A stretch of DNA of 64,000 bases from Actinoallomurus bryophytorum (lineage in GTDB: Bacteria > Actinomycetota > Actinomycetes > Streptosporangiales > Streptosporangiaceae). This document shows positions 1-64,000 of this stretch, one piece after another. Position 1 is the stretch's first letter, and every line of letters starts with the position of its first letter. The DNA lies in NCBI RefSeq assembly GCF_006716425.1, contig NZ_VFOZ01000001.1:558001-622000 (forward strand), given 5' to 3'. The translations under genes and the position numbers were made by a program. The notes under the pieces were generated by a model. The model saw only the letters and a program-made list of their open reading frames with translations, searched no databases and was not told where the DNA came from.

Positions 1-85
1 GCTCACCCTCCCGGTCATCGCCTTCTTCCTTCTCGTCCAGCGCCGCATGGTGTCCGGCCTGGTCGGCGGGGCGGTGAAGGGATGA
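1..85 (+). CDS. Sugar ABC transporter permease, 3' end only
   Basis: Only the last 27 codons are inside the window (frame starting at base 2, stop TGA at 83-85). The peptide has a hydrophobic stretch (LPVIAFFLLVQRRMVSGL) followed by GGAVKG. This is the usual C-terminus of MalG/DasC-type carbohydrate ABC permeases, whose last helix is followed by a short R/G/K-rich tail. The downstream glycoside hydrolase on the same strand supports a sugar-uptake operon. The family call rests on this tail alone; the substrate cannot be told. Confidence 0.6.
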   Translation, partial: LTLPVIAFFLLVQRRMVSGLVGGAVKG

Positions 86-132
86 GTGGGCGACGGGCTC
101 CGGTGCCGCACGTACGGGAAGGTGAGCGATCC

Positions 133-186
133 ATGACCACGAAGCCAAGCCGGCACATCGAGCAAGAAATGGTGAACGACCGATGA
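133..186 (+). CDS. Short coupled leader ORF upstream of nagZ (17 codons)
   Basis: ATG at 133 follows a good Shine-Dalgarno (GGAAGGTGAG about 8 nt upstream). The frame runs 17 codons (begins MTTKPSRH, ends MVNDR) and its TGA (184-186) overlaps the nagZ ATG (183-185) as ATGA. The nagZ start itself has no convincing Shine-Dalgarno, so ribosomes finishing this ORF may re-initiate on nagZ. Whether the peptide has a role is unknown. It could be a chance ORF; the ribosome-binding site on the leader and its absence on nagZ are the reasons to keep it. Confidence 0.4.
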   Translation: MTTKPSRHIEQEMVNDR

Positions 187-1661
187 GCGACCCCTCTCTC
201 GAACGGCTCGTCAACGCCACTCTGCTCGTGCCCTTCCCGGGCGCCGCCGCGCCCCGCTGGGTCTTGGAGGGCCTCGAGCGGGGCGTGAGCGGCGTCACCC
301 TCTTCGCGATCAACGGCAACGTCCCGAGCGCGGGCGGGCTCACCGCTCTCACCGCCGGGCTGCGCGCGACGTCCGAAGCGCTCGTCTCCATCGACGAGGA
401 GGGCGGCGACGTGACGCGGCTGGCGCACGAGACGGGCAGCCCCTACCCGGGCAGCGCCGCGCTCGGCGCCCTCGACGACACCGCAACCACGTGGCGGGTC
501 CACCGCTCGCTCGGCGCGGAGCTGCGCGGCGCGGGCGTGAACCTGGACTTCGCGCCCTCGGCCGACGTGAACACCGCCGACGACAATCCGATCATCGGCA
601 CCCGGGCGTTCGGGTCCGACCCCGAGCTGGTCGCGCGGCACATCACCGCGGCCGTGTCCGGCCTGCAGGAGGCCGGCGTCGCCGCCTGCGCGAAGCACTT
701 TCCCGGCCACGGCGCGACCTCGCAGGACTCCCACCTGGAGGTCCCGTCGATCGACGCGGACCTGCCCCTGCTCGAACGCCGCGAGATGGTGCCGTTCCGC
801 GCCGCCATCGAGGCCGGGGTCCAGTCGATCATGACGGCCCACATCCGCGTGCCGGCGCTCACGGGCGCAACGCCGGCCACACTGTCACCGGCCGCGATCA
901 CCGGGCTGCTGCGGGGCACGCTCGGGTACGACGGGGTCGTCGTCACCGACGCCCTCGACATGCGTGCGGCGAGTGGCGCGATGGGCATTCCGGAGGCGGC
1001 CGTACGGGCACTCGCCGCCGGCGCCGACCTGCTCTGCCTCGGCTCGAAGGAGTACGAGGACAGCGTGCGCGCCATCCGCGAGCAGATCATGGCCGCGGTA
1101 CGCGAGGGACGGCTGTCCGCCGAGCGCCTGGAGGAGTCGGCGGCACGCATCGCCGCCCTCAAGGCGTGGCTCGCCGTGCCGAGGACGGCCGAGGTCGACC
1201 GCGCGGTCGGGCTGGAGGCCGCGCGCCGCGCGATCCGGGTCACCGGCTCGCTGTCGGTCGCCGCTCCGGTGATCGTGGAGCTGCAGGCGCCGTCCAACAT
1301 CGCGGTCGGCCCGGTGCCGTGGGGCTTCGGGCCGTGGGCGCCGGACGCCGTGCCGGTCGACGCCGAGACGGCCGACCCGGACGAACTCCTCGCCCGTGCC
1401 ACCGGGAGACCCCTGGTCGTCGTCGTACGGGACGCGCACCGCTACGCCGGGCACCGGGCTCTGGTGACCACGTTGCTGTCCGCACGTCCCGACGCCGTAC
1501 TCGTCGAGATGGGACTTCCGGTGTGGCGTCCCGAGACCGCCGCGTACGTCGCCACATACGGTGCGACACGCGCGAACGCGCGTGCGGCGGCCGAGCTTCT
1601 CGGGCTGGTGGGAGAAGAAACGGAGGCGGGTGGCACGATCACGTCGTCCGAGGCGGGATAA
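183..1661 (+). CDS. nagZ: Glycoside hydrolase family 3 beta-N-acetylhexosaminidase (NagZ type)
   Basis: A 492-residue GH3 enzyme expected to remove terminal beta-N-acetylglucosamine from muropeptides or chitin-type oligosaccharides. The (beta/alpha)8 domain fills residues 1-330 and carries the NagZ signature: KHFPGHG at 171-177, D182 and H184 of the catalytic loop, and TDALDM at 255-260 with the nucleophile D256. A further C-terminal domain follows to residue 492. No signal peptide is visible, so it is probably cytoplasmic. It follows a sugar ABC permease by about 100 bp, so it likely cleaves the imported oligosaccharide. Its start codon overlaps the stop of a 17-codon leader ORF and has no good ribosome-binding site of its own, which suggests translational coupling. 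Confidence 0.88.
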   Translation: MSDPSLERLVNATLLVPFPGAAAPRWVLEGLERGVSGVTLFAINGNVPSAGGLTALTAGLRATSEALVSIDEEGGDVTRLAHETGSPYPGSAALGALDDTATTWRVHRSLGAELRGAGVNLDFAPSADVNTADDNPIIGTRAFGSDPELVARHITAAVSGLQEAGVAACAKHFPGHGATSQDSHLEVPSIDADLPLLERREMVPFRAAIEAGVQSIMTAHIRVPALTGATPATLSPAAITGLLRGTLGYDGVVVTDALDMRAASGAMGIPEAAVRALAAGADLLCLGSKEYEDSVRAIREQIMAAVREGRLSAERLEESAARIAALKAWLAVPRTAEVDRAVGLEAARRAIRVTGSLSVAAPVIVELQAPSNIAVGPVPWGFGPWAPDAVPVDAETADPDELLARATGRPLVVVVRDAHRYAGHRALVTTLLSARPDAVLVEMGLPVWRPETAAYVATYGATRANARAAAELLGLVGEETEAGGTITSSEAG

Positions 1662-1668
1662 TCGACCT

Positions 1669-2136
1669 ATGAGATTGTCCGCACGGGTCGATTACGCGCT
1701 TCGCGCAGCCGCCGAGCTGGCCGTCGGCGGCGAGCGCCCCGTAACGGCGATCCAGCTCGCCGAGGCACAGCAGATCCCGCCGAAGTTCCTGGAGAACATC
1801 CTCAGCCAGCTGCGCCGTTCGGGACTGATCCGCAGCCAGCGGGGCCCTGAGGGCGGTTACTGGCTGGCCCGCCCGGCGTCGGAGATCTTCCTGGCCGACG
1901 TCATCCGGGCCATCGACGGGCCTCTCGTCGGCGTACGCGGCGAGCGGCCGGAGGACCTCGGCTACGAAGGCCCCGCCAAGGCGTTGCAGCTGGTGTGGAT
2001 CGCACTGCGCGCGAACGAGAGGCTCATCCTCGAACAGGTGAGCCTCGCCGACGTCGCGTCGGGCGACCTGCCCACCGCCGTGCACGCGCTGACGAAGGAC
2101 CCGGCCGCCTGGGACTCCCCCGCCTTCCGCCCGTGA
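1669..2136 (+). CDS. Rrf2-family transcriptional regulator without Fe-S cysteines
   Basis: A 155-residue DNA-binding protein of the Rrf2/IscR fold. The winged helix is at residues 1-85, beginning MRLSARVDYALRAAAEL, with the recognition region PPKFLENILSQLRRSGLIRS and wing GPEGGYWLA. IscR, NsrR and RsrR bind Fe-S clusters through cysteines near residues 90-110; this protein has no cysteine at all, so it is a cluster-free member whose ligand is unknown. I start it at the ATG at 1669 because family homology begins there. GATAAT lies 6 nt before that ATG and overlaps the nagZ stop, which would fit a leaderless transcript. Its targets may be the neighbouring hexosaminidase or glycosylase genes; this is inference. 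Confidence 0.88.
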   Translation: MRLSARVDYALRAAAELAVGGERPVTAIQLAEAQQIPPKFLENILSQLRRSGLIRSQRGPEGGYWLARPASEIFLADVIRAIDGPLVGVRGERPEDLGYEGPAKALQLVWIALRANERLILEQVSLADVASGDLPTAVHALTKDPAAWDSPAFRP

Positions 2137-2139
2137 CCG

Positions 2140-2919
2140 ATGCCGGAGGGTGACGTCGTCTGGGCGGCCGCGCGCCGCCTCCACGACGCGCTCGCCGGGC
2201 GCGAGCTGACCCGCAGCGACTTCCGGGTGCCGCGACTCGCCACCACCGACCTCACCGGACGTGCCGTGGGCGAGGTCGTCTCTCGCGGAAAACACCTCTT
2301 GACCCGGGTCGACGGTGATCTGACCGTCCACACCCATCTGCGCATGGACGGCAGCTGGCGGATCCGGCCCGCCGCCGCGCCGGTGCCACGCGACCACCGC
2401 GTACGGCTCGTGCTGGCCAACGCCGAGTGGCAGGCGGCCGGCTACTCTCTCGGCGTCGTGGAGCTGGTCCGCACCTCACAGGAGGACCGGGTCGTCGGCC
2501 GGCTGGGGCCGGACCTGCTCGGCCCGGACTGGGACGCGGCCGAGGCCGTACGCCGCCTGCTCGAAACGCCGGAGCGTGCCATCGGGGAGGCGCTGCTCGA
2601 CCAGACCAGGCTCGCCGGAATCGGCAACCTCTACAAGGCCGAGACGCTCTTTCTGCGCGGCGTCGACCCGTGGCGCCCGGTCGGCGACGTGGCCGACCTG
2701 GACGGCCTCGTCGAACTCGCGCGCCGGCTCCTCGACGCCAACAAGGAGGGCGTCGACCAGAGCACGACGGGCACCCGGCGGCACGGCGAGACGACCTGGG
2801 TCTACGGGCGGCGCACCTGCCGGCGTTGTGGCGGTCCGGTCAGGCGCGCCGAGCAGGGCGGGCCGGCGCAGGAACGCGTCACCTTCTGGTGCCCGGCCTG
2901 CCAGCCCGCCCGATCCTGA
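2140..2919 (+). CDS. Formamidopyrimidine-DNA glycosylase/endonuclease VIII family (Nei-like)
   Basis: A 259-residue bifunctional DNA glycosylase/AP lyase of base excision repair. It begins MPEGD; after Met removal the N-terminal proline is the Schiff-base nucleophile and Glu follows, as in all Fpg/Nei enzymes. The central helix-two-turn-helix region contains LLDQTRLAGIGNLYKAE (about 147-163). The C-terminal C4 zinc finger is CRRCG ... CPAC (about 226-254). Actinobacteria have several Nei paralogues and the oxidised pyrimidine/purine preference cannot be read from sequence. The gene follows the Rrf2 gene after 3 bp and is probably cotranscribed. It converges with the dps-like gene 3 bp further on with no room for a separate terminator. 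Confidence 0.9.
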   Translation: MPEGDVVWAAARRLHDALAGRELTRSDFRVPRLATTDLTGRAVGEVVSRGKHLLTRVDGDLTVHTHLRMDGSWRIRPAAAPVPRDHRVRLVLANAEWQAAGYSLGVVELVRTSQEDRVVGRLGPDLLGPDWDAAEAVRRLLETPERAIGEALLDQTRLAGIGNLYKAETLFLRGVDPWRPVGDVADLDGLVELARRLLDANKEGVDQSTTGTRRHGETTWVYGRRTCRRCGGPVRRAEQGGPAQERVTFWCPACQPARS

Positions 2920-2922
2920 TGA

Positions 2923-3390
2923 TCAGCGCTGTACGGCGAACATCCAGTGCTGTTCGTCCAGGTCCTGGGCCGCAGCGATCAGGATGTCCTGGCTCACCAG
3001 ATCCGTGTCATCGGTGGTCTCGATGCGGTCGCGGAAGCGTTTGCCCATCTCCCCGAGCGTGTCGGTGATGGCGGCGATCACCTTGTCGTCGGGCAGGGAC
3101 CCGCTCTCCAGCGGGTGCAGCTTGGTGTTCTCGGCGATCGTGCGCGCCCGGCCGTCCGGGTTCACGCCGATCGCGACGGCCCTCTCGGCCACCGTGTCGG
3201 CATGCTTGCGCGCCAGGTCGACGACCTCGTCGAGCTGAAGGTGGATCGAGCGGAAGTTGCGGCCGGTGAGGTTCCAGTGCGCCTGCTTGGCCGACAGGTG
3301 CAGGTCGATCAGGTCGACCAGCGCCTCCTGCAGCACGGCGCCGGTGACCCTGCGCGCCTCATCGGTGAGCGAGCTCTTGACCGTCGTCAT
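2923..3390 (-). CDS. dps: Dps-family DNA-binding/ferroxidase protein
   Basis: A 155-residue ferritin-like protein that would form dodecamers, oxidise Fe(II) with peroxide and shield DNA in stress. The family signature is clear: LSAKQAHWNLTGRNFRSIH (His of the inter-subunit ferroxidase site), then LDEVVDLARKHADTVAERAVAIG with the conserved Asp and Glu ligands, and a C-terminal DLDEQHWMFAVQR. I start it at the ATG at 3390, where AGGAG lies 8 nt upstream; longer versions of the frame have no support. It converges with the Nei-like gene. The 5' side faces clgR, also on the minus strand, across about 170 bp that can hold its promoter. Confidence 0.9.
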   Translation of the reverse strand: MTTVKSSLTDEARRVTGAVLQEALVDLIDLHLSAKQAHWNLTGRNFRSIHLQLDEVVDLARKHADTVAERAVAIGVNPDGRARTIAENTKLHPLESGSLPDDKVIAAITDTLGEMGKRFRDRIETTDDTDLVSQDILIAAAQDLDEQHWMFAVQR

Positions 3391-3562
3391 GGCCAGATCT
3401 CCTTTCGCGGATGATTGCATCGCTACTGGCGGAACTTCCCTCCGCTCCCGTGGGATAAGCGTGATCGGCCTTACGTAAAGAAACCGTATGGTCACGAAAA
3501 CGCAGAATGCCCCGCCCGCAGGGGCAGGGCATTCGCGAGTGCCGTGGGTGAGGACCTGATCC

Positions 3563-3931
3563 TCAGGCCGCCACCATGTCGGCGCGAAGTGCGCTCTCGA
3601 TCGTCTCCGGAGTCGCCGGGATGCTCTCCGCCGAGATTCGCTCGGCGTCGATGCGCTCGTGCTCCGGCGCACCCGCCATCACCGGCTCCTGCTGCAGCTC
3701 GGCCAGCGCCAACTGGTCGGAGACGTCACGCAGGACGTGTGAGAGGGGGACACCGAGGGCTTTGCAGATCGACGCGAGCAGCTCGGAGGAGGCCTCTTTC
3801 TGTCCGCGTTCGACCTCGGACAGATAACCGAGAGACACCCTTGCGGCCGCCGAGACCTCCCGGAGGGTACGGCCTTGGCGCAGCCGCAGCTGCCGGAGTA
3901 CGTCGCCGAGCAGCTGACGAAGCAGGACCAT
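3563..3931 (-). CDS. clgR: Helix-turn-helix regulator of Clp protease genes
   Basis: A 122-residue XRE-type activator. The N-terminus [20 protein letters not shown] and HTH region [20 protein letters not shown] followed by [17 protein letters not shown] are characteristic of ClgR, which in Streptomyces and Mycobacterium activates clpP1P2, clpC and its own gene. The C-terminus ends DMVAA; in Streptomyces the terminal alanines of ClgR act as a ClpP degradation signal, so feedback proteolysis is likely kept. A good GGAGG-type site precedes the ATG at 3931. It lies downstream of cinA with a 112-bp gap and belongs to the conserved rimO-pgsA-cinA-clgR order. A partial match to the GTTCGC-N5-GCG ClgR box sits at 4019-4032. 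Confidence 0.9.
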
Positions 3932-4018
3932 GTCTCGCTCCCTCCGATGAGTCCTGACCCTTCTTGTGGTTCCACCGTACCTGTCTTGACGAGGCAGGTG
4001 GCAGACCGAAGCTTTCGT

Positions 4019-4032
4019 GTTCGCTTCCGACG
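4019..4032. promoter_or_regulatory. Possible ClgR box upstream of clgR
   Basis: The plus strand reads GTTCGC, five bases, then ACG. This differs by one base from the GTTCGC-N5-GCG motif described for Streptomyces ClgR. It lies about 90 bp before the clgR start, a reasonable place for autoregulation. The match is short and could be chance. Confidence 0.3.
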
Positions 4033-4043
4033 TAACGCTGTAA

Positions 4044-5324
4044 TCACCCTGGTTCTTCCCGATCTTCCGCCCAGCCGGGCCACGGATCGGTCGCCTGAAG
4101 ATCGAGCAGGACACGCCGCAGCAGGTCAAGGGCGTGCACGGCGGTCATCTGCCGGATCCCGGCGCGGGCGCGGGCCCCGTCGGCGGCCACCGGAAGGCCC
4201 GGCGACCGTGTCCAAACGTCTCCGCCGGAATCGGCCACCGCGACATGAACCGTGCCCACCGGATGCCCGTCCTGCGGTTCCGGACCGGCCACCCCGGTCA
4301 CCGCGAGGCCGTACGAGGCGCCCAGACGCTCCCTGACGCCCCGCGCCATGGCGGCGGCCACTTCGGGGTGTACGGCGCCATGGGCGGCCAGGAGATCCTC
4401 GGGCACGCCGAGGAGAGAGTGCTTCAGCGGCGTGGCGTAGGCGATCACGCCGCCGGCGAACGTCGCGGACGAGCCGGGCATCGCGGTCAGCTCCGCGCCG
4501 AGCAGCCCGCCGGTGAGGGACTCGGCCACGGCCACGGTCGCGCCGCGCTCGGCCAGCAGGCCGTGCACGACCCGGTCGAGCGTCACCTCGCCGTCGCCGT
4601 ACAGCGCTGAGCCGAGCAGGTCGCGCGCCGCCGCCTCGGCCTCGGCCAGCCGGTCCGTGCCCTCCGCCTCGATCCGTACGCGCACCTCGCCGGCGGAGGC
4701 GTAGTAGGCGAGCTTGACCCCCGCCATCGCCTCGACCGGCGCCAGCCGGTCGGCGACCACCGACTCCCAGACCGTGGCGGTGCGCAGGACGGCGGCGGAC
4801 ACCGTCTCGCCGCCGAGCTCGGCCAGGATGGACTCTTCGGTGATGGCACGCATCTCCGAGGGCACGCCCGGCAGGGCGTACACCACGCCGTCCGGCAGCG
4901 CCAGCCGCAGCCCGGGTGCGCTGCCCGCCGGGTTGGGCAGCAGCGTCGCCCCTCCGGGCACGTCGGCCATGCGCAGCGCGTCCGGGCGCAGCGGGACGCG
5001 GCGGGCGGCGGCGCGCTCGCGAAGGTTCCGCTCCACGTCCGGATCCCGGTGGAGCGTGACCCCCGCCGCGAGGGCGATGGCCTCACGGGTCATGTCATCG
5101 GAGGTGGGCCCGAGCCCGCCCGTCATGATGACCGCGTCGGCGCGCGTCAGGGCGTCGTGCACGGCCCCGGAGATGACCTCGAGGTCGTCGGGGACGACCG
5201 CGCTGCGCGTGACCTCGGCACCGGCCTCGGTCAGCCGCCGCCCCAGCCAGGTGGCGTTTCCGTTGGCGGTGTCGCCGCGCAGCAGCTCATCACCGACCGT
5301 CAGCAGTTCGACCCGCACGGCCAT
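4044..5324 (-). CDS. cinA: CinA-family protein: MoaB/MogA-like domain plus NMN deamidase domain
   Basis: A 426-residue protein with the two usual CinA parts. Residues 1-170 are the COG1058 MoaB/MogA-like domain ([35 protein letters not shown]), linked to pyrophosphatase activity on ADP-ribose-type nucleotides. Residues 255-410 are the PncC domain ([29 protein letters not shown]), an amidohydrolase converting nicotinamide mononucleotide to nicotinate mononucleotide in NAD salvage. Its 5' end overlaps the 3' end of pgsA by 35 bp in another frame; a GTG 6 nt downstream is an alternative start. It is part of the rimO-pgsA-cinA-clgR run. Despite the name, a competence role in actinomycetes is not expected. 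Confidence 0.9.
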
Positions 5325-5913
5325 CGACCCACAGCCTCCATGCCTTGAGTACGTAGTCCAGTCCGGTGACGACCGTGACGATCACGGCCGCGCCCATGGT
5401 CACCCAGCGCAGGAGGTCGATCGGGCCCGGCATCACGTAGAACCCGATGGCGAACACCTGGAGCATGGTCTTGAGCTTGCCGCCCCGGCTCGCCGCGATC
5501 ACGCCGTACCGGATGACGACGAACCTCAGCAGGGTGATCCCGATCTCGCGGACCAGGATCACGATCGTGACCCACCACCAAAGATCGCCCAGCAGCGACA
5601 GGCCCACCAGGGCGGAGCCGGTCAGCGCCTTGTCGGCGATCGGATCGGCGATCTTGCCGAAGTCGGTGACGAGGTTGCGGCTGCGGGCGAGCTGTCCGTC
5701 GACGCGGTCCGTGAAGGAGGCCACGCCGAACACCACCAGCGCCGCGATCCGCCACCACGTGCCGTCGGTGAACAGCAGCCAGAGGAAGAACGGCACGAGC
5801 AGGAGGCGTACGACGGTCAGCACGTTGGCGATGTTGAGCAGACCGGCCTGCGGGACGGCGGGCGTCGCGATCGGGTCGCTCCCGGCCGGGAGCGACCCGT
5901 CGCCGGCGGTCAC
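5290..5913 (-). CDS. pgsA: CDP-diacylglycerol-glycerol-3-phosphate 3-phosphatidyltransferase
   Basis: A 207-residue membrane enzyme of the CDP-alcohol phosphotransferase family, making phosphatidylglycerol phosphate for phosphatidylglycerol and cardiolipin. The catalytic signature D-x2-DG-x2-AR-x8-G-x3-D-x3-D is complete (DRVDGQLAR ... GKIADPIAD). About five or six membrane helices can be seen, including [18 protein letters not shown] and [18 protein letters not shown]. The GTG start at 5913 overlaps the rimO stop as GTGA, so the two are coupled. The position matches mycobacterial pgsA3. The first 20 residues ([12 protein letters not shown]) are a poorly conserved tail, so a start slightly downstream is possible. 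Confidence 0.88.
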
Positions 5914-7331
5914 CGCTCGTCCACGACGGCGAGAAGGTCGACCCCCATCGCCTCGACGACTTGGGCTCGGACGAACGCGCCGACCGGCGCGTCGCCCTTG
6001 AGGGTCACGATGCCGTCGATCTCGGGCGCCTGGTGGGCCGCGCGGCCCTCCCCCGGCTCCTCCACGAGGACCTCGACCGTCGAGCCGAGGCGTTCTTCGG
6101 CGCGCTGCGCGGTGAGCTCCTCGGCGAGCACGGACAGGTCGGCGACGCGGGCGGCCACCTCGTCGTCGTCCAGCTTGCCGTCGAAGCCGGCCGCCTCCGT
6201 GCCCTCCTCGTCGGAGTAGCCGAACACGCCGATCACGTCGAGCCTCGCCGCGGTGAGGAATCCGGCCAGCTCCTCGACGTCCTCCTCGGTCTCGCCGGGG
6301 AAGCCGACGATGAAGTTGGAGCGTACGCCGGCCTCCGGCGCGAGGGCGCGGACCTGCTCCAGCAGGCCCAGGAAGCGCTCGGTGTCGCCGAACCTGCGCA
6401 TCCGCCGCAGCAGCGAGCCGCTGGCGTGCTGGAAGGACAGGTCGAAGTAGGGCGCCACGCCGGGTGTGCCGGCGATCGCCTCGATCAGTCCGGGGCGCAG
6501 CTCGGCCGGCTGCAGGTAGCTCACGCGTACGCGCTCGATGCCCTCCACGGCGGCGAGCTCGGGCAGCAGGGTCTCCAGGAGCCGCAGGTCGCCCAGGTCC
6601 TTGCCGTAGGAGGTGGAGTTCTCGCTGACGAGGACGACCTCGCGTACGCCCTGGCCGGCCAGCCAGCGCGCCTCGTCCAGCACCTCGGTCGGGCGCCGGG
6701 AGACGTACGCGCCGCGGAACGCGGGGATCGCGCAGAACGTGCAGCGCCGGTCGCAGCCGGAGGCGAGCTTGAGCGGCGCGGCCGGGCCGCCGCCGAGACG
6801 GCGGCGCAGCACGCGCGGGCCGGACGCCGGGGCGAGACCCTCGGGAAGGTCGGGCGCGCCGTGCCCGGGGACGTGCACATGGGAGTCCGACCGCTCGGCC
6901 GGGCTCAGGGGCAGGAGCTTCCTGCGGTCCTGGGGGGCGTGCGACCGGTGCGGGCGGCCGGCCACGACGTCCTCGAGCCGGTCGCCGATGGAGGCGTAGT
7001 CGTCGAAGCCCAGGACCGCGTCGGCCTCGGGCAGCGAGGCGGCCAGCTCCGCGCCGTACCGCTCGGCGAGGCAGCCGGCCGCGACGACCTTCGCCCCGGA
7101 GTCGGACGCGGCCAGGAGCGTGTCGATCGAGTCCTTCTTGGCGGCGTCGATGAAGCCGCAGGTGTTGACGAGGACGACCGAGGCGTCGCCGGAGTCGTCC
7201 AGCGTCCACCCCGCGTTCTCGAGCCGTGCCGCGAGCTCTTCGGAGTCGACCTCGTTGCGCGCGCAGCCAAGGGTGACAAGTGAGACGGAACGGCGGTCCG
7301 CCGATTTCGCGGAGTGGTCGGCGGTGCTCAC
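5910..7331 (-). CDS. rimO: Ribosomal protein S12 methylthiotransferase
   Basis: About 473 residues of a radical-SAM methylthiotransferase that modifies the conserved aspartate of ribosomal protein S12. The order is an MTTase domain ([31 protein letters not shown] and [10 protein letters not shown], giving the three cysteines of the auxiliary cluster), then the radical-SAM motif CDRRCTFC within [19 protein letters not shown], then a C-terminal TRAM domain. I place the start at the GTG at 7331 because GAGAGGGGAG lies 8 nt before it; a GTG at 7358 would add nine residues. The stop overlaps the pgsA start. Family membership is unmistakable; MiaB is excluded by the NEVDSE and [11 protein letters not shown] signatures. 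Confidence 0.9.
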
Positions 7332-7437
7332 GCGAGGCGCTCCCCTCTCGCCGGGCACGCGGGGAAGGCGAGCACGGGCTCAGTACGGCGGGTGGACATG
7401 CCCCATACGGTACTGGCCCCGGTGAGGTGAGCGGCGG

Positions 7438-8172
7438 TCAGCCTTTGAGCGGGTCCCGCGGACCGTAGCTGAGCCGGATCACCTGGCCGGTCTCACCAGG
7501 TGAACCCATGTCCTTGCCGTTGACCGTCACGCGTACGCCGCCGCCGTTGCCGATGAGCAGCCGGATGCGCTTCTTGGACTTCCACTGCTCGGTCTGGCCG
7601 GCGCGGATGATGCCGGTGAACAGCTGCTTGCCCTTGGCGTCGCGCACGTTGAGCCAGCTCGCGCGCCTGGCCTTGACCTTGACGGTGACGTCCTTGCGCG
7701 GCATCGGCACCACGACGGCGCTCTGCGAGGGGCGGGTCGCGGGTTTGGCCGAGGCGGGCGCGGCGGCCCGTTTGGCCGCGTGGTGCTCGTCGTGGCCGAC
7801 GGCGACCCGGACGATGCCGTAGATCGCGACCAGGACGAGCGCGACGACCATGGCCGCACTCCAGTTCGGCGCCCGTCTCTCACGGAAACGCACGGGGGTC
7901 TCCGGTTCGAACGCCTGCCGTGCCGGGATCGCCTGCGGTGATCCACCGTGCGCCTCGTCGTACTCGCCGATGAGCGGTTCCGGGTCGAGCCCGGCGACGC
8001 GCGCGATGCTGCGGATGTGCCCGCGCGTGTAGAAGTTTCCGCCGCACAGCGTGTAGTCGTCGCGTTCGATGGCCTTGATCACGGTCTCGCGGATCCTGGT
8101 CCGGTCGGCCACCTGCGTGACGGTCAGGCCCGCCTCCTGGCGGGCCTTCGCAAGGGTGCCACCGATGGTCAA
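7438..8172 (-). CDS. RodZ-like membrane protein: HTH domain, one helix, DUF4115 domain
   Basis: From the TTG at 8172 this is a 244-residue protein with a helix-turn-helix domain at 4-65 (TIGGTLAKARQEAGLTVTQV ... NFYTRGHIRSIARVAGLDP), one transmembrane helix at about 105-124 and an extracytoplasmic DUF4115 domain at about 160-236. This is the architecture of actinobacterial RodZ-like proteins, which link cell-shape or division factors to the membrane. The TTG is preceded by AAGGAGACACC, and family homology begins at this residue. Upstream, the same frame stays open through four 69-bp repeats, each with its own Shine-Dalgarno and GTG, so proteins of 267, 290, 313 or 336 residues are also possible. 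It lies between ftsK and rimO on the same strand. Confidence 0.8.
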   Translation of the reverse strand: MTIGGTLAKARQEAGLTVTQVADRTRIRETVIKAIERDDYTLCGGNFYTRGHIRSIARVAGLDPEPLIGEYDEAHGGSPQAIPARQAFEPETPVRFRERRAPNWSAAMVVALVLVAIYGIVRVAVGHDEHHAAKRAAAPASAKPATRPSQSAVVVPMPRKDVTVKVKARRASWLNVRDAKGKQLFTGIIRAGQTEQWKSKKRIRLLIGNGGGVRVTVNGKDMGSPGETGQVIRLSYGPRDPLKG

Positions 8173-8459
8173 GGTGTCTCCTTCGTCGGCACCACGACCA
8201 GAGGTGCTGTGCGTGAGGGTCCCCTCGCCGCGCTCGGTCACGGCACCTCCTTCGTCGGAGCCCGTGACCAAGGTGCTGTGCTTATCGGTTCCCTCGCCGC
8301 GCTCGGACACGGCACCTCCTTCGTCGGAGCCCGTGACCAAGGTGCTGTGCTTATCGGTTCCCTCGCTGCGCTCGGACACGGCACCTCCTTCGTCGGAGCC
8401 CGTGACCAAGGTGCTGTGCTTATCGGTTCCCTCGCTGCGCTCGGTCACGACGCCTCCTG
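8173..8459 (-). repeat. Four tandem 69-bp leader repeats upstream of the RodZ-like gene
   Basis: Units span 8391-8459, 8322-8390, 8253-8321 and 8184-8252; the last is the most diverged. On the minus strand each carries GAAGGAGG-type Shine-Dalgarno bases and a GTG, then codes for a 23-residue repeat (TERSEG, then DKHSTLVTGSDEG or similar). In-frame starts fall at 8448, 8379, 8310, 8241 and finally the TTG at 8172, each exactly 69 nt apart. The array may be untranslated leader or a variable-length N-terminal extension. Related single copies occur before the CGNR, DUF4439 and rbfA genes in this window. Confidence 0.9.
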
Positions 8460-8589
8460 AGAACCTCATGGCGTTGTTCACGTGCGACGTCGCCCGGCTC
8501 GTCCTTCACTCCCGGGCTGAGTCTATGAAGGCCGACCGCGAGAAGCGACGTGCAACGCTGTATATGTCAGCTACCCAAGATCTCCGCCG
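8460..8589. other. Gap between ftsK and the leader-repeat array
   Basis: These 130 bp lie downstream of the ftsK stop on the minus strand. Together with the repeat array they form about 420 bp between two same-strand genes. An AT-richer part at 8520-8580 (including TGTATATGTCAG) is the most likely place for the promoter of the RodZ-like gene. I see no clear terminator hairpin and no gene. Confidence 0.5.
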
Positions 8590-11166
8590 CTACTCGCCGC
8601 GCAGCGATGCCAGCACTCCCGGCAGATCGTCGGGTTTGACCAACACATCACGTGCCTTCGACCCTTCGCTGGGACCGACGATGGAACGGCTCTCCAGAAG
8701 GTCCATGAGACGGCCCGCCTTGGCGAATCCGACGCGGAGTTTCCGCTGGAGCATCGAGGTCGACCCGAACTGCGTCGAGACGATCAGCTCGGTCGCCTGG
8801 ACGAGCAGGTCCAGGTCGTCGCCGATGTCCTCGTCGATGTCCTTCTTGCGCTGCTCGGCGGCGGCGACGTCCTCGCGGTAGTCCGGCTCGGCCTGCTTCT
8901 TGCAGTGCTCGACGACGTCGTGGATCTCTTTTTCCGACACGAAGGCGTTCTGCAGCCGCATCGGCTTGCTCGCGCCCATCGGCAGGAAGAGCGCGTCACC
9001 CTGGCCGACCAGCTTTTCCGCGCCCGGCTGGTCGAGGATCACGCGGCTGTCGGCGAGGCTGGAGGTGGCGAACGCCAGGCGGGACGGGACGTTGGCCTTG
9101 ATCAGGCCGGTCACGACGTCGACGCTCGGGCGCTGGGTGGCGAGCACGAGGTGGATGCCGGCGGCACGGGCGAGCTGGGTGATGCGGACGATGGAGTCCT
9201 CGACGTCGCGGGGGGCGACCATCATCAGGTCGGCCAGCTCGTCCACGATCACGAGCAGGTAGGGGTACGGCCGGTAGACCCGCTCGCTGCCGGGCGGGGC
9301 GGTGAGCTTGCCCGCCACCACCCCCTTGTTGAAGTCGTCGATGTGCCGGTAGCCGGAGGCCGCCAGGTCGTCGTAGCGCCGGTCCATCTCCCCCACGACC
9401 CACTGCAGCGCCTCCGCCGCCTTCTTGGGGTTGGTGATGATCGGCGTGATGAGGTGCGGGACGCCGGCGTAGGAGGTCAGCTCGACGCGCTTGGGGTCGA
9501 CCAGGACCATGCGTACCTCGTCCGGCGTGGACCGCATGAGGATCGAGGTGATGAGCCCGTTGATGCAGGTGGACTTGCCGGCGCCGGTGGCACCCGCGAT
9601 GAGCATGTGCGGCATCTTCGCGAGGTTGGCCACGACCGTACGGCCCTCGACGTCCTTGCCGAGGCCGACGATCATCGGGTGGTGGTCGTTGACCGCGACC
9701 GGCGACCGCAGCGTGTCGCCGAGGCTGACGATGTCCTTGTCGGTGTTGGGGATCTCGACGCCGATCGCGGCCTTGCCGGGGATCGGCGAGATGATCCGCA
9801 CGTCCGCGCTCTTGACCGCCAAGGCGATGTTCTTGGTCAGCGCGGTGATCCGCTCGACCTTGACCGCGGGGCCGAGCTCGATCTCGTACCGGGTGATCGT
9901 CGGCCCCCGGGTGAAGCCGGTGACCTGGGCGTCGACGCCGAACTGGTCCAGCACCTCCGACAGGGCGTTCACGACGATGTCGTTGGCCTTGGTGCGCGGC
10001 TTGACGATCGAACCGGGCTTGAGCTTGCCGACCGGCGGAAGGGTGTAGTCACCGCCCGCTCCCGAGGCCGACAGCGTCAGCTGCTCCGTGCTCTTCGGCG
10101 GAGGCGTGGGGTCCGGCAGCGCCGGCTCGACCGGCTCGAAGATGTCGGGCGGCTCCGGCGGCGACAGGAGCTCGTCGACGAGGCTGTGGTCCTCGACCTC
10201 CCGCGTCACGTCGTCCGGGGCGGCCATCACCGGGGTGTCGTAGGGCTTCTTGTGCTCGCCCAGCTCCAGGTCGCTCTTGCGCTTCTTCTTCGCCGGGCGG
10301 TCGCTCTCCTCGCTCTCCTCCGGCCCGCCCTCCGGCATGATCGGGTCGCGCAGCATGAGCCGGTCGCGGAGCGCGACGAGGCGCTCGGGCACCTGGTGAA
10401 CGGGTGTGGCGGTGACGACGAGCAGGCCGAAGCCGGCCACCAGCAGCAGGAGCGGCACCGCGACCCAGGCGGTCAGCGTGCTCGTCAGCGGCGCCGACAG
10501 CAGCCAGCCGATGAGTCCGCCGGAGGACTGGAGTGCGTGCTCGCCCGCGTTGGGGTACGGCGTGCCGTGCGCGATGTGGACGACACCGAGGATGCCGCCG
10601 ACTAGCGCGCCGCAGCCGATGGTGATGCGGCCGCCCTCGCTGTTGTGTTCGGGATGGCGCAGGAGCCGCCACGCCAGCAGCGCGAACATCAGCGGCAGCA
10701 GCCCGGCGAGTGAGCCGAAGCCGTCGCGTACGGCCCGGCCGAAGTATTTGATCAGACCGGACTCCGGCGACCACCATGTCGCGGCGGCGAGCACGATGGC
10801 CAGGCCGAGGTTGGCCAGGCCGAGCCCGTCGCGGCGGTGTTCGACGTCGAGGTCGCGTGCGCTCTGGCCGAACCTTCGCACCAGGCCGCCCAGGGCCTGC
10901 GCGGCGACCACCCACACCCCGCCGACGATGCGATAGATGCCGATGATCAGCTGGGCGATCGGATCCGGCCGTTTGGGACGGTTCTTGGCCGGCCGCCGGG
11001 CGGCGGCCGACCGTCCCTGGGCGGGTTTGCGAGCCGCCGGTTTGCGGGCGGCCGTGGTGCGGGACGCGGGCTTGCGGCGCGCCGCCGGCTTGCCGCTCCC
11101 ACCGGTCCGTCCGCCACCACGCGCGCCGGAGGAGCCTTTGGCGCCCCCTGGCGTACGTGTGGCCAT
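8590..11166 (-). CDS. ftsK: FtsK/SpoIIIE DNA translocase
   Basis: An 858-residue septal DNA pump that clears chromosomes from the division plane. Residues 1-65 are a basic, alanine/lysine/arginine-rich tail; four or five membrane helices follow (about 75-260), then an acidic/proline linker (about 290-390). The RecA-like motor has Walker A GATGAGKST at 525-533 and a Walker B region YLLVIVDELADLMM. The C-terminal gamma winged helix, which reads KOPS-type sites, is recognisable from STQFGSTSMLQRKLRVGF. I start at the ATG at 11166, where family homology begins. It has no Shine-Dalgarno, but TAGTCT lies exactly 7 nt upstream, so the mRNA may be leaderless. Confidence 0.92.
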   Translation of the reverse strand: MATRTPGGAKGSSGARGGGRTGGSGKPAARRKPASRTTAARKPAARKPAQGRSAAARRPAKNRPKRPDPIAQLIIGIYRIVGGVWVVAAQALGGLVRRFGQSARDLDVEHRRDGLGLANLGLAIVLAAATWWSPESGLIKYFGRAVRDGFGSLAGLLPLMFALLAWRLLRHPEHNSEGGRITIGCGALVGGILGVVHIAHGTPYPNAGEHALQSSGGLIGWLLSAPLTSTLTAWVAVPLLLLVAGFGLLVVTATPVHQVPERLVALRDRLMLRDPIMPEGGPEESEESDRPAKKKRKSDLELGEHKKPYDTPVMAAPDDVTREVEDHSLVDELLSPPEPPDIFEPVEPALPDPTPPPKSTEQLTLSASGAGGDYTLPPVGKLKPGSIVKPRTKANDIVVNALSEVLDQFGVDAQVTGFTRGPTITRYEIELGPAVKVERITALTKNIALAVKSADVRIISPIPGKAAIGVEIPNTDKDIVSLGDTLRSPVAVNDHHPMIVGLGKDVEGRTVVANLAKMPHMLIAGATGAGKSTCINGLITSILMRSTPDEVRMVLVDPKRVELTSYAGVPHLITPIITNPKKAAEALQWVVGEMDRRYDDLAASGYRHIDDFNKGVVAGKLTAPPGSERVYRPYPYLLVIVDELADLMMVAPRDVEDSIVRITQLARAAGIHLVLATQRPSVDVVTGLIKANVPSRLAFATSSLADSRVILDQPGAEKLVGQGDALFLPMGASKPMRLQNAFVSEKEIHDVVEHCKKQAEPDYREDVAAAEQRKKDIDEDIGDDLDLLVQATELIVSTQFGSTSMLQRKLRVGFAKAGRLMDLLESRSIVGPSEGSKARDVLVKPDDLPGVLASLRGE

Positions 11167-11173
11167 GATGGTG

Positions 11174-11179
11174 AGACTA
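11174..11179 (-). promoter_or_regulatory. Putative -10 box for a leaderless ftsK transcript
   Basis: TAGTCT on the minus strand is followed by 7 nt and the ftsK ATG. The same TAnnnT-N7-start arrangement occurs before three other genes in this window (19928, 24832, 27113). No strong -35 hexamer is visible. Confidence 0.4.
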
Positions 11180-11261
11180 ACGGCTATGCCCGATGGGTTC
11201 CCTTCTGCGCGGACGGCGTGTCGCACCCCCGATCGGGGACGCGACTCCGCCGATCCGTGCT

Positions 11262-12941
11262 TCAGAGCTCGACGATCACCGGGACGATCATCGGCCGGCG
11301 GCCGAAGGACTCATTGACCCAGCGCCCCGCCGTGCGGCGTACGACCTGGCGGAGCTGGTGCACATCGTTGATCCCGTCGGCGGCCGCCGCCTCCAGGACC
11401 TCCTCCAGACGCGGGATGACGGCGTCGAAGCTCTCGATGCCCGCCCCTCGCGCGTGGATCTCCGGGCCGCCGAGCAGCTTGCCGGTGGAGGAGTCGATGG
11501 CGATGACCACGGACACGAACCCCTCGTCGCCGAGGATGCGCCGGTCCTTGAGCGAGGTCTCGGTGATCTCGCCGACCGAGAGCCCGTCCACGTACACGTA
11601 TCCCGCGCGGACCGCGCCGACGATCGAGGCCTGTCCGTCGACGAGGTCGACCACGACCCCGTCCTCGGCGATCACGATGTTGTCCTCGGGCACCCCGGTG
11701 AGCGCGGCCAGGCGTGCGTGCGCGCTGAGATGGCGCCACTCGCCGTGGATCGGCATGAAGTTGCCCGGCCGGGTCATGTTCAGGACGTAGAGCAGCTCAC
11801 CGGCCGGCGCGTGGCCGGAGACGTGCACGAGCGCGTTGCCCTTGTGCACGACCTTCGCGCCCCAGCGGGTCAGCCCGTTGATCACGCGGTTGACGGCGTT
11901 CTCGTTGCCCGGGATGAGCGACGAGGCGAGGATCACCGTGTCGCCCTGCTCGATGCGGATCTGGTGGTCACGGCCCGCCATCCGCGAAAGGGCGGACATC
12001 GGCTCGCCCTGCGAGCCGGTGCAGACCAGCACGACCTTCTCCGCGGGCAGGTCGTCGATCTCCTTCTGCTCGACGAGGATCCCGGCGGGGACGCGCAGAT
12101 AGCCCAGGTCGCGGGCGACGCCCATGTTGCGGACCATCGACCGGCCGACGAAGCAGACCTTGCGCCCGCTCACGTGCGCGGCGTCGAGCACCTGCTGGAC
12201 ACGGTGCACGTGCGAGGCGAAGCAGGCGACGATGGCGCGCTTCTTCGCGATCCGCAGCACGTCGCTCAGCACGATGCCGATATCGCGCTCGCTGGTGACG
12301 AACCCAGGGACCTCGGCGTTGGTGGAGTCCGACATCAGCAGGTCGATGCCCTCGGCGCCGAGCCGGGCGAACCCGCCCAGGTCGGTGAGGCGGTTGTCCA
12401 GCGGCAGCTGGTCCATCTTGAAGTCGCCGGTGGCCAGCACGAGACCGGCGGGCGTGCGGATGGCGACCGCGAGCGCGTCCGGGATCGAGTGGTTGACCGC
12501 GAGGAACTCGCACTCGAAAGGACCGAACGTCCGCGTCTCGCCCTCGCGTACCTGCACGGTGATCGGCTTGATCCGGTGCTCGGTGAGCTTGGCCTCGATC
12601 AGCGCCAGCGTCAGCCGTGAACCGATCAGCGGGATGTCGGGCCGCTCACGGAGGAGGTAGGGCACCCCACCGATGTGGTCTTCGTGCCCATGGGTCAACA
12701 CGATGCCCTCGACGTCGTCGAGGCGCTCTCGTATGTAGTCGAAGTCCGGCAGGATCAGGTCCACGCCGGGCTGTTCGGACTCGGGGAAGAGCACCCCGCA
12801 GTCCACGATCAGCAGCCGCCCCTCGAACTCGAAGACCGTCATGTTGCGGCCGATCTCGCCCAAGCCGCCGAGCGGCACGATGCGCAGGCCGCCCGCGGGC
12901 AGCCGGGGCGGCGAGCCCAGGTCAGGATGTGGATGACTCAT
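11262..12941 (-). CDS. rnj: Ribonuclease J (metallo-beta-lactamase/beta-CASP)
   Basis: A 559-residue exo/endoribonuclease for 5' mRNA decay and rRNA processing. The metal-binding motif HGHEDH is at 84-89 (VLTHGHEDHIGG). Further signatures are AVNHSIPDALAVAI, TGDFKMDQLPLDNRLTDL, SDSTNAEVPGF, the beta-CASP region with VHVSGHAPAGEL, and the C-terminal domain to residue 559. The start MSHPHPDLGSPPRLPAGGLR matches the actinobacterial family. Its ATG overlaps the TGA of a 19-codon ORF that has its own strong ribosome-binding site. It follows dapA on the same strand after 120 bp, as in most actinomycetes. Confidence 0.93.
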   Translation of the reverse strand: MSHPHPDLGSPPRLPAGGLRIVPLGGLGEIGRNMTVFEFEGRLLIVDCGVLFPESEQPGVDLILPDFDYIRERLDDVEGIVLTHGHEDHIGGVPYLLRERPDIPLIGSRLTLALIEAKLTEHRIKPITVQVREGETRTFGPFECEFLAVNHSIPDALAVAIRTPAGLVLATGDFKMDQLPLDNRLTDLGGFARLGAEGIDLLMSDSTNAEVPGFVTSERDIGIVLSDVLRIAKKRAIVACFASHVHRVQQVLDAAHVSGRKVCFVGRSMVRNMGVARDLGYLRVPAGILVEQKEIDDLPAEKVVLVCTGSQGEPMSALSRMAGRDHQIRIEQGDTVILASSLIPGNENAVNRVINGLTRWGAKVVHKGNALVHVSGHAPAGELLYVLNMTRPGNFMPIHGEWRHLSAHARLAALTGVPEDNIVIAEDGVVVDLVDGQASIVGAVRAGYVYVDGLSVGEITETSLKDRRILGDEGFVSVVIAIDSSTGKLLGGPEIHARGAGIESFDAVIPRLEEVLEAAAADGINDVHQLRQVVRRTAGRWVNESFGRRPMIVPVIVEL

Positions 12942-12997
12942 CGTTCACCCCGCCCCTCTTCGAGGCGTACGGGGGCATGCTCATGCGCGTCTGTCAC
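12938..12997 (-). CDS. Short coupled leader ORF upstream of rnj (19 codons)
   Basis: GTG at 12997 follows AGGAGG with 4 nt spacing. The frame codes for 19 residues (begins MTDAHEHAPV, ends EEGRGER) and its TGA overlaps the rnj ATG as ATGA. The start resembles, loosely, the M[ST]-x-x-[SH]E pattern of the 23-codon leaders before rbfA and the DUF4439 gene. It is likely a translational coupling leader, but chance cannot be excluded. Confidence 0.4.
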   Translation of the reverse strand: MTDAHEHAPVRLEEGRGER

Positions 12998-13061
12998 GCG
13001 CCCTCCTAGCTTCTTCAGCGGCTCGCCTCTCCGACGATGCCGTGTCGTGCCTTCGGTCCTC

Positions 13062-14000
13062 TCACGGACCCTCCAAGATCTTGACGCCGCCGGCGATGAG
13101 GTCCTCCCTCAGCGCGGCGGTGAACTCCGGCGTCGCGTCCACCAGCGGGGGCCGTACGGCCCCACCCGGCTGGCCGACGAGCGACAGCGCGGCCTTCGCA
13201 GCGATCACACCCTGCGTCCGGGTCATGATCGCAGTGATCACGGGCACCAGGCGACGGTGAATCCGCCGCGCGCGCTCGGTGTCCCCGGCGAGGAATGCGT
13301 CGATCATGTCGTGCAGGTCGGCGCCGACCACGTGTCCGACCACGCTGACGAACCCGGCCGCGCCCACCGAGAGCCAGGGCAGGTTGAGGGCGTCGTCGCC
13401 GGAGTAGAACACCAGGTCGGTCTCCGCCATCACCTTGGACGCCGCGAACAGGTCGCCCTTGGCGTCCTTGACCGCGATGATCCGGGGGTGCGCGGCGAGG
13501 CGCAGCAGCGTCTCGGTCGCGATCGGCGTGCCGGTACGGCCGGGGATGTCATAGAGCATCACCGGGAGCCCGGTCGCGTCGGCCACGGTCTCGAAGTGGC
13601 GCGCGAGACCCTCCTGCGGTGGCTTGTTGTAGTACGGGGTGACCACGAGCAGCCCGTCGGCTCCCGCGCTCTCCGCCTGGCGCGCCAGCTTCAGGGTGTG
13701 CACGGTGTTGTTGGTACCCACACCCGCGACGATGGTCGCGCGGTCGCCCACCGCGTCGACGACGGTCCGGAGCAGGCGCTCGTCCTCGGTGTCGGTCGTC
13801 GTGGGGGACTCACCGGTCGTGCCGCTGACGACGAGGCCGTCGTTGCGCTGCTGGTCGACGAGGTACGTCGCGAGACGCGCCGCGCCGTCGTAGTCGACGG
13901 CGCCGTCGGCCGTCATCGGAGTGACCATCGCGGTGAGCATCCGGCCGAAGGGCGCCGCGTCGTCGCGCTCCTGCGGCTCAGGGATCGTGCTGGGTGCCAT
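13062..14000 (-). CDS. dapA: 4-hydroxy-tetrahydrodipicolinate synthase
   Basis: A 312-residue class I aldolase condensing pyruvate with aspartate semialdehyde, the first committed step to lysine and meso-diaminopimelate for peptidoglycan. Motifs visible are GTTGESPTTTDTE (substrate loop), VTPYYNKPPQEG (catalytic tyrosine), YDIPGRTGTPI and IIAVKDAKGD with the Schiff-base lysine. The ATG at 13998-14000 has no strong Shine-Dalgarno. In most actinomycetes thyX and dapB lie close upstream; here dapB is about 20 kb away and thyX is not seen. A long hairpin lies 89 bp upstream. Confidence 0.93.
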   Translation of the reverse strand: MAPSTIPEPQERDDAAPFGRMLTAMVTPMTADGAVDYDGAARLATYLVDQQRNDGLVVSGTTGESPTTTDTEDERLLRTVVDAVGDRATIVAGVGTNNTVHTLKLARQAESAGADGLLVVTPYYNKPPQEGLARHFETVADATGLPVMLYDIPGRTGTPIATETLLRLAAHPRIIAVKDAKGDLFAASKVMAETDLVFYSGDDALNLPWLSVGAAGFVSVVGHVVGADLHDMIDAFLAGDTERARRIHRRLVPVITAIMTRTQGVIAAKAALSLVGQPGGAVRPPLVDATPEFTAALREDLIAGGVKILEGP

Positions 14001-14088
14001 GTTCCGAACTTACCGGGCATCGCCCCCGGTGGGGACCCGCGGGCACCCTCGTGTCGTCTTCTTGCCGCCTCTGAACTCGCGGAATGAC

Positions 14089-14138
14089 GAAGACGCCGCC
14101 AGAACACGCTCGGGGGTACATGTTCTGACGGCGTCTTC
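14089..14138. terminator. Long hairpin upstream of dapA
   Basis: An 18-bp stem (GAAGACGCCGCCAGAACA at 14089-14106 against its near-perfect complement at 14121-14138, one mismatch) with a 14-nt loop. There is no U-tract, which is common for actinomycete terminators. It would end transcripts arriving on the minus strand from the 14.2-14.8 kb region before dapA; it could also act in the dapA leader. Confidence 0.7.
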
Positions 14139-14608
14139 TGATCAATCGTCTGCCACAAATCCGGCGTTACCGGTGAACCTTGGCGGGCTTTCGCGCGTTA
14201 AAGAGAGTGGGATGAGGTTCCGCCGGGGTCTGGCGGGGCTGGCGGAGCCTCTCCCGGCGGAGGATGCGCGCCTCGGTCGCCGGGGTCTGGGGCTCTCTCG
14301 CGCCGATCACCCACCCGATCGGCGCACCCGCGGCCGAGGCGCGCGCATCCTTCACCCGGACCGCCCTGGGGCGTCTTGGCGGGAGCTTTTCTCCCGCGTG
14401 ACCAGCACGTTCTCGATGCGCCGCCATCCCAGGCGGCATCGCCGGGCCGTTCTTCACCGGCTCGCGCGTCAGGTCACCATCACTGAGCGCGCCTTCACTC
14501 GTTCGCCCGGCCGCGCATGCTCTGGCTCATCCGCTCGCCTGCGCGGCCGCGCACATTCCTGTTCTGTTCGGCCCAGCTAGCCGGGCGGGTGCATTCTCAT
14601 GGGGGAAC
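14139..14608. other. Strongly structured intergenic region, no certain gene
   Basis: About 470 bp with many inverted repeats. CCGCCGGG near 14221 pairs with CCCGGCGG near 14253. 14262-14276 pairs with 14334-14350 with a small bulge, and inside that GCGCCGATC (14300-14308) pairs with GATCGGCGC (14317-14325). GCGGGAG-N5-CTCCCGC is at 14379-14397. A 96-codon minus-strand ORF (14167-14457) exists with moderate third-position GC but no recognised family and no good ribosome-binding site. A structured RNA, or debris of a lost gene, are both possible; I cannot choose. Confidence 0.5.
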
Positions 14609-14806
14609 TCAGCCTTCGTGCCCGGTCGCGAGGTGCTCGTCGAGCCGCGACTTGAGATCCTCCGGACTCAGCGCGCGGAAGAACTCGTTTCCGCGCACCG
14701 CCCACCAGTGACCCGAACCACCCAGTCCGAACCTCCAGCCGGAATAACCGGCCGCGAGTTCCTGGAGCCGGCCGTCAGACCGGTCGACGATGTGCCTCAT
14801 GCTCAT
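14609..14806 (-). CDS. Small conserved-type hypothetical protein (65 aa)
   Basis: The peptide begins MSMRHIVDRSDGRLQELAAG, continues YSGWRFGLGGSGHWWAVRGN, and ends in a helical LSPEDLKSRLDEHLATGH. The ELAAxYxGWRxxxxxxGxWWA pattern resembles small Actinomadura/Nonomuraea-type proteins often found beside XRE regulators; I know no function. GGAGG lies 10 nt before the ATG at 14806, and a second ATG 6 nt downstream is an alternative. The gene stands alone, followed by the structured region and the hairpin before dapA. Confidence 0.6.
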   Translation of the reverse strand: MSMRHIVDRSDGRLQELAAGYSGWRFGLGGSGHWWAVRGNEFFRALSPEDLKSRLDEHLATGHEG

Positions 14807-15182
14807 GCTCTCCGAACCTCCCTACACCGCCATCCGCCACGACCAGCGCGGCGGGTCCCCGGATTACTTCCCCCAGACATGAGGGTTTGATCGCGTGAAA
14901 ACGCCCTGCGACGCCTACGTGATCTTGTACGCGGGCAAGACGATGGCATGACGAGCCAAAGTCCAGGCAATTCGCCGACGATGTAACTAAATCGTGACAA
15001 GTACTTGTCCCTGCGCGCTTGACAGCCGCTGACACGTCTGCCGCAACCCTCGCTGCAAGTTCCACCGCGAGCCTCGGCGCAGGGTGTCATGAGGCCGTCG
15101 GTGAGCAACCCGTTTCCTTGCAGGTCAGCGCGTGGTTCGGCGCGACGGAGGCGAGCCCGGGGGTCGCTTCCCGCGAACGGCG
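14807..15182. other. Intergenic region with a perfect 14-bp palindrome
   Basis: 376 bp without a supported gene; overlapping short frames on the minus strand have mixed codon use and no family match. The stretch 14940-15010 is AT-richer than its surroundings and contains GACAAGTACTTGTC at 14996-15009. The promoter of the 65-residue gene probably lies here. Confidence 0.5.
14996..15009. promoter_or_regulatory. Perfect palindrome GACAAGTACTTGTC, operator candidate
   Basis: A 14-bp perfect dyad in an AT-richer intergenic patch about 190 bp upstream of the small minus-strand gene at 14806. It has the size of a dimeric repressor site. No candidate regulator is adjacent. Confidence 0.35.
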
Positions 15183-15401
15183 TCAGTGGCGGCCGTGGTG
15201 AGGTGAGCCGGTGATGGTCGTGTAGGTCGTCACCGGCTCACCGGTGACGTCGCGCAGTGCCTGCAGACGGAGCTCGAGCAGGACCGAGCCCAGCGCCCAG
15301 ATGACCGCGTACAAGATCACCACGGCGACGCATCGGCGCAGCAGCGCGTGGGGGTACTCGGGCGGCCTTCGCCGCGGAGGCCAGTCCGGCCCGTAGTCCA
15401 T
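15183..15401 (-). CDS. Small single-pass membrane protein, hypothetical (72 aa)
   Basis: The frame from the ATG at 15401 starts MDYGPDWPPRRRPPEYPH, a basic/proline-rich cytoplasmic tail. One transmembrane helix (VAVVILYAVIWALGSVLLEL) follows, then a short polar tail ending HHGRH. Arginines before the helix suggest N-in topology. No family is recognised. The start is uncertain: no strong Shine-Dalgarno is visible, and the open frame continues to 15593 with a less convincing Arg/Pro-rich extension. Confidence 0.5.
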   Translation of the reverse strand: MDYGPDWPPRRRPPEYPHALLRRCVAVVILYAVIWALGSVLLELRLQALRDVTGEPVTTYTTITGSPHHGRH

Positions 15402-15847
15402 GAAGGGGCCCGCCGCACCGGCCCGACGCCGGCGGATCAGGCGGCGGCTCGCGGAGCCGGACGGGCGGCGCGGTCCATGACCCGGGAGACGACCGGTCGG
15501 CTCCGCCGGCCGGTCGAGACGCGCGGAGAGACGGCGCCATGCCCGGAGGCGATGGAGCGACGGCCGGCGCGCGATCGGTTTCACGGTGAGCAAGCAGCCG
15601 AGTATCGCAGGAAGTGATCATCACCTGCCACGGACACGCACGAGCCGGTCTCCCGGTCCCGCTCGCGGCCGAACCGACGGATGTCCGAGCTGCGACGCAT
15701 CCAGCAGGTCATTGCCTCCCCCGGCATTCCCCTGGATCGAAATCAGGCCAGTAACTGCCTAAGGAGTTCCAATCCCTGCCCGGTTCAAAACCTGATCGCG
15801 CCCTTCGGCACGCCCGGCCGGTCGACACGTCGAAGCGCGCCGGGAAC
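15402..15847. other. Intergenic region, nothing certain
   Basis: About 446 bp between the small membrane protein and the diiron protein, both on the minus strand. Open frames here have poor codon bias. It holds GTGATCATCAC near 15615, a short dyad. I see no convincing terminator or RNA gene. Confidence 0.4.
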
Positions 15848-16876
15848 TCAGAACACCGGGATGATGTCCTCCGGGTCGATGTCGGAGACGTCCACGCCGT
15901 CGATGTCGAGTTCGGGGATGGCCGGGAACGCGATGCCCCAGCGTTCGACGATCGCGCGTACGCGGGCCATCGCCACGCGCCAGTTGTCCGCCTGCTCGTC
16001 GAACGACAGGATGCCCAGGCCCGCGTCGCGTGCGTACGACATCAGGATCCGGTGGTTCGCCAGGAAGTACGGCGGCAGGTCCCAGAAGCCCTCCGGCGGC
16101 TCCCAGAGGATCATCGACAGGAACACGAAGCCGGCGCGGAGCTGCTTGGTGATCAGCTCACGGGTGTCGTCGGTGAGGCCCGGCCACTCGTTCTCCAGGA
16201 TCGTCATGCAGATCTGCAGATGCCGGGACTCGTCGCGGCCGATGCGCTGGAACATCTCGCCGAAGACCGGGTGCGTAGTGCCCGACGCCATTCCGCGGAA
16301 CAGCGTGGAGGCGGCCATCTCCCCCATCATGAAGCTCGTGAACAGCACCGGGAGGGTGTAGCGGCCGACGGCGGTGTTGTAGCCGGTCCAGTAGCGCCCG
16401 CCATTGTGGTAGAGCCAGCCGATGTTGTTGTGCGCCGCCTTCTCCAGGTCGGTCTTGGGCTCCCAGTCGAGCGGACCACCCGGCCACAGCTTGGCGATCG
16501 TCCGCTGGCAGCACTCCTCGTGGTTCATCTCGTCGCGGGTGATGGAGAAGAAGCACTTGCGGACCGGGTCCTCCTCGTGCTTCTCGAAGGCCTGGATCGT
16601 GGCGCGCGCGAACACCGCGGGGCCGGAGGCGTCGAAGTTGGCCAGCACGGAGAACCAGTACATGATCCCCAGCCGCTGCTCGACCGTGAAGTCCTCCGGG
16701 CGCAGGCCGTCCCACGGGAGGTCGGCCGGGTTCCAGACCACGCGCTTGGACTTCTCGTAGATGTCGACGAGCTTCTGGGTGTCGACGTGCCATTCCATCG
16801 GGTAGATGTTCGGCTGCGGGACCTCCGGCGCGGGCCAGAAGCCGCCCTCGGGAATCGTCAGCTTCCTGTCAGCCAT
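15848..16876 (-). CDS. Ferritin-like/R2-like diiron protein
   Basis: A 342-residue soluble protein with the residue pattern of a diiron four-helix bundle: E98-E102 region (AFEKHEED), E116-x-x-H119 (DEMNHEECC), E186 (MGEMAAS) and E216-x-x-H219 (RDESRHLQI). Two ExxH motifs separated by about 100 residues are typical of ribonucleotide reductase R2, acyl-ACP desaturases, AurF-type N-oxygenases and related oxidases. I cannot assign it to one of these. Its start overlaps the last 8 bp of the DMT exporter gene (ATGGCTGA), with GAGGAG upstream of the ATG, so the two are translationally coupled. The substrate may be linked to what the exporter carries. Confidence 0.75.
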   Translation of the reverse strand: MADRKLTIPEGGFWPAPEVPQPNIYPMEWHVDTQKLVDIYEKSKRVVWNPADLPWDGLRPEDFTVEQRLGIMYWFSVLANFDASGPAVFARATIQAFEKHEEDPVRKCFFSITRDEMNHEECCQRTIAKLWPGGPLDWEPKTDLEKAAHNNIGWLYHNGGRYWTGYNTAVGRYTLPVLFTSFMMGEMAASTLFRGMASGTTHPVFGEMFQRIGRDESRHLQICMTILENEWPGLTDDTRELITKQLRAGFVFLSMILWEPPEGFWDLPPYFLANHRILMSYARDAGLGILSFDEQADNWRVAMARVRAIVERWGIAFPAIPELDIDGVDVSDIDPEDIIPVF

Positions 16877-17849
16877 CTACCGCTCCTCGTCGTGAGACCG
16901 CCTCTTGTGACACAGTACGCCGAATCGCGGGCGATCCTGTCATATCCCGCGAGACCCGGGCCCGCTGGGCGACCAGGACGCACACCAGTACGCCGGCCGC
17001 GGCCACCACGGTGCTCATTCCCGCGTGCTCGCCGAGCAGCAGCCACGACCAGAGCAGCGTCAGCAGCGGCTGGGCGAGCTGCACCTGGCTCGCCCGCGCG
17101 ACCCCCGCACGGGCGAGCCCTGAGTACCAGGCGAAGAACCCCAGGAACATCGAGACGACGGTCAGGTAGGCGAGCCCACCGACGGCCGCGGCGCTCCAGC
17201 GCGGCGGCTCGGCGGCGAACAGCGCCACCGTCACCGGGACGGTGACGGGCGCGGCGATGACCAGCGCCCAGGAGACCACGGCGCCGCCCGGCATCTCGCG
17301 TGCCAGCCGGCCGCCCTCGGCGTACCCGAGACCGGCGGTCAGCAGCGCCCCGAGCAGCAGGACGTCGGCGGCGGAGAAGCGCCCCGGTCCGTTCCGCAGG
17401 GTGAAGGCGAGGATGCACGCCGCGCCGGCCAGACTCGCCGCCCAGAACGCCCATGAGGGCCGTTCGCCCGCGCGTACGACGGCGAACACCGCCGTCATGA
17501 CGGGCAGCAGCCCGATCACCACGGCGGCGTGAGAGGCGGAGGAGCCGTGGCCGAGCGCGAGCGTGGACAGGACCGGGAAACCGAAGACGACGCCGAGCGC
17601 GACCACGACGAGGGAGGCCCACTGGCGACCGCTCGGACGCGCCGCGCGTGTCAGGCGCAGCGCCACCACCGCGAGCACGGCGGCGATCGCGGCACGGCCG
17701 AGGCCGATCGTGTACGGGCCGAAGCCGCGCAGCGCGAAGGAGGTGGCCGGCAGGGTGAAGGAGAAGGCGAGGACCCCGAGCGCGGCGGCGCCGAATCCCG
17801 CGGGCAGCGCTATCGCGCGCCGCACAGTAGCGTTATCCTGATCTGTCAT
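16869..17849 (-). CDS. EamA/DMT-family transporter (ten-helix exporter type)
   Basis: A 326-residue protein with ten predicted membrane helices in two EamA halves (GFGAAALGVLAFSFTLPATS ... AQPLLTLLWSWLLLGE). Members export amino acids and small metabolites. It begins at the ATG at 17849, whose complement overlaps the ATG of the divergent MocR gene (CATG at 17847-17850), so the two genes share their start site and each promoter must lie inside the other gene. An inverted repeat CGATA-N4-TATCG lies just upstream at 17856-17869. Its stop lies inside the start region of the diiron gene. Confidence 0.85.
   Translation of the reverse strand: MTDQDNATVRRAIALPAGFGAAALGVLAFSFTLPATSFALRGFGPYTIGLGRAAIAAVLAVVALRLTRAARPSGRQWASLVVVALGVVFGFPVLSTLALGHGSSASHAAVVIGLLPVMTAVFAVVRAGERPSWAFWAASLAGAACILAFTLRNGPGRFSAADVLLLGALLTAGLGYAEGGRLAREMPGGAVVSWALVIAAPVTVPVTVALFAAEPPRWSAAAVGGLAYLTVVSMFLGFFAWYSGLARAGVARASQVQLAQPLLTLLWSWLLLGEHAGMSTVVAAAGVLVCVLVAQRARVSRDMTGSPAIRRTVSQEAVSRRGAVDG
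17834..17839 (+). promoter_or_regulatory. Putative -10 box of the MocR gene
   Basis: TATCCT, then 8 nt, then the ATG at 17848. This would give a leaderless or nearly leaderless transcript. The box lies inside the coding region of the divergent exporter gene. No clear -35 is seen. Confidence 0.35.
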
Positions 17850-19245
17850 GGAAGACGATAGCAGTATCGCCACCCTGGCAGCCGAGCTGCGTGGCACGGT
17901 GGCGGCGCTGCGGGCCGGCGACCGGCTGCCCTCCAGCCGGGCGCTGATGGCCCGGCACCAGGTCAGCCCGGTCACCGTGTCGCGGGCGATCGGGCTGCTC
18001 AGCGCGGAGGGCCTGATCGTCACCAGACCCGGCAGCGGCACGTACGTCGCCGAGCGCGCTCGGCCTCGCGTCCCGGTGGACCTCGCCTACGCCTGGCAGG
18101 CGGTCCCTCTCGCCGACCGCACCGTCGACGCCGGCGGCGTCGTGGCGATGCTGTCCCCGCCTCCCGACGGGGTGATCGCGCTGAGCGGCGGCTACCTCGC
18201 ACCGGAGCTTCAGCCCGAACGTGCCCTGGCCACGGCCGCGGCACGCGCCGTACGGCGGCCCGGCGCGTGGGAGCGTCCGCCGCTCTATGGCCTGGGTGGG
18301 CTGCGCGAGTGGTTCGCACGTACGGCGGGCGGCGACGTGACCGGGGCGGACGTCACGATCACCGGGGGCGGGCAGGCCGCGGTGACACTCGCTCTGCGGG
18401 CGCTGCTGCCGCCCGGCGCGCCGCTGCTCGTCGAATCGCCCACCTATCCGGGCGCGCTGGACTCGGCCCGCGCCGCCGGCCTGCGGCCCGTGCCCGTACC
18501 GGTCGATGACCAGGGGCTGCGGACGGACCTGCTCGCCGACGCGTTCGCCGCCTCCGGGGCACGCGCGGTGTACTGCCAGCCCACCTTCCACAACCCGACC
18601 GGCGCCGTGCTCGCCCCCGCCCGCCGCGAGCACGTGCTCGACGTCGCCCGCGCGGCCGGGGCGTTCGTCATCGAGGACGACTTCGCGCGGCATCTCGCGA
18701 TCGACCCGGCGCCGCCGTCGCTGATCTCGGCCGACCGCGAGGGCCGGGTCGTGCACATCTCCTCGCTCACGAAAGTGACCGCACCGAGCGTCCGTGTCGC
18801 CGCGGTGGCCGCCCGCGGCCCGGTCGCCGAACGCATCCGCGCGACGCAGCTGGTCGACTCGTTCTTCGTCGCCCGGCCGCTGCAGGAGGCCGCTCTGGAG
18901 CTCGTCGGCTCCCCCGCCTGGCCCCGCCACGTCCGCATGGTCGGCGAGGCGCTACGGCGGCGACGCGACACGCTCGTGTCCGCGATGGCCTCGCACGGGC
19001 TCCGTCCCGCCGTGGTGCCGCGCGGAGGCCTGCACGTGTGGGCCGGGCTGCCGGCCGGCACCGACGATGTCGCGCTCGCCGAGGCGGCGCTGCGGGCCGG
19101 TGTCCTGGTCGGCGCGGGCCGCCGCTACTTCCCCGCCGAACCCGCCGGTCCCCGCCTGCGGCTCAGCTACGGATCCGCGGCCGGTGAGGGCGAGCTCGCC
19201 GACGGCGCCGCACGCCTCGCCCGCGTACTCTCCGCGACCGGGTAG
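17848..19245 (+). CDS. MocR-type regulator: GntR DNA-binding domain fused to aminotransferase-like domain
   Basis: A 465-residue protein. Residues 5-70 form a GntR winged helix (GDRLPSSRALMARHQVSPVT ... PGSGTYVAE). Residues 95-463 are a fold-type I aminotransferase domain with PTFHNPTG (about 245-252) and the PLP lysine K309 in SSLTKVTAPS. MocR proteins sense amino acids or amines through PLP. The divergent exporter and diiron genes are the natural targets, and the dyad CGATAGCAGTATCG lies in the first codons of this gene, at the exporter promoter. The start at 17848 is supported by a TATCCT box 8 nt upstream. Confidence 0.9.
   Translation: MEDDSSIATLAAELRGTVAALRAGDRLPSSRALMARHQVSPVTVSRAIGLLSAEGLIVTRPGSGTYVAERARPRVPVDLAYAWQAVPLADRTVDAGGVVAMLSPPPDGVIALSGGYLAPELQPERALATAAARAVRRPGAWERPPLYGLGGLREWFARTAGGDVTGADVTITGGGQAAVTLALRALLPPGAPLLVESPTYPGALDSARAAGLRPVPVPVDDQGLRTDLLADAFAASGARAVYCQPTFHNPTGAVLAPARREHVLDVARAAGAFVIEDDFARHLAIDPAPPSLISADREGRVVHISSLTKVTAPSVRVAAVAARGPVAERIRATQLVDSFFVARPLQEAALELVGSPAWPRHVRMVGEALRRRRDTLVSAMASHGLRPAVVPRGGLHVWAGLPAGTDDVALAEAALRAGVLVGAGRRYFPAEPAGPRLRLSYGSAAGEGELADGAARLARVLSATG
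17856..17869. promoter_or_regulatory. Operator candidate CGATAGCAGTATCG between MocR and exporter
   Basis: Inverted repeat CGATA-N4-TATCG, 7 bp upstream of the exporter ATG and inside codons 3-8 of the MocR gene. The same TATCG core is the -10-like element for the exporter strand. Its position would let MocR control the exporter promoter directly. Confidence 0.5.
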
Positions 19246-19283
19246 TCTCCCCGGCAACCAGTGACCGCCGTTCACCGGTGTCG

Positions 19284-19337
19284 GTGACCGAGCGGAGCGA
19301 GGACCCGGCGAACACCCCCATCGGCGAAGGAGGAGAC
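19284..19337 (+). repeat. Leader cassette (54 bp) before the CGNR gene
   Basis: Starts GTGACCGAGCGGAGCGAG, the same beginning as the RodZ-gene leader units, and ends with GAAGGAGGAGAC directly before the GTG at 19338. It is 18 codons long and in frame with the CGNR gene (TERSEDPAN... reading), so it may add an N-terminal extension or be untranslated leader. Confidence 0.75.
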
Positions 19338-19862
19338 GTGAGCGGCTCGGACAGCGCCCTGCTGCTGCGCGACTTCGTCAACACCTACGACGTCCAGTGC
19401 GACATCGACGAGTTCGGCGCGCCGTCCGACCTCGGCGGCTGGCTGTCCGAGCACGGGCTGGCGGCGCCCGGCGACCGCGCCGACGAGTTCGACCTGGGGA
19501 TCGCGGTCGCGCTGCGGGAGGGACTGCGGGCGGCCATGCCGGCGCGCCGTGAGCCGTGCGACCGGCCGGACCACCTCGACGGCCTCCTGGCCGGGCTGCC
19601 ACTGCGGCTGTCGCTCGACGGCCCGGTGCTCGTCCCCGTGCACCGCGGGATCCGCGGCGCGCTCGCCGGGGTCGCCGCGGCGGTCGTGGCGAGCGACGCC
19701 GACGGCACCTGGGCACGCCTCAAGGTCTGCCAGGAGCCGACCTGCCGCTGGGCCTTCCTCGACACCTCCAAGAACCGCTCGCGCACGTGGTGCTCGATGC
19801 GCATGTGCGGCAACCGCACGAAGACCCGCGCGTACCGGGAGCGGCAGCGCGTGAGCGACTGA
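19338..19862 (+). CDS. CGNR zinc-finger protein (ABATE-domain family)
   Basis: 174 residues from the GTG at 19338, which is preceded by GAAGGAGGAGAC. The N-terminal ABATE domain begins LLLRDFVNTYDVQCDIDEFG. The C-terminal CGNR finger has CQEPTCRWAFLD, then WCSMRMCGNRTKTRAYRER, giving the four zinc cysteines. These proteins are putative transcription regulators common in actinomycetes; targets are unknown. The frame is open to a GTG at 19278/19284, but that upstream part is a dispersed leader cassette and not conserved protein. The next gene is an acetyltransferase 65 bp downstream. Confidence 0.85.
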   Translation: MSGSDSALLLRDFVNTYDVQCDIDEFGAPSDLGGWLSEHGLAAPGDRADEFDLGIAVALREGLRAAMPARREPCDRPDHLDGLLAGLPLRLSLDGPVLVPVHRGIRGALAGVAAAVVASDADGTWARLKVCQEPTCRWAFLDTSKNRSRTWCSMRMCGNRTKTRAYRERQRVSD

Positions 19863-19914
19863 GCCGCGTTCGGAGGCGGCGCCGGTGCCCTGGGCGTGTT
19901 CGTCGGGCACCCTC

Positions 19915-19920
19915 TAGAGT
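19915..19920 (+). promoter_or_regulatory. Putative -10 box for a leaderless acetyltransferase mRNA
   Basis: TAGAGT followed by 7 nt and the GTG at 19928, which has no Shine-Dalgarno. No strong -35. Confidence 0.4.
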
Positions 19921-19927
19921 TCGTGCC

Positions 19928-20440
19928 GTGGGTGAGGGCATGGTGACGGTACGGGACGCCGGGCCGGAAGACGCGGAGGCGCTGGCACGCGTGCGCTCGC
20001 TGAGCTGGCGGTCCGCCTACGACGGCCTGCTGTCGCCGGCGCTGATCGAGATCGCCACCGGCCCGGACTGGGTGGAGCGGCAGCGGGCGTTCCTCACCGA
20101 GACGCCCGGCCGGCGGGCACTGCTGGCCGAGGACGGCGACGCGGCCGTGGGGATGGCCGTGTACGGTCCGGACCGGGATCCGGGCGGTCATGCGGAGCTC
20201 TACGCCATCTACGTCCTGCCCGGCTACTGGTCCAAGAACGTCGGCGCGCCGCTCATGGACGGCGTGCTCGACGGCGTCCGCACCGGCGGCTACTCCCGGA
20301 TCGCCCTGTGGGTGCTGGCCGCCAACCTGCGCGCACGGCGCTTCTACGAGCGGTACGGTTTCGCAGCCACCGAGCAGAAGATCATCGAACGGTTCGGCCA
20401 CATGACGTACGACGTCCGATACGAACGGGAGGTCCGTTGA
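19928..20440 (+). CDS. GNAT-family N-acetyltransferase
   Basis: A 170-residue GNAT protein. VTVRDAGPEDAEALARVRSL is the N-terminal strand and helix; HAELYAIYVLPGYWSKNVGA holds the acetyl-CoA pyrophosphate loop (normally Q/R-x-x-G-x-G/A, here WSKNVGA); ALWVLAANLRARRFYERYGF is the typical C-terminal motif B. The substrate is unknown. I use the GTG at 19928 because TAGAGT lies 7 nt upstream (leaderless type); an ATG at 19940 is an alternative. Its stop overlaps the start of the next acetyltransferase (TTGA). Confidence 0.85.
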   Translation: MGEGMVTVRDAGPEDAEALARVRSLSWRSAYDGLLSPALIEIATGPDWVERQRAFLTETPGRRALLAEDGDAAVGMAVYGPDRDPGGHAELYAIYVLPGYWSKNVGAPLMDGVLDGVRTGGYSRIALWVLAANLRARRFYERYGFAATEQKIIERFGHMTYDVRYEREVR

Positions 20441-20973
20441 GTGTTGTGGGGGTACGACCGGCCTATCCGGGCGACGTCGGCGCGGTCGCGGACATCCAGG
20501 TCCGCGCCTGGCGCGAGGGTTACGGGGGGATCGTCCCGGCCGAGGCGCTGGCCGAGATGACGAGTGACACGGCGATCGGGCTCTGGCGCGACCGCTGGGC
20601 CGAGGCGGTGTCGGCCCCGCCGAGCCCGCGGCACCGGCTGCTCGTCGCGGTCGACGAGGGCGTCATCACCGGCTTCGCGGCGCAGGGCCCGCCCGAGGAT
20701 CCGGACCAGGACGCCGGCACCACCGGGGAGCTGCTGACGCTGCTGGTCGACCCGGCGCACCAGCGGGCCGGCCACGGCAGCCGGCTGCTCGCCGCGACCG
20801 TCGACCATCTGCGCGACGACGGCTGCGCGACGGCCATCACGTGGGTGTTCGCGGCCGATGACGTGTTCCGGGCGTTCCTGATGTCGGCCGGGTGGGCGCC
20901 GGACGGCGCCCACAGCAAGGTCGACATGGGCGAGCCGGTCCCCATGGTGCGCCTGCACACCGGCATCGCTTAG
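20437..20973 (+). CDS. GNAT-family N-acetyltransferase, second copy
   Basis: 178 residues from a TTG at 20437 that overlaps the preceding stop (TTGA) and follows GGGAGG. The protein reads SVVGVRPAYPGDVGAVADIQ, then LLTLLVDPAHQRAGHGSRLL (acetyl-CoA loop QRAGHGSRL, a near-canonical Q-R-x-G-x-G) and AITWVFAADDVFRAFLMSAG. It is related to, but clearly diverged from, its neighbour, so tandem duplication followed by divergence is plausible. Both are probably one transcription unit, ended by the hairpin that starts at its stop codon. Confidence 0.85.
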   Translation: MSVVGVRPAYPGDVGAVADIQVRAWREGYGGIVPAEALAEMTSDTAIGLWRDRWAEAVSAPPSPRHRLLVAVDEGVITGFAAQGPPEDPDQDAGTTGELLTLLVDPAHQRAGHGSRLLAATVDHLRDDGCATAITWVFAADDVFRAFLMSAGWAPDGAHSKVDMGEPVPMVRLHTGIA

Positions 20974-21037
20974 GGCCTTTCTCGAAGTCCCCGTCCGTGG
21001 CGACCGGCGACCGGGCGGCGGACTTCGAGAAAGGCCC
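20973..21037. terminator. Bidirectional terminator between acetyltransferase and ung
   Basis: A perfect 18-bp stem: GGGCCTTTCTCGAAGTCC at 20973-20990 and its complement at 21020-21037, with a 29-nt GC-rich loop. It starts on the last base of the acetyltransferase stop codon and ends 7 bp before the ung stop, so it can serve both converging genes. Confidence 0.85.
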
Positions 21038-21044
21038 TTGCGGC

Positions 21045-21737
21045 CTAGAAGATCTTCTCGTCGAGGGTCCAGTCGACCTCGGGCCGGCCGGCGTCGGCCA
21101 GGGCCTTGTTGACCGCGCTGAACGGGCGGGTGCCCAGGAAGCCGCGCGGGTTCATCGGGCTCGGGTGTCCCGCCTCCAGGACGACGTGGCGGGTGCCGGT
21201 GACCAGATCGCGCTTCTTGCGCGCGTAGGCGCCCCAGAGCACGAACACGACGCGCTCCTCCCTGGCGTCCAGCGCGCGGATCACCGCGTCGGTGAACTCC
21301 TCCCAGCCCTTCCCCGCGTGTGAGCCCGGCTTGCCCGCGCGTACCGTCAGCACCGCGTTGAGCAGCAGCACCCCGCGTCCCGCCCAGGGCGTCAGGTCGC
21401 CGCCGGCCGGCATCGGGACGCCCAGGTCGTCGCGCAGCTCCTTGAACACGTTGCGCAGCGACGGCGGGACGCGCACGCCCTCGCGCACGCTGAAGCTCAG
21501 GCCGTGTGCCTGGCCGGCGCCGTGGTAGGGGTCCTGGCCCAGGATGAGCACCCTGGCCTCGTCCGGCGAGCACAGCCGGAAGGCGCTGAACAGGTCGGGC
21601 AGCGCCGGATAGACGGTCTGCTCGGCGTACTCGGCGGACACGAAGTCGGCCAGCCGGCGCGCCGCGGCGGGATCGAGCAGGGGTTCGATGAGGTCACGCC
21701 ACGGGCCGGGCAGGAGCTCGAGAAGATCGAAGGACAT
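21045..21737 (-). CDS. ung: Uracil-DNA glycosylase, family 1
   Basis: A 230-residue enzyme removing uracil from DNA. The catalytic motif GQDPYHGAGQAHGLSFSV contains the general-base Asp; LLLNAVLTVRAGKPGSH is the uracil-recognition region; HPSPMNPRGF is the DNA-intercalating loop with the catalytic His. Length and motifs fit family 1 exactly. It is a single gene, ended by the shared hairpin, starting at the ATG at 21737. Confidence 0.95.
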   Translation of the reverse strand: MSFDLLELLPGPWRDLIEPLLDPAAARRLADFVSAEYAEQTVYPALPDLFSAFRLCSPDEARVLILGQDPYHGAGQAHGLSFSVREGVRVPPSLRNVFKELRDDLGVPMPAGGDLTPWAGRGVLLLNAVLTVRAGKPGSHAGKGWEEFTDAVIRALDAREERVVFVLWGAYARKKRDLVTGTRHVVLEAGHPSPMNPRGFLGTRPFSAVNKALADAGRPEVDWTLDEKIF

Positions 21738-21848
21738 GCGCCAGAAACTAACAGCGCGCGGCTCGGCCCGTTCGTAACTCAGAGTCCCCCGTGCCCCGGT
21801 GACTTGGCGGTCGGCGGCGCTCGACCCGGCCGGGCCGGGCGAGGTGGT

Positions 21849-22088
21849 CTACCGTGTGATTGAGGGTGGGGGGTGCGACGCCGCAGCGTCCGGCCGGGTC
21901 AGCCCGGATACGTGTTCGAGGTGGGCGAGCACGGCCACGCCGTGCGGCGTCAGGCCGTGGCGCCCCATGAAGCGCGGGCGAACGGCGACGAGGTGCCCGG
22001 CCACCGCCGGCAGGCGGGACGGCGACATGCCCTCGGAATCGGCTTCGGAAGCGACGACGGCGACATCGTCCGTGCTCAGGGCCGGCAT
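21849..22088 (-). CDS. Small hypothetical protein (79 aa)
   Basis: From the ATG at 22088 the frame reads MPALSTDDVAVVASEADSEG, then MSPSRLPAVAGHLVAVRPRF and MGRHGLTPHGVAVLAHLEHV. Third codon positions are nearly all G or C (strong coding bias), in contrast with the opposite strand. No family is recognised. It is divergent from the MFS exporter at 22211, with about 120 bp between them, so a regulatory link is possible but not shown. Confidence 0.55.
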   Translation of the reverse strand: MPALSTDDVAVVASEADSEGMSPSRLPAVAGHLVAVRPRFMGRHGLTPHGVAVLAHLEHVSGLTRPDAAASHPPPSITR

Positions 22089-22210
22089 GGCCGGCCGGGC
22101 GGGCGGGTCGCCGACCCGGATCAAGGCTTCGGAGGGGCGGGGGTATGTTGAGGGCGAACCGTTCAGCGGCTGACATCCGCCCATCCTCACCCAGGCCGGC
22201 TCAGAACCCC

Positions 22211-23839
22211 ATGATCACAAGCGCGTCTCCGGCCGTTCCCGCAGCTGCCGCCGCCACTCCAGGACGCCGGCGCTGGCTCGGCATGGTGGTCATCGGCCTC
22301 GGCGTCTCGCTGATCATCGTGGACGCCACGATCGTCAACGTCATGCTGCCTCGCGTGGTCGACGACCTTCACCTGACCACGGCCGACGCCGAGTGGATCA
22401 CCTCGGTCTACTCCCTTGTCTTCGCCGCGCTCCTGATCCCGTTCGGGATGGCCGGTGACGCGTACGGACGCCGGCGAATGTTCGTGCTCGGCACCGTGGT
22501 CTTCGTGGCCGCCAGCCTGCTCGCGGCCGTCTCGGGCAGCGGCTCGGCCCTCATCGGCGCGCGTCTGCTGCAGGGTGCCGGTGCGTCGATGATCCTGCCG
22601 GCCACGCTCTCCACGGTGACCGCGGTGTTCAAGGGCCGCGACCGGGCCATCGCGTTCGGCGTCTGGGGGTCGCTCATCGGCGGCATGGCCGCGCTCGGCC
22701 CGCTGCTCGGCGGCTGGCTCGCCACGTCGTACGGCTGGCGCTGGGCGTTCGGGGTGAACCTCCCGCTCGGCGCGGTGGTGATCGTCGGTGCGCTGCTGCT
22801 GGTCCCGGAGACGCGGGACCGTGCGGCCGCGCGCGGCATCGACTGGACCGGCGGCCTGCTCAGCGCGGCCGGGCTCGCCGCCATCGTGTTCGCGCTGATC
22901 GAGGGGCAGCGGTACGGCTGGTGGCGGCTCACCCGGTCCTTCTCCGCCGGGCCGCTGCACTGGGGCTCCACGATCTCTCCGGTGCCCGTCGCACTGGCCG
23001 CCGGGGTGATCGCTCTGTGCGCGCTCGTCGGCGTGGAGCGCGCGCGGGCCGCGGCCGGCCGGCCGGTCGTGCTCGACCTGACGCTGTTCCGCATACCGGG
23101 CTTCGGCCGCGGCAACGCCGCGGCGTCCCTGATCAGCGTTGGTGAGCTCGGGCTGATGTTCACGCTGCCGCTCTTCCTGCAGGACGTGCACGGCAACTCC
23201 CCGCTCCAGGTCAGCGTCGCGATCCTGCCGCTCGCCGTCGGCACCCTGCTCACGGGCGGTTTCGCGGCGCGGATGTCACGCCGCCTCGGCGCCGCGCGGA
23301 TGCTGCAGACCGGCATGGTCCTCGAGATCGTCGCCGTGGTGCTCATCGGCCTCACGACACATGCCGACACCACCGGGTACGAACTCGCGCCCTGGATGCT
23401 CATCTACGGCATCGGACTCGGGCTGACCACGGCGCAGCTCACGAGCATCATCCTGCGCGACGTGCCGCCGGCCCGCGCGGGCCTGGCCTCCGGAACCCAG
23501 TCGACGGCGCGGCAGATCGGGTCGGCGCTGGGCATCGCGCTGATCGGCGGCGTCTTCGCGATGAGCCTGAGTCATGTCATGACCGACCGGCTGCGCTCCA
23601 CCGGTGTCCCGCCGGGGCAGGGCGGCGTGTACGCCGCGCGGCTGCGTGACACGGCCGGGACCTTCGCCCGTGACCTGCGCGACGGCGACCCCCGTGTCGC
23701 CCGCGCCGCCGACGAGAGCCTGGCGGTGGCGACCGACCGCGCGGCCTTCGCCACCGCCGGACTGCTGACCATCGGCTTCCTGCTGACCCTGGGGCTGCGT
23801 CAGCCGCCCGAAGCGCATCCGGCAGAATCTCCCGCATGA
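22211..23839 (+). CDS. MFS drug:H+ antiporter, DHA2 family (14 helices)
   Basis: A 542-residue exporter. The DHA2 signatures are LIIVDATIVNVMLPRVVDDL in helix 1, WITSVYSLVFAALLIPFGM, GDAYGRRRMFVLG between helices 2 and 3, and ARLLQGAGASMILPATLS. About fourteen hydrophobic segments can be counted, with a long extracytoplasmic loop near residue 465 (TDRLRSTGVPPGQGGVYAAR). Antibiotic or metabolite export is likely; the substrate is not known. I choose the ATG at 22211; an ATG at 22145 would add 22 residues with poor codon bias. Confidence 0.87.
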   Translation: MITSASPAVPAAAAATPGRRRWLGMVVIGLGVSLIIVDATIVNVMLPRVVDDLHLTTADAEWITSVYSLVFAALLIPFGMAGDAYGRRRMFVLGTVVFVAASLLAAVSGSGSALIGARLLQGAGASMILPATLSTVTAVFKGRDRAIAFGVWGSLIGGMAALGPLLGGWLATSYGWRWAFGVNLPLGAVVIVGALLLVPETRDRAAARGIDWTGGLLSAAGLAAIVFALIEGQRYGWWRLTRSFSAGPLHWGSTISPVPVALAAGVIALCALVGVERARAAAGRPVVLDLTLFRIPGFGRGNAAASLISVGELGLMFTLPLFLQDVHGNSPLQVSVAILPLAVGTLLTGGFAARMSRRLGAARMLQTGMVLEIVAVVLIGLTTHADTTGYELAPWMLIYGIGLGLTTAQLTSIILRDVPPARAGLASGTQSTARQIGSALGIALIGGVFAMSLSHVMTDRLRSTGVPPGQGGVYAARLRDTAGTFARDLRDGDPRVARAADESLAVATDRAAFATAGLLTIGFLLTLGLRQPPEAHPAESPA

Positions 23840-23864
23840 TCCTCGCCCCCGGACGCGTGCGCTA

Positions 23865-24731
23865 GTGGCTTCGCCCTCCCAGTGGGTCGCCGGTGCGCGA
23901 CCACGCACGCTCCCGAACTCCATCGTCCCCGTCCTGGTCGGCACCGGCATCGCGATCGGCTTCGGCCACGCGATCTGGTGGCGTGCGGCGGTCGCGCTGG
24001 TCGTCTCCATGCTGCTGCAGATCGGTGTCAACTTCGCCAACGACTACAGCGACGGCATCCGTGGCACCGACGAGGAACGCGTCGGGCCGTTGCGCCTGGT
24101 CGGCTCCAAGGTCGCGGCGCCCCGGCAGGTGCTCGCGGCGGCGGTCGGCTGTTTCCTGCTGGCGGCCGTGGCGGGGCTGGTCCTGGCGGCGGTGACGAGC
24201 TGGTGGCTGCTGCTCATCGGCGCGGCGGCGATCGCGGCCGGGTGGTTCTACACCGGCGGATCGCGGCCGTACGGCTACCGGGCGCTGGGCGAGATCTCGG
24301 TGTTCGTCTTCTTCGGGCTCGTGTCGGTCGTCGGCACCGCGTACGTGCAGCTCGAGGGGCTGCCGTGGGCCGCCTGGGTGGCGGCGATCCCGGTGGGCCT
24401 GCTGTCGTGCTCGATGCTCGTCGTCAACAACCTGCGCGACATCCCGAGCGACCGTGACTCCGGCAAGCGCACCCTCGCGGTGGTACTCGGCGACGGGCGC
24501 ACGCGCCTGCTGTACACCGGATGCGCGATCGCCGCGTTCTGCTGCGTGCCGGTCATCGCCATCGCGCATCCGTGGGCGATGCTCGGCCTGCCGGCCGCGC
24601 TGTGGGCGATCTCCCCGGTACGCCGGGTGCTGCGCGGCGCGACCGGCAGGGACCTGATCCCCGTACTGGGCGAGACCGGCCGCCTGCAGATCATCTTCGG
24701 CGTGCTCTTCGCGGTCGGCCTGGCGCTCTGA
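23865..24731 (+). CDS. menA: 1,4-dihydroxy-2-naphthoate polyprenyltransferase
   Basis: A 288-residue UbiA-family membrane enzyme that joins a polyprenyl chain to 1,4-dihydroxy-2-naphthoate in menaquinone synthesis. Both aspartate-rich motifs are present: NFANDYSDGIRG (first) and NNLRDIPSDRDSGKRTLA (second). RPRTLPNSIVPVLVGT is the typical N-terminus. About eight or nine helices follow. The GTG start at 23865 lies 25 bp after the MFS gene and no Shine-Dalgarno is evident. No other men genes are nearby. Confidence 0.92.
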   Translation: MASPSQWVAGARPRTLPNSIVPVLVGTGIAIGFGHAIWWRAAVALVVSMLLQIGVNFANDYSDGIRGTDEERVGPLRLVGSKVAAPRQVLAAAVGCFLLAAVAGLVLAAVTSWWLLLIGAAAIAAGWFYTGGSRPYGYRALGEISVFVFFGLVSVVGTAYVQLEGLPWAAWVAAIPVGLLSCSMLVVNNLRDIPSDRDSGKRTLAVVLGDGRTRLLYTGCAIAAFCCVPVIAIAHPWAMLGLPAALWAISPVRRVLRGATGRDLIPVLGETGRLQIIFGVLFAVGLAL

Positions 24732-24758
24732 GCCCTCGCCGCATCTGCCATGGTCAAT

Positions 24759-24775
24759 TGCGGGCGATCCCCGCA
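24759..24775 (+). terminator. Short hairpin after menA
   Basis: TGCGGG-CGATC-CCCGCA, 6-bp stem, 27 bp after the menA stop and before the molybdate cluster promoter. Weak but well placed. Confidence 0.45.
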
Positions 24776-24792
24776 TCGTCCTGGCGTTTCGT

Positions 24793-24824
24793 CGAAGATT
24801 CTTCGTTTCTGCGAGGGATATACT
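24793..24824 (+). promoter_or_regulatory. Promoter with inverted repeat before the molybdate-cluster regulator
   Basis: TATACT at 24819-24824 is followed by 7 nt and the GTG at 24832 (leaderless type). Upstream, CGAAGA-N-TCTTCG at 24793-24805 is a perfect odd-spaced dyad covering about -39 to -27, so it would overlap the -35 region. It is a good candidate operator for the adjacent HTH-TOBE protein. Confidence 0.5.
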
Positions 24825-24831
24825 CTCCGCC

Positions 24832-25215
24832 GTGACGGTGTTCCGTATCAGTGAGGTCGCGTCCCTGCTCGACGTCAGCTCGGACACCGTCCGGCGGTGG
24901 GTCGACTCGGGACGGCTTATGGCCGAGCGCGACGACAACGGCCATCGGATCGTCTCGGGCGTGGATCTGGCGGCGTTCGTCCGCTCGCCCGCCGAGTCCG
25001 AGGCCGCCTTCTCCTCCGCGCGCAACCGGTTGCGCGGGATCGTCACCGATGTCGTACGCGACGGCGTGATGGCGAAGGTGGAGATCCAGGCGGGACCGTT
25101 CCGCGTCGTCTCCCTGATGAGCCGGGAGGCGGCCGACGACCTCGGCCTCGAACCCGGCGTCCTCGCCGTCGCCGTCGTCAAGTCCACCAACGTCGTCGTG
25201 GAGCGGCCCGAATGA
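24832..25215 (+). CDS. HTH-TOBE molybdate-responsive regulator
   Basis: 127 residues: an excisionase/MerR-like winged HTH at 1-50 (FRISEVASLLDVSSDTVRRW) and a TOBE domain at about 62-127 (ARNRLRGIVTDVVRDGVMAK ... AVVKSTNVVVERPE), the fold that binds molybdate in ModE and Mop proteins. It heads the modB-modC-modA cluster, so it is the likely molybdate sensor and regulator of these genes. It starts at the GTG at 24832 with a TATACT box 7 nt upstream. Its stop overlaps the start of a tiny ORF leading to modB. Confidence 0.87.
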   Translation: MTVFRISEVASLLDVSSDTVRRWVDSGRLMAERDDNGHRIVSGVDLAAFVRSPAESEAAFSSARNRLRGIVTDVVRDGVMAKVEIQAGPFRVVSLMSREAADDLGLEPGVLAVAVVKSTNVVVERPE

Positions 25216-25247
25216 TCGTCAACTCCTCCAGGGCCGTACACCCGTGA
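25212..25247 (+). CDS. Eleven-codon ORF bridging the TOBE regulator and modB
   Basis: ATG at 25212 overlaps the regulator stop (ATGA) and its own TGA (25245-25247) overlaps the modB GTG (GTGA). The peptide is MIVNSSRAVHP. Such a bridge could carry ribosomes from the regulator to modB, which has only a weak ribosome-binding site. It may be chance. Confidence 0.3.
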   Translation: MIVNSSRAVHP

Positions 25248-26020
25248 ACCGCCGGGCACCCTGGGTGCTCGTGGTGCCCGCGATCGCCGGGTTGGTCTTT
25301 CTCATCCTGCCCGTGGCGGGCCTGCTGGTCCGCGCTCCCTGGTCCACGCTCGGCACCCGGCTCGGCCAGCCGGAGATCCTCGACGCGCTGCGCCTGTCAC
25401 TGATCTGCGCGACCCTCGCGACCTTGTTCTGCCTGCTGCTCGGCGTGCCGCTCGCGTGGGTGCTCGCCCGCGTCGCCTTCCCCGGCCGGCGCCTCGTGCG
25501 CGCGCTGGTGACCGTGCCGCTCGTGCTGCCGCCGGTGGTCGGCGGTGTGGCCCTCCTGCTGGCTCTCGGCCGCAACGGGCTGGTCGGGCAGTGGCTGGAC
25601 CGCTGGTTCGGCCTGACCCTGCCGTTCACCACCGCCGGGGTCGTGGTGGCCGAGGCGTTCGTCGCCCTGCCCTTTCTCGTGATCAGCGTCGAGGGGGCGC
25701 TGCGCGCCGCGGACCTTCGGTACGAGGACGCCGCGGCGACGCTCGGCGCCTCGCGCTGGACGACCTTCCGGCGCGTCACGCTGCCGCTCATCGCGCCCGG
25801 AATCGGGGCCGGGGCGGTGCTGTGCTGGGCGCGGGCGCTGGGTGAGTTCGGGGCCACCATCACGTTCGCCGGCAACTTCCCTGGCCGTACCCAGACCATG
25901 CCGCTCGCGGTCTACCTCGCCCTGGAGACCGACCCGCAGGCCGCGATCGTGCTCAGTCTCGTACTCCTCGCGGTGTCCGTGGTCGTCCTGACCGGGCTGA
26001 GGGGGCGATGGGTGTCGTGA
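25244..26020 (+). CDS. modB: Molybdate ABC transporter permease
   Basis: A 258-residue inner-membrane permease with about six helices. The ABC-permease EAA loop is clear: YEDAAATLGASRWTTFRRVT followed by LPLIAPGIGAGAVLCWARAL. GEFGATITFAGNFPGRTQTM is the molybdate/sulfate-permease signature. It works with ModC (overlapping 13 bp downstream) and ModA. The GTG start at 25244 follows the bridging ORF. Tungstate transport cannot be excluded. Confidence 0.92.
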   Translation: MNRRAPWVLVVPAIAGLVFLILPVAGLLVRAPWSTLGTRLGQPEILDALRLSLICATLATLFCLLLGVPLAWVLARVAFPGRRLVRALVTVPLVLPPVVGGVALLLALGRNGLVGQWLDRWFGLTLPFTTAGVVVAEAFVALPFLVISVEGALRAADLRYEDAAATLGASRWTTFRRVTLPLIAPGIGAGAVLCWARALGEFGATITFAGNFPGRTQTMPLAVYLALETDPQAAIVLSLVLLAVSVVVLTGLRGRWVS

Positions 26021-27045
26021 TCGACGCTCACCTGGTCGTACGGCGTACGGGGTTCGCCCTCGACATCGAGCTGACGGTCGCCGAGGGCGAGGTCGTGGCG
26101 GTGCTCGGCCCCAACGGCGCGGGCAAGACCACCGCGCTGCGCGCCCTCGCGGGGCTCCTGCCACTCTCCTCCGGGCACATCCGGTTCGGCGGCGAGGAGT
26201 GGCGTGACCGGCCCGCGGACCGGCGGCCGGTCGGCATGGTCTTCCAGGACTATCTGCTCTTTCCCCATCTCACGGCGCTGGACAACGTGGCGTTCGGCCC
26301 GCGTTGCCAGGGTGTCCGCAAGGGCGAGTCCCGCCGGCTGGCGGCCGAGTGGCTCGAACGCGTCGGCCTCGCCGACTACGCCGGCCGCAGGCCGTCCGCC
26401 TTGTCGGGCGGGCAGGCACAACGGGTCGCGCTCGCCCGCGCCCTGGCCGTACGGCCCCGGTTGTTGCTGCTCGACGAGCCGCTGGCCGCGCTCGACGTCG
26501 ACACCCGCAGGGAGATCCGCGCCGGGCTGCGGCGGCATCTCGCGGAGTTCGACGGGGCGTCGGTGCTCGTCACCCACGACCCGCTCGACGCGATGGCGCT
26601 CGCCGACCGGCTGATCGTGATCGAGGACGGCCGCGTCGTCCAGGAGGGCGCGCCCGCCCACATCGCCCGCCGGCCGCGTACGGACTATGTCGCCCGCCTC
26701 GTAGGCCTCAACCTCTACCGGGGCACGGCCGACGGCCACACCGTGACGCTGGACGGCCTCACGCTCACCGTGACCGAGCCCCTGAAGGGAGAGGTGTTCC
26801 TCGCCTTTCCTCCGACGGCGGTGGCACTGTTCCGTACGCGTCCCGAGGGGAGCCCGCGCAACCTGTGGCAGGCGACGGTCGGCGGTGTCGAGCCGCACGG
26901 GGACCAGGTACGGGTGCTCCTGGACGGGCCCGTGCCGGCCTCGGCGGACATCACCCCCGCCGCCCTGGCCGACCTTCGCCTGACCGAAGGTGATCCGGTG
27001 TGGGCGGCCGTCAAGGCCACGGAGACGCACGCCTATCCGGCGTGA
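26008..27045 (+). CDS. modC: Molybdate ABC transporter ATP-binding protein
   Basis: 345 residues. Walker A GPNGAGKTT, signature LSGGQAQRVALARAL, Walker B LLLLDEPLAALD and switch VLVTHDP are all present in the first 220 residues. A C-terminal TOBE-like regulatory region follows (LVGLNLYRGTADGHTVTLDG ... GDPVWAAVKATETHAYPA) that can bind molybdate for trans-inhibition. It overlaps modB by 13 bp and is separated from modA by 67 bp. Confidence 0.92.
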   Translation: MGVVIDAHLVVRRTGFALDIELTVAEGEVVAVLGPNGAGKTTALRALAGLLPLSSGHIRFGGEEWRDRPADRRPVGMVFQDYLLFPHLTALDNVAFGPRCQGVRKGESRRLAAEWLERVGLADYAGRRPSALSGGQAQRVALARALAVRPRLLLLDEPLAALDVDTRREIRAGLRRHLAEFDGASVLVTHDPLDAMALADRLIVIEDGRVVQEGAPAHIARRPRTDYVARLVGLNLYRGTADGHTVTLDGLTLTVTEPLKGEVFLAFPPTAVALFRTRPEGSPRNLWQATVGGVEPHGDQVRVLLDGPVPASADITPAALADLRLTEGDPVWAAVKATETHAYPA

Positions 27046-27099
27046 CGGACGCGTGACGCGCCGGCGGCGCGGCGGATGATCATAATCGCCGGATCACCC

Positions 27100-27105
27100 T
27101 AAGAT
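27100..27105 (+). promoter_or_regulatory. Putative -10 box for leaderless modA
   Basis: TAAGAT followed by 7 nt and the modA ATG at 27113, which has no Shine-Dalgarno. The preceding bases hold an imperfect dyad around TGATCA at 27078. modA may thus have its own promoter in addition to operon read-through. Confidence 0.4.
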
Positions 27106-27112
27106 CGCGCGC

Positions 27113-27862
27113 ATGCCATATTTCTCCCGCCTTGCCGCGTTCGTCGCGGTGGCCCTTGCCCTGGCGGGGTGCGGCATCGCGTCCGGCGACGAGCGGTTCA
27201 CTCTCAGGGTGCTGGCCGCCTCGTCGCTCACCGATGCTTTCGGCGAGCTGGGCACCGCGTACCGGTCCGCGAACCGGCATGTGACCTCCGTGCAGTTCGA
27301 GTTCGCCGGGTCGCAGGAGGTCGCCGGAGACGTGGCGGACCGGGAACAGGCCGACGTACTGGCCACCGCCGACGACGTGTCCATGAACATCGCCGCCGAG
27401 CACGTGACGAACAACCTGGCGTTCGCGCACGGCTCGATGACGATCGCGGTCGCGCCGGACAACCCGCACCGGATCCGTGGACTGGCCGACCTGGCCGATC
27501 CTCGGCTGCGGGTGGTGCTGGGCGGCCCGACGGTGCCGGTGGGACGCTACGCGATGGAGGTGCTCGCCAAGGCGGGAGTCACCGTACGGCCGAAGTCGGA
27601 GGAGGCCGACGCGCGTACGGTGCTCACGAGGGTGCGTACGGGCGTGGCGGACGCGGGCATCGTGTACGTGACCGACATGCGCTCGGCAGGGGTCTCCGCG
27701 ATGAGCGTGGCCATCCCCGTCCAGCAGAACGTCACCGCGACCTACTTCGCCGCGGCGGTACGCCAGAGCAAACACGGCTCGGCCGCGAAGGACTTCGTGA
27801 CCTGGCTCCGCTCCCCCACCGCAGCGTCCATCCTGCGCAAATACGGCTTCATGCCCGCCTGA
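27113..27862 (+). CDS. modA: Molybdate ABC transporter substrate-binding lipoprotein
   Basis: 249 residues with a lipoprotein signal peptide (LAAFVAVALALAGC, lipobox cysteine C20). The ModA core starts LRVLAASSLTDAFGELGTAY, then VQFEFAGSQEVAGDVADREQ and ADVLATADDVSMNIAAE, with the oxyanion-contacting Ser/Ser/Ala/Tyr positions of the family. It binds molybdate outside the membrane and delivers it to ModBC. The order regulator-modB-modC-modA is unusual, as modA is normally first. It ends 14 bp inside the 3' end of the converging MarR gene. Confidence 0.9.
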   Translation: MPYFSRLAAFVAVALALAGCGIASGDERFTLRVLAASSLTDAFGELGTAYRSANRHVTSVQFEFAGSQEVAGDVADREQADVLATADDVSMNIAAEHVTNNLAFAHGSMTIAVAPDNPHRIRGLADLADPRLRVVLGGPTVPVGRYAMEVLAKAGVTVRPKSEEADARTVLTRVRTGVADAGIVYVTDMRSAGVSAMSVAIPVQQNVTATYFAAAVRQSKHGSAAKDFVTWLRSPTAASILRKYGFMPA

Positions 27863-28355
27863 CGTCCGGCGCCTCGGCGAGTGTGTCGACCGCCTCGGCC
27901 AGTCGCCGCAGGCCGGGCAGCGCCTCGGCGAGGGCGGCCTGGTGGCGCTCGCCGAGCGTGCCGAGGGCGGCCTGGAGGATCGCGGTGTTGGTCGTCTTCC
28001 AGCCCTCCACGGCCAGCTGCCCCTCAGACGTGAGGGTGAGCGCGACCGCGCGCGCGTCGTCGGTGGCGTGGGTACGGACGATGAGCCCGCGCGCGTTGAG
28101 GGCGTTGACGAGCGTGGTGACGGAGTTGGCGGCGAGCATGAGCTGCCGGGCGAGCCGCCCGGGACGGATACCGGGCTGATCGGCCACGCACGCCAGCACC
28201 TCCAGCTGCGCGACGGAGAGCGGGTTGCCCGGATCCGCGGCGCGCGCTGCGCGGCGCATCGCACGGCGCAGACGCGCGACGGTGTCGGCGAGAAGCACAC
28301 CGGTGGCCGCCGACGGGCTCTCACCCGGATCGGATGGTCGGTTGGCAGGGGCCAT
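27849..28355 (-). CDS. MarR-family transcriptional regulator
   Basis: 168 residues, with the MarR winged helix in LSVAQLEVLACVADQPGIRP through LARQLMLAANSVTTLVNALN and wing RTHATDDARAVALTLTSEG; flanking helices form the dimer interface. The last 14 bp overlap the end of modA in the opposite direction. Just upstream of its ATG (28355) is the dyad TCCCCC-N6-GGGGGA, probably its own operator. Ligand and other targets are unknown. The nearby HAD gene on the same strand starts too far upstream to be in its operon with certainty. Confidence 0.85.
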   Translation of the reverse strand: MAPANRPSDPGESPSAATGVLLADTVARLRRAMRRAARAADPGNPLSVAQLEVLACVADQPGIRPGRLARQLMLAANSVTTLVNALNARGLIVRTHATDDARAVALTLTSEGQLAVEGWKTTNTAILQAALGTLGERHQAALAEALPGLRRLAEAVDTLAEAPDVRRA

Positions 28356-28366
28356 ACGGCTGATTG

Positions 28367-28384
28367 TCCCCCTAATCGGGGGGA
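28367..28384. promoter_or_regulatory. Operator candidate upstream of the MarR gene
   Basis: TCCCCC-TAATCG-GGGGGA, 6-bp arms, 12 bp before the MarR start codon. Position and symmetry suit autorepression. Confidence 0.5.
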
Positions 28385-28432
28385 TAAGTGTGCCGCCCAG
28401 GCCCGGCCGGGCGTGCCGCCGTGACCGGGGCG

Positions 28433-29053
28433 TCAGGTCAGGGGGAGTTCGAGCGCGGTATGGATTCGCGCGACCGTCTCGGCCGGGTCCGCGGCGAGGA
28501 TCGTGGTGATGCCGAGTTCTTCGGCGGGCGGCAGGTTGTGCGCGGTGTCGTCGACGAAGACGCACGCCTCGGCCGGCAGCTCCATCAGGTCGAGCATGAT
28601 CTGGTAGATCGCCGGATCGGGCTTGCGCATCCGGTAGTGCTCCGAGAGCAGGACCGCGTCGTAGTGCCGGTCGAGCTCGTAGCCGTCGTAGGGGTTGTGC
28701 GGCTCCATGCCCAGCGAGTTGGACAGGATCCCCACCTTGACGCCGGCGGCGCGTGCGGCACGTGCCGCCTCGATGACGCGGGGTTCGGGATGCAGGTCCG
28801 CCAGCATCCGGCCGAGCAGGTCCGTGCCGTCGATGCCGATGATGTCGCCGGTGCCCGTGTTCCACTCGGCCTGCGAGATCGCACCGCGCTCGAGGTCCTC
28901 GTACAGCGCGAGTCCACGGGGGTCGATTGCGAGCGCGGTGAGCAGGGCGCCCTCGGCCAGGCCGCTGCGGCGTTCGAACGCGAGGGCACACGCCGCCACG
29001 CTGGTCGTCAGCACCCCGCCGAAGTCGAGGATCAGGCCCGTCCGGCGACTCAT
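28433..29053 (-). CDS. HAD-superfamily hydrolase (subfamily IA type)
   Basis: 206 residues. Motif I is LDFGGVL: the nucleophilic Asp is present but the usual second Asp two residues on is Gly, as in YihX-like and epoxide-hydrolase-N-terminal-like members. Motif II is GILSNSLG, motif III lysine is in MRKPDPAIYQ, and motif IV is CVFVDDTAHNL. A phosphatase acting on a small sugar or nucleotide phosphate is likely, unless the motif I change lowers activity. It starts at the ATG at 29053 with GGAGATT upstream. Confidence 0.83.
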   Translation of the reverse strand: MSRRTGLILDFGGVLTTSVAACALAFERRSGLAEGALLTALAIDPRGLALYEDLERGAISQAEWNTGTGDIIGIDGTDLLGRMLADLHPEPRVIEAARAARAAGVKVGILSNSLGMEPHNPYDGYELDRHYDAVLLSEHYRMRKPDPAIYQIMLDLMELPAEACVFVDDTAHNLPPAEELGITTILAADPAETVARIHTALELPLT

Positions 29054-29196
29054 GAATCTCCATCCTCAGAACACACATCGATCACCGGTAAGGCTAACGG
29101 TCCGCGGCTGGTCATCCGCCGCGAGCCGTCATAACCTCGTTCGACACCGCCTGCAGCGCGTCCCGGCGGGCGCCCCCAGCGAGGAGTGAGCAAACC

Positions 29197-30114
29197 GTGT
29201 CGTCCGCGTCGCCCTCGGACAGCGAGCTGACGCGCCGGGCGCAGTCCGGTGAGCCCGGGGCGCTCGGGCTCCTGCTGGCCCGGCATCGGGCGGGGATGCG
29301 CGCGGTGGCGCTGAGCCTCCTGGGTCACGTACCGGACGTGGACGACGCGCTGCAGGACGCGGCACTGGTCGCGCTGCGCCGGATCGGCGGCGTTCGCGAC
29401 CCGGCCGCCGTCGGGCCCTGGCTGCGGATGATCGTGCGCAACACGTGCCGCATGCGGCTTCGGGCGCCGGCCATGGTGCCGTTCACCGGGGACTTCGCCT
29501 CGAAGGCGCCGACTCCCGAACAGATCGTGGACGAGCACGCGCTGCGTGACTGGGTCTGGCACGCGATCGAAGAGCTGTCCCCGCCGCTCCGTACGGCCGT
29601 CATGCTGCGTCATTTCAGCGAGATCACCTCCTACGAACAGATCGCGGCCGCCTGTGAAGTGCCCGTGGGCACGGTACGGAGCCGGCTCAGCCAGGCGCGG
29701 GCCAAGCTGGCCGAGGCTCTGCTCGCGACCGCGACGCTGGCCCATGACGACGCCGCCGCGCTGACCGCGGCGTCGGCCCGTGAGGCGGTCGAGACCCTGG
29801 CGGCCGCCGAACGCGGCGCCATGGCCGAGGTCGCGGCCGAGCGTTGGTCGCCGCGCTTCGAGCTCGTCGGCGGACAGGGCGAACGCGGCGGGCCCCAGCG
29901 CGCGGTCGCGGGGATGAACGGTGACCTCGAGGCAGGCGTCCACCAGCGGTTCGTCCAGGCGGTCGCGAGCCGCGACATCGTCATCTGGGAGATGGACCTG
30001 ATCAACCCGCCGGACGATCCTGAGCACTGTCCCCCGAGCGTGGCCTGGCTCATGGACCTGCGGGAGGGCCGGGTACGGCGGCTGCGGCTGTTCCACCCCA
30101 TGAGCGGTGTGTGA
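29197..30114 (+). CDS. ECF sigma factor with SnoaL-like C-terminal domain
   Basis: 305 residues. Sigma region 2 is in LLARHRAGMRAVALSLLGHV and DVDDALQDAALVALRRIGGV; region 4 is LPPLRTAVML-like (SPPLRTAVMLRHFSEITSYE) with the HTH IAAACEVPVGTVRSRLSQAR. After residue 185 there is an extra 120-residue domain ending VAWLMDLREGRVRRLRLFHP, which looks like the SnoaL_2 fold found in ECF41-type sigma factors, where it tunes sigma activity. No anti-sigma gene is adjacent, as is usual for such fused types. GTG at 29197 has GAGGAG about 10 nt upstream. Confidence 0.85.
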   Translation: MSSASPSDSELTRRAQSGEPGALGLLLARHRAGMRAVALSLLGHVPDVDDALQDAALVALRRIGGVRDPAAVGPWLRMIVRNTCRMRLRAPAMVPFTGDFASKAPTPEQIVDEHALRDWVWHAIEELSPPLRTAVMLRHFSEITSYEQIAAACEVPVGTVRSRLSQARAKLAEALLATATLAHDDAAALTAASAREAVETLAAAERGAMAEVAAERWSPRFELVGGQGERGGPQRAVAGMNGDLEAGVHQRFVQAVASRDIVIWEMDLINPPDDPEHCPPSVAWLMDLREGRVRRLRLFHPMSGV

Positions 30115-30201
30115 CGAGCGTCACGGCCGAGGAGTCGAACTCGCTCCGCCGCCGCGCATCTTGCCGGTGTCAAGCACACCGAGCGAGATCGGAGACCCCC
30201 G

Positions 30202-31101
30202 ATGGGTCCTGTACCTGCAACGCCGCTGTCCACGGGCGCGCACACCGTCGAGGTCGGCGGCGTCGCCCTGCGCTACCACGTCAGCGGCACCGGGCCCGTG
30301 TGCCTGGCCCACCCGGGCGGCCCCGGAATCTGGTGGGACTACCTGAGGATGCCCGCCGTCGAGCAGCACCTGACCATGGTCTACGTGGAGCCGATCGGAA
30401 CGGGTGAGTCGGGCCGGCTGGCGTCCCACCCCCACGGCTACACGCGAGAGCGCTACGCCCAGGCCCTGGACCGGCTGATCGCCCACCTCGGTGTTCGACG
30501 GGTTCATCTTCTGGGCCACTCCCACGGCGGCTTCGTCACGCAGCACTACGCCCTGAAGTACGCCGACCGGCTCGCCGGGATCATCCTGTACGACAGCGCG
30601 CCGCTGACCGGACCCGAGCAGTTCGCCGACGCCGCGGCCAGGATGGAGGGGTTCGCCGCCGCGCACGCGGACGCTCACGGGCTACCGGACGTGCTCGACG
30701 CCTGGAGGTCGGTCCCCACGATCTCCGATGACGAGGCGATGACCGCGGTGGTCCAGCGCCTGTTCCCCGCGTACTTCGCCGACTACTGGGGCCGTGAGGA
30801 GGAGTTCGCCGCGGCCCGTACCGCGGTGCGCGGGACGTACATCTCCGGGTTCGACGAGCGTATGGAGCCGGTTCTCATCGACGACCGGGAACTGCTCGGC
30901 TCGGTCATGACGCCCACCCTCGTGATCGTCGGGCGGCACGACTTCATCTGCGGTCCCCGCTGGGCCGACGAGCTCCACGAGGGGATTCCCAGCTCCGAGC
31001 TGGTCGTGCTGGAGGACAGCGGCCACTTCGGGCACCTCGAGGAGCCGGACGTGTTCGCACGCGCCGTCGCCGGCTTCGTCGCCTCCACGGCCGGCGCGTG
31101 A
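30202..31101 (+). CDS. Alpha/beta hydrolase (proline iminopeptidase-like)
   Basis: 299 residues with a full catalytic triad: nucleophile elbow GHSHGG (S107), acid in VGRHDFICGP and His in SGHFGHLEEP. The oxyanion loop is HPGGPG, which with the Trp-rich IWWDYLRMP region recalls proline iminopeptidases of the AB_hydrolase_1 family. The sequence VYVEPIGTGESGR is also typical. The substrate is uncertain. ATG at 30202 follows GGAG. It may be a target of the sigma factor just upstream (87 bp), but no promoter match is shown. Confidence 0.85.
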   Translation: MGPVPATPLSTGAHTVEVGGVALRYHVSGTGPVCLAHPGGPGIWWDYLRMPAVEQHLTMVYVEPIGTGESGRLASHPHGYTRERYAQALDRLIAHLGVRRVHLLGHSHGGFVTQHYALKYADRLAGIILYDSAPLTGPEQFADAAARMEGFAAAHADAHGLPDVLDAWRSVPTISDDEAMTAVVQRLFPAYFADYWGREEEFAAARTAVRGTYISGFDERMEPVLIDDRELLGSVMTPTLVIVGRHDFICGPRWADELHEGIPSSELVVLEDSGHFGHLEEPDVFARAVAGFVASTAGA

Positions 31102-31102
31102 C

Positions 31103-31143
31103 GACGGAGCCGGAAGGCCGCGAAGGCCCCTTCCGGCTCCGTC
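31103..31143. terminator. Bidirectional terminator between hydrolase and MFS genes
   Basis: Perfect 15-bp stem GACGGAGCCGGAAGG (31103-31117) with its complement at 31129-31143 and an 11-nt loop. It starts one base after the hydrolase stop and reaches into the MFS stop codon on the other strand. Confidence 0.85.
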
Positions 31144-32530
31144 ACGTCTCGGAGGCTCGCGCCGTCGTACCGGTCGCGGTCGCCAGGACGGCGACCACGG
31201 CCAGTGCGGCGAAGGCGAGCCGCGCGCCCGCCGGAACGCTCGTGGTGGTGTGCAGGGCCAGCGTCACCATGGCGATGCCGAGAGCGGTGCCGGCGCCCCG
31301 TGTCATGTTCACCATGCCGCCCGCGGTGGCCGACAGCCGGCTCGGGATGGCGGCCATGATCGCGGTGTTGTTGGCGGGGATGAACAGGCCGAGTCCCATG
31401 CCGAGCAGCGCCAGCAGGACCGCGGTCACGCCGAGTCCGGCCTGGCCCAGGACGAGGGCGCCCGCCGAGATTGCGGCGACCGCGCCGCCGAGCAGGCAGC
31501 GGTGCCGGTTGCCGAACCGGTCCGGCAGTACCCGGTCGGCGGCGAGCGCGGCCAGCGCGAACCCCGCGGGCAGCGCGGTGAGCACGAGCCCCGCGTACGT
31601 CGCGCCGGTTCCCCTGGCCGTGAGGATCTGCGGGATGAGCGCCAGCGGCCCGAACAGCACGAGGTAGCCGCACATCGCCCCGGCCAGCCCGGCCGATACC
31701 GCGCGCGTACGCAGCAGGGACAGGTCGATCAGCGGGGCGGTCGCCCGCCGCTCCCGTGCGCGGAGCGCCACCGTCGCGGTCACCGCCGCGGCCGCGAGCG
31801 TGATCATCGCCCAGAGGGGCAGGCCGAGGCCGGAGGCCCCGGAGATCGCGAGGAGCAACGCGGTGCTCGCGGTGGCGAGCAGGACCAGCCCCTGCCAGTC
31901 GAACCTCGCCGCCGCCGCGCGCTCACGCGTACGGGGAAGGAGGTAGCGCCCGACGACGAGGGCGGCGCATCCGACGGGGACGTTCACCCAGAACACCCAG
32001 CGCCACCCCGCCGAGCCGACCAGGAGGCCACCGACGGTGGGCCCGAGCGCGAGCCCGAGTGCCTGGGCGGCGGCCTGCATGCCCAGCCCGGCCCGCATCC
32101 GCGACCTGGGCACACTGGTCACCACGAGGGCCACGCTGTTGGCCTGCAACATCGCCGCCCCGGCCGCCTGCACCACCCGGAACGCCACCAGCAGCCCGAG
32201 CGAGGGCGCGAACCCGCACGCCGCCGAGGCGACCGTGAAGACGACGAAGCCATAGAGGTAGACGAGCTTGCGCCCGGCCGCGTCCGCCAGGCGTCCGGCA
32301 CCGGCGAGGAGCCCGACGAGCGCCAGCAGGTAGCCCAGCGACACCCACTGCGCGGCGGCGAGGGAGGCGTGGAACTCCCGCTGCAACGCGGGAAAGGCGA
32401 GCGTGACGATGCTGGCGTCCAGCTGCCCCATGAACGCCCCCACGCACACCGAACCCACCGCGAACCAGGGGGCGTTCCGGTGCTCCCGTACGGCCTGCGG
32501 CCGCGGCGGCTCGATCAGCAGCCGCGTCAT
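31142..32530 (-). CDS. MFS drug exporter, DHA2-like
   Basis: 462 residues with about fourteen hydrophobic segments. Helix 1 reads GAFMGQLDASIVTLAFPALQ; motif A-like GRLADAAGRKLVYLYG; motif C-like LGPTVGGLLVGSAGWRWVFW. It is an exporter of drugs or metabolites. ATG at 32530 has GGAGG 9 nt upstream. The promoter region carries a striking 8-bp-arm inverted repeat (32583-32603) that covers its -10, so expression is very likely repressor-controlled, although no regulator gene is adjacent. Confidence 0.87.
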   Translation of the reverse strand: MTRLLIEPPRPQAVREHRNAPWFAVGSVCVGAFMGQLDASIVTLAFPALQREFHASLAAAQWVSLGYLLALVGLLAGAGRLADAAGRKLVYLYGFVVFTVASAACGFAPSLGLLVAFRVVQAAGAAMLQANSVALVVTSVPRSRMRAGLGMQAAAQALGLALGPTVGGLLVGSAGWRWVFWVNVPVGCAALVVGRYLLPRTRERAAAARFDWQGLVLLATASTALLLAISGASGLGLPLWAMITLAAAAVTATVALRARERRATAPLIDLSLLRTRAVSAGLAGAMCGYLVLFGPLALIPQILTARGTGATYAGLVLTALPAGFALAALAADRVLPDRFGNRHRCLLGGAVAAISAGALVLGQAGLGVTAVLLALLGMGLGLFIPANNTAIMAAIPSRLSATAGGMVNMTRGAGTALGIAMVTLALHTTTSVPAGARLAFAALAVVAVLATATGTTARASET

Positions 32531-32582
32531 CCGGCCGGGCCTCCGTGACTGAGGACCATCATCCTTTTCCTACTGAAGGAGA

Positions 32583-32604
32583 ATACTTCTGTCTAAGAAG
32601 TATA
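32583..32604 (-). promoter_or_regulatory. Strong operator candidate over the MFS exporter -10
   Basis: ATACTTCT-N5-AGAAGTAT, perfect 8-bp arms (32583-32603). On the minus strand TATACT (32604-32599) is a -10 box inside one arm, with the start codon about 70 nt downstream. This is AT-rich sequence in a very GC-rich context. It would suit a TetR, MarR or PadR-type repressor. Confidence 0.7.
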
Positions 32605-32712
32605 TCGTCTGACGTGGGCCGGCCTGCGGACCGGGCGGACCAGGCGGGCGGACCAGGCGGGGTGGGCCGGCCGGTGCCGGGCTCTCGCGGGGTCCAGCAC
32701 GGTCGGTGGACG

Positions 32713-32725
32713 CGAAACCGTTTCG
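32713..32725. promoter_or_regulatory. Dyad CGAAAC-N-GTTTCG in the divergent intergenic region
   Basis: Six-bp arms around one base, about 110 bp before the hypothetical gene at 32825. It may be an operator for that gene. Confidence 0.3.
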
Positions 32726-32824
32726 GGTGTTCGCCGTGTGACGGCGGGTCGCGGTGCGCGGAGATCCGCGAGAGCGGGACAATGCTGACCCCAGCGACAC
32801 TTCCCCCCTTACGGAGTTCACCCC

Positions 32825-33559
32825 TTGGGACTCGCGGACCTTGACGACGTCGACCTCGTAACGGGAGAGGCCGGTGGTGACCAGGGCCTCTGGATCCTGT
32901 CCGACGACTGGCCGCCGGAGCGCGAGGCGCTCGAGTACGTACAGCTCCTGGTCAAGCTCGCCGGGGTTCTCGCGCACGCGGAGCGGATCGGGGGTGAGGG
33001 ACATCGCTCGACGGTCCTGCTGCACAGCAGTGGCGAGCCGCCCTCCAGCGTGCTGGAGTTCCTCGGCGAGCGGGGCATCGCGGCGATGATCGCCGGTAAG
33101 GCCGGGCCGCGGCCGGCGGCCGGGCGCCCGGCGCGGTACCCGAACCTGCACGACGGCGCGCCGGACATCGACTCACTCCAGGCGGCGAACGCCGGGCGGT
33201 TCGCCGCCGACAACGGGCTCGACGGCTCGATCGAGTCGCTCGTGCTGCTCGACGACGCGCTGGAGGAATGCCGGCGCGTACACGGCCTCTCCCCCGGCGA
33301 CCGGGACGAGGACTTCACCGACGGCGACCTGGTCGTGCTGGCCGGCGCGTACGCGGGTGAGGTCCTGCGCCGTCACACCCGCGAGGCGATGTGGTGGTAC
33401 GGGCAGCCCGGCAGATCCGGCCCGCTGCACATGCGGGCCGGGCTCGGGCTGGGGTCGCGTGTCAACACGTTCGGCAAGGTCAGGCGGTATCTCCAGTACG
33501 GCTCCGGAGAGTCGGTGCACGACCTGATCGCGGACCTGGTCTCCCGCCTCAGCGGCTGA
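32825..33559 (+). CDS. Hypothetical soluble protein (244 aa)
   Basis: Starts at a TTG at 32825 with GGAG 8 nt upstream. The N-terminal part begins GLADLDDVDLVTGEAGGDQG and has a WILSDDWPPEREALEYVQLL segment. The C-terminal part FTDGDLVVLAGAYAGEVLRR followed by HTREAMWWYG, then YGSGESVHDLIADLVSRL resembles the small DUF3806-type fold, with low certainty. No signal peptide or membrane helix is seen. Codon use is typical of the genome. It lies beside dapB, convergent, with a 58-bp gap. Function unknown. Confidence 0.75.
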   Translation: MGLADLDDVDLVTGEAGGDQGLWILSDDWPPEREALEYVQLLVKLAGVLAHAERIGGEGHRSTVLLHSSGEPPSSVLEFLGERGIAAMIAGKAGPRPAAGRPARYPNLHDGAPDIDSLQAANAGRFAADNGLDGSIESLVLLDDALEECRRVHGLSPGDRDEDFTDGDLVVLAGAYAGEVLRRHTREAMWWYGQPGRSGPLHMRAGLGLGSRVNTFGKVRRYLQYGSGESVHDLIADLVSRLSG

Positions 33560-33617
33560 CTCCCGCCGGCGGGCGGGCCCGCGGCTCCCGAGCCACGGCC
33601 GAAGCCGCACGGACGGG

Positions 33618-34517
<900 letters not shown>

Positions 34518-35846
34518 TCACAGCGAGAAGTCGCGGCCCTCGAAAGGACCGATGACGCTCAGCGTCATCGGCCGGCCGAGCACCTCCTCGCCGATCGCGC
34601 GGACGTCGTCGAGCGTGACCGCCTCGATGCGGGCGAGAATGTCGTCGACCGACAGCAGGCTGTCGTAGACCAGCTCGCTCTTGCCGATGCGGCTCATCCT
34701 CGACCCGGTGTCCTCCAGGCCCAGGACGAACGAGCCCCGGAGCTGGCCCTTGCCGCGTTCGAGCTCGTCGGCGGTGATGCCGCCGCCGGCCACCTTGGCG
34801 ACCTCGTCCCGGCAGATCGCCAGGACCTCGTCGACCTTGGCGGGCAGGCAGCCGGCATAGACACCGAACGTGCCCGTGTCGGCGTACTGGGAGTTGTAGC
34901 TGTAGACGGAGTACGCCAGCCCGCGCTTTTCGCGGATCTCCTGGAACAGCCGGGATGACATCCCGCCGCCCAGGGCCGCGTTGAGCACGCCGAGGGCGAA
35001 CCGCCGCTCGTCGGTGCGGGTGATGCCGATCGTGCCGAGGATCAGGTTGGCCTGCTCCGTCGGCCGGTCGAGCGAGCGGACTCCCGGGTTGACCTCGGCG
35101 CCCGCACCCTCGATCCGCGGGGTGTTCGGCGGCCGGCCGGCGTCACCCAGGCTCGCCTCGAACGCCGCCGCGACCAGGCGTACGACCTCGTCGTGGTCGA
35201 GGTTGCCCGCGGCGGCCACGACCAGGTTGGGGGCGACGTAGCGGTCACGGTAGTAGCCCGCGATGCGCTCCTGGCCGAGGCTGCTGATCGACTCGACCGT
35301 GCCGAGGATCGGCCGGCCGAGAGGCGCGTCGCCGAACAGCGCGGCCGCGAACTCGTCGTGGACGGCGTCGGTGGGGTCGTCGTCGTGCATGGCGATCTCT
35401 TCGAGGATCACCCCGCGCTCCGCCTCGACGTCCTGGCTCTCGATCAGGGACGCCGTCACCATGTCGGAGACGACGTCGATGGCGAGCGGCAGGTCGGAGT
35501 CGAGCACCCGCGCGTAGTAGCAGGTGTACTCCTTGGCGGTGAAGGCGTTCATCTCACCGCCGACCGCGTCCATCAGCGAGGACATCTCCAGGGCGGTGCG
35601 CTTGGGCGTGCCCTTGAACAGCAGGTGCTCCAGGAAGTGGGAGGCACCGGCCTCCTGATGCGACTCGTCACGCGACCCGACGCCCGCCCAGATGCCGAAG
35701 GCCACCGAGCGTACGGTCGGCATCGTCTCGGTGACGATGCGCAAGCCGCCCGGCAGGACGGTGCGCCGCACCACCCCGGCGCCGTCGGCGCCGGGGTGGA
35801 CGGTGTACGTCGAGCCGGGTTCCTGCTCTCGAGCGGTGACCGTCAT
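34518..35846 (-). CDS. M16-family zinc metallopeptidase (insulinase-like, PepR type)
   Basis: 442 residues. The inverted zinc motif HxxEH is HFLEH at 70-74 ([14 protein letters not shown]), and the third ligand glutamate lies in [17 protein letters not shown] second, inactive M16 half follows ([20 protein letters not shown] on). It starts inside the pnp stop (ATGA at 35843-35846), so it is translationally coupled, a conserved arrangement in actinomycetes (Rv2782c position). Proposed roles are peptide or processing-peptidase activity in the cytoplasm. Confidence 0.9.
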
Positions 35847-38173
35847 GAGTTGCGGTCGCCGCCGCGGTCGTCACGGCCGCCGCCACTGCGCGTACGCCTG
35901 CGACGGGGGCGTTCGCCACCGCCCTCACCGTTGCGCCGCTCTTCGGGCTGTCCGTCGCCCTCGGAGGAGGCCTCCGGCGCGCCGGAGCCGCCCTCGGCGG
36001 CCTCGCGCTCGACCACGTCGACCGGCACCAGCGACAGCTTGCCGCGGGAGTCGATCTCGGTGACCTCGACCTGGACCTTCTCGCCGACCTTGATGACGTC
36101 GTCGATGTTCTCGATCCGGGCGCCGCCGTGCAGCTTGCGGATCTGCGAGACGTGCAGCAGACCGTCCTTGCCGGGCAGCAGCGAGACGAAGGCACCGAAC
36201 GTCGTGGTCTTGACGACCGTGCCGAGGTAGCGCTCGCCGACCTCGGGCATGTGCGGGTTGGCGATCGAGTTGATCGCCTGCCGCGCGGCCTCGGCCGACG
36301 GGCCGTCGGTGGCGCCGACGTAGATCGTGCCGTCGTCCTCGATGGTGATCTCGGCGCCCGTGTCGTCCTGGATCGAGTTGATCATCTTGCCCTTGGGGCC
36401 GATGACCTCGCCGATCTTGTCGACCGGGACCTTGATCGTGATGATCCGCGGGGCGTTCGGGCTCATCTCGCCGGGGGCCTCGATGGCCTCCTGCATGACG
36501 TCCAGGATCGCGAGCCGTGCGCCCTTGGCCTGCTTGAGCGCGGCGGCCAGCACGCCGGCGGGAATGCCGTCGAGCTTGGTGTCGAGCTGCAGGGCCGTGA
36601 TGACGTCACGGGTGCCGGCGACCTTGAAGTCCATGTCGCCGAAGGCGTCCTCGGCGCCGAGGATGTCCGTCAGCGTGACGTAGTCCTCGCCCTCGTTGAT
36701 CAGACCCATGGCGATGCCGGCCACCATCTGCTTCAGCGGCACACCCGCGGCCAGGAGCGACATCGTGCTGGCGCAGACCGAGCCCATCGAGGTGGAGCCG
36801 TTGGAGCTCAGGGCCTCCGACACCTGCCGGATGGCGTACGGGAACTCCTCGCGCGTGGGCAGCACCGGCAGCAGCGCGCGCTCGGCGAGCGCTCCGTGGC
36901 CGATCTCGCGGCGCTTCGGCGAACCGACGCGGCCGGTCTCACCGGTGGAGTACGGCGGGAAGTTGTAGTTGTGCATGTAGCGCTTGGTGCGCTCGGGGTT
37001 GAGCGTGTCGATCATCTGCTCCATGCGGAGCATGTTCAGCGTCGTGACACCCATGATCTGGGTCTCGCCACGCTCGAACAGCGCCGAACCGTGCACCCGC
37101 GGCACCACGCCGACCTCGGCGGTCAGCTGGCGGATGTCCTTGACGCCACGGCCGTCGATGCGGACCTTTTCGGAGATGACCCGCTCGCGCACGAGCTTCT
37201 TGGTCAGCGCGCGGAACGCCGCGCTGATCTCCTTCTCGCGCTCCTCGAAGTCGGGCCCGACCTTCTCGGCGGCGAGCGCCTTGACCCGGTCGAGCTCGCT
37301 CTCGCGCTCCTGCTTGCCCGCGATGGTCAGCGCCTGGGCCAGCTCGGAGCGTACGGCGGCCTCGACGGCGGCGAACACGTCGTCCTGGTAGTCCAGGAAG
37401 ATCGGGTAGTCGGCCGTCTCCTTGGAGGACTGCGCGGCCAGCTGGCTCTGCGCCTGGCAGAGCACCTTGATGAACGGCTTGGCGGCCTCGAGGCCCTCGG
37501 CCACCGAGTCCTCGGTCGGTGCCGCGGCACCGTCGGCGACCAGGGTGAGCGTGCGGGGCGTCGACTCGGCCTCGACCATCATGATCGCGACGTCGCCGTC
37601 CTCGAGCACCCGGCCGGCCACGACCATGTCGAAGGTCGCGCGCTCCAGCTCGGTGTGGGTCGGGAAGCCGACCCACTGGCCCTCGATCAGGGCGACGCGG
37701 ACGCCGCCGATCGGGCCGGAGAACGGCAGACCGGCGATCTGCGTGGACATCGACGCGGCGTTGATCGCGACGACGTCGTACAGGTGGTCGGGGTTGAGCG
37801 CCAGGATCGTCTCGACGACCTGGATCTCGTTGCGCAGGCCCTTCTTGAACGAAGGACGCAGCGGACGGTCGATCAGCCGGCAGGTGAGGATCGCGTCCTC
37901 GCTGGGCCGGCCCTCACGACGGAAGAACGAGCCGGGGATGCGCCCTGCGGCGTACATCCGCTCCTCGACGTCGACCGTCAGGGGGAAGAAGTCGAGGTTG
38001 TCCTTCGGCTTCTTCGACGCGGTGGTCGCGGACAGGACCATGGTGTCGTCGTCGAGATAGACGACGGCGGACCCGGCTGCCTGCCGGGCGAGTCGCCCGG
38101 TTTCGAATCTGATCGTGCGTTGACCGAAAGCGCCATTGTCGATGACGGCTTCGGCGACCTTCACACCTTCCAC
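35843..38173 (-). CDS. pnp: Polyribonucleotide nucleotidyltransferase
   Basis: 776 residues. Two RNase PH domains ([20 protein letters not shown] in the first; [20 protein letters not shown] opening the second, with [11 protein letters not shown]) flank an alpha-helical domain. A KH domain ([15 protein letters not shown]-type, here [20 protein letters not shown]) and an S1 domain ([20 protein letters not shown]) follow. The tail is acidic then Arg/Gly-rich, suited to degradosome contacts. The enzyme degrades RNA phosphorolytically and in actinomycetes also adds 3' tails. I start at the GTG at 38173 with AGGAGG 9 nt upstream. It is downstream of rpsO, from which a hairpin separates it. Confidence 0.94.
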
Positions 38174-38355
38174 GATGTGGACCCTCCTTGAATTCGGTGG
38201 TGTCCGCATACGGTTCCCGGGGGTGCAGCGCTCTGTGGAGAGGTGCCGGTCTTCGATCGAAGCCGTCGGATCGCCCTGTTCCGATGGCCACTACCGAGGA
38301 CCGGCCCCCGACGCACCCAGGGGCGGCGGTAGCGGACTCTTGCAGTTATACGAAG

Positions 38356-38383
38356 AGAGGGAGCGGCGGATGCCGCTCCCTCT
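38356..38383 (-). terminator. Hairpin between rpsO and pnp
   Basis: 12-bp perfect stem AGAGGGAGCGGC (38356-38367), GGAT loop, complement to 38383. It lies 5 bp after the rpsO stop on the minus strand. It may terminate rpsO or be the processing hairpin known from rpsO-pnp regions. Confidence 0.8.
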
Positions 38384-38388
38384 GCGCG

Positions 38389-38658
38389 CTATCGGCGGAG
38401 GCCGAGACGCTCGATCAGCTGGCGGTATCGAGCGATGTCCTTCTTCTGCAGGTACTGCAGAAGTCGACGCCTGCGGCCCACCATGAGCAGCAGACCACGA
38501 CGGCTGTGGTGGTCGTGCTTGTGGATCTTGAGGTGCTCAGTGAGCTCGTTGATGCGCTTGGTGAGCATCGCCACCTGCACCTCGGGCGACCCAGTGTCGC
38601 CTTCGGTCGTGGCGTACTCGTCCATGATCTTCTTCTTGGCGGCGGTGTCGAGCGACAC
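38389..38658 (-). CDS. rpsO: 30S ribosomal protein S15
   Basis: 89 residues from the GTG at 38658 ([20 protein letters not shown]), ending [10 protein letters not shown]. The conserved [20 protein letters not shown] is intact. It binds the 16S rRNA central domain. AAGGAG lies just before the GTG; the frame is open 15 nt further but homology begins here. It is one gene upstream of pnp, as in nearly all bacteria. Confidence 0.95.
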
Positions 38659-38905
38659 GGCACTCCTTTTCAACTAGCGGGTACGCGGTAGCGAGAAAAA
38701 CACCCGGAAACCATGCGTACCCACAGTCATCCGAGTGGAAGGGGGGATGGCTCGACGAGTCATCACGCCCTGCGCGGGCAGCCGACTACTGCCGGTCACT
38801 TCCCAGCGGCAAGTCACGGTACCACGTCAAACCGGAAACCCCGCCAATGACTTGAACGCCCTGTCCCGGTGGAGTGTTCCCCTCCCCGGAGGGGCCCAGG
38901 TCAGG
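38659..38905. other. Intergenic region between ribF and rpsO
   Basis: Contains a CCCCTCC-CC-GGAGGGG hairpin at 38879-38894, 11 bp after the ribF stop on the minus strand (likely terminator), and the rpsO promoter region. No gene is visible. Confidence 0.5.
38879..38894 (-). terminator. Hairpin after ribF
   Basis: 7-bp stem CCCCTCC with GGAGGGG around two bases (effectively 6 bp with a 4-nt loop), 11 bp downstream of the ribF stop. No U-tract. Confidence 0.5.
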
Positions 38906-39874
38906 TCACTCCCGGGTGAGTTCGCGCGCCCGGTCGACGTCGTGGCGCATCTGCTCCACGAGGGCGTCGACCGAGTCGAACTTGAGGGTGTCACGGAGCC
39001 GGGCGGTGAAGTCGACGCTCACGTGCGCGCCGTACAGGTCGAGGTCGTCACGGTCCAGGGCGTACGCCTCGACGGTGCGCTCGCTCCCCTCGAAGGTGGG
39101 GTTGACGCCGATGGAGATCGCCGCCGGCCACCGGGCGTCCGGATGGCCCGCCGAGCGGTCGTCGTGGGTGCGCCCGTAGTCGTCGCAGTTGAGGTAGCCC
39201 GCGTACACGCCGTCCCGTGGGATGGCGGTGTGCGGCAGGCTCTCGAGGTTCGCCGTCGGGAAGCCGAGGTCACGGCCGCGCTGTGCGCCGCGTACGACCA
39301 CGCCCTCGACGCGGTGGGGACGGCCGAGCAGCCGCGCGGCGCCCTCGACGTCGCCGCCGGCCAGGCGCTCGCGGACCAGTGTGGAGGAGATCGGCTGCCC
39401 GTCGGCCACGAGCGGCACTCCCTCGGCCTCGAAGTCGTACTTGCCGCCGAGCTCCTTGAGCAGGGCGACATCGCCCTTGGCCCGGTGGCCGAAGCGAAAG
39501 TCCTCACCGACCACGACACGGGCGGCGTGCAGCCGATCGACGAGCACCGACTGGACGAACTCGTCCGGCCCCATCTGGGACAGCTCGAGGGTGAAGGGCA
39601 GCACCATCACCGCGTCGGCGCCGAGCCCCGCGAGGAGCGCGGCACGCCGCTTCGGCGTGCACAGCAGCGGCGGATGGGTGCCGGGCCGTACGACCTCGTC
39701 CGGATGCGGGTCGAAAGTGATCACTACGGTGGGCAGCCCCAGCTCACGTGCGAGCTCGGCGGTCCGGTCGACGAGCCGCTGGTGCCCACGGTGCACACCG
39801 TCGAAAACGCCGATGGTGACGACGGACCTGCCCCATTCACCGGGCACGTCGTCGAGGCCATGCCAACGTCGCAC
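38906..39874 (-). CDS. ribF: Bifunctional riboflavin kinase/FAD synthetase
   Basis: 322 residues. The N-terminal FAD synthetase has VVTIGVFDGVHRGHQRLVDR (nucleotidyl-transferase GxFDGxHxGH) and VVITFDPHPDEVV. The C-terminal flavokinase has GRDLGFPTANLE and GVYAGYLN. It makes FMN and FAD in the cytoplasm. The start is the GTG at 39874. It belongs to the truB-ribF-rpsO order found in other actinomycetes, with gaps of about 95 and 250 bp. Confidence 0.93.
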   Translation of the reverse strand: MRRWHGLDDVPGEWGRSVVTIGVFDGVHRGHQRLVDRTAELARELGLPTVVITFDPHPDEVVRPGTHPPLLCTPKRRAALLAGLGADAVMVLPFTLELSQMGPDEFVQSVLVDRLHAARVVVGEDFRFGHRAKGDVALLKELGGKYDFEAEGVPLVADGQPISSTLVRERLAGGDVEGAARLLGRPHRVEGVVVRGAQRGRDLGFPTANLESLPHTAIPRDGVYAGYLNCDDYGRTHDDRSAGHPDARWPAAISIGVNPTFEGSERTVEAYALDRDDLDLYGAHVSVDFTARLRDTLKFDSVDALVEQMRHDVDRARELTRE

Positions 39875-39970
39875 TGTCCACCCCTCTCGCGGTGCTCCTA
39901 GCGTGCCATGCGTTCACTGCCGGGGGTGACATCGGGCCGGTTCCGGCGAACCCCCGCACGTCCGCCCGGG

Positions 39971-40837
39971 TCAGGGGACGAAGACCGCGAGCGGCTTGGC
40001 GACCGGGCCGTGCTCCTCCATCAGCGCCAGGAGCGTGCCGTCCGGTCCGAACACCCCGATGGGGCCCGGCCCGAGCCCGGTCGCGCCCAGCCGCCCGCCG
40101 TGGGCGATCTTGCGGGCGTCGTCCTCGGAGACGTCCAGGCGCGGGAAGGCCGCGGACACGGCCTCGGCCAGCGGCAGCACGACCAGCTCCTCGGTGAGCT
40201 GCTCGATCGTGCGGGCCTGCGGCAGGTCGTACGGGCCCACGCGCGTACGGCGGAGGTAGCTGAGATGGCCACCGACGCCCAGCGCGGCGCCCAGGTCGCG
40301 GGCCAGCGCGCGGATGTAGGTGCCGCTGGAGCAGGTCACCGTCGCCGAGACGTCCAGCAGGTCGCCGTCGTAGCGCAGGTCGCCGATGGCGAAGTCGTAC
40401 ACGGTGACCGGCCGGGCCTTGAGCGCGACCTCCTCACCGTCGCGTACCCGCTTGTACGCGCGGCGGCCGTCGATCTTGATGGCGCTGACCTGGGGCGGGA
40501 TCTGCTCGATGGTTCCGGTCAGGTCGGTGATCGCGGCGCGGAGGGCTTCCTCCGTCACCTCCGTGGCCGATGCGGTCGCGGTGATCTCGCCCTCGGCGTC
40601 GTCGGTGTTGGTGGACCGGCCCAGCCGGATGACCGCGTCATAGGACTTCTCGGTGAGCGCCAGGTGGCCCAGGAGCCGGGTCGCCTTGTCCACTCCGATG
40701 ACGAGCACGCCCGTGGCCATGGGATCCAGCGTGCCGGCGTGCCCGACTCTGCGTGTACCCGCCAGCCGGCGCAGCTTGCCCACGACATCGTGGGACGTCC
40801 AGCCGGCCGGCTTGTCGACGATGACAAGTCCGTTCAT
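39971..40837 (-). CDS. truB: tRNA pseudouridine(55) synthase
   Basis: 288 residues. VDKPAGWTSHDVVGKLRRLA and RVGHAGTLDPMATGVLVIGV contain the catalytic Asp in GTLDP. VSAIKIDGRRAYKRVRDGEE and CSSGTYIRALARDLG are the other family motifs. A C-terminal PUA-like tail is present, as in actinobacterial forms. It modifies U55 of tRNA. Its ATG overlaps the nrnA stop (ATGA), so it is translationally coupled to it. Confidence 0.94.
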   Translation of the reverse strand: MNGLVIVDKPAGWTSHDVVGKLRRLAGTRRVGHAGTLDPMATGVLVIGVDKATRLLGHLALTEKSYDAVIRLGRSTNTDDAEGEITATASATEVTEEALRAAITDLTGTIEQIPPQVSAIKIDGRRAYKRVRDGEEVALKARPVTVYDFAIGDLRYDGDLLDVSATVTCSSGTYIRALARDLGAALGVGGHLSYLRRTRVGPYDLPQARTIEQLTEELVVLPLAEAVSAAFPRLDVSEDDARKIAHGGRLGATGLGPGPIGVFGPDGTLLALMEEHGPVAKPLAVFVP

Positions 40838-41862
40838 ATGCGGGTGACGACCTCGATCTCGGCGAGAAGCTCACGTAGGCGTTCGACCGCGTGCCCGACC
40901 TCGCCGTGCAGGGTGAAGCCGGCCGCGGCCGGGTGGCCGCCGCCGCCGAGGGCGACGCACGCCAGCCCGACGTCGACACGGCCCTTGGACCGGGTGGAGA
41001 CCTGCCAGGCCCCCTCGTCGTCCTCCTTGAAGACGATGGCGACCTCGGCCTCGTCGGTCCGTCGCACGATGTCGATCACGCCTTCGATCAGGTCGTACGG
41101 CAGGTCGTACTCCGCGCGGTCGGCGCGCGTCACCGTCGTCCAGACCATGCCGAGACCGCCCGCGACGTCCGGCTCCAGCGTCGCGCGGCCGAGCGCGCCG
41201 GCCAGCACCGGGAGGTAGCCGAACGGCGCACGGTCCCAGACCTCGCGGGAGACGATTTCGGGCTGGATGCCGGTGGCGAGCAGCCGCCCGGCGAGCGCGT
41301 GGACCTCGGGCGTGGTCGCGGCGTACTTGAACGAGCCGGTGTCGGTGACCAGCCCGACGTACAGGTCCAGGGCCATGTCGTGGGTGAGCGGGACGCCGAG
41401 ACGTCCGATGAGCTCCTCGGCGACCGCCGCGGTGGCCGCCGCGCCGGGGTCGACGAGATGCGTCGTGCCGAAGCGCGTGTTGGACGAGTGGTGATCGAGG
41501 ACGATCACCTCGTCCGCCTTGCGCGCGTTGGCCGCGAGGCTGCCGAGACGGTCACGGCTGGCCGCGTCGAAGGTGACCATGACGTCGGGCTCGGCCGGAT
41601 AGTCGTCCGGGTGCGTGAGCAGGTCCAGCGCCGGCAGGAACCGCAGGATCCGCGGGACGACGAACGCGTCGCCGAACGAGGCGACGAACGGCTTGTCCAT
41701 GGCCCGCAACGCCTGCGCGAAGGCCAGCATCGAACCGAGCGCGTCGCCATCCGGGTTGACGTGACAGGCGAGGCAGATCGTCTGCGCCTCCTGGATTGAG
41801 GCGATCGCGCGTGCCCACTCGTCGGCGGTGATGGCTGTGACGCTACCCGGCGCGGAGTTCAC
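40834..41862 (-). CDS. nrnA: DHH-family oligoribonuclease/pAp phosphatase
   Basis: 342 residues. The metal-binding motifs of DHH phosphoesterases are [16 protein letters not shown], the [10 protein letters not shown] region, [12 protein letters not shown] and [14 protein letters not shown]; the DHHA1 domain ends with [20 protein letters not shown]. The enzyme degrades short oligoribonucleotides and 3'-phosphoadenosine 5'-phosphate. The GTG start overlaps the rbfA stop, and the stop overlaps the truB start, forming a tight rbfA-nrnA-truB operon. Confidence 0.93.
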
Positions 41863-42341
41863 GACCCGGAGTATCTCGCGTTGGCGGCGTCATCGCCGTC
41901 TGTTTCGTCAACATCCTCCTCGGTTCGCGCCTCCCGGTAAGGGTTCGCCTCCCCCGCGGGAAGGGCGCCCTCGGCGACCTTGGCCACCTGCTCGTCCGCG
42001 GCGCGCGCCTTGGCGAGCAGGTCGTTGATCTGCCGGGCGTTGTCGGGCAGAGCGTCCGGCACGAACGTCACGCTCGGGGTGTGGCGTACGCCGGTGCGCT
42101 TGCCCACCTCCGACCGGATCACGCCCTTGGCGCTCTCGAGTGCCGCCGCGCTGTCCGCGCGCTCGGTGTCGGTGCCGTAGACGGTGTAGAAGACCGTCGC
42201 GTCCCGCAGGTCGTTGGTCAGCCGCGTGTCCGTCACAGTGACGAAGCCGAGCCGTGGGTCCTTGATGCGCAGCTCCAGCATCTCCGCGACGATCTGCTGG
42301 ATGCGGTCCGCGAGCTTACGAGCCCTCGCAGGATCCGTCAC
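41859..42341 (-). CDS. rbfA: 30S ribosome-binding factor A
   Basis: 160 residues. The KH-like core ([20 protein letters not shown] ... [20 protein letters not shown]) is followed by a conserved [20 protein letters not shown] and an acidic C-terminal tail. It matures the 16S rRNA 5' end and acts in cold growth. The GTG at 42341 follows GGAGGAGGACCT. This start overlaps the TGA of a 23-codon leader ORF. Confidence 0.93.
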
Positions 42342-42409
42342 AGGTCCTCCTCCGTAGGACCTGTCGGCCAAGCCGCCGCGTGGGGGGTTCCCTCGTGCGG
42401 CCCGGTCAC
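42338..42409 (-). CDS. 23-codon leader ORF coupled to rbfA
   Basis: GTG at 42409 with GAGGACCT before it; ends at a TGA (42338-42340) that overlaps the rbfA GTG as GTGA. The first 24 nt match the RodZ-gene leader units in 19 positions (GTGACCG ... CGAGGGAACC), and the end GGAGGAGGACCTGTGAC repeats the bases found before the leader start. The distance from leader start to gene start is 68 nt. Peptide begins [10 protein letters not shown] and ends TEEDL. Confidence 0.5.
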
Positions 42410-42502
42410 AGGTCCTCTTCACCGAACCGGAATCGGGCTCCCATGCCTGATCACCGGTTCTTCCGAACTATGTCCATCGGCCCCGGGGGGGCCGAACGCA
42501 CT
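42410..42502. other. Short gap between ylxP and the rbfA leader
   Basis: 93 bp downstream of ylxP on the minus strand, containing a GGGGG run near 42490 and no gene. It is the only likely place for a promoter of the rbfA leader. Confidence 0.4.
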
Positions 42503-42808
42503 CTATGACTCTTCGCTGAAGAGCCGCTGCCGGGTGGAGAGCAGCTCGATCTCCGGTCTCCCGGCGATCAGTCGTTCACAGGCCTCCAGCACCTCGACGC
42601 AGTTGCCCGCGGTCGAGGAGACGACCGCGACCGCTATCTCGGCCCGGCGATGCAGGTCGAGATGGCCGGTCTCAGCCGCCGCGGCCGCCGGGAACCGCCG
42701 CCGTACCTCGGCGACGATCGGACGGACCACGGCACGTTTCTGCTTCAGCGAATGTACGTCGCCGAGCAAAAGGTCCAAGGTCAGGGCTCCCACATACACA
42801 ACCGTCAT
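42503..42808 (-). CDS. ylxP: DUF503 (YlxP) family protein
   Basis: 101 residues from the ATG at 42808: MTVVYVGALTLDLLLGDVHS followed by LKQKRAVVRPIVAEVRRRFP, the DUF503 signature. These small proteins sit between infB and rbfA in many bacteria and associate with late 30S assembly, probably binding rRNA. GGGGG precedes the ATG. The open frame extends 24 codons upstream but homology begins at this methionine. Confidence 0.88.
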   Translation of the reverse strand: MTVVYVGALTLDLLLGDVHSLKQKRAVVRPIVAEVRRRFPAAAAAETGHLDLHRRAEIAVAVVSSTAGNCVEVLEACERLIAGRPEIELLSTRQRLFSEES

Positions 42809-42906
42809 CCCCCGCGGTCGGATCCGGTCCTCGACGGACGAGGTGGCGTGCGACAGAGCCGCACGCCACCTCTCAGCCATCCGCCGAGACCGGCGGAAGA
42901 ACGCGC

Positions 42907-46020
<3,114 letters not shown>

Positions 46021-46136
46021 TGCACTCCCTACTCGGTCCGGGGACGTCCTCGGACCGTCGCTACCTTGCGGTAATCATCGCTGCGTGCTCATCGAGCGCT
46101 CATAGCAATCTCGACCTGCTTCCGACTAGACGTCGC
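46021..46136. other. Gap between ylxR and infB
   Basis: 116 bp with GC lower than the flanks; an infB-proximal promoter is possible. No gene. Confidence 0.4.
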
Positions 46137-46412
46137 TTACGAACCGTCCTGCTGTGACTCGAGCCATTGGCGGAGAGTGCGAACTTCGAGCGGTCCCGCT
46201 CGGCGAAATGCCCGCGGAAACGCCCGACGCCGCTCAGCCAGCTCAAGACATGCCAGGTCAGGGTGCAGGGAGGCGCCCCGTCCCGGCAGTCGCCCACGCG
46301 GGTCGGGGACTACAGAGCCCTCGACCACGACCAGGCGCAGCAGGTCGGACTTGGTCGTGCAAATCCGACAACCCACGCATGTACGCCGTGGGACCGCGCG
46401 ACCACGAGCCAT
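46137..46412 (-). CDS. ylxR: YlxR (DUF448) RNA-binding protein
   Basis: 91 residues from the ATG at 46412, MARGRAVPRRTCVGCRICTT; the family motif RRTCVGCR is intact and PDPRGRLPGRGASLHPDLAC follows. YlxR proteins are nucleoid- or RNase P-linked small RNA-binding proteins in the nusA-infB operon. It follows the nusA stop by 4 bp. Confidence 0.92.
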   Translation of the reverse strand: MARGRAVPRRTCVGCRICTTKSDLLRLVVVEGSVVPDPRGRLPGRGASLHPDLACLELAERRRAFPRAFRRAGPLEVRTLRQWLESQQDGS

Positions 46413-46416
46413 GAGT

Positions 46417-47499
46417 CTACCGCGTCGGCGCGTCCGCGGGACCTGCCGCATGCTCGCCTTCGGCGGAAGACCCGTTTTCGGTGTCCGGGCGGATGTCGAT
46501 CCGCCACCCCGTCAGCCGGGCGGCGAGACGGGCGTTCTGCCCCTCTTTGCCGATCGCCAGAGAGAGCTGGTAGTCAGGCACGATGACCCGGGCGACCCGC
46601 GCCTCCGCGTCGATGACCTCGACATGGTGGACCCGCGCGGGCGACAGGGCATTGCCCACGAAATCGGCGGGTTCGTCGGACCAGTCGACGATGTCGATCT
46701 TCTCGCCGTGCAGCTCGTGCATGACGTTGCGGACCCGGCCGCCCATCGGCCCGATGCAGGCGCCCTTTGCGTTCACTCCGGGCTTGCGGGAGCGTACGGC
46801 GATCTTCGTGCGGTGACCGGCCTCGCGGGCGATCGCGGCGATCTCGACGGTGCCGTCGGCGATCTCCGGAACCTCCAGTGCGAAGAGCTTTTTGACCAGG
46901 TTGGGATGGGTACGCGACAGCTTGACCAGCGGTCCCCGGTGCCCCTTCTTGACCTGGACGACGTAGGAGCGGAGGCGTTCACCGTGGTCGTAGCTCTCCC
47001 CCGGGACCTGCTCTTCCGGTGGGATCACGCCCTCGATCTTGCCGAGGTCGACCAGGACGTTGCGCGGGTCCTTGCCCTGCTGGATGACGCCCGCGACGAT
47101 GTCGCCCTCGCGCCCGGCGTACTCGCCGAACGTCAGCTCGTCCTCGGCGTTGCGCAGATGCTGCAGGATCACCTGTTTCGCGGTGGTCGCCGCGATACGG
47201 CTGAAATTGGTGGGCGTGTCGTCGTATTCACGCGGCGCGACGGGCTCGGCGGGCGGGACGGGCGCGGTCTCGGTCTCGTCCGTGCTCTCGGCGTCCTCAC
47301 CACTGTCGGCGGGGGGCTCGGTGGCCCACACCGTGACGTGCCCGGACTTGCGATCGAGCTCGACGCGGGCCTTGACCGCAGCGCCTTCGGTCCGGTGATA
47401 CGCGATCAGCAGTGCTTCTTCGATCGCCTTGACCACAAGCTCGAGAGAGATGTCCTTCTCACTCTCAAGACTGCGCAAAGCCGTCATATCGATGTCCAC
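46417..47499 (-). CDS. nusA: Transcription termination/antitermination factor NusA
   Basis: 360 residues. The N-terminal RNA polymerase-binding domain is [20 protein letters not shown] and on, with an insertion of acidic/proline residues at about 60-90. The S1 domain ([20 protein letters not shown]) and two KH domains ([20 protein letters not shown] ... [20 protein letters not shown]) follow. The E. coli C-terminal repeats are absent, as in actinobacteria. It modulates pausing and termination. GTG at 47499 with GGGGGAGG upstream. Confidence 0.95.
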
Positions 47500-47510
47500 G
47501 AGGCCTCCCC

Positions 47511-48047
47511 CTAGTCCTCGTCGCCGACGGGGTCATCGTCACCCCGGCGGTTGAACTCCACCTGGACCAGCCCCCGGACGAGTTCGTCATGTGCGATACG
47601 TCGCTCGTGGCCGTCGGCGTCGAACACGACGGTCTCGTCATCGGCCGCGGTGACACGGCCGGTGATCTCCTCGCCGCCCGACAACGTCGCGCGCACGAGA
47701 CGGCCGCGCGCACGCCGCCAGTGCCGTGGCTGAGTGAGGGGACGGTCGACCCCGGGTGAGGTCACCTCCAGGACGTACGGTCCGGAGCCCATCGCCTCGC
47801 CGTCGTCGAGCACGGCGGAGATCTTTTGGCTCACGACCGCGACGTCGTCGAGGCTCACGCCCTCGTCACCGTCGACGATCACGCGCACCTGCCGCCGCCT
47901 GCCCGCCGGCGTCACCAGAACGTCCTCGAGATCGAACCCGGCATCGACGATCACCGGCTCGAGCAGTCGCATCAGCGCGGCCCGCGTCTGGTGCCCCGGC
48001 CCCCGCCGGTCCCGCTGAGCTTGGCCTGAATCGGCGTTTACGCTCAT
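47511..48047 (-). CDS. rimP: Ribosome maturation factor RimP
   Basis: 178 residues from the ATG at 48047, preceded by AAAAGGAGG. The alpha/beta N-domain ([20 protein letters not shown] ... [20 protein letters not shown], then [19 protein letters not shown]) and an SH3-like C-domain are present. It helps 30S assembly. It is the first gene of the nusA operon. Confidence 0.93.
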
Positions 48048-48426
48048 GGGACCTCCTTTTGGCATCACGGCCGCTGGGCGGGTGGTCGCCCGATGCGCCC
48101 ACTCCGCACATAAGACTATCCACAGCTGAGGGCGGCGGGTGCCGCATCGGCGGCCGACCGGCGCGCCTCGGAGCCCACACGGCCAGGGCGCGCGCGGGGA
48201 GCGGCGTCCAGGTGGTACCGGCGAGACGGGAGGGAGCCCGGCCTCGTTCTGCCCGCCGACTGATGACAACGCCGCCGGGCGCTGCCTGAATGCCGCTTAG
48301 TAGCCCAGTCCCACCCCACCCTGACTCCCACAGGCCCACTCCGCGCTTGCTCTTGCGGTGCTATTCGCGCGGGGTCTTATGGAATGCTTGCGCACCTGAG
48401 TGAAGACCGATGGACGGAGGGCACGC
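48048..48426. other. Divergent promoter region rimP / ferritin-like genes
   Basis: 379 bp between rimP (minus) and a lipoprotein gene (plus). TAGTCT at about 48110-48115 on the minus strand is a possible -10 for the rimP-nusA-infB operon. No gene or clear RNA structure is seen. Confidence 0.45.
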
Positions 48427-48918
48427 TTGGACGCGTTGCGGTCCGTGACTCCAACGCGGCGCGCGGTGCTCGGCGGGACCGCGGCGGTGCTGGCGACGGC
48501 CACGGGATGCACGAGTGTCGGGCAGGCGGACGCGCCCCTCGCCGGGCCCGAGGTGGCCCTCCTGGACGGCGCGATCCAGAACGAGGCGCGGCTCATCGCG
48601 CTCTATGACGCCGTCATCGCCGCCCACCAGGGGCTCAGCGGCCGGCTGGCGCCCCTGCGGGACCATCACGTCCAGCATCTCGCGGTGCTCAAACGCCACT
48701 ATGTTCCCGGCAGCAACACCGGCACCGCGACCCCGGCACCGCGACCGGCCGTCACCGCGCCCGCCCGTGAGGCGAGCGCCCTGTCGGCCCTCCGCAGCGC
48801 CGAACGCAAGGCTGCCACGGCCCACGCCGACGAGGTCCGCCGCGCGTCTCCGGGGCTCTCTCAGCTGCTGGCGGCCATCGGCGCCTGCGAGGCCGGACAC
48901 GCACAGGAGCTCACGTGA
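48427..48918 (+). CDS. Ferritin-like Tat-type lipoprotein
   Basis: 163 residues from a TTG at 48427 with GGAGG 6 nt upstream. The signal has twin arginines at 11-12 (TPTRRAVLGG), a hydrophobic run and a lipobox ending in C28 (ATATGC), so it is probably Tat-exported and lipid-anchored. The mature part is an all-helical ferritin-like bundle (LLDGAIQNEARLIALYDAVI ... CEAGHAQEL), related to DUF4439. It ends inside the leader of the next DUF4439 gene. The pair beside rimP is seen in other actinomycetes. Function unknown. Confidence 0.78.
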   Translation: MDALRSVTPTRRAVLGGTAAVLATATGCTSVGQADAPLAGPEVALLDGAIQNEARLIALYDAVIAAHQGLSGRLAPLRDHHVQHLAVLKRHYVPGSNTGTATPAPRPAVTAPAREASALSALRSAERKAATAHADEVRRASPGLSQLLAAIGACEAGHAQELT

Positions 48919-48986
48919 GCGAGCGAAGCGAGAGAACCGGCAGGCACGGTCCCACGGTCACTCTCCCGACGGAGGAGGGCGCATGA
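48915..48986 (+). CDS. 23-codon leader ORF coupled to the DUF4439 gene
   Basis: GTG at 48915 with AGGAG before it, overlapping the preceding stop. It starts GTGAGCGAGCGAAGCGAG, the leader-cassette signature, and runs 23 codons (begins MSERSERTGR, ends TEEGA) to a TGA that overlaps the DUF4439 ATG (ATGA at 48983-48986). GGAGGAGGG near its end is the ribosome-binding site of the DUF4439 gene. Confidence 0.55.
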   Translation: MSERSERTGRHGPTVTLPTEEGA

Positions 48987-49435
48987 CCGCCTCTCCAGCG
49001 ACGATCGCCGCGCTCCAGGGGGCGCTCGCCGCCGAGCATGTCGCGATCTTCGGATACGGCGTGCTGGGCGCCCACCTCCTCGGCGTACAGCGGGGCAACG
49101 CCGATCAGATGTGGAACGCCCATCGCACCCGCAGGGACAAGCTGCGCTCCTACGTCGAGGCGGGCGGCGGGACGCCGGTCGCCGCCGCGCCCGCCTACCG
49201 CCTGCCCTCGCCGATCTCCTCGTCCCGCGCGGCGGCCCAGCTCGCCGCCCGGCTGGAGGACGGTGTGGCCGCGGGCTACGCCGGCCTGGCCGGGGTGACC
49301 GACCCCGGCCTGCGCCGCTACGCCGCGCTGGCGATGCAGGAGGCCACGGTGCGCGCGGTCCGCTGGCGTGGTTCGCCGCCGTCCGCCTTTCCCGGGCTGA
49401 CCAAGGCGGAGCTCTACCCGAAGGCGGAGGGATAG
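48983..49435 (+). CDS. DUF4439 ferritin-like protein
   Basis: 150 residues: TIAALQGALAAEHVAIFGYG opens the helical bundle with the conserved E..H pair; then RTRRDKLRSYVEAG and ARLEDGVAAGYAGLAG follow. No signal peptide is present, so unlike its neighbour it is cytoplasmic. Such domains may bind a di-metal site; the role is unknown. ATG at 48983 overlaps the leader ORF stop and has GGAGGAGGG upstream. Confidence 0.8.
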   Translation: MTASPATIAALQGALAAEHVAIFGYGVLGAHLLGVQRGNADQMWNAHRTRRDKLRSYVEAGGGTPVAAAPAYRLPSPISSSRAAAQLAARLEDGVAAGYAGLAGVTDPGLRRYAALAMQEATVRAVRWRGSPPSAFPGLTKAELYPKAEG

Positions 49436-49499
49436 TCCCAGTTCGGCGATAGGTAACCTGCCTGGCGTAAATCACGACAGGGAGGTCAACGGCGCACAT

Positions 49500-50888
49500 A
49501 TGGGCGTAAGTCTGGAGCGACTGCGGGACAGCTGGCGAACCCTCATGGGGGACGCGACCATCCTGGAGCCGCCTGAGGAAGAACCCATCGACATCGTCTC
49601 CGGCGAGGCGCTCGACCTCGTTCTGCGCGTCGGCGAGCTCCTGCTGGCCAGCGGCGAGGCCACCGAGCGGGTCAACGAGTCGATGCTCAGCCTGGCGGTC
49701 GCCTACGAGCTGCCGCGCTGCGAGGTCTCGGTGACGTTCACGGTGATCTCCGTCTCGGTTCACCCGGGCCGGGGCGCCCTCCCGGTCACCGGCGCGCGGG
49801 CCATCCGGCGGCGTAACCCCGCGTACTGGCGGCTGGTCGCGCTGCACTCGCTCATCCAGGAGGCCTCCATCGGCCTGCTCGACGTCGAGGAGGCCCACGA
49901 CCGGCTCCGGAGGATCAAGCGGAGCCTGCCGCCGTACGGTGCCCCCTATCCGCCCTGGCTCGGGGTGATCGCGCTCGGGCTGATCGCCTCCTCGGCGGGC
50001 GTGCTGGTGGGCGGCGGCTTGCTGGTGGCCGGGACCGCGTTCGTCGCGACGGTGCTGGGCGACCGGGCCGCGGCGATGCTGGGCCGCCGGGGCATCGCGG
50101 AGTTCTTCCAGCTCGCGGTGGCCGCGAGCATCGGTACGGCGAGCGCCGTGCTGGTGATCGCCGCCGGGGCGCCGGCCAACGCGTCGACCATCGTCACCGG
50201 CGCCGTCGTGGCGCTGTTGCCGGGGCGGCCTCTGGTCGCGAGCATCCAGGACGGCATCACCGGAGACCTGGTCAGCGCCGGAGCGCGGCTGCTCGAGGTG
50301 TTCTTCATCGTGGCGGCGATCGTCTCAGGGCTCGGGCTGACCGTCTACGCGGCGGTGCACCTGGGAGTGCCGATCGACGTACGTGACCTGCCGGCGGCGC
50401 CGGTGACCCTGCGGCCGGTGGCGGTGCTCGCCGCGGCGGCCGTGTCGATGACGTTCGCGGTGGCGCTGGCCGTGCCCCGCCGGGTGCTGCCGGCGGCGGC
50501 GCTGGGCGGGGCGCTGATCTGGGTGGTGTACGTGTTCGCGCGCGGCCTGGGAGCCGCGCCGCTGCTGGCCGCCGCGGTCGGCGCGGTGATCGTCGGCCTG
50601 CTCGGCCACCTCCTCGCGCGGCGCCGCCAGCTGCCCCCGCTGCCCTACATCGTGCCCGCGATCGCGCCGCTGCTGCCCGGGACCGCCGTGTACCGCGGGA
50701 TGATCCAGCTGAACGACGGTGCCGCCTCCGAGGGCGTGCTCACGCTGATCGGCGGCATCTCGGTGGCACTCGCCCTCGGCGCGGGCGTCAACCTGGGCGG
50801 CGAGCTCGTCCGTGCCTTCCAGCGCGTGGGGGTCGGCGGATCGGGGCGTGGCGCCCGTCCGGCGGCTCGGCGCACCAGAGGCTATTGA
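49500..50888 (+). CDS. Threonine/serine exporter family membrane protein
   Basis: 462 residues with the ThrE arrangement: an N-terminal cytoplasmic part (ALDLVLRVGELLLASGEATE, then RVNESMLSLAVAYELPRCEV) followed by about ten helices in two unequal blocks. ALLPGRPLVASIQDGITGDL and PGTAVYRGMIQLNDGAASEG are typical. ThrE of Corynebacterium exports threonine and serine. The GGGAGG site lies about 15 nt before the ATG at 49500, longer than usual. Confidence 0.85.
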   Translation: MGVSLERLRDSWRTLMGDATILEPPEEEPIDIVSGEALDLVLRVGELLLASGEATERVNESMLSLAVAYELPRCEVSVTFTVISVSVHPGRGALPVTGARAIRRRNPAYWRLVALHSLIQEASIGLLDVEEAHDRLRRIKRSLPPYGAPYPPWLGVIALGLIASSAGVLVGGGLLVAGTAFVATVLGDRAAAMLGRRGIAEFFQLAVAASIGTASAVLVIAAGAPANASTIVTGAVVALLPGRPLVASIQDGITGDLVSAGARLLEVFFIVAAIVSGLGLTVYAAVHLGVPIDVRDLPAAPVTLRPVAVLAAAAVSMTFAVALAVPRRVLPAAALGGALIWVVYVFARGLGAAPLLAAAVGAVIVGLLGHLLARRRQLPPLPYIVPAIAPLLPGTAVYRGMIQLNDGAASEGVLTLIGGISVALALGAGVNLGGELVRAFQRVGVGGSGRGARPAARRTRGY

Positions 50889-50971
50889 CCTTTTGTCCCC
50901 TTTGGTGGCTTCTGTCGGAATGTGTGGCGCCGAACGTGTGTTGAGCGCGGGGGAGCATCAGCGCAGGTGAG

Positions 50972-52048
50972 GTGGCCGTCGTGACCGAGGTGACAGTGGC
51001 GGCGATGGTGCCTGCCGTGGCACGCCCCGTACCGGCCTCGAGGCGCCGCCGGCTCCGATGGGCCGGGACCGCGGCGATGCTCGTGGCACTCGGCGTGTGC
51101 GTGGTGCTCTTCCGCGCCGACCTGCCCGAACCCGCCGCGTTGTGGCGCGTCATCGTCCACGCCGGGCCGGGCTGGCTCGCCTGCGCGGTCGCCGCCCAGC
51201 TGGCCTCCATGGGGATGTTCGCCCGTGTGCAGCGGCGGTTGCTGCGGGCCGGCGGCGTACGGATGTCGCTCCCGCGCGCGATCCGGATGACCTACGCGGG
51301 GAACGCCCTGTCCACGACGCTGCCGGCCGGGCCCGCGATCAGCGTCGCCTTCAACTTCCGGCAGTACCGCCACGCGGGAGCGCCCGCACGTCTCGCCACG
51401 GCGGTGGTCCTGCTCGGCGGAGTGATCATGACCGGCGCGTACACCGCGGTGGGCCTGGTCGCGCTGCTCGCCGAGCCGCGTTCGCGGGGATTCGCGGTGG
51501 CCGCCGTGGCGGCCGTCGTCGTTCTGGCCGGCCTGCCGGCCGTCGCGGCCTGGCGGCGCGGGACACACCCGGCGCTCCTGGCACGGCGGGCCCTGCGGCC
51601 CGTCCTGCGGCACCGGTTCGTCGCGCGGTTCACCGCGCGGTTCCGCGAGGGCCGTGCCGACCTGCGGCTGAGCCCCGCCGACTGGGCCATGCTCATCAGT
51701 GCCTCGCTGCTGAACTGGGTGTTCGACATCCTGTCCCTCGCAGCGTCCGGCCGCGCGGTCGGGATGCACACGGCGCTGTACGCCATCACGCTCGCCTACT
51801 TCGCCGCCCAGGCGGCCGGCAGTCTGGTTCCCCTGCTGCCCGGAGGGCTCGGCGCCATCGAGGGCAGCCTCGCGGCGTCTCTCGTCGCGTTCGGCGCCCT
51901 GACCGCGCCGGCCGGTGCCGCGGTGGCGCTGTACCGGCTCGTGTCGTTCTGGGGCGTCGTCGGAGCCGGATGGCTGGCCTGGCTGGCGGTACGCGCCGGT
52001 GAGCGGAACCGCGCGGAGGACCTGACCGCGGACGCCGCTACGGCGTGA
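50972..52048 (+). CDS. Lysylphosphatidylglycerol synthase TM-region/UPF0104 family membrane protein
   Basis: 358 residues with about eight helices. ALWRVIVHAGPGWLACAVAA, MTYAGNALSTTLPAGPAISV and the C-terminal SLVPLLPGGLGAIEGSLAAS followed by ALYRLVSFWG are the signatures of the YbhN/AglD-type flippase-like family. The substrate is probably a lipid or polyprenyl-linked molecule, but not known. The start is uncertain between GTG codons at 50972 and 50981. It converges with the next gene with an 8-bp gap and no hairpin. Confidence 0.82.
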   Translation: MAVVTEVTVAAMVPAVARPVPASRRRRLRWAGTAAMLVALGVCVVLFRADLPEPAALWRVIVHAGPGWLACAVAAQLASMGMFARVQRRLLRAGGVRMSLPRAIRMTYAGNALSTTLPAGPAISVAFNFRQYRHAGAPARLATAVVLLGGVIMTGAYTAVGLVALLAEPRSRGFAVAAVAAVVVLAGLPAVAAWRRGTHPALLARRALRPVLRHRFVARFTARFREGRADLRLSPADWAMLISASLLNWVFDILSLAASGRAVGMHTALYAITLAYFAAQAAGSLVPLLPGGLGAIEGSLAASLVAFGALTAPAGAAVALYRLVSFWGVVGAGWLAWLAVRAGERNRAEDLTADAATA

Positions 52049-52056
52049 GAACGGGT

Positions 52057-52977
52057 CTAGAGCGCCTGGTCGGCCACGAGGGCGGGGGCCTTCACCGCGT
52101 CGGGCTCCGGCATGTCCTCGTGTTTCGGCATGAGCGCCACGACGACGATCGCGGCCCCGAACCCGGCGGACCTGAGCACCAGCCGTACGGGATCCTGCGG
52201 CAGTGGCTCACCGAAAACGGCCGTGCCCGCCAGCACCGTGTAGACGCTGCCGACCACGCTGGAGACGGGGACGACGATGGAGGCCCGTCCGCGCTGCAGG
52301 GCCGTCTGGAACAGCAGCAGCCCCGCCCCGGACAACACCAGGTAGAGGTAGGGATAGGGCGATGCGAGGGTACGGCCGACGAAGTGATGGGCGTCTTCGG
52401 CGAGGAAGCCCGAGACGCCCTTCGTCTGCAGTCCCGCCGCCCCGTACAGCAGACCGGAGGCGGCGCCGTACAGCAGGCCCGGGGCCGGCATCCGGCCGGA
52501 GCGTGCTCCGGAGCGGGCGGCCGTGACGAACGCGGCCAGGCCCAGGAAAACCGTGCCGCCGATCACCGAGAACATCACGCCCGTGCCGGCGTGCAGCCCG
52601 AGCCGCGTGGGCTCCATCGACAGGCAGATGAGCAGCAGGGACAGCGCCAGCACACCGAGGCCGGCCCACTCCCGCTGCGTGGTCCGCTCGCCGAGGAACA
52701 CCGCGGAGAAGACGACCAGCAGCGCGAGACCGGCCAGCTGGATCGGCTGCGCGACGCTCAGCGGGACGAGCGACATCACGACGACCTGGCAGGCCATGCC
52801 CATGCCCATGACGAGGAAGCCGGTCAGCCACGCCTTGCTCGTGGCGAGCAGGCGTACGAGCCGTCCGATGCGCCGCATGCTGAGGGGCGGCAGATCGCGC
52901 AGCGCCCGCTTCTCCAACACGAATCCGGCGTTGTAGAGGACGGTGGCGATCAGCCCGAGGACGATGCCGTAGAACAA
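52057..52977 (-). CDS. DMT-superfamily membrane protein (NIPA/EamA-like)
   Basis: 306 residues from a TTG at 52977 preceded by GGAGGAGGCTGC, an excellent ribosome-binding site. It opens directly with a helix (LFYGIVLGLIATVLYNAGFV, then LEKRALRDLP). About nine helices follow, including VPLSVAQPIQLAGLALLVVF and GRASIVVPVSSVVGSVYTVL, a NIPA-like/DMT pattern. Magnesium or small-metabolite transport is possible but unproven. The frame is open 20 codons upstream to 53037, without homology. Confidence 0.8.
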   Translation of the reverse strand: MFYGIVLGLIATVLYNAGFVLEKRALRDLPPLSMRRIGRLVRLLATSKAWLTGFLVMGMGMACQVVVMSLVPLSVAQPIQLAGLALLVVFSAVFLGERTTQREWAGLGVLALSLLLICLSMEPTRLGLHAGTGVMFSVIGGTVFLGLAAFVTAARSGARSGRMPAPGLLYGAASGLLYGAAGLQTKGVSGFLAEDAHHFVGRTLASPYPYLYLVLSGAGLLLFQTALQRGRASIVVPVSSVVGSVYTVLAGTAVFGEPLPQDPVRLVLRSAGFGAAIVVVALMPKHEDMPEPDAVKAPALVADQAL

Positions 52978-53358
52978 GCAGCCTCCTCCGAGCCTGCGTT
53001 GGGGGACATGACGATCCAGGCGCGAGTTGCCTGACATCGCAGGTCAGGACGCACGAGGAAGCGTCCGTCGACGTGACCTTGAGCCATGAACTTACCCGAT
53101 CGACCCAAATCAGAGGTCTGGACCGGTCGAAAAGCGCCTCTCGAGTCAGCCAAGCACCCCGACCTGGGGGAAACCTGTGACCGCGGCGGCATCGCCGGAC
53201 GGGCGTCATGGACTGGTCGTAGGTCTTTCGGCGGAAATGCCGTGCCGGCCGGAATCTCTGTGGCGACAGGACGCTTTACTGGACTGCGGCGCCCCGGCGG
53301 TGCCGCGCGCACGGGACGTCCCGTGGGCCGAACGCTCGACCGGCAGAGGGGAAAGTCC
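52978..53358. other. Divergent intergenic region before the flavin reductase
   Basis: 381 bp. An AT-richer patch around 53085-53130 probably holds divergent promoters. A plus-strand ORF of 61 codons (53177-53362) has a fair ribosome-binding site and ends with a TGA overlapping the flavin reductase ATG, but about 30% of its third positions are A or T, unlike real genes here. Confidence 0.5.
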
Positions 53359-54000
53359 ATGACCGACGGCGCATCCGCCGCGAGGCCGTACGGTCCGGTG
53401 GAGCGGCCCTCGGGACGCAGCCAGGGCCCCCCGCTGACGGCGGTGGGCCGGGCCGATCGGATCGACGGCGGACCGAGTGCCGCGGATCGGACGGGACAGG
53501 GCGCGGCCGACGGGGTCAGCGCCATCGACGCCCGACGATTTCGCAGCATTCTCGGGCATTTCGCCACCGGCGTCGTGGTGATCACCGCGATCGACCCGGA
53601 GACGGGACGGCCCACCGGGCTGGCCGCGAACTCCTTCACCTCGGTGTCACTCGACCCGGCGCTGGTCTCCTTCTGCGTGGCGCACACGAGCACGACCTGG
53701 CCGCGGCTCCGCAAGGCCGAGCGGCTCTGCGTCAACATCCTGTCCGCGTCGCAGCGGGACGTCTGCCTGCGGTTCGCCTCCAGAGGCGGTGAGAAGTTCG
53801 CCGGGCTGGAGTGGACCGGGTCACCGAGCGGTGAGCCGGTGATCGACGGTGCCCTGGCATGGCTGGAGTGCTCGGTCGAGGCGGAGCACGCCGCCGGAGA
53901 CCATATGATCGTCGTCGCCCGAGTGCACCACCTGGACCGGCATCACGACGGCGATCCCCTCGTCTTCTACAAGGGCTCCTACGGCAGCTTCGGCGACTGA
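53359..54000 (+). CDS. Flavin reductase family protein (FMN-binding split barrel)
   Basis: 213 residues. After a disordered polar N-terminus of about 60 residues the flavin reductase domain starts FRSILGHFATGVVVITAIDP, then GLAANSFTSVSLDPALVSFC (FMN-binding) and a C-terminal GDPLVFYKGSYGSFGD. Such proteins supply reduced FMN/FAD to two-component monooxygenases; no oxygenase partner is adjacent. ATG at 53359 with AGAGGGG upstream. The long N-terminus is unusual for the family, whose members are mostly about 165 residues. Confidence 0.87.
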   Translation: MTDGASAARPYGPVERPSGRSQGPPLTAVGRADRIDGGPSAADRTGQGAADGVSAIDARRFRSILGHFATGVVVITAIDPETGRPTGLAANSFTSVSLDPALVSFCVAHTSTTWPRLRKAERLCVNILSASQRDVCLRFASRGGEKFAGLEWTGSPSGEPVIDGALAWLECSVEAEHAAGDHMIVVARVHHLDRHHDGDPLVFYKGSYGSFGD

Positions 54001-54007
54001 GCCGGAT

Positions 54008-54051
54008 CGGTACTGGAGGCTTCTCTGGTCGACAGCGGGCCTCCAGTACCG
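54008..54051. terminator. Bidirectional terminator after the flavin reductase
   Basis: 13-bp perfect stem CGGTACTGGAGGC (54008-54020) with its complement at 54039-54051, 18-nt loop. It lies between two convergent stop codons. Confidence 0.85.
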
Positions 54052-54053
54052 TC

Positions 54054-54365
54054 TCAGGAGCTGTACTCCCCCGTCGCGGCGAGGACGCGGGTGACGCGGT
54101 CCGCCGCCTCACCCAGGTCGTCGGCCGGCGCGATCCGCTCCGCCCACGACCACCAGAACCACCAGGTTCCGTCAGCGCCTGTCGCGCTCTCCGCCAGGAT
54201 GTTCTCCGCGAGGGCCGATGCGTGTGGGTTCACCACGTGAAGGCTCGGCGGTCCTCCTTGCGGAATCGTCAGCCGCACGGCGAAGCCCCGGTTCCGGAGC
54301 TCGTCGCCGAGGCTTTCGAGATATGCGATTCGCGTCCGCGCTAACGCGGCCTTCTCATCAGACAC
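54054..54365 (-). CDS. Hypothetical actinobacterial protein (103 aa)
   Basis: GTG at 54365 with GAGGTG upstream. The sequence LESLGDELRNRGFAVRLTIP, then LHVVNPHASALAENILAE and WWFWWSWAERIAPADDLGEA is a pattern I associate with small Streptosporangiales proteins of unknown function, often near XRE-type regulators. No signal peptide or helix. It is monocistronic, ended by the shared hairpin. Confidence 0.7.
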   Translation of the reverse strand: MSDEKAALARTRIAYLESLGDELRNRGFAVRLTIPQGGPPSLHVVNPHASALAENILAESATGADGTWWFWWSWAERIAPADDLGEAADRVTRVLAATGEYSS

Positions 54366-54542
54366 GATCGGATCACCTCATCTTGAACACGTGGCCCGAT
54401 GGAGCCTCAGCATTCCGCCGCACTACGCGGTGCGCAATTCGCATCACCGGGCGTTCCCGAACTCGTCCGCGCAGCAGGTGCGAATGCGCGGGAACTGCGT
54501 GGGTTTCGCCCTATGCTCTCTTCCACATCGGGGACCCGCATC

Positions 54543-55232
54543 ATGAACCCGCCGCACCGCGCCTACGTCCTACGAGGCGGATCAAGGGACAGGGGGCCGC
54601 AGTTGGATCCGGCAATATCGGACCGGGCGACCGGGCGCACGCACTCACCGATGTGCGCGTTCGTGATCCTCTTCGGCGTCGCGAAGCTCGCCGAGCTCCT
54701 CGACTGGTCGCGCCTGCACCGTGACGTCGCCGCGATGCTGGGCCACGGATCCGGCGCCGCGACCGGGCTGCTGATCGCGGGCAAGGCCGCCGAACTCCTG
54801 CTCACCGTCCTCGCCGTGCTCTCCCTGATCCGGCGCGACGACACCCTGCTCCGCGTCGTCCTCGCCGGGTGGACCGCCGACCTCGCGCTGCTGTCCATCG
54901 TGGCCGCGGTCTACGGCGACCTCGGCAGGCTGGTCGAGCACGGGCTCTCCTTCGCGGTGTTCGCCGGCCTCCTGGTGGCGACGCGCGTGCGGGGCCGGCG
55001 GACCGGCACGGAGCCCGTACCCGATGTGAGCCCGCACCCCGTACGGGTGATGGCGCCGCACGGCACCCGCGCGGACCTGCCGGTGCCCTCGCCCGACGTC
55101 ACCCGCCAGGACCTGCCGGTACGCAGGCCCGAGGTCACGCGGCAGGACCTGCCGGTACGGAGCCCCGACCTGACCCGCCACGACCTACCCGTCCGCGGGC
55201 CTGGCACCGCTCCGCCCGAGGACCAGGACTAG
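54543..55232 (+). CDS. Small membrane protein with four 12-residue C-terminal repeats
   Basis: 229 residues from the ATG at 54543, preceded by GGGGA and a TATGCT box at 54512. Residues about 35-160 have three or four helices (MCAFVILFGVAKLAELLDWS, AGKAAELLLTVLAVLSLI, VLAGWTADLALLSIVAAVYG, LSFAVFAGLLVA), a pattern like small DoxX-type proteins. The tail repeats [VLG]TR[QAH]DLPV[RP].P. four times. No function is known. A TTG at 54603 with AGGGGG before it is an alternative start. The TAG stop is formed at the edge of the inserted MITE-like element. Confidence 0.65.
   Translation: MNPPHRAYVLRGGSRDRGPQLDPAISDRATGRTHSPMCAFVILFGVAKLAELLDWSRLHRDVAAMLGHGSGAATGLLIAGKAAELLLTVLAVLSLIRRDDTLLRVVLAGWTADLALLSIVAAVYGDLGRLVEHGLSFAVFAGLLVATRVRGRRTGTEPVPDVSPHPVRVMAPHGTRADLPVPSPDVTRQDLPVRRPEVTRQDLPVRSPDLTRHDLPVRGPGTAPPEDQD
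55062..55205 (+). repeat. Four 36-bp in-frame repeats at the end of the membrane protein gene
   Basis: Each unit codes for a 12-residue block of the type VTRQDLPVRSPD. Middle copies are nearly identical in DNA; outer ones differ. The repeat number may vary between strains. Confidence 0.8.
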
Positions 55233-55391
55233 GGCGTGTCTGACAAACCCTCGTCCGGCTGCGCGACGCCCAGGCGGCGCCTCGCCACGTTGTCGTCGGT
55301 CGCCGGCCAACACCAGGCCGACTCCCTCATCCGCCTTGCGACGCACCACCTGGACACCGCTCGCTACGAACAGGATTTGTCAGACACGCCC
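55232..55391. mobile_element. MITE-like element, 160 bp, with TA target duplication
   Basis: Ends are perfect inverted repeats GGGCGTGTCTGACAAA (55232-55247) and the complement at 55376-55391, with TA on both sides (55230-55231 and 55392-55393). The inside has no transposase. The GGGCGTGTCTGACAAA end is of the type found at ends of actinobacterial IS5-like elements, so it was probably moved by such a transposase in trans. It lies exactly between two convergent genes. Confidence 0.8.
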
Positions 55392-56053
55392 TAGCCGACC
55401 AGGCGCGCGACGGCGGTCATCGTGCCGGGCGCGACCTCGGTGAAGCCGCCGTCGCGCACGACCACGTCCGCCTCGGCCACGGCCCGTCTCCAGTCGGCGG
55501 GCTCGACCACGCGTACCCGCAGGCCCGGCCAGGCGCCCTTGGCGCGCAGCAGCAGGTGCGCGGCGTGCCCGCACTGCGCGGCCGCCTTGCCGGTCGTCAT
55601 CGCCACGCCGGGGTTCAGTCCGACCAGGGCGTACGGGGGCGCGGGCGGGGGTTTCGGCTCGTCGTCGCGCGGCAGGTCGGTGCCGCCGACCTGGAGCCGC
55701 GAGATCGCGGCCGGCACCTCGGTGACCGGGCCGGGCACGAACGCCCGCGCCGGTGCCCCCTCGTGGTCGACCAGCACGCCGGGCAGGTCGCCGAGCGCCT
55801 CCCAGCGGATGCCGCGTGCCCGTCGCACCACCTTGCGGATGCGCCGGTCCTCCCAGGCCGCGACCGCCTCATGCCACTCTCCTCCCGGCTCCGACCGCGG
55901 ATCGCCGAGGAGGGTCACCGCGGCCATCGCGGCGGACTCACAGACCGCCAGATGGGCAGGAGGCTCGCCCTTCTCCACGCGCAGCACGAGCTGCATCGCC
56001 CATGGCGGCTGGTCCGCCGGATCCTCATGCCCGTTCACGCTCACGAGCACCAT
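55391..56053 (-). CDS. Peptidyl-tRNA hydrolase, Pth2 family
   Basis: 220 residues from the ATG at 56053. The C-terminal 90 residues are the Pth2 domain (VGLNPGVAMTTGKAAAQCGH with the conserved K, Q and H; VVEPADWRRAVAEADVVVRD). The N-terminal part (PWAMQLVLRVEKGEPPAHLA on) is an actinobacterial extension. It recycles peptidyl-tRNA, complementing Pth1. No good Shine-Dalgarno; a TTG at 56083 is an alternative start. Its TAG stop lies across the right edge of the MITE-like element. Confidence 0.83.
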   Translation of the reverse strand: MVLVSVNGHEDPADQPPWAMQLVLRVEKGEPPAHLAVCESAAMAAVTLLGDPRSEPGGEWHEAVAAWEDRRIRKVVRRARGIRWEALGDLPGVLVDHEGAPARAFVPGPVTEVPAAISRLQVGGTDLPRDDEPKPPPAPPYALVGLNPGVAMTTGKAAAQCGHAAHLLLRAKGAWPGLRVRVVEPADWRRAVAEADVVVRDGGFTEVAPGTMTAVARLVG

Positions 56054-56090
56054 GTCTACACAACGCGCCCGCGTTCGGGCCAACCGGTAT

Positions 56091-57371
56091 CTAGGTGAGC
56101 TTGGTCAGCGCCTCGTCCAGGATCTCGGCGCCCGTGTCGATCTCCTCCTCGGTGACCGTCAGCGGAGGGGCGATGCGCAGGCAGGCCGCCGCTCCCCCGG
56201 CCCGGCCCTTGGTGATGTTCAGCGACAGCCCGCAGGCGTAGCAGGCGTCGGTCAGCGCGTCGCCCTGCCCGATCGCGGGCGCCTTGGTCGCGCGGTCCTC
56301 GACCAGCTCGACGCCCCAGAGCAGGCCCATCCCGCGTACGTCGCCGATCAGCTCGTGGCGGCGGGCCAGCTCGCGCAGGTGCGCGCCGAGGCGTTCGCCA
56401 CGCTGGGCGGAACGGGTGGCGAGGTCCTCTTCCTCCACGACGTCCAGGACGGCCAGCGCGGCGGCCGCGGGAAGCGGGTCGGACTGGTGGGAGGTGTAGT
56501 ACATGAGCCCGGCGTCGTACGCGGTCTGCTCGATCGCGCCGGTCGTGACGACCGCGCTGATCGGCAGGCCGCCGCCGAGGGTCTTGGACAGCGTCACGAT
56601 GTCCGGTACGACGCCGAAGACGTCCATGCCGAACATCGCGCCCAGCCGGCCGAAGCCGGTCTGCGCCTCGTCCAGGATGAGCAGCATGTCGCGTTCGTGG
56701 GTCAGCTCAAGCAGCCGGGCGAAATATCCGGGCGGTGGGACGAGGATCCCGCCGGAGGACAGGACCGGCTCGGCGACGACGGCGGCGCGCGACCCGCTCG
56801 TCTGCTGGTCGTACAGCTCGAAGCCGACCTCCAGGCAGGTGTGGTCGCAGGTGCCGGCGCAGTGGCGTACCGGGCACCGGTAGGCGTACGGCGCGGGCAG
56901 CGCGAAGACTCCCGGCATGGTGGGGCCGTGCCCGCGGCGACCCGCCGAGTAGGTCAGGGACTGGCTGCCCGACGTCATGCCGTGCCAGCTGCGGGTCAGC
57001 GAGACGATCTCGAAGCCGCCGGTGGCGAGCTTGGCCATGCGCACCGCGGCCTCGTTCGCCTCTCCGCCCGTGCTCAGGAACATCGAGCGGTCCAGGCCGT
57101 CGGGCATCAGCGCGGCGACCCTCTCCGCCAGGGCCAGCACCGGCTCGGACAGCAGGCCGGAGTTGAGATGGACGGCCTCGTCGAGGGAGCGGCGCACCGC
57201 CTCGACTATGCGCGGGTGGCTGTGCCCGATCGTGGCGCAGATCTGGCCGGAGGTGAAGTCGAGGACGCGGCGCCCGTCGGTGGTCTCCAGCCACGACCCC
57301 GAAGCCCGGGCGATCACGTCGTGGGCGAACTCCCCGTTGTAGCGGATCAGGTGGCGTTCACGTGGGTCCAT
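56091..57371 (-). CDS. Class III aminotransferase (2,2-dialkylglycine decarboxylase-like)
   Basis: 426 residues. The N-terminus LIRYNGEFAHDVIARASGSW, then DGRRVLDFTSGQICATIGHS resembles dialkylglycine decarboxylase more than ornithine or GABA aminotransferases. LILDEAQTGFGRLG carries the PLP aspartate D234 and LSKTLGGGLP the PLP lysine K263. A Cys-containing insertion (YRCPVRHCAGTCDHTC at about 164-179) could be a metal site. It decarboxylates or transaminates an amino acid. Divergent LysR gene 75 bp away, so regulation by it is likely. Confidence 0.87.
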   Translation of the reverse strand: MDPRERHLIRYNGEFAHDVIARASGSWLETTDGRRVLDFTSGQICATIGHSHPRIVEAVRRSLDEAVHLNSGLLSEPVLALAERVAALMPDGLDRSMFLSTGGEANEAAVRMAKLATGGFEIVSLTRSWHGMTSGSQSLTYSAGRRGHGPTMPGVFALPAPYAYRCPVRHCAGTCDHTCLEVGFELYDQQTSGSRAAVVAEPVLSSGGILVPPPGYFARLLELTHERDMLLILDEAQTGFGRLGAMFGMDVFGVVPDIVTLSKTLGGGLPISAVVTTGAIEQTAYDAGLMYYTSHQSDPLPAAAALAVLDVVEEEDLATRSAQRGERLGAHLRELARRHELIGDVRGMGLLWGVELVEDRATKAPAIGQGDALTDACYACGLSLNITKGRAGGAAACLRIAPPLTVTEEEIDTGAEILDEALTKLT

Positions 57372-57411
57372 GTGCCGATGGTCACCCCGCCGACCCATCG
57401 GGTCCAGCGAT

Positions 57412-57442
57412 GATTCTCGCCGGATAATCGTGGAAGAATCCG
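57412..57442. promoter_or_regulatory. LysR-type operator candidates between aminotransferase and lysR-like gene
   Basis: GATT-N10-AATC at 57412-57429 fits the T-N11-A pattern, and CGGAT-N12-ATCCG at 57421-57442 is an overlapping dyad. Both lie in the 75-bp divergent gap. Confidence 0.5.
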
Positions 57443-57446
57443 AACG

Positions 57447-58337
57447 ATGCTCGACCTCCGGCGGCTGCGGCTCCTCCGCGAACTCCACGAACGCGGCACC
57501 ATCGCGTCGGTCGCGGACGCCCTGTCCTACAGTCCCTCGACCGTCTCCCACCAGCTCGCCGAGCTCCAGCGCGAGGCGGGCGTGCTGCTGTTCGAGCGCG
57601 ACGGCCGTCGGCTGCGCCTCACCGAGGCGGCGCGCGTCCTCGTACGCCACGCGGACGCCCTGCTCACCCGCATGGAACGCGCCGAGGCCGAGATGGCGGC
57701 CGCGGCCGGTGTCGTGGCCGGGACCGTACGCCTCGCGGCGTTCCAGACGGCGGCGATCAGCCTGGTCGCCCCCGCGCTGACCGACCTCGCGAGCCGCCAT
57801 CCCGGGCTGCGTCTCGAGCTCACCGAGGCCGAGCCGGACGAGGCGGTCGACGCCCTGCTGCGCCGCGAGTGCGACGTCGCGATCTGCGACGAGTACGGCG
57901 GGCGGCGGAGGACCCGGCCGCGCGGCCTCACGTTCGAGGAGGTGTACGCCGAGCGGGTGCGCCTCGTGCTGCCGCGCGACCACCCGGCGACGACCCTGGG
58001 TGAGCTGGCGGGAGCGGCGTGGGCCGGCGGCCACCCCGGCACCAGCCACGAGCGCCTGCTGGACCAGGCGTGCACGACCATCGGCGGCTTCACGCCCGAT
58101 GTCCGCCATCGGGCCACCGACCTGCTCGTCCTGCTCGCGCTCGTCGCCAGGGGCGGCGCCGTCACGCTGTTGCCCGACCTGTCACGGCCCGAGCGCGACC
58201 CCTCGGTCGCGGTGCGGGACATCGGGATCGCGCGGCGCGTCCTGACCGTCGTACGGGACGACGGCCTCGCGCGGCCCGCGCTCGACGCGGTCCGTTCGGC
58301 GCTCCGCGCGGCGGCGCTTGACCTTGTCCCTGGGTGA
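57447..58337 (+). CDS. LysR-family transcriptional regulator
   Basis: 296 residues. HTH at 1-60: MLDLRRLRLLRELHERGTIA, then VADALSYSPSTVSHQLAELQ. The effector domain starts GTVRLAAFQTAAISLVAPAL. It is divergent from the aminotransferase gene, its likely target, with the substrate amino acid as possible effector. ATG at 57447 with GGAAG upstream. A MerR-PP2C gene follows 35 bp downstream and may be read through. Confidence 0.9.
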   Translation: MLDLRRLRLLRELHERGTIASVADALSYSPSTVSHQLAELQREAGVLLFERDGRRLRLTEAARVLVRHADALLTRMERAEAEMAAAAGVVAGTVRLAAFQTAAISLVAPALTDLASRHPGLRLELTEAEPDEAVDALLRRECDVAICDEYGGRRRTRPRGLTFEEVYAERVRLVLPRDHPATTLGELAGAAWAGGHPGTSHERLLDQACTTIGGFTPDVRHRATDLLVLLALVARGGAVTLLPDLSRPERDPSVAVRDIGIARRVLTVVRDDGLARPALDAVRSALRAAALDLVPG

Positions 58338-58372
58338 AGCCCCAGCATCGAGGCCGACAGGAGGAAGGTGTC

Positions 58373-59449
58373 ATGGGCTCGTTGACGATCGGCGCGTTCG
58401 CGCGTGCGGCACGGCTGTCGCCGAAGGCCCTGCGGCTCTACGACGAGCTCGGCCTGCTGCGGCCCGCGCGTGTCGACCCGGTCTCCGGCTACCGGCTGTA
58501 CGAGCCGTCGCAGCTCGCGCGGGCCCGGCTGGTGGCCTGGCTCCGCCGGCTCGGCATGCCGCTGGCCCGCATCCGGGTCGTGTGCTCGCTGGACCCGGCC
58601 TCGGCCGCACGCGAGGTGGCCGCCTACTGGGCGCAGGTCGAGTCCGACGTCGTGGCCCGGCGTGACCTCGCCGCCTTCCTCATCGACCAGTTGTCCGGAG
58701 GGGACGATGAGCACATGACTCTGCGCATCCGCTACGCGAAGCACTCCGACATCGGGAGGGTCCGCGACGCCAACGAGGACTCCGTGTACGCCGGGACGCG
58801 GCTCCTCGCCGTCGCGGACGGCTTCGGCGGCCACGGGCGCGGCGCTCCGGCGAGCGCGGCCGTCATCGAGGCGCTGCGCCCGCTCGACGCGGGCGTCGCC
58901 GCGGGCGACCTGCTGACCGCGCTCGACCAGGCGGTCCACTCGGCCGACGCGGCGCTCCGTGAGATCACTCGTTCCGACCCCGCGATGGAGGGGGCCGGCA
59001 GCACGCTCACCGCGATGCTGTGGTCGGGTTCACGCCTCGGCCTCGTCCATATCGGCGACTGCCGGGCGTACGTCCTGCGCGAGGGCGAGCTGTTCCAGAT
59101 CACCCACGACCACACCCTCGTCCAGTCGCTGATCGACGAGGGGCGCCTCACCCACGAGGAGGCGGCCTCGCACCCGCAGCGGTCGCTGCTGCTGCGCGCG
59201 CTGGAGGGCTCCGGTGTGGCGGCCGACCTGAAGCTGCACGAGGCGCGGCCCGGTGACCGGTACCTGCTGTGCTCGGACGGCCTGTCCACGGTGGTCCCGG
59301 TCCAGGCCGTCCACGACACGCTCGCCACGGTGGCCGACCCCGATGACGCCGTACGGCGGCTGGTCGACCTCGCCAACGACGCGGGCGGGCCGGACAACGT
59401 CACCTGTGTCGTCGCCGATGTGACCGACCAGGAGGCGCCGCGGGAATGA
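58373..59449 (+). CDS. MerR HTH fused to PP2C-type protein phosphatase
   Basis: 358 residues. Residues 1-70 are a MerR winged helix (TIGAFARAARLSPKALRLYD, then ELGLLRPARVDPVSGYRLY), 75-105 a dimerisation helix, and from about 118 a complete PP2C domain: R131-x-x-NED (RDANEDS), VADGFGGHGRGAPAS with the metal Asp, GSTLTAMLW, HIGDCRAYVLREG, LLCSDGLSTVV and GGPDNVTCVVADV. All metal aspartates are present, so it should be an active Ser/Thr phosphatase tied to a DNA-binding module. ATG at 58373 has GAGGAAGG upstream. An internal ATG at 58715 with GGAGGGG upstream could give the phosphatase alone. Confidence 0.88.
   Translation: MGSLTIGAFARAARLSPKALRLYDELGLLRPARVDPVSGYRLYEPSQLARARLVAWLRRLGMPLARIRVVCSLDPASAAREVAAYWAQVESDVVARRDLAAFLIDQLSGGDDEHMTLRIRYAKHSDIGRVRDANEDSVYAGTRLLAVADGFGGHGRGAPASAAVIEALRPLDAGVAAGDLLTALDQAVHSADAALREITRSDPAMEGAGSTLTAMLWSGSRLGLVHIGDCRAYVLREGELFQITHDHTLVQSLIDEGRLTHEEAASHPQRSLLLRALEGSGVAADLKLHEARPGDRYLLCSDGLSTVVPVQAVHDTLATVADPDDAVRRLVDLANDAGGPDNVTCVVADVTDQEAPRE
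58715..59449 (+). other. Possible internal start giving a separate PP2C product
   Basis: ATG at 58715 lies in frame at codon 115, at the domain border, with GGAGGGG 11 nt upstream. A protein from here would be a 244-residue stand-alone PP2C, the usual size of bacterial members. Confidence 0.35.
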
Positions 59450-59631
59450 GGTCATCACGTTCTCCTGACCGGATATCGGCCGATCGCCGTCGCATGACCG
59501 TTGTTGACGGTTTCGTGGAACCGCCCTGACCCGGCGAGCGGCTGCCGGAGATGACCGTGTTAGGGGTTCCTGTCCGTAGCCGGGGGCGTACGCGGTGCTC
59601 CATACTCTCGGGTTAGTCCACCGAGGAGATC

Positions 59632-60366
59632 ATGGTGACGGTGTCAGCGGAGCTCGCCGAGATCCAGCACTGGTGGGCGAACCGATCCGCTCCCCCCGGC
59701 CCGGCCCCCGCCGAGCAGGTCTGCCGGATCGCCGGTAGCGCCCATGACCAGCTCACCCCGGCCGGCGTCGACAATCCGTACTGGGAGATCGTCCGGCAGC
59801 TGCCCTCGGTGCGCGGAACCGGGCACGGCGTCTGCCCGGACGGGTTCGCCCGTGAGCTTCCCGTCGGCCATCATCTGCTGACCAAGCGCTACTCCTGGGC
59901 GATCCCCTCGCCGGGCGACATCGCCTGGCTCGGGGACGTACTCGGCCGTCGCGGCCTGGTCGAGATCGGCGCCGGCTCGGGCTACTGGGCATGGCAGGCG
60001 CGGCAGGCCGGGATCGACGTCATCGCCTACGAGCCGGCCGACTCCGCCGCCAACGCGTACACCGACGGCACTGAGTACTCCACCGTCCTGCGAGAGGGCC
60101 ACAGCGTCGCCCGGCACCACCCCGACCGGGCGCTGATGCTGTGCTGGCCGACCCACAATGACTCCTGGGCGACCAGTACCCTCGACGCGTACGCAGGCGA
60201 CGTGTTCGTCTACATCGGCCAGCCCCGTGGCGGTGTCTGCGCCGACGACGCCTTCTTCGGACTCCTGGACCGTGCCTGGACACCGGTCGGCTCGAGTGCC
60301 CGGCACGTCAGCTGGCGGCACGCCGGCAGCACCATGACCGCCTACCGCCGCAGAGAGCCCGCCTGA
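59632..60366 (+). CDS. SAM-methyltransferase-like hypothetical protein
   Basis: 244 residues. The Rossmann glycine-rich loop is in LVEIGAGSGYWAWQARQAGI and is followed by an acidic residue at the end of strand 2 (VIAYEPAD), which fits AdoMet binding. LMLCWPTHNDSW and GDVFVYIGQPRGGVCAD follow. It belongs to a conserved actinobacterial family of unknown substrate. ATG at 59632 has GAGGAG upstream, and TACTCT at 59603-59608 is a possible -10. It converges with the SPFH gene with a 1-bp gap. Confidence 0.78.
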   Translation: MVTVSAELAEIQHWWANRSAPPGPAPAEQVCRIAGSAHDQLTPAGVDNPYWEIVRQLPSVRGTGHGVCPDGFARELPVGHHLLTKRYSWAIPSPGDIAWLGDVLGRRGLVEIGAGSGYWAWQARQAGIDVIAYEPADSAANAYTDGTEYSTVLREGHSVARHHPDRALMLCWPTHNDSWATSTLDAYAGDVFVYIGQPRGGVCADDAFFGLLDRAWTPVGSSARHVSWRHAGSTMTAYRRREPA

Positions 60367-60367
60367 G

Positions 60368-61492
60368 CTACTTCCCGTCCGCCTTCTCGGGAAGCTCGCG
60401 CCGGCCGTCGGTCTCCTCCGCGAGGTTCTTCTTGACCGCTTCGAGGATGGTCAGCCCCTGGCCGACGAGTCCGGCGGCGATCTCGCCGAGGCCGTCGGCC
60501 CCGTTCAGGATGTTGACGTTCGCGCCGGAAAGGCCGCTCGCCGCCTCCCGTACGATCTGCGGCAACTGGTCGATGAGCATGCGGTCGAGGGCGACCCGGT
60601 CATAGGAGGCCGCGGCCTCGGCCTGGACCTTCATCCGCTCGGCCTCGGCCTGGGCCAGGATGCGAACCCGCTGCGCGTCGGCCTCCGCCGGCCGGACGAC
60701 CTCGGCCACCAGCTGCTGCTGGCGGAGCTCGGCCTCGCGCATGGCCAGTTCGGTCTGCGCGGCGATGACCTCACGCTGTGCCTGGGCCTGCGAGAGCGGC
60801 CCGGCCTGCCCGGCCTCGGCCTGTGCCCGGTCCACCTCGGCCTTGTACTCCGCCTGGACGATCGCCGTCTGCCGCGCGTACTCGGCCTGGTTACGCTGCG
60901 ACTCCTGCTGGGCCTCGACCGCGGCCTGCGTCGCCTGCGCCTGCGCGATCTGCGCCTGCCGCTGGATCGCGGCGTTGTGAGGGGCGGCCATCGCGTCGAT
61001 GTAGCCGGTGTTCATGTCGTCGATGGACTGGATCTGCAACGAGTCGACGGTGAGCCCGATCTTGGCCATCTCCGCCTTCGAGCCGTCGAGGACCTCGAGC
61101 GCCAGCTTCTGTCGTTCGGTGACGATCTCCTCGACGGTCATCGAACCGATGATCGAACGCAGGTGACCGGCGAAGATCCGCCCGGTCAGCGTCGACATCT
61201 GGTCCTGGTCGGACAGGAACCGCTGACCCGCGTTGATGATGCTCTCGGCGTCGTTCCCGACCTTGAACGCGATCACCGAGCGCACGTTGAGACTGATGCC
61301 CTGCCTGGTGACACAGGTCTCCGACACCTCCGCCTCGCACATGGCCAAGGTCAGAAAACGCACCTTACGAAAGACCGGCAGGATGAACGCGCCATGACCG
61401 GTGACCACACGGAAGGGCGCGCCGTTCCTGGCCGCTCGGCCTCCGGAAATCAACATGGCCTCATCGGGGGCCGGAACACGATAACCGAACAT
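60368..61492 (-). CDS. SPFH/Band 7 domain protein (flotillin-like)
   Basis: 374 residues. The SPFH domain occupies about 1-170 (MFGYRVPAPDEAMLISGGRA on, with VEIVTERQKLALEVLDG-like VEEIVTERQKLALEVLDGSK). A long alanine/glutamate/glutamine-rich coiled coil follows (200-330), then a short C-terminal region (LSGANVNILNGADGLGEIAA). Flotillin-like proteins scaffold membrane domains and often pair with NfeD. ATG at 61492 with GAGGAGAC upstream. A small NfeD-like gene lies 160 bp upstream on the same strand. Confidence 0.9.
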   Translation of the reverse strand: MFGYRVPAPDEAMLISGGRAARNGAPFRVVTGHGAFILPVFRKVRFLTLAMCEAEVSETCVTRQGISLNVRSVIAFKVGNDAESIINAGQRFLSDQDQMSTLTGRIFAGHLRSIIGSMTVEEIVTERQKLALEVLDGSKAEMAKIGLTVDSLQIQSIDDMNTGYIDAMAAPHNAAIQRQAQIAQAQATQAAVEAQQESQRNQAEYARQTAIVQAEYKAEVDRAQAEAGQAGPLSQAQAQREVIAAQTELAMREAELRQQQLVAEVVRPAEADAQRVRILAQAEAERMKVQAEAAASYDRVALDRMLIDQLPQIVREAASGLSGANVNILNGADGLGEIAAGLVGQGLTILEAVKKNLAEETDGRRELPEKADGK

Positions 61493-61651
61493 CTCTTGTC
61501 TCCTCAGTGCTACGACAGGCCTGGAGCGACGCCGCCCGGAGGGATATGGCCTGGAGCTTCGCGCACATTACGCGCCTTGGAGCGGCCGCCGCTAGGGCGG
61601 GTCCGGCGAATGCCCGCCCTACCGCGCGCGAACGCCATTTGTGAGGAACAC

Positions 61652-61882
61652 CTAGACGCCACCGCCGGCGATCTCATCCCACTCGATGACGTCCACCGTC
61701 CTGGCACCGCGCGACTCTATGACCAAGACCCTGGTGTCCTTCGGAAGCGGAGTGTCCGACCACGCCAGAAAGGTCTCCGATCCGCCGCGGACCTTGACCA
61801 GCGCCTCCCCCGGGCCGGCGGATCCGCGAGTACCGATGATGAGGACTCCGAGGCACCCTATGCAGGACTCGTCCCTGACCAC
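61652..61882 (-). CDS. Small NfeD-like (OB-fold) protein
   Basis: 76 residues from a GTG at 61882 that has GAGGGGG 5-7 nt upstream; a GTG at 61888 is an alternative. The sequence LIIGTRGSAGPGEALVKVRG followed by SETFLAWSDTPLPKDTRVLV has the OB-fold pattern of the NfeD C-terminal domain (G-x-G-x-A, then strands around a P-K-G/D-T-x-V turn). It lacks the usual membrane helices, and an ESCIGCLG segment precedes the fold. The pairing with a flotillin-like gene supports the call. Confidence 0.65.
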   Translation of the reverse strand: MVRDESCIGCLGVLIIGTRGSAGPGEALVKVRGGSETFLAWSDTPLPKDTRVLVIESRGARTVDVIEWDEIAGGGV

Positions 61883-61974
61883 CGGCACCCCCTCAGGTGG
61901 GGCCGTGACGCCCCATCCCTCACATTATCGGGGCGCGGACACGGCGATCGGGGAGGTCGGGGCGGTGCCATTGC

Positions 61975-62256
61975 TCATTTCGGCCGTTCCTGGCCAGAGG
62001 TCACCGGCGGCGCGAATCGCCAGCTCCGAACGGACCAGGCGGACAGCCCCGACAGAATCGACCCGAGACTCATCACCGAGCCGATCGAGAGCACAGAGGC
62101 AAAGGAGCCCACCGAGCCGATCGACAGAATCGAACCCGCCGAACCGATCGACAGGATCGAGCCGGCCGAGCCGATCGACAGGATCGATCCACTTGATCCG
62201 AAGCTCAGGATGGAACCCGCCGAATCCTGCCCTCGCGAAACGCCTCTCTTCTTCAT
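61975..62256 (-). CDS. GS-rich nine-residue repeat protein (93 aa)
   Basis: From the ATG at 62256 (GGAAGAG upstream) the protein has a basic start MKKRGVSRGQ and then GSILSIGSA-type repeats, about six with period nine, ending SVRSWRFAPP. Alternating small and hydrophobic residues suggest a beta-solenoid or amyloid-like fold. It lies upstream of the NfeD-like and flotillin-like genes on the same strand, so a three-gene operon is likely. The plus strand of the same DNA also has an open frame (EPIDRIEPA repeats), but the minus-strand frame matches similar small actinobacterial proteins in style. Confidence 0.6.
   Translation of the reverse strand: MKKRGVSRGQDSAGSILSFGSSGSILSIGSAGSILSIGSAGSILSIGSVGSFASVLSIGSVMSLGSILSGLSAWSVRSWRFAPPVTSGQERPK
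62090..62205. repeat. 27-bp tandem repeats inside the GS-repeat gene
   Basis: About four units of the type CCGATCGACAGGATCGAGCC..., each coding for nine residues on the minus strand. The near-identity of neighbouring units points to recent slippage or unequal exchange. Confidence 0.75.
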
Positions 62257-62436
62257 ACGGAGCACTCTTCCAGCCATGGCCGGCCGGCGACAGGTGGTCT
62301 CTCGCGCCCGCGCGGCCGGTCTCCCGGCCCGCAGCCACACCGTCTGTCTCGGCCTCCGGCGGAGTGACTCCCACCGGACGTACGTGATCCATGTGAGACT
62401 TCTGGGCGACCGTCTGATCGACCGGAGGTGGGCCTC

Positions 62437-62919
62437 GTGGATGACGGCGAAAAGGACGCACTGTCGATGTTCCTGGAGGCGCAGCGGGCCAGCGTGCTGG
62501 CGATCGTCGACGGTCTCGGCGTGGAGGCGCTGACGACCGCGGTCCTGCCGTCGGGGTGGACGCCGCTGGGGCTCGTCGAACACCTGGGGTACGCCGAGCG
62601 GCACTGGTTCCAGGAGGTCCTCACCGGAACCGCCGAGCCGCTGGAATGGCCCGACGACAACGCGCCGCTCACCACTCCGCGACCGCCGTCCGTGGTCTTC
62701 GCGTTCTACCGCGACCAGTGCAGGCGGTCCGATGCCATCCTGGCCTCCCTGCCCCTCTCGACGCGCCCGCGGGGAAGTCACCCGCCTCCGCTCGGTGACG
62801 AGACGACCGACCTGCGCCGGATCGTGCTGCACATGATCGAGGAGACCTCCCGTCACGCCGGTCACCTCGACGCCGCCCGCGAGCTGCTCGACGGAAAGAC
62901 CGGGCTCGGGCCGCGATAG
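62437..62919 (+). CDS. DinB/DUF664-family protein (mycothiol-dependent enzyme type)
   Basis: 160 residues from a GTG at 62437 with GGAGG 8 nt upstream. ALTTAVLPSGWTPLGLVEHL, then GYAERHWFQEVLTG is the DUF664 signature with the first His ligand, and HMIEETSRHAGHLDAAREL the last two. The four-helix bundle binds a divalent metal; many actinobacterial members use mycothiol. The substrate is unknown. Confidence 0.85.
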   Translation: MDDGEKDALSMFLEAQRASVLAIVDGLGVEALTTAVLPSGWTPLGLVEHLGYAERHWFQEVLTGTAEPLEWPDDNAPLTTPRPPSVVFAFYRDQCRRSDAILASLPLSTRPRGSHPPPLGDETTDLRRIVLHMIEETSRHAGHLDAARELLDGKTGLGPR

Positions 62920-62992
62920 CCCGCGGTCCGCCCCGGCCGATGCCCCTTTGATCGGATGGAGGCCGATCGACCGCTCATGGCAGGGTGGGCGG

Positions 62993-63544
62993 ATGATCCA
63001 GATCTCTTCGCGCGAGGTATATCGGAACCGCTGGATGTCGGTACGTGAGGACGACATTCGTCACCCCGACGGATCGCCCGGGATCTACGGGGTGGTGGAC
63101 AAGCCGACGGCGGCGTTGGTGATTCCCCTGGAAAACGACGGGTTCCATCTCGTGGAGCAGTACCGGTACGCGCTGTCGCGCAGGTCGTGGGAGTTTCCGC
63201 AGGGGACGTGGCCCGACGACCGTGAGACCACCACCGAGGAGCTGGCAAAGGCCGAACTCGCGCAGGAGACCGGGCTGAGCGCCGGGCGGATCGAGCACCT
63301 CGGCTCCTTCGCGATCGCGCCGGGGTTCACGAGTCAGCGCTGTGACATCTTCCTCGCCACCGACCTCACCGCGGGCGAGCCCGACCGCGACCCGGAGGAG
63401 CAGGGCATGAAACAGGCGTGGTTCCCCCGTGCAGAGTTCGAGCGGATGCTGCGGAACGGTGAGATCGTCGACGGCTCCACCATGGCCGCCTACGCCCAGC
63501 TCGCCCTCCAGCACGACGTCACAGGGCGGACAGGGTCCTGGTGA
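62993..63544 (+). CDS. Nudix hydrolase (ADP-ribose pyrophosphatase-like)
   Basis: 183 residues. The fold is right (VVDKPTAALVIPLENDGFHL, then VEQYRYALSRRSWEFPQGTW; REVYRNRWMSVREDDI at the start), like ADP-ribose pyrophosphatases. In the Nudix box the canonical REUxEExGU reads AELAQETGL: the Arg is Ala and one Glu is Gln, so metal binding may be changed. GTWPDDRETTTEELAKAELA is the first part. It ends 26 bp inside the converging kinase-like gene. Confidence 0.82.
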   Translation: MIQISSREVYRNRWMSVREDDIRHPDGSPGIYGVVDKPTAALVIPLENDGFHLVEQYRYALSRRSWEFPQGTWPDDRETTTEELAKAELAQETGLSAGRIEHLGSFAIAPGFTSQRCDIFLATDLTAGEPDRDPEEQGMKQAWFPRAEFERMLRNGEIVDGSTMAAYAQLALQHDVTGRTGSW

Positions 63545-64000
63545 GCAGGCCCGCGCGTGCGGGAGAAAGGCCACCCTCGCGGACGCGCTGGGCGATCTTG
63601 GTGCGGAGCTCACTCACCCGCTGATCCACGTTCACGTGGGCGCCGGCGGCGAGTTCGTTCAGCAGGTTGGTGATGAGGTTGTCCAGGTCGACGGCCACGT
63701 CGGCCCGTACCTCACTGGCCGCCAGGCCCTCGTCGACCGCGCGCCGCATGCGGGTCAGCGCGTCGATCGCGCCCGGCGGTGTGGCGTTCGGCGGTCTCGG
63801 CACCGCGGTGGGCGACGTCCGCGTCGCCACCGAACGTCCCCGCTGCCGGTGCACCGGCGACGAGGGATTCGTCACCGGCCGCTCCGGCGTCGCGCTCAGG
63901 GTCGCCGGCGACGGCGCGCCCGATGAGGACGAGTCCACCGGCGACGCCATCGGGCGGAACGCCGCACCGCTCAGCAGCAGGCCCAGAGCGACCGCGGCGG
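63519..64000 (-). CDS. C-terminal part of a probable Ser/Thr protein kinase (5' end outside window)
   Basis: The frame enters at base 64000 with a hydrophobic helix (AAVALGLLLSGAAFRP), then a Ser/Pro/Thr-rich linker, then a helical domain (DALTRMRRAVDEGLAASEVR ... LSPARAGLLTRTLSAL). This membrane helix plus extracytoplasmic C-terminal helical domain is typical of actinobacterial PknB-like kinases; the kinase domain would lie beyond the window. The call rests on that similarity only. Its end overlaps the Nudix gene by 26 bp. Confidence 0.6.
   Translation of the reverse strand, partial: AAVALGLLLSGAAFRPMASPVDSSSSGAPSPATLSATPERPVTNPSSPVHRQRGRSVATRTSPTAVPRPPNATPPGAIDALTRMRRAVDEGLAASEVRADVAVDLDNLITNLLNELAAGAHVNVDQRVSELRTKIAQRVREGGLSPARAGLLTRTLSAL

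Follow-up and report, generated by a model that had tools for sequence, protein, structure and literature searches.

A short, probably mobile start-codon cassette of Actinoallomurus with likeness to MIRUs

A cassette of about 68 bp with its own short reading frame stands directly before unrelated genes in Actinoallomurus, and it is probably a non-autonomous short mobile element of the MIRU kind, with a coupled mini-ORF and a fold-back head, moved in trans. Comparison of copies, flanks and orthologous sites shows that it inserts at RTGAS, mostly at the ATGA or GTGA of a gene start and often where a stop and a start overlap, with RTGAS at both ends afterwards. The same comparison shows that the cassette places a GGAGG before the gene, that its lengths keep either stop/start overlap or in-frame fusion, and that its units multiply in tandem.

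The window, a 64-kb stretch of the Actinoallomurus bryophytorum genome, holds the cassette at four sites, all at gene starts, as single 68-bp copies, four 69-bp units and one 54-bp copy; these are the four related sites reported by the first-pass annotation, and all are present as it described them. The copy before the ferritin-like DUF4439 gene (48915..48982, plus strand; 68 bp) is followed by the start ATGA at 48983, and its mini-ORF, VSERSERTGRHGPTVTLPTEEGA, has an SD-like GGAGGAGGG and a stop TGA that overlaps the ATG of DUF4439. Its head (48915..48937, plus strand) consists of RTGAS (the first copy of the target), the hairpin centre CGAGCGNAGCGAG and an arm, with the pair of bases 1 and 23 intact (G-C) and that of bases 5 and 19 lost (G, A). 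The second copy of the target is the ATGAC start of the gene itself (48983..49435, plus strand; PF14530, E 1.5e-40). Upstream lies an ORF at 48400..48918 (plus strand), for which a Pfam search gave no match and whose stop TGA (48916-48918) overlaps the GTG start of the cassette. The CGNR/ABATE copy (19284..19337, plus strand) is shortened to 54 bp and fused in frame to the GTGAGC gene start at 19338. Before RodZ, four in-frame units of 69 bp follow one another on the minus strand (8380..8448, 8311..8379, 8242..8310 and 8173..8241), the last adjoining the gene start TTGACC at 8172. The rbfA copy (42342..42409, minus strand; 68 bp), read in the window sequence only, has a diverged core and precedes the gene start GTGAC at 42341; its head, GTGAC...GGAAC, keeps both pairs. 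Pfam assigned the four downstream genes to DUF4439, zf-CGNR, HTH_25 plus RodZ_C, and RBFA respectively, and the head motif (at most three mismatches) matched eight times in the window vs 2.33 +/- 1.44 times in shuffles.

Throughout the genome of the window (G000; 9.47 Mb), 47 places match the 18-base head when one mismatch is allowed and 0 match its reversed pattern; a looser pattern with two mismatches gave 155 matches vs 26 for the control. An RTGA form of the pattern matched 58 times in this genome and 7 to 173 times in each of seven other genomes of the genus (0-3 control matches per genome), with G003 as the copy-richest. Loci were taken for all 47 matches in G000 and, in G003, for the exact matches listed minus eight, about half of 177. 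A profile made from the copies recognised 163 units at 97 sites (33 in G000 and 64 in G003), counts that leave aside four head loci of G000 outside the profile (C1:577284, which is the CGNR copy of the window, C1:17240, C1:1209819 and C1:7704183). The common unit of ~68 bp reads RTGA[CG]CGAGCGNAGCGAG[CG]GAA[CT]C ... GGTCAC ... CTCCGACGAAGGAGGG.[TC]C and is followed directly by the RTGA of the gene. Single units occupied 59 of the 97 sites and tandem arrays the other 38 (18 double, 14 triple, 4 quadruple and 2 quintuple); tandem units abut exactly, the end of one running straight into the RTGA of the next, and unit length was 65-71 bp in 133 of 136 units. A strict full-pattern scan of genome contigs, from which near relatives of the window had possibly been excluded, returned one record, from Actinoallomurus spadix; a looser full pattern matched in 8 of 16 chosen genomes, the matches in one of them (G020) belonging to a different repeat. 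That repeat (L246, L254, L260, L264, L268, L270, L272 and L274) begins CCGGCCGAGCGCAGCGAGGCCTTGGCGCGGAGGG..., has the same hairpin centre and carries GGAGG before RTGA.

Copies are tied to gene starts. In G000 the cassette runs directly into an NTGA at 26 of the 33 sites, and a frame of 94 codons or more begins there (one of the 26, C1:1177894, being antisense); at the other seven the gene start lies a few bases on, a diverged extra unit precedes the gene, or the cassette is fused into it. In G003, 52 of the 64 sites run into such a frame of at least 97 codons. Eight of the other 12 were inspected: two are fused, three have a further degenerate unit before the gene, two have the gene start dozens of bases on, and at one the gene is apparently out of frame; one further site runs into masked sequence. 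Since GC-rich DNA gives long frames by chance, eight downstream genes were checked by Pfam, and all eight matched a family. The downstream genes are unrelated to one another. On the upstream side, the TGA of the left RTGA is itself the stop of an open frame of at least 100 codons at 61 of 91 sites, vs 37 and 13 for the other frames; therefore stop/start overlaps look like common insertion targets. Almost all copies found sit at sense gene starts, a share that seems higher than a target of RTGAS by itself would predict and that counts against the reading given here.

The first-pass annotation had claimed that 68-bp copies end in a stop/start overlap, while copies divisible by three are fused in frame. 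Among the 136 units with NTGA at both ends (27 of 163 lacked one end, and tandem units are not independent), length was 2 mod 3 in 88 (overlap), 0 in 47 (fused) and 1 in one, so the claim holds for the copies examined. The last unit of each array taken by itself gave 57, 23 and 1 respectively (n=81). Cassette heads fused into protein N-termini were seen at C1:7830439 (L038) and C2:59502 (L016) of G000 and at C1:525429 of G003, in proteins that presumably resemble a condensation-domain protein, a nitronate monooxygenase and an adenylosuccinate synthetase, respectively.

Mobility was assessed at the orthologs of 15 occupied G000 sites in six genomes of the genus, with 71 of 90 possible comparisons made. 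Eighteen were strict empty sites, the flanks joined with zero extra bases; 13 scored for the cassette core, one of them (G006 at C1:2497998) being empty by eye; the remainder showed small gaps, remnants, or flanks whose divergence prevented anchoring. The site at C1:3766926 is empty in every one of the six relatives: in G006, ...TGATCAGCTC is joined directly to ATGAGTGATCC, where G000 has ...TGATCAGCTC, the cassette and then ATGAGCGATCC. The BatA/VWA gene at C3:349899 was empty in five of five genomes compared, and the site at the ABC-transporter gene (C1:7398775) was empty in G006 and filled in G004. For the window genes, RodZ orthologs had no core in G001, G004 and G005 and a scored core in G003, G006 and G007, while DUF4439 orthologs had no cassette in G006 and G007 and three units in G003. 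At C1:3784553 the insertion departs from a simple addition. Thus the cassette is inserted DNA, because orthologous genes without it show exact empty sites.

The insertion leaves a copied target. At the 80 sites compared (the other 17 of the 97 lacked a terminal NTGA), the cassette and the gene agree at base 1 in 62 (shuffles 39.6 +/- 4.1) and at base 5 in 59 (shuffles 36.6 +/- 4.0), values reached by none of 2000 shuffles in either case. Bases 2-4 are invariant TGA and bases 6-11 match the gene without excess; therefore the shared stretch is five bases, RTGAS, and it stands at both ends as a target site duplication would. Two minor signals lay outside this stretch: cassette base 12, in the hairpin loop, equals gene base 12 at 25 of 50 single-copy sites (16.4 expected from shuffles, 3/2000 of which reach it) and without excess at multi-copy sites (4 of 30 vs 6.1), and upstream base -2 correlates weakly with the cassette end. 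The first-pass annotation had spoken of a mobile or recurrently copied translation-initiation module, and the dispersed and tandem copies, exact empty sites, copied 5-bp target and kept frame bear this out; further genomic copies, a tie to gene starts and empty orthologous sites, the three things it had proposed beforehand to look for, were all found.

The head of the cassette covaries as a fold-back. Bases 1 and 23 form a pair at 68 of 81 sites (A:T 38, G:C 30) and bases 5 and 19 at 64 (C:G 40, G:C 24), and there is no clear association of base 1 with 19 or of base 5 with 23. Together with pairs 2-22, 6-18, 9-15 and 10-14, these pairs make a stem that has a GNA loop and contains tandem G.A steps at two places, 3.21/4.20 and 7.17/8.16. 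Paired cells made up 91.0% of the total in 52 distinct heads and 84.1% in shuffles, and there were 32 double-change cells vs 16.9 (0/500 shuffles reaching either value); versions of the stem slid out of register were 5-42% paired vs 91% in register. Two of the five covariation measures (pairs with double change, further pair types) were not above shuffles. Single-sequence folding of nine sequences did no better than shuffles, and energy models may under-score tandem G.A pairs and GNA loops; the stem therefore rests on covariation. For an SD stem (CTCC/GGAG), and for GGTCAC against the gene start, the pairing partners vary too little to speak for or against pairing. Mutual information was also high for adjacent columns in the variable middle (c30-38, c54-57), probably because of alignment gaps and subfamilies.

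The pairing recurs outside the genus. The set examined comprised 103 of 116 matches, from 24 genomes, found with a pattern that fixed S at bases 5 and 19, A at 22 and Y at 23 and left only the choice of pairing free. Bases 1 and 23 were A:T in 48, G:C in 39, A with C in 14 and G with T in 2 (p = 6e-14, or 5.7e-8 after removal of within-genome duplicates), and bases 5 and 19 were paired in 99 of the 103 copies listed. Bases 20-21 were GA, the tandem G.A partner, in 77 and TC, the Watson-Crick complement of G3-A4, in 19. In one family (f28), base 23 was mismatched in 7 of 12 heads starting with A.

Arm base 23 also complements gene base 1 at 63 of 81 sites, and arm base 19 complements gene base 5 at 57; this fits target choice by pairing. 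We suppose, with less confidence than for the coupling of mini-ORF and gene, that bases 1-23, the head, form a single-stranded fold-back in which arm 19-23 pairs with RTGAS, and that by the same pairing the element may find matching RTGAS targets in DNA. The main competitor, to which we give a substantial minority chance, is that the fold-back is an RNA structure that hides the start of the mini-ORF unless an upstream ribosome arrives; selection on mRNA would then keep pairs 1-23 and 5-19, and the match to the gene would follow from target duplication alone. That the start codon of the mini-ORF lies within the head, that head pairing recurs in several families and that 61 of 91 sites overlap the stop of an upstream open frame all suit such a structure. 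It would nevertheless require the arm to mutate at every new site, yet the arm complements the gene at the frequencies just given.

One antisense copy also bears on this choice. At C1:1177894 of G000 (L004:1501-1568) a cassette in antisense orientation separates two minus-strand genes, of which the downstream is UvrD-like by Pfam; among the 33 G000 sites it is the only antisense copy recognised, and it sits at the palindromic TCACGTGA. Its site, TCACGTGAC, is exactly empty in G003, which reads ...GAGATCAC joined directly to GTGACGTGTCC. This was the one clean empty site among five relatives: in G006 the flanks enclose different sequence, and divergence at this place is too great in G001, G005 and G007. 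Although it lies on the non-coding strand, the copy keeps pair 1-23, though not 5-19, which speaks against an RNA structure. Moreover, the palindrome offers GTGAC on the non-coding strand, and the target would therefore be read in DNA rather than in translated message; this single copy thus suggests recognition at the DNA level.

Under the preferred reading of a mobile element with a coupled mini-ORF, an enzyme acting in trans would move the cassette into RTGAS. Ribosomes translating the mini-ORF would terminate at the overlap and re-initiate on the gene, expression and upstream regulation would pass through the cassette, and insertion would thereby be tolerated. Copies would be retained where they are harmless because coupling or fusion keeps the gene translated. 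A TPP riboswitch (RF00059; L028:1395-1508) in the region of C1:3411633 of G000 ends where a cassette begins (1501), and it now precedes the mini-ORF instead of the gene; here coupling would relay riboswitch control to the gene. In an Rfam search over eight sources, the gathering score was reached only by this TPP riboswitch and by Actino-pnp RNA (RF01688), a described cis-regulatory RNA family, at 38245-38305 (minus strand) of the window.

Y1 (HUH) transposases of the IS200/IS605/RAYT type recognise single-strand hairpins and use guide-target pairing. A REP-type element moved by such an enzyme would suit the apparent single-strand hairpin with a target-pairing arm; still, we think it unlikely. 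Y1_Tnp (PF01797) was not found in G000 (E<=0.001), G001, G002, G004, G005 and G006, and G003 has only a 41-residue fragment that matches it, so that six of eight same-genus genomes, all bearing copies, are without a match. Conversely, G011, G014 and G025 contain PF01797 but no match to the head, and the RTGAS on both flanks is unlike typical IS200/IS605 insertions. As a candidate mobiliser the Y1/HUH transposase was rejected: PF01797 occurred in 18 of 72 genomes and did not track copy number. Plasmids and phages as carriers were likewise rejected: in plasmid and phage collections from which near relatives of the window may have been excluded, two plasmid records matched, partially and weakly (an 11.85-Mb Nonomuraea record, 62% of the query; a Pseudomonas record, 32%), and no phage record did.

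A conserved, attenuator-like leader peptide, regulatory in its own right, would account for a 23-codon open frame with recognisable sequence, and we hold this to be very improbable. Codon-position entropy in 76 distinct 68-bp units showed no third-position excess (p = 0.75), about a third of the units are fused rather than stopped, the same gene occurs with or without the cassette between species, and the downstream genes are unrelated. In the elements studied, the frame and its end thus appear to be kept while the peptide bears no sign of selection at the protein level. Local duplication of ribosome-binding regions or chance similarity, with nothing mobile, is hardly credible: the tandem arrays do show local duplication, yet 33 dispersed sites in one genome with 0 control matches, the exact empty sites and the 5-bp target copy contradict it.

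Differences in MIRU copy number underlie the strain typing of tuberculosis, and MIRUs themselves reportedly go back to Supply et al. in 1997. The first-pass annotation knew no description of the cassette. In this it was mistaken as to kind, since a 2025 review in J Bacteriol already describes MIRUs as short, repetitive, apparently mobile elements whose insertion at a start codon couples an internal ORF at -4 nt (PMC12548453). Unit sizes given in other sources are 77 and 53 bp (PMC2453075, PMC4213456), 77 nt (PMC4128351) and a range of about 40-100 bp (PMC2734929). The cassette resembles MIRUs in several respects: i) it is a short repeat, dispersed and in tandem, within about 40-100 bp; ii) it occupies start codons, and its internal ORF shares 4 nt with the gene (88 of 136 units, with 47 fused); and iii) its mobility is indicated by 18 strict empty sites in 71 comparisons. 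It differs in its hosts, which are Actinoallomurus and other families, not mycobacteria.

We further searched one genus, g71, which we infer to be Mycobacterium, with a putative MIRU motif, and found it in 21 of 148 genomes. The repeats there (12 loci read) include 53-bp tandem units with DTGAN at both ends, GAGCGTAGCGA, and GGAGGAG before the next start. Their first five bases equal the five after the unit in 10 of 12 units (from 5 of the 7 loci matched, many of the units tandem), and lengths are 2 mod 3 in seven of 12, 0 in three and 1 in two. Compared by eye, they have in common with the cassette the hairpin centre GAGCGNAGCGA, the DTGAN ends and the SD end, while the rest differs, and the 5-nt arm pairing with RTGAS was not seen in the g71 units.

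Other known systems fit less closely. REP/RAYT elements are likewise short and dispersed, bear a hairpin and would depend on an enzyme supplied in trans, but the cassette stands at gene starts, has an open frame and RTGAS at both ends, and shows no Y1_Tnp correlate; it has a covarying stem and an arm, in an order unlike that of IS200/IS605. With MITEs it shares shortness, lack of autonomy and a target duplication, but inspection of its ends showed no terminal inverted repeats. Translationally coupled leader ORFs and bicistronic designs have in common with it a short ORF with stop/start overlap before the gene (PMC12548453); the leader of the cassette, in contrast, is a dispersed mobile repeat. 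Our literature search found no account of such elements outside mycobacteria (one 'MIRU-like' match was the name of a cyanobacterial species and was set aside). The cassette would thus represent a MIRU-kind variant outside mycobacteria, with targeting evidence that we did not meet in the literature on known members.

Nor did the MIRU literature examined state how MIRUs move. With its exact empty sites, copied 5-bp target, insertion in antisense and element-target covariation of base pairs, this copy-rich relative opens the question of mobilisation to tests in non-pathogens, and its sequence offers fresh hints on target choice in such elements. Moreover, one genome may carry up to ~170 matches to a single ready-made start-codon cassette, and some cassettes have turned into protein N-termini, which bears on the annotation of start codons.

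New here is the spread of cassette-type heads over seven families of the class: they occurred in 25 of 296 genomes sampled across it, with 0 control matches. At the class-wide loci, 24 of 25 scored units (one from G000; 6 of 31 heads had no scored next start) measured 59, 68, 74, 77, 80 or 104 bp, all 2 mod 3, and the exception was scored at 55, at an ATGA inside a unit with a further GTGA at 80. A wider reading, which we put forward tentatively and consider rather doubtful, would make these class-wide actinobacterial micro-elements, with MIRUs as their described branch. They would find targets by pairing a 5-nt arm (SGAAY, or the full complement STCAY in another family) with single-stranded RTGAS, different arms would lead to ATGAC, ATGAG, GTGAC and GTGAG starts, and they would be moved in trans. 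In two further genomes, the hairpin centre GAGCGNAGCGAG lies inside apparent larger inverted repeats (L080 in G077 and L077 in G101).
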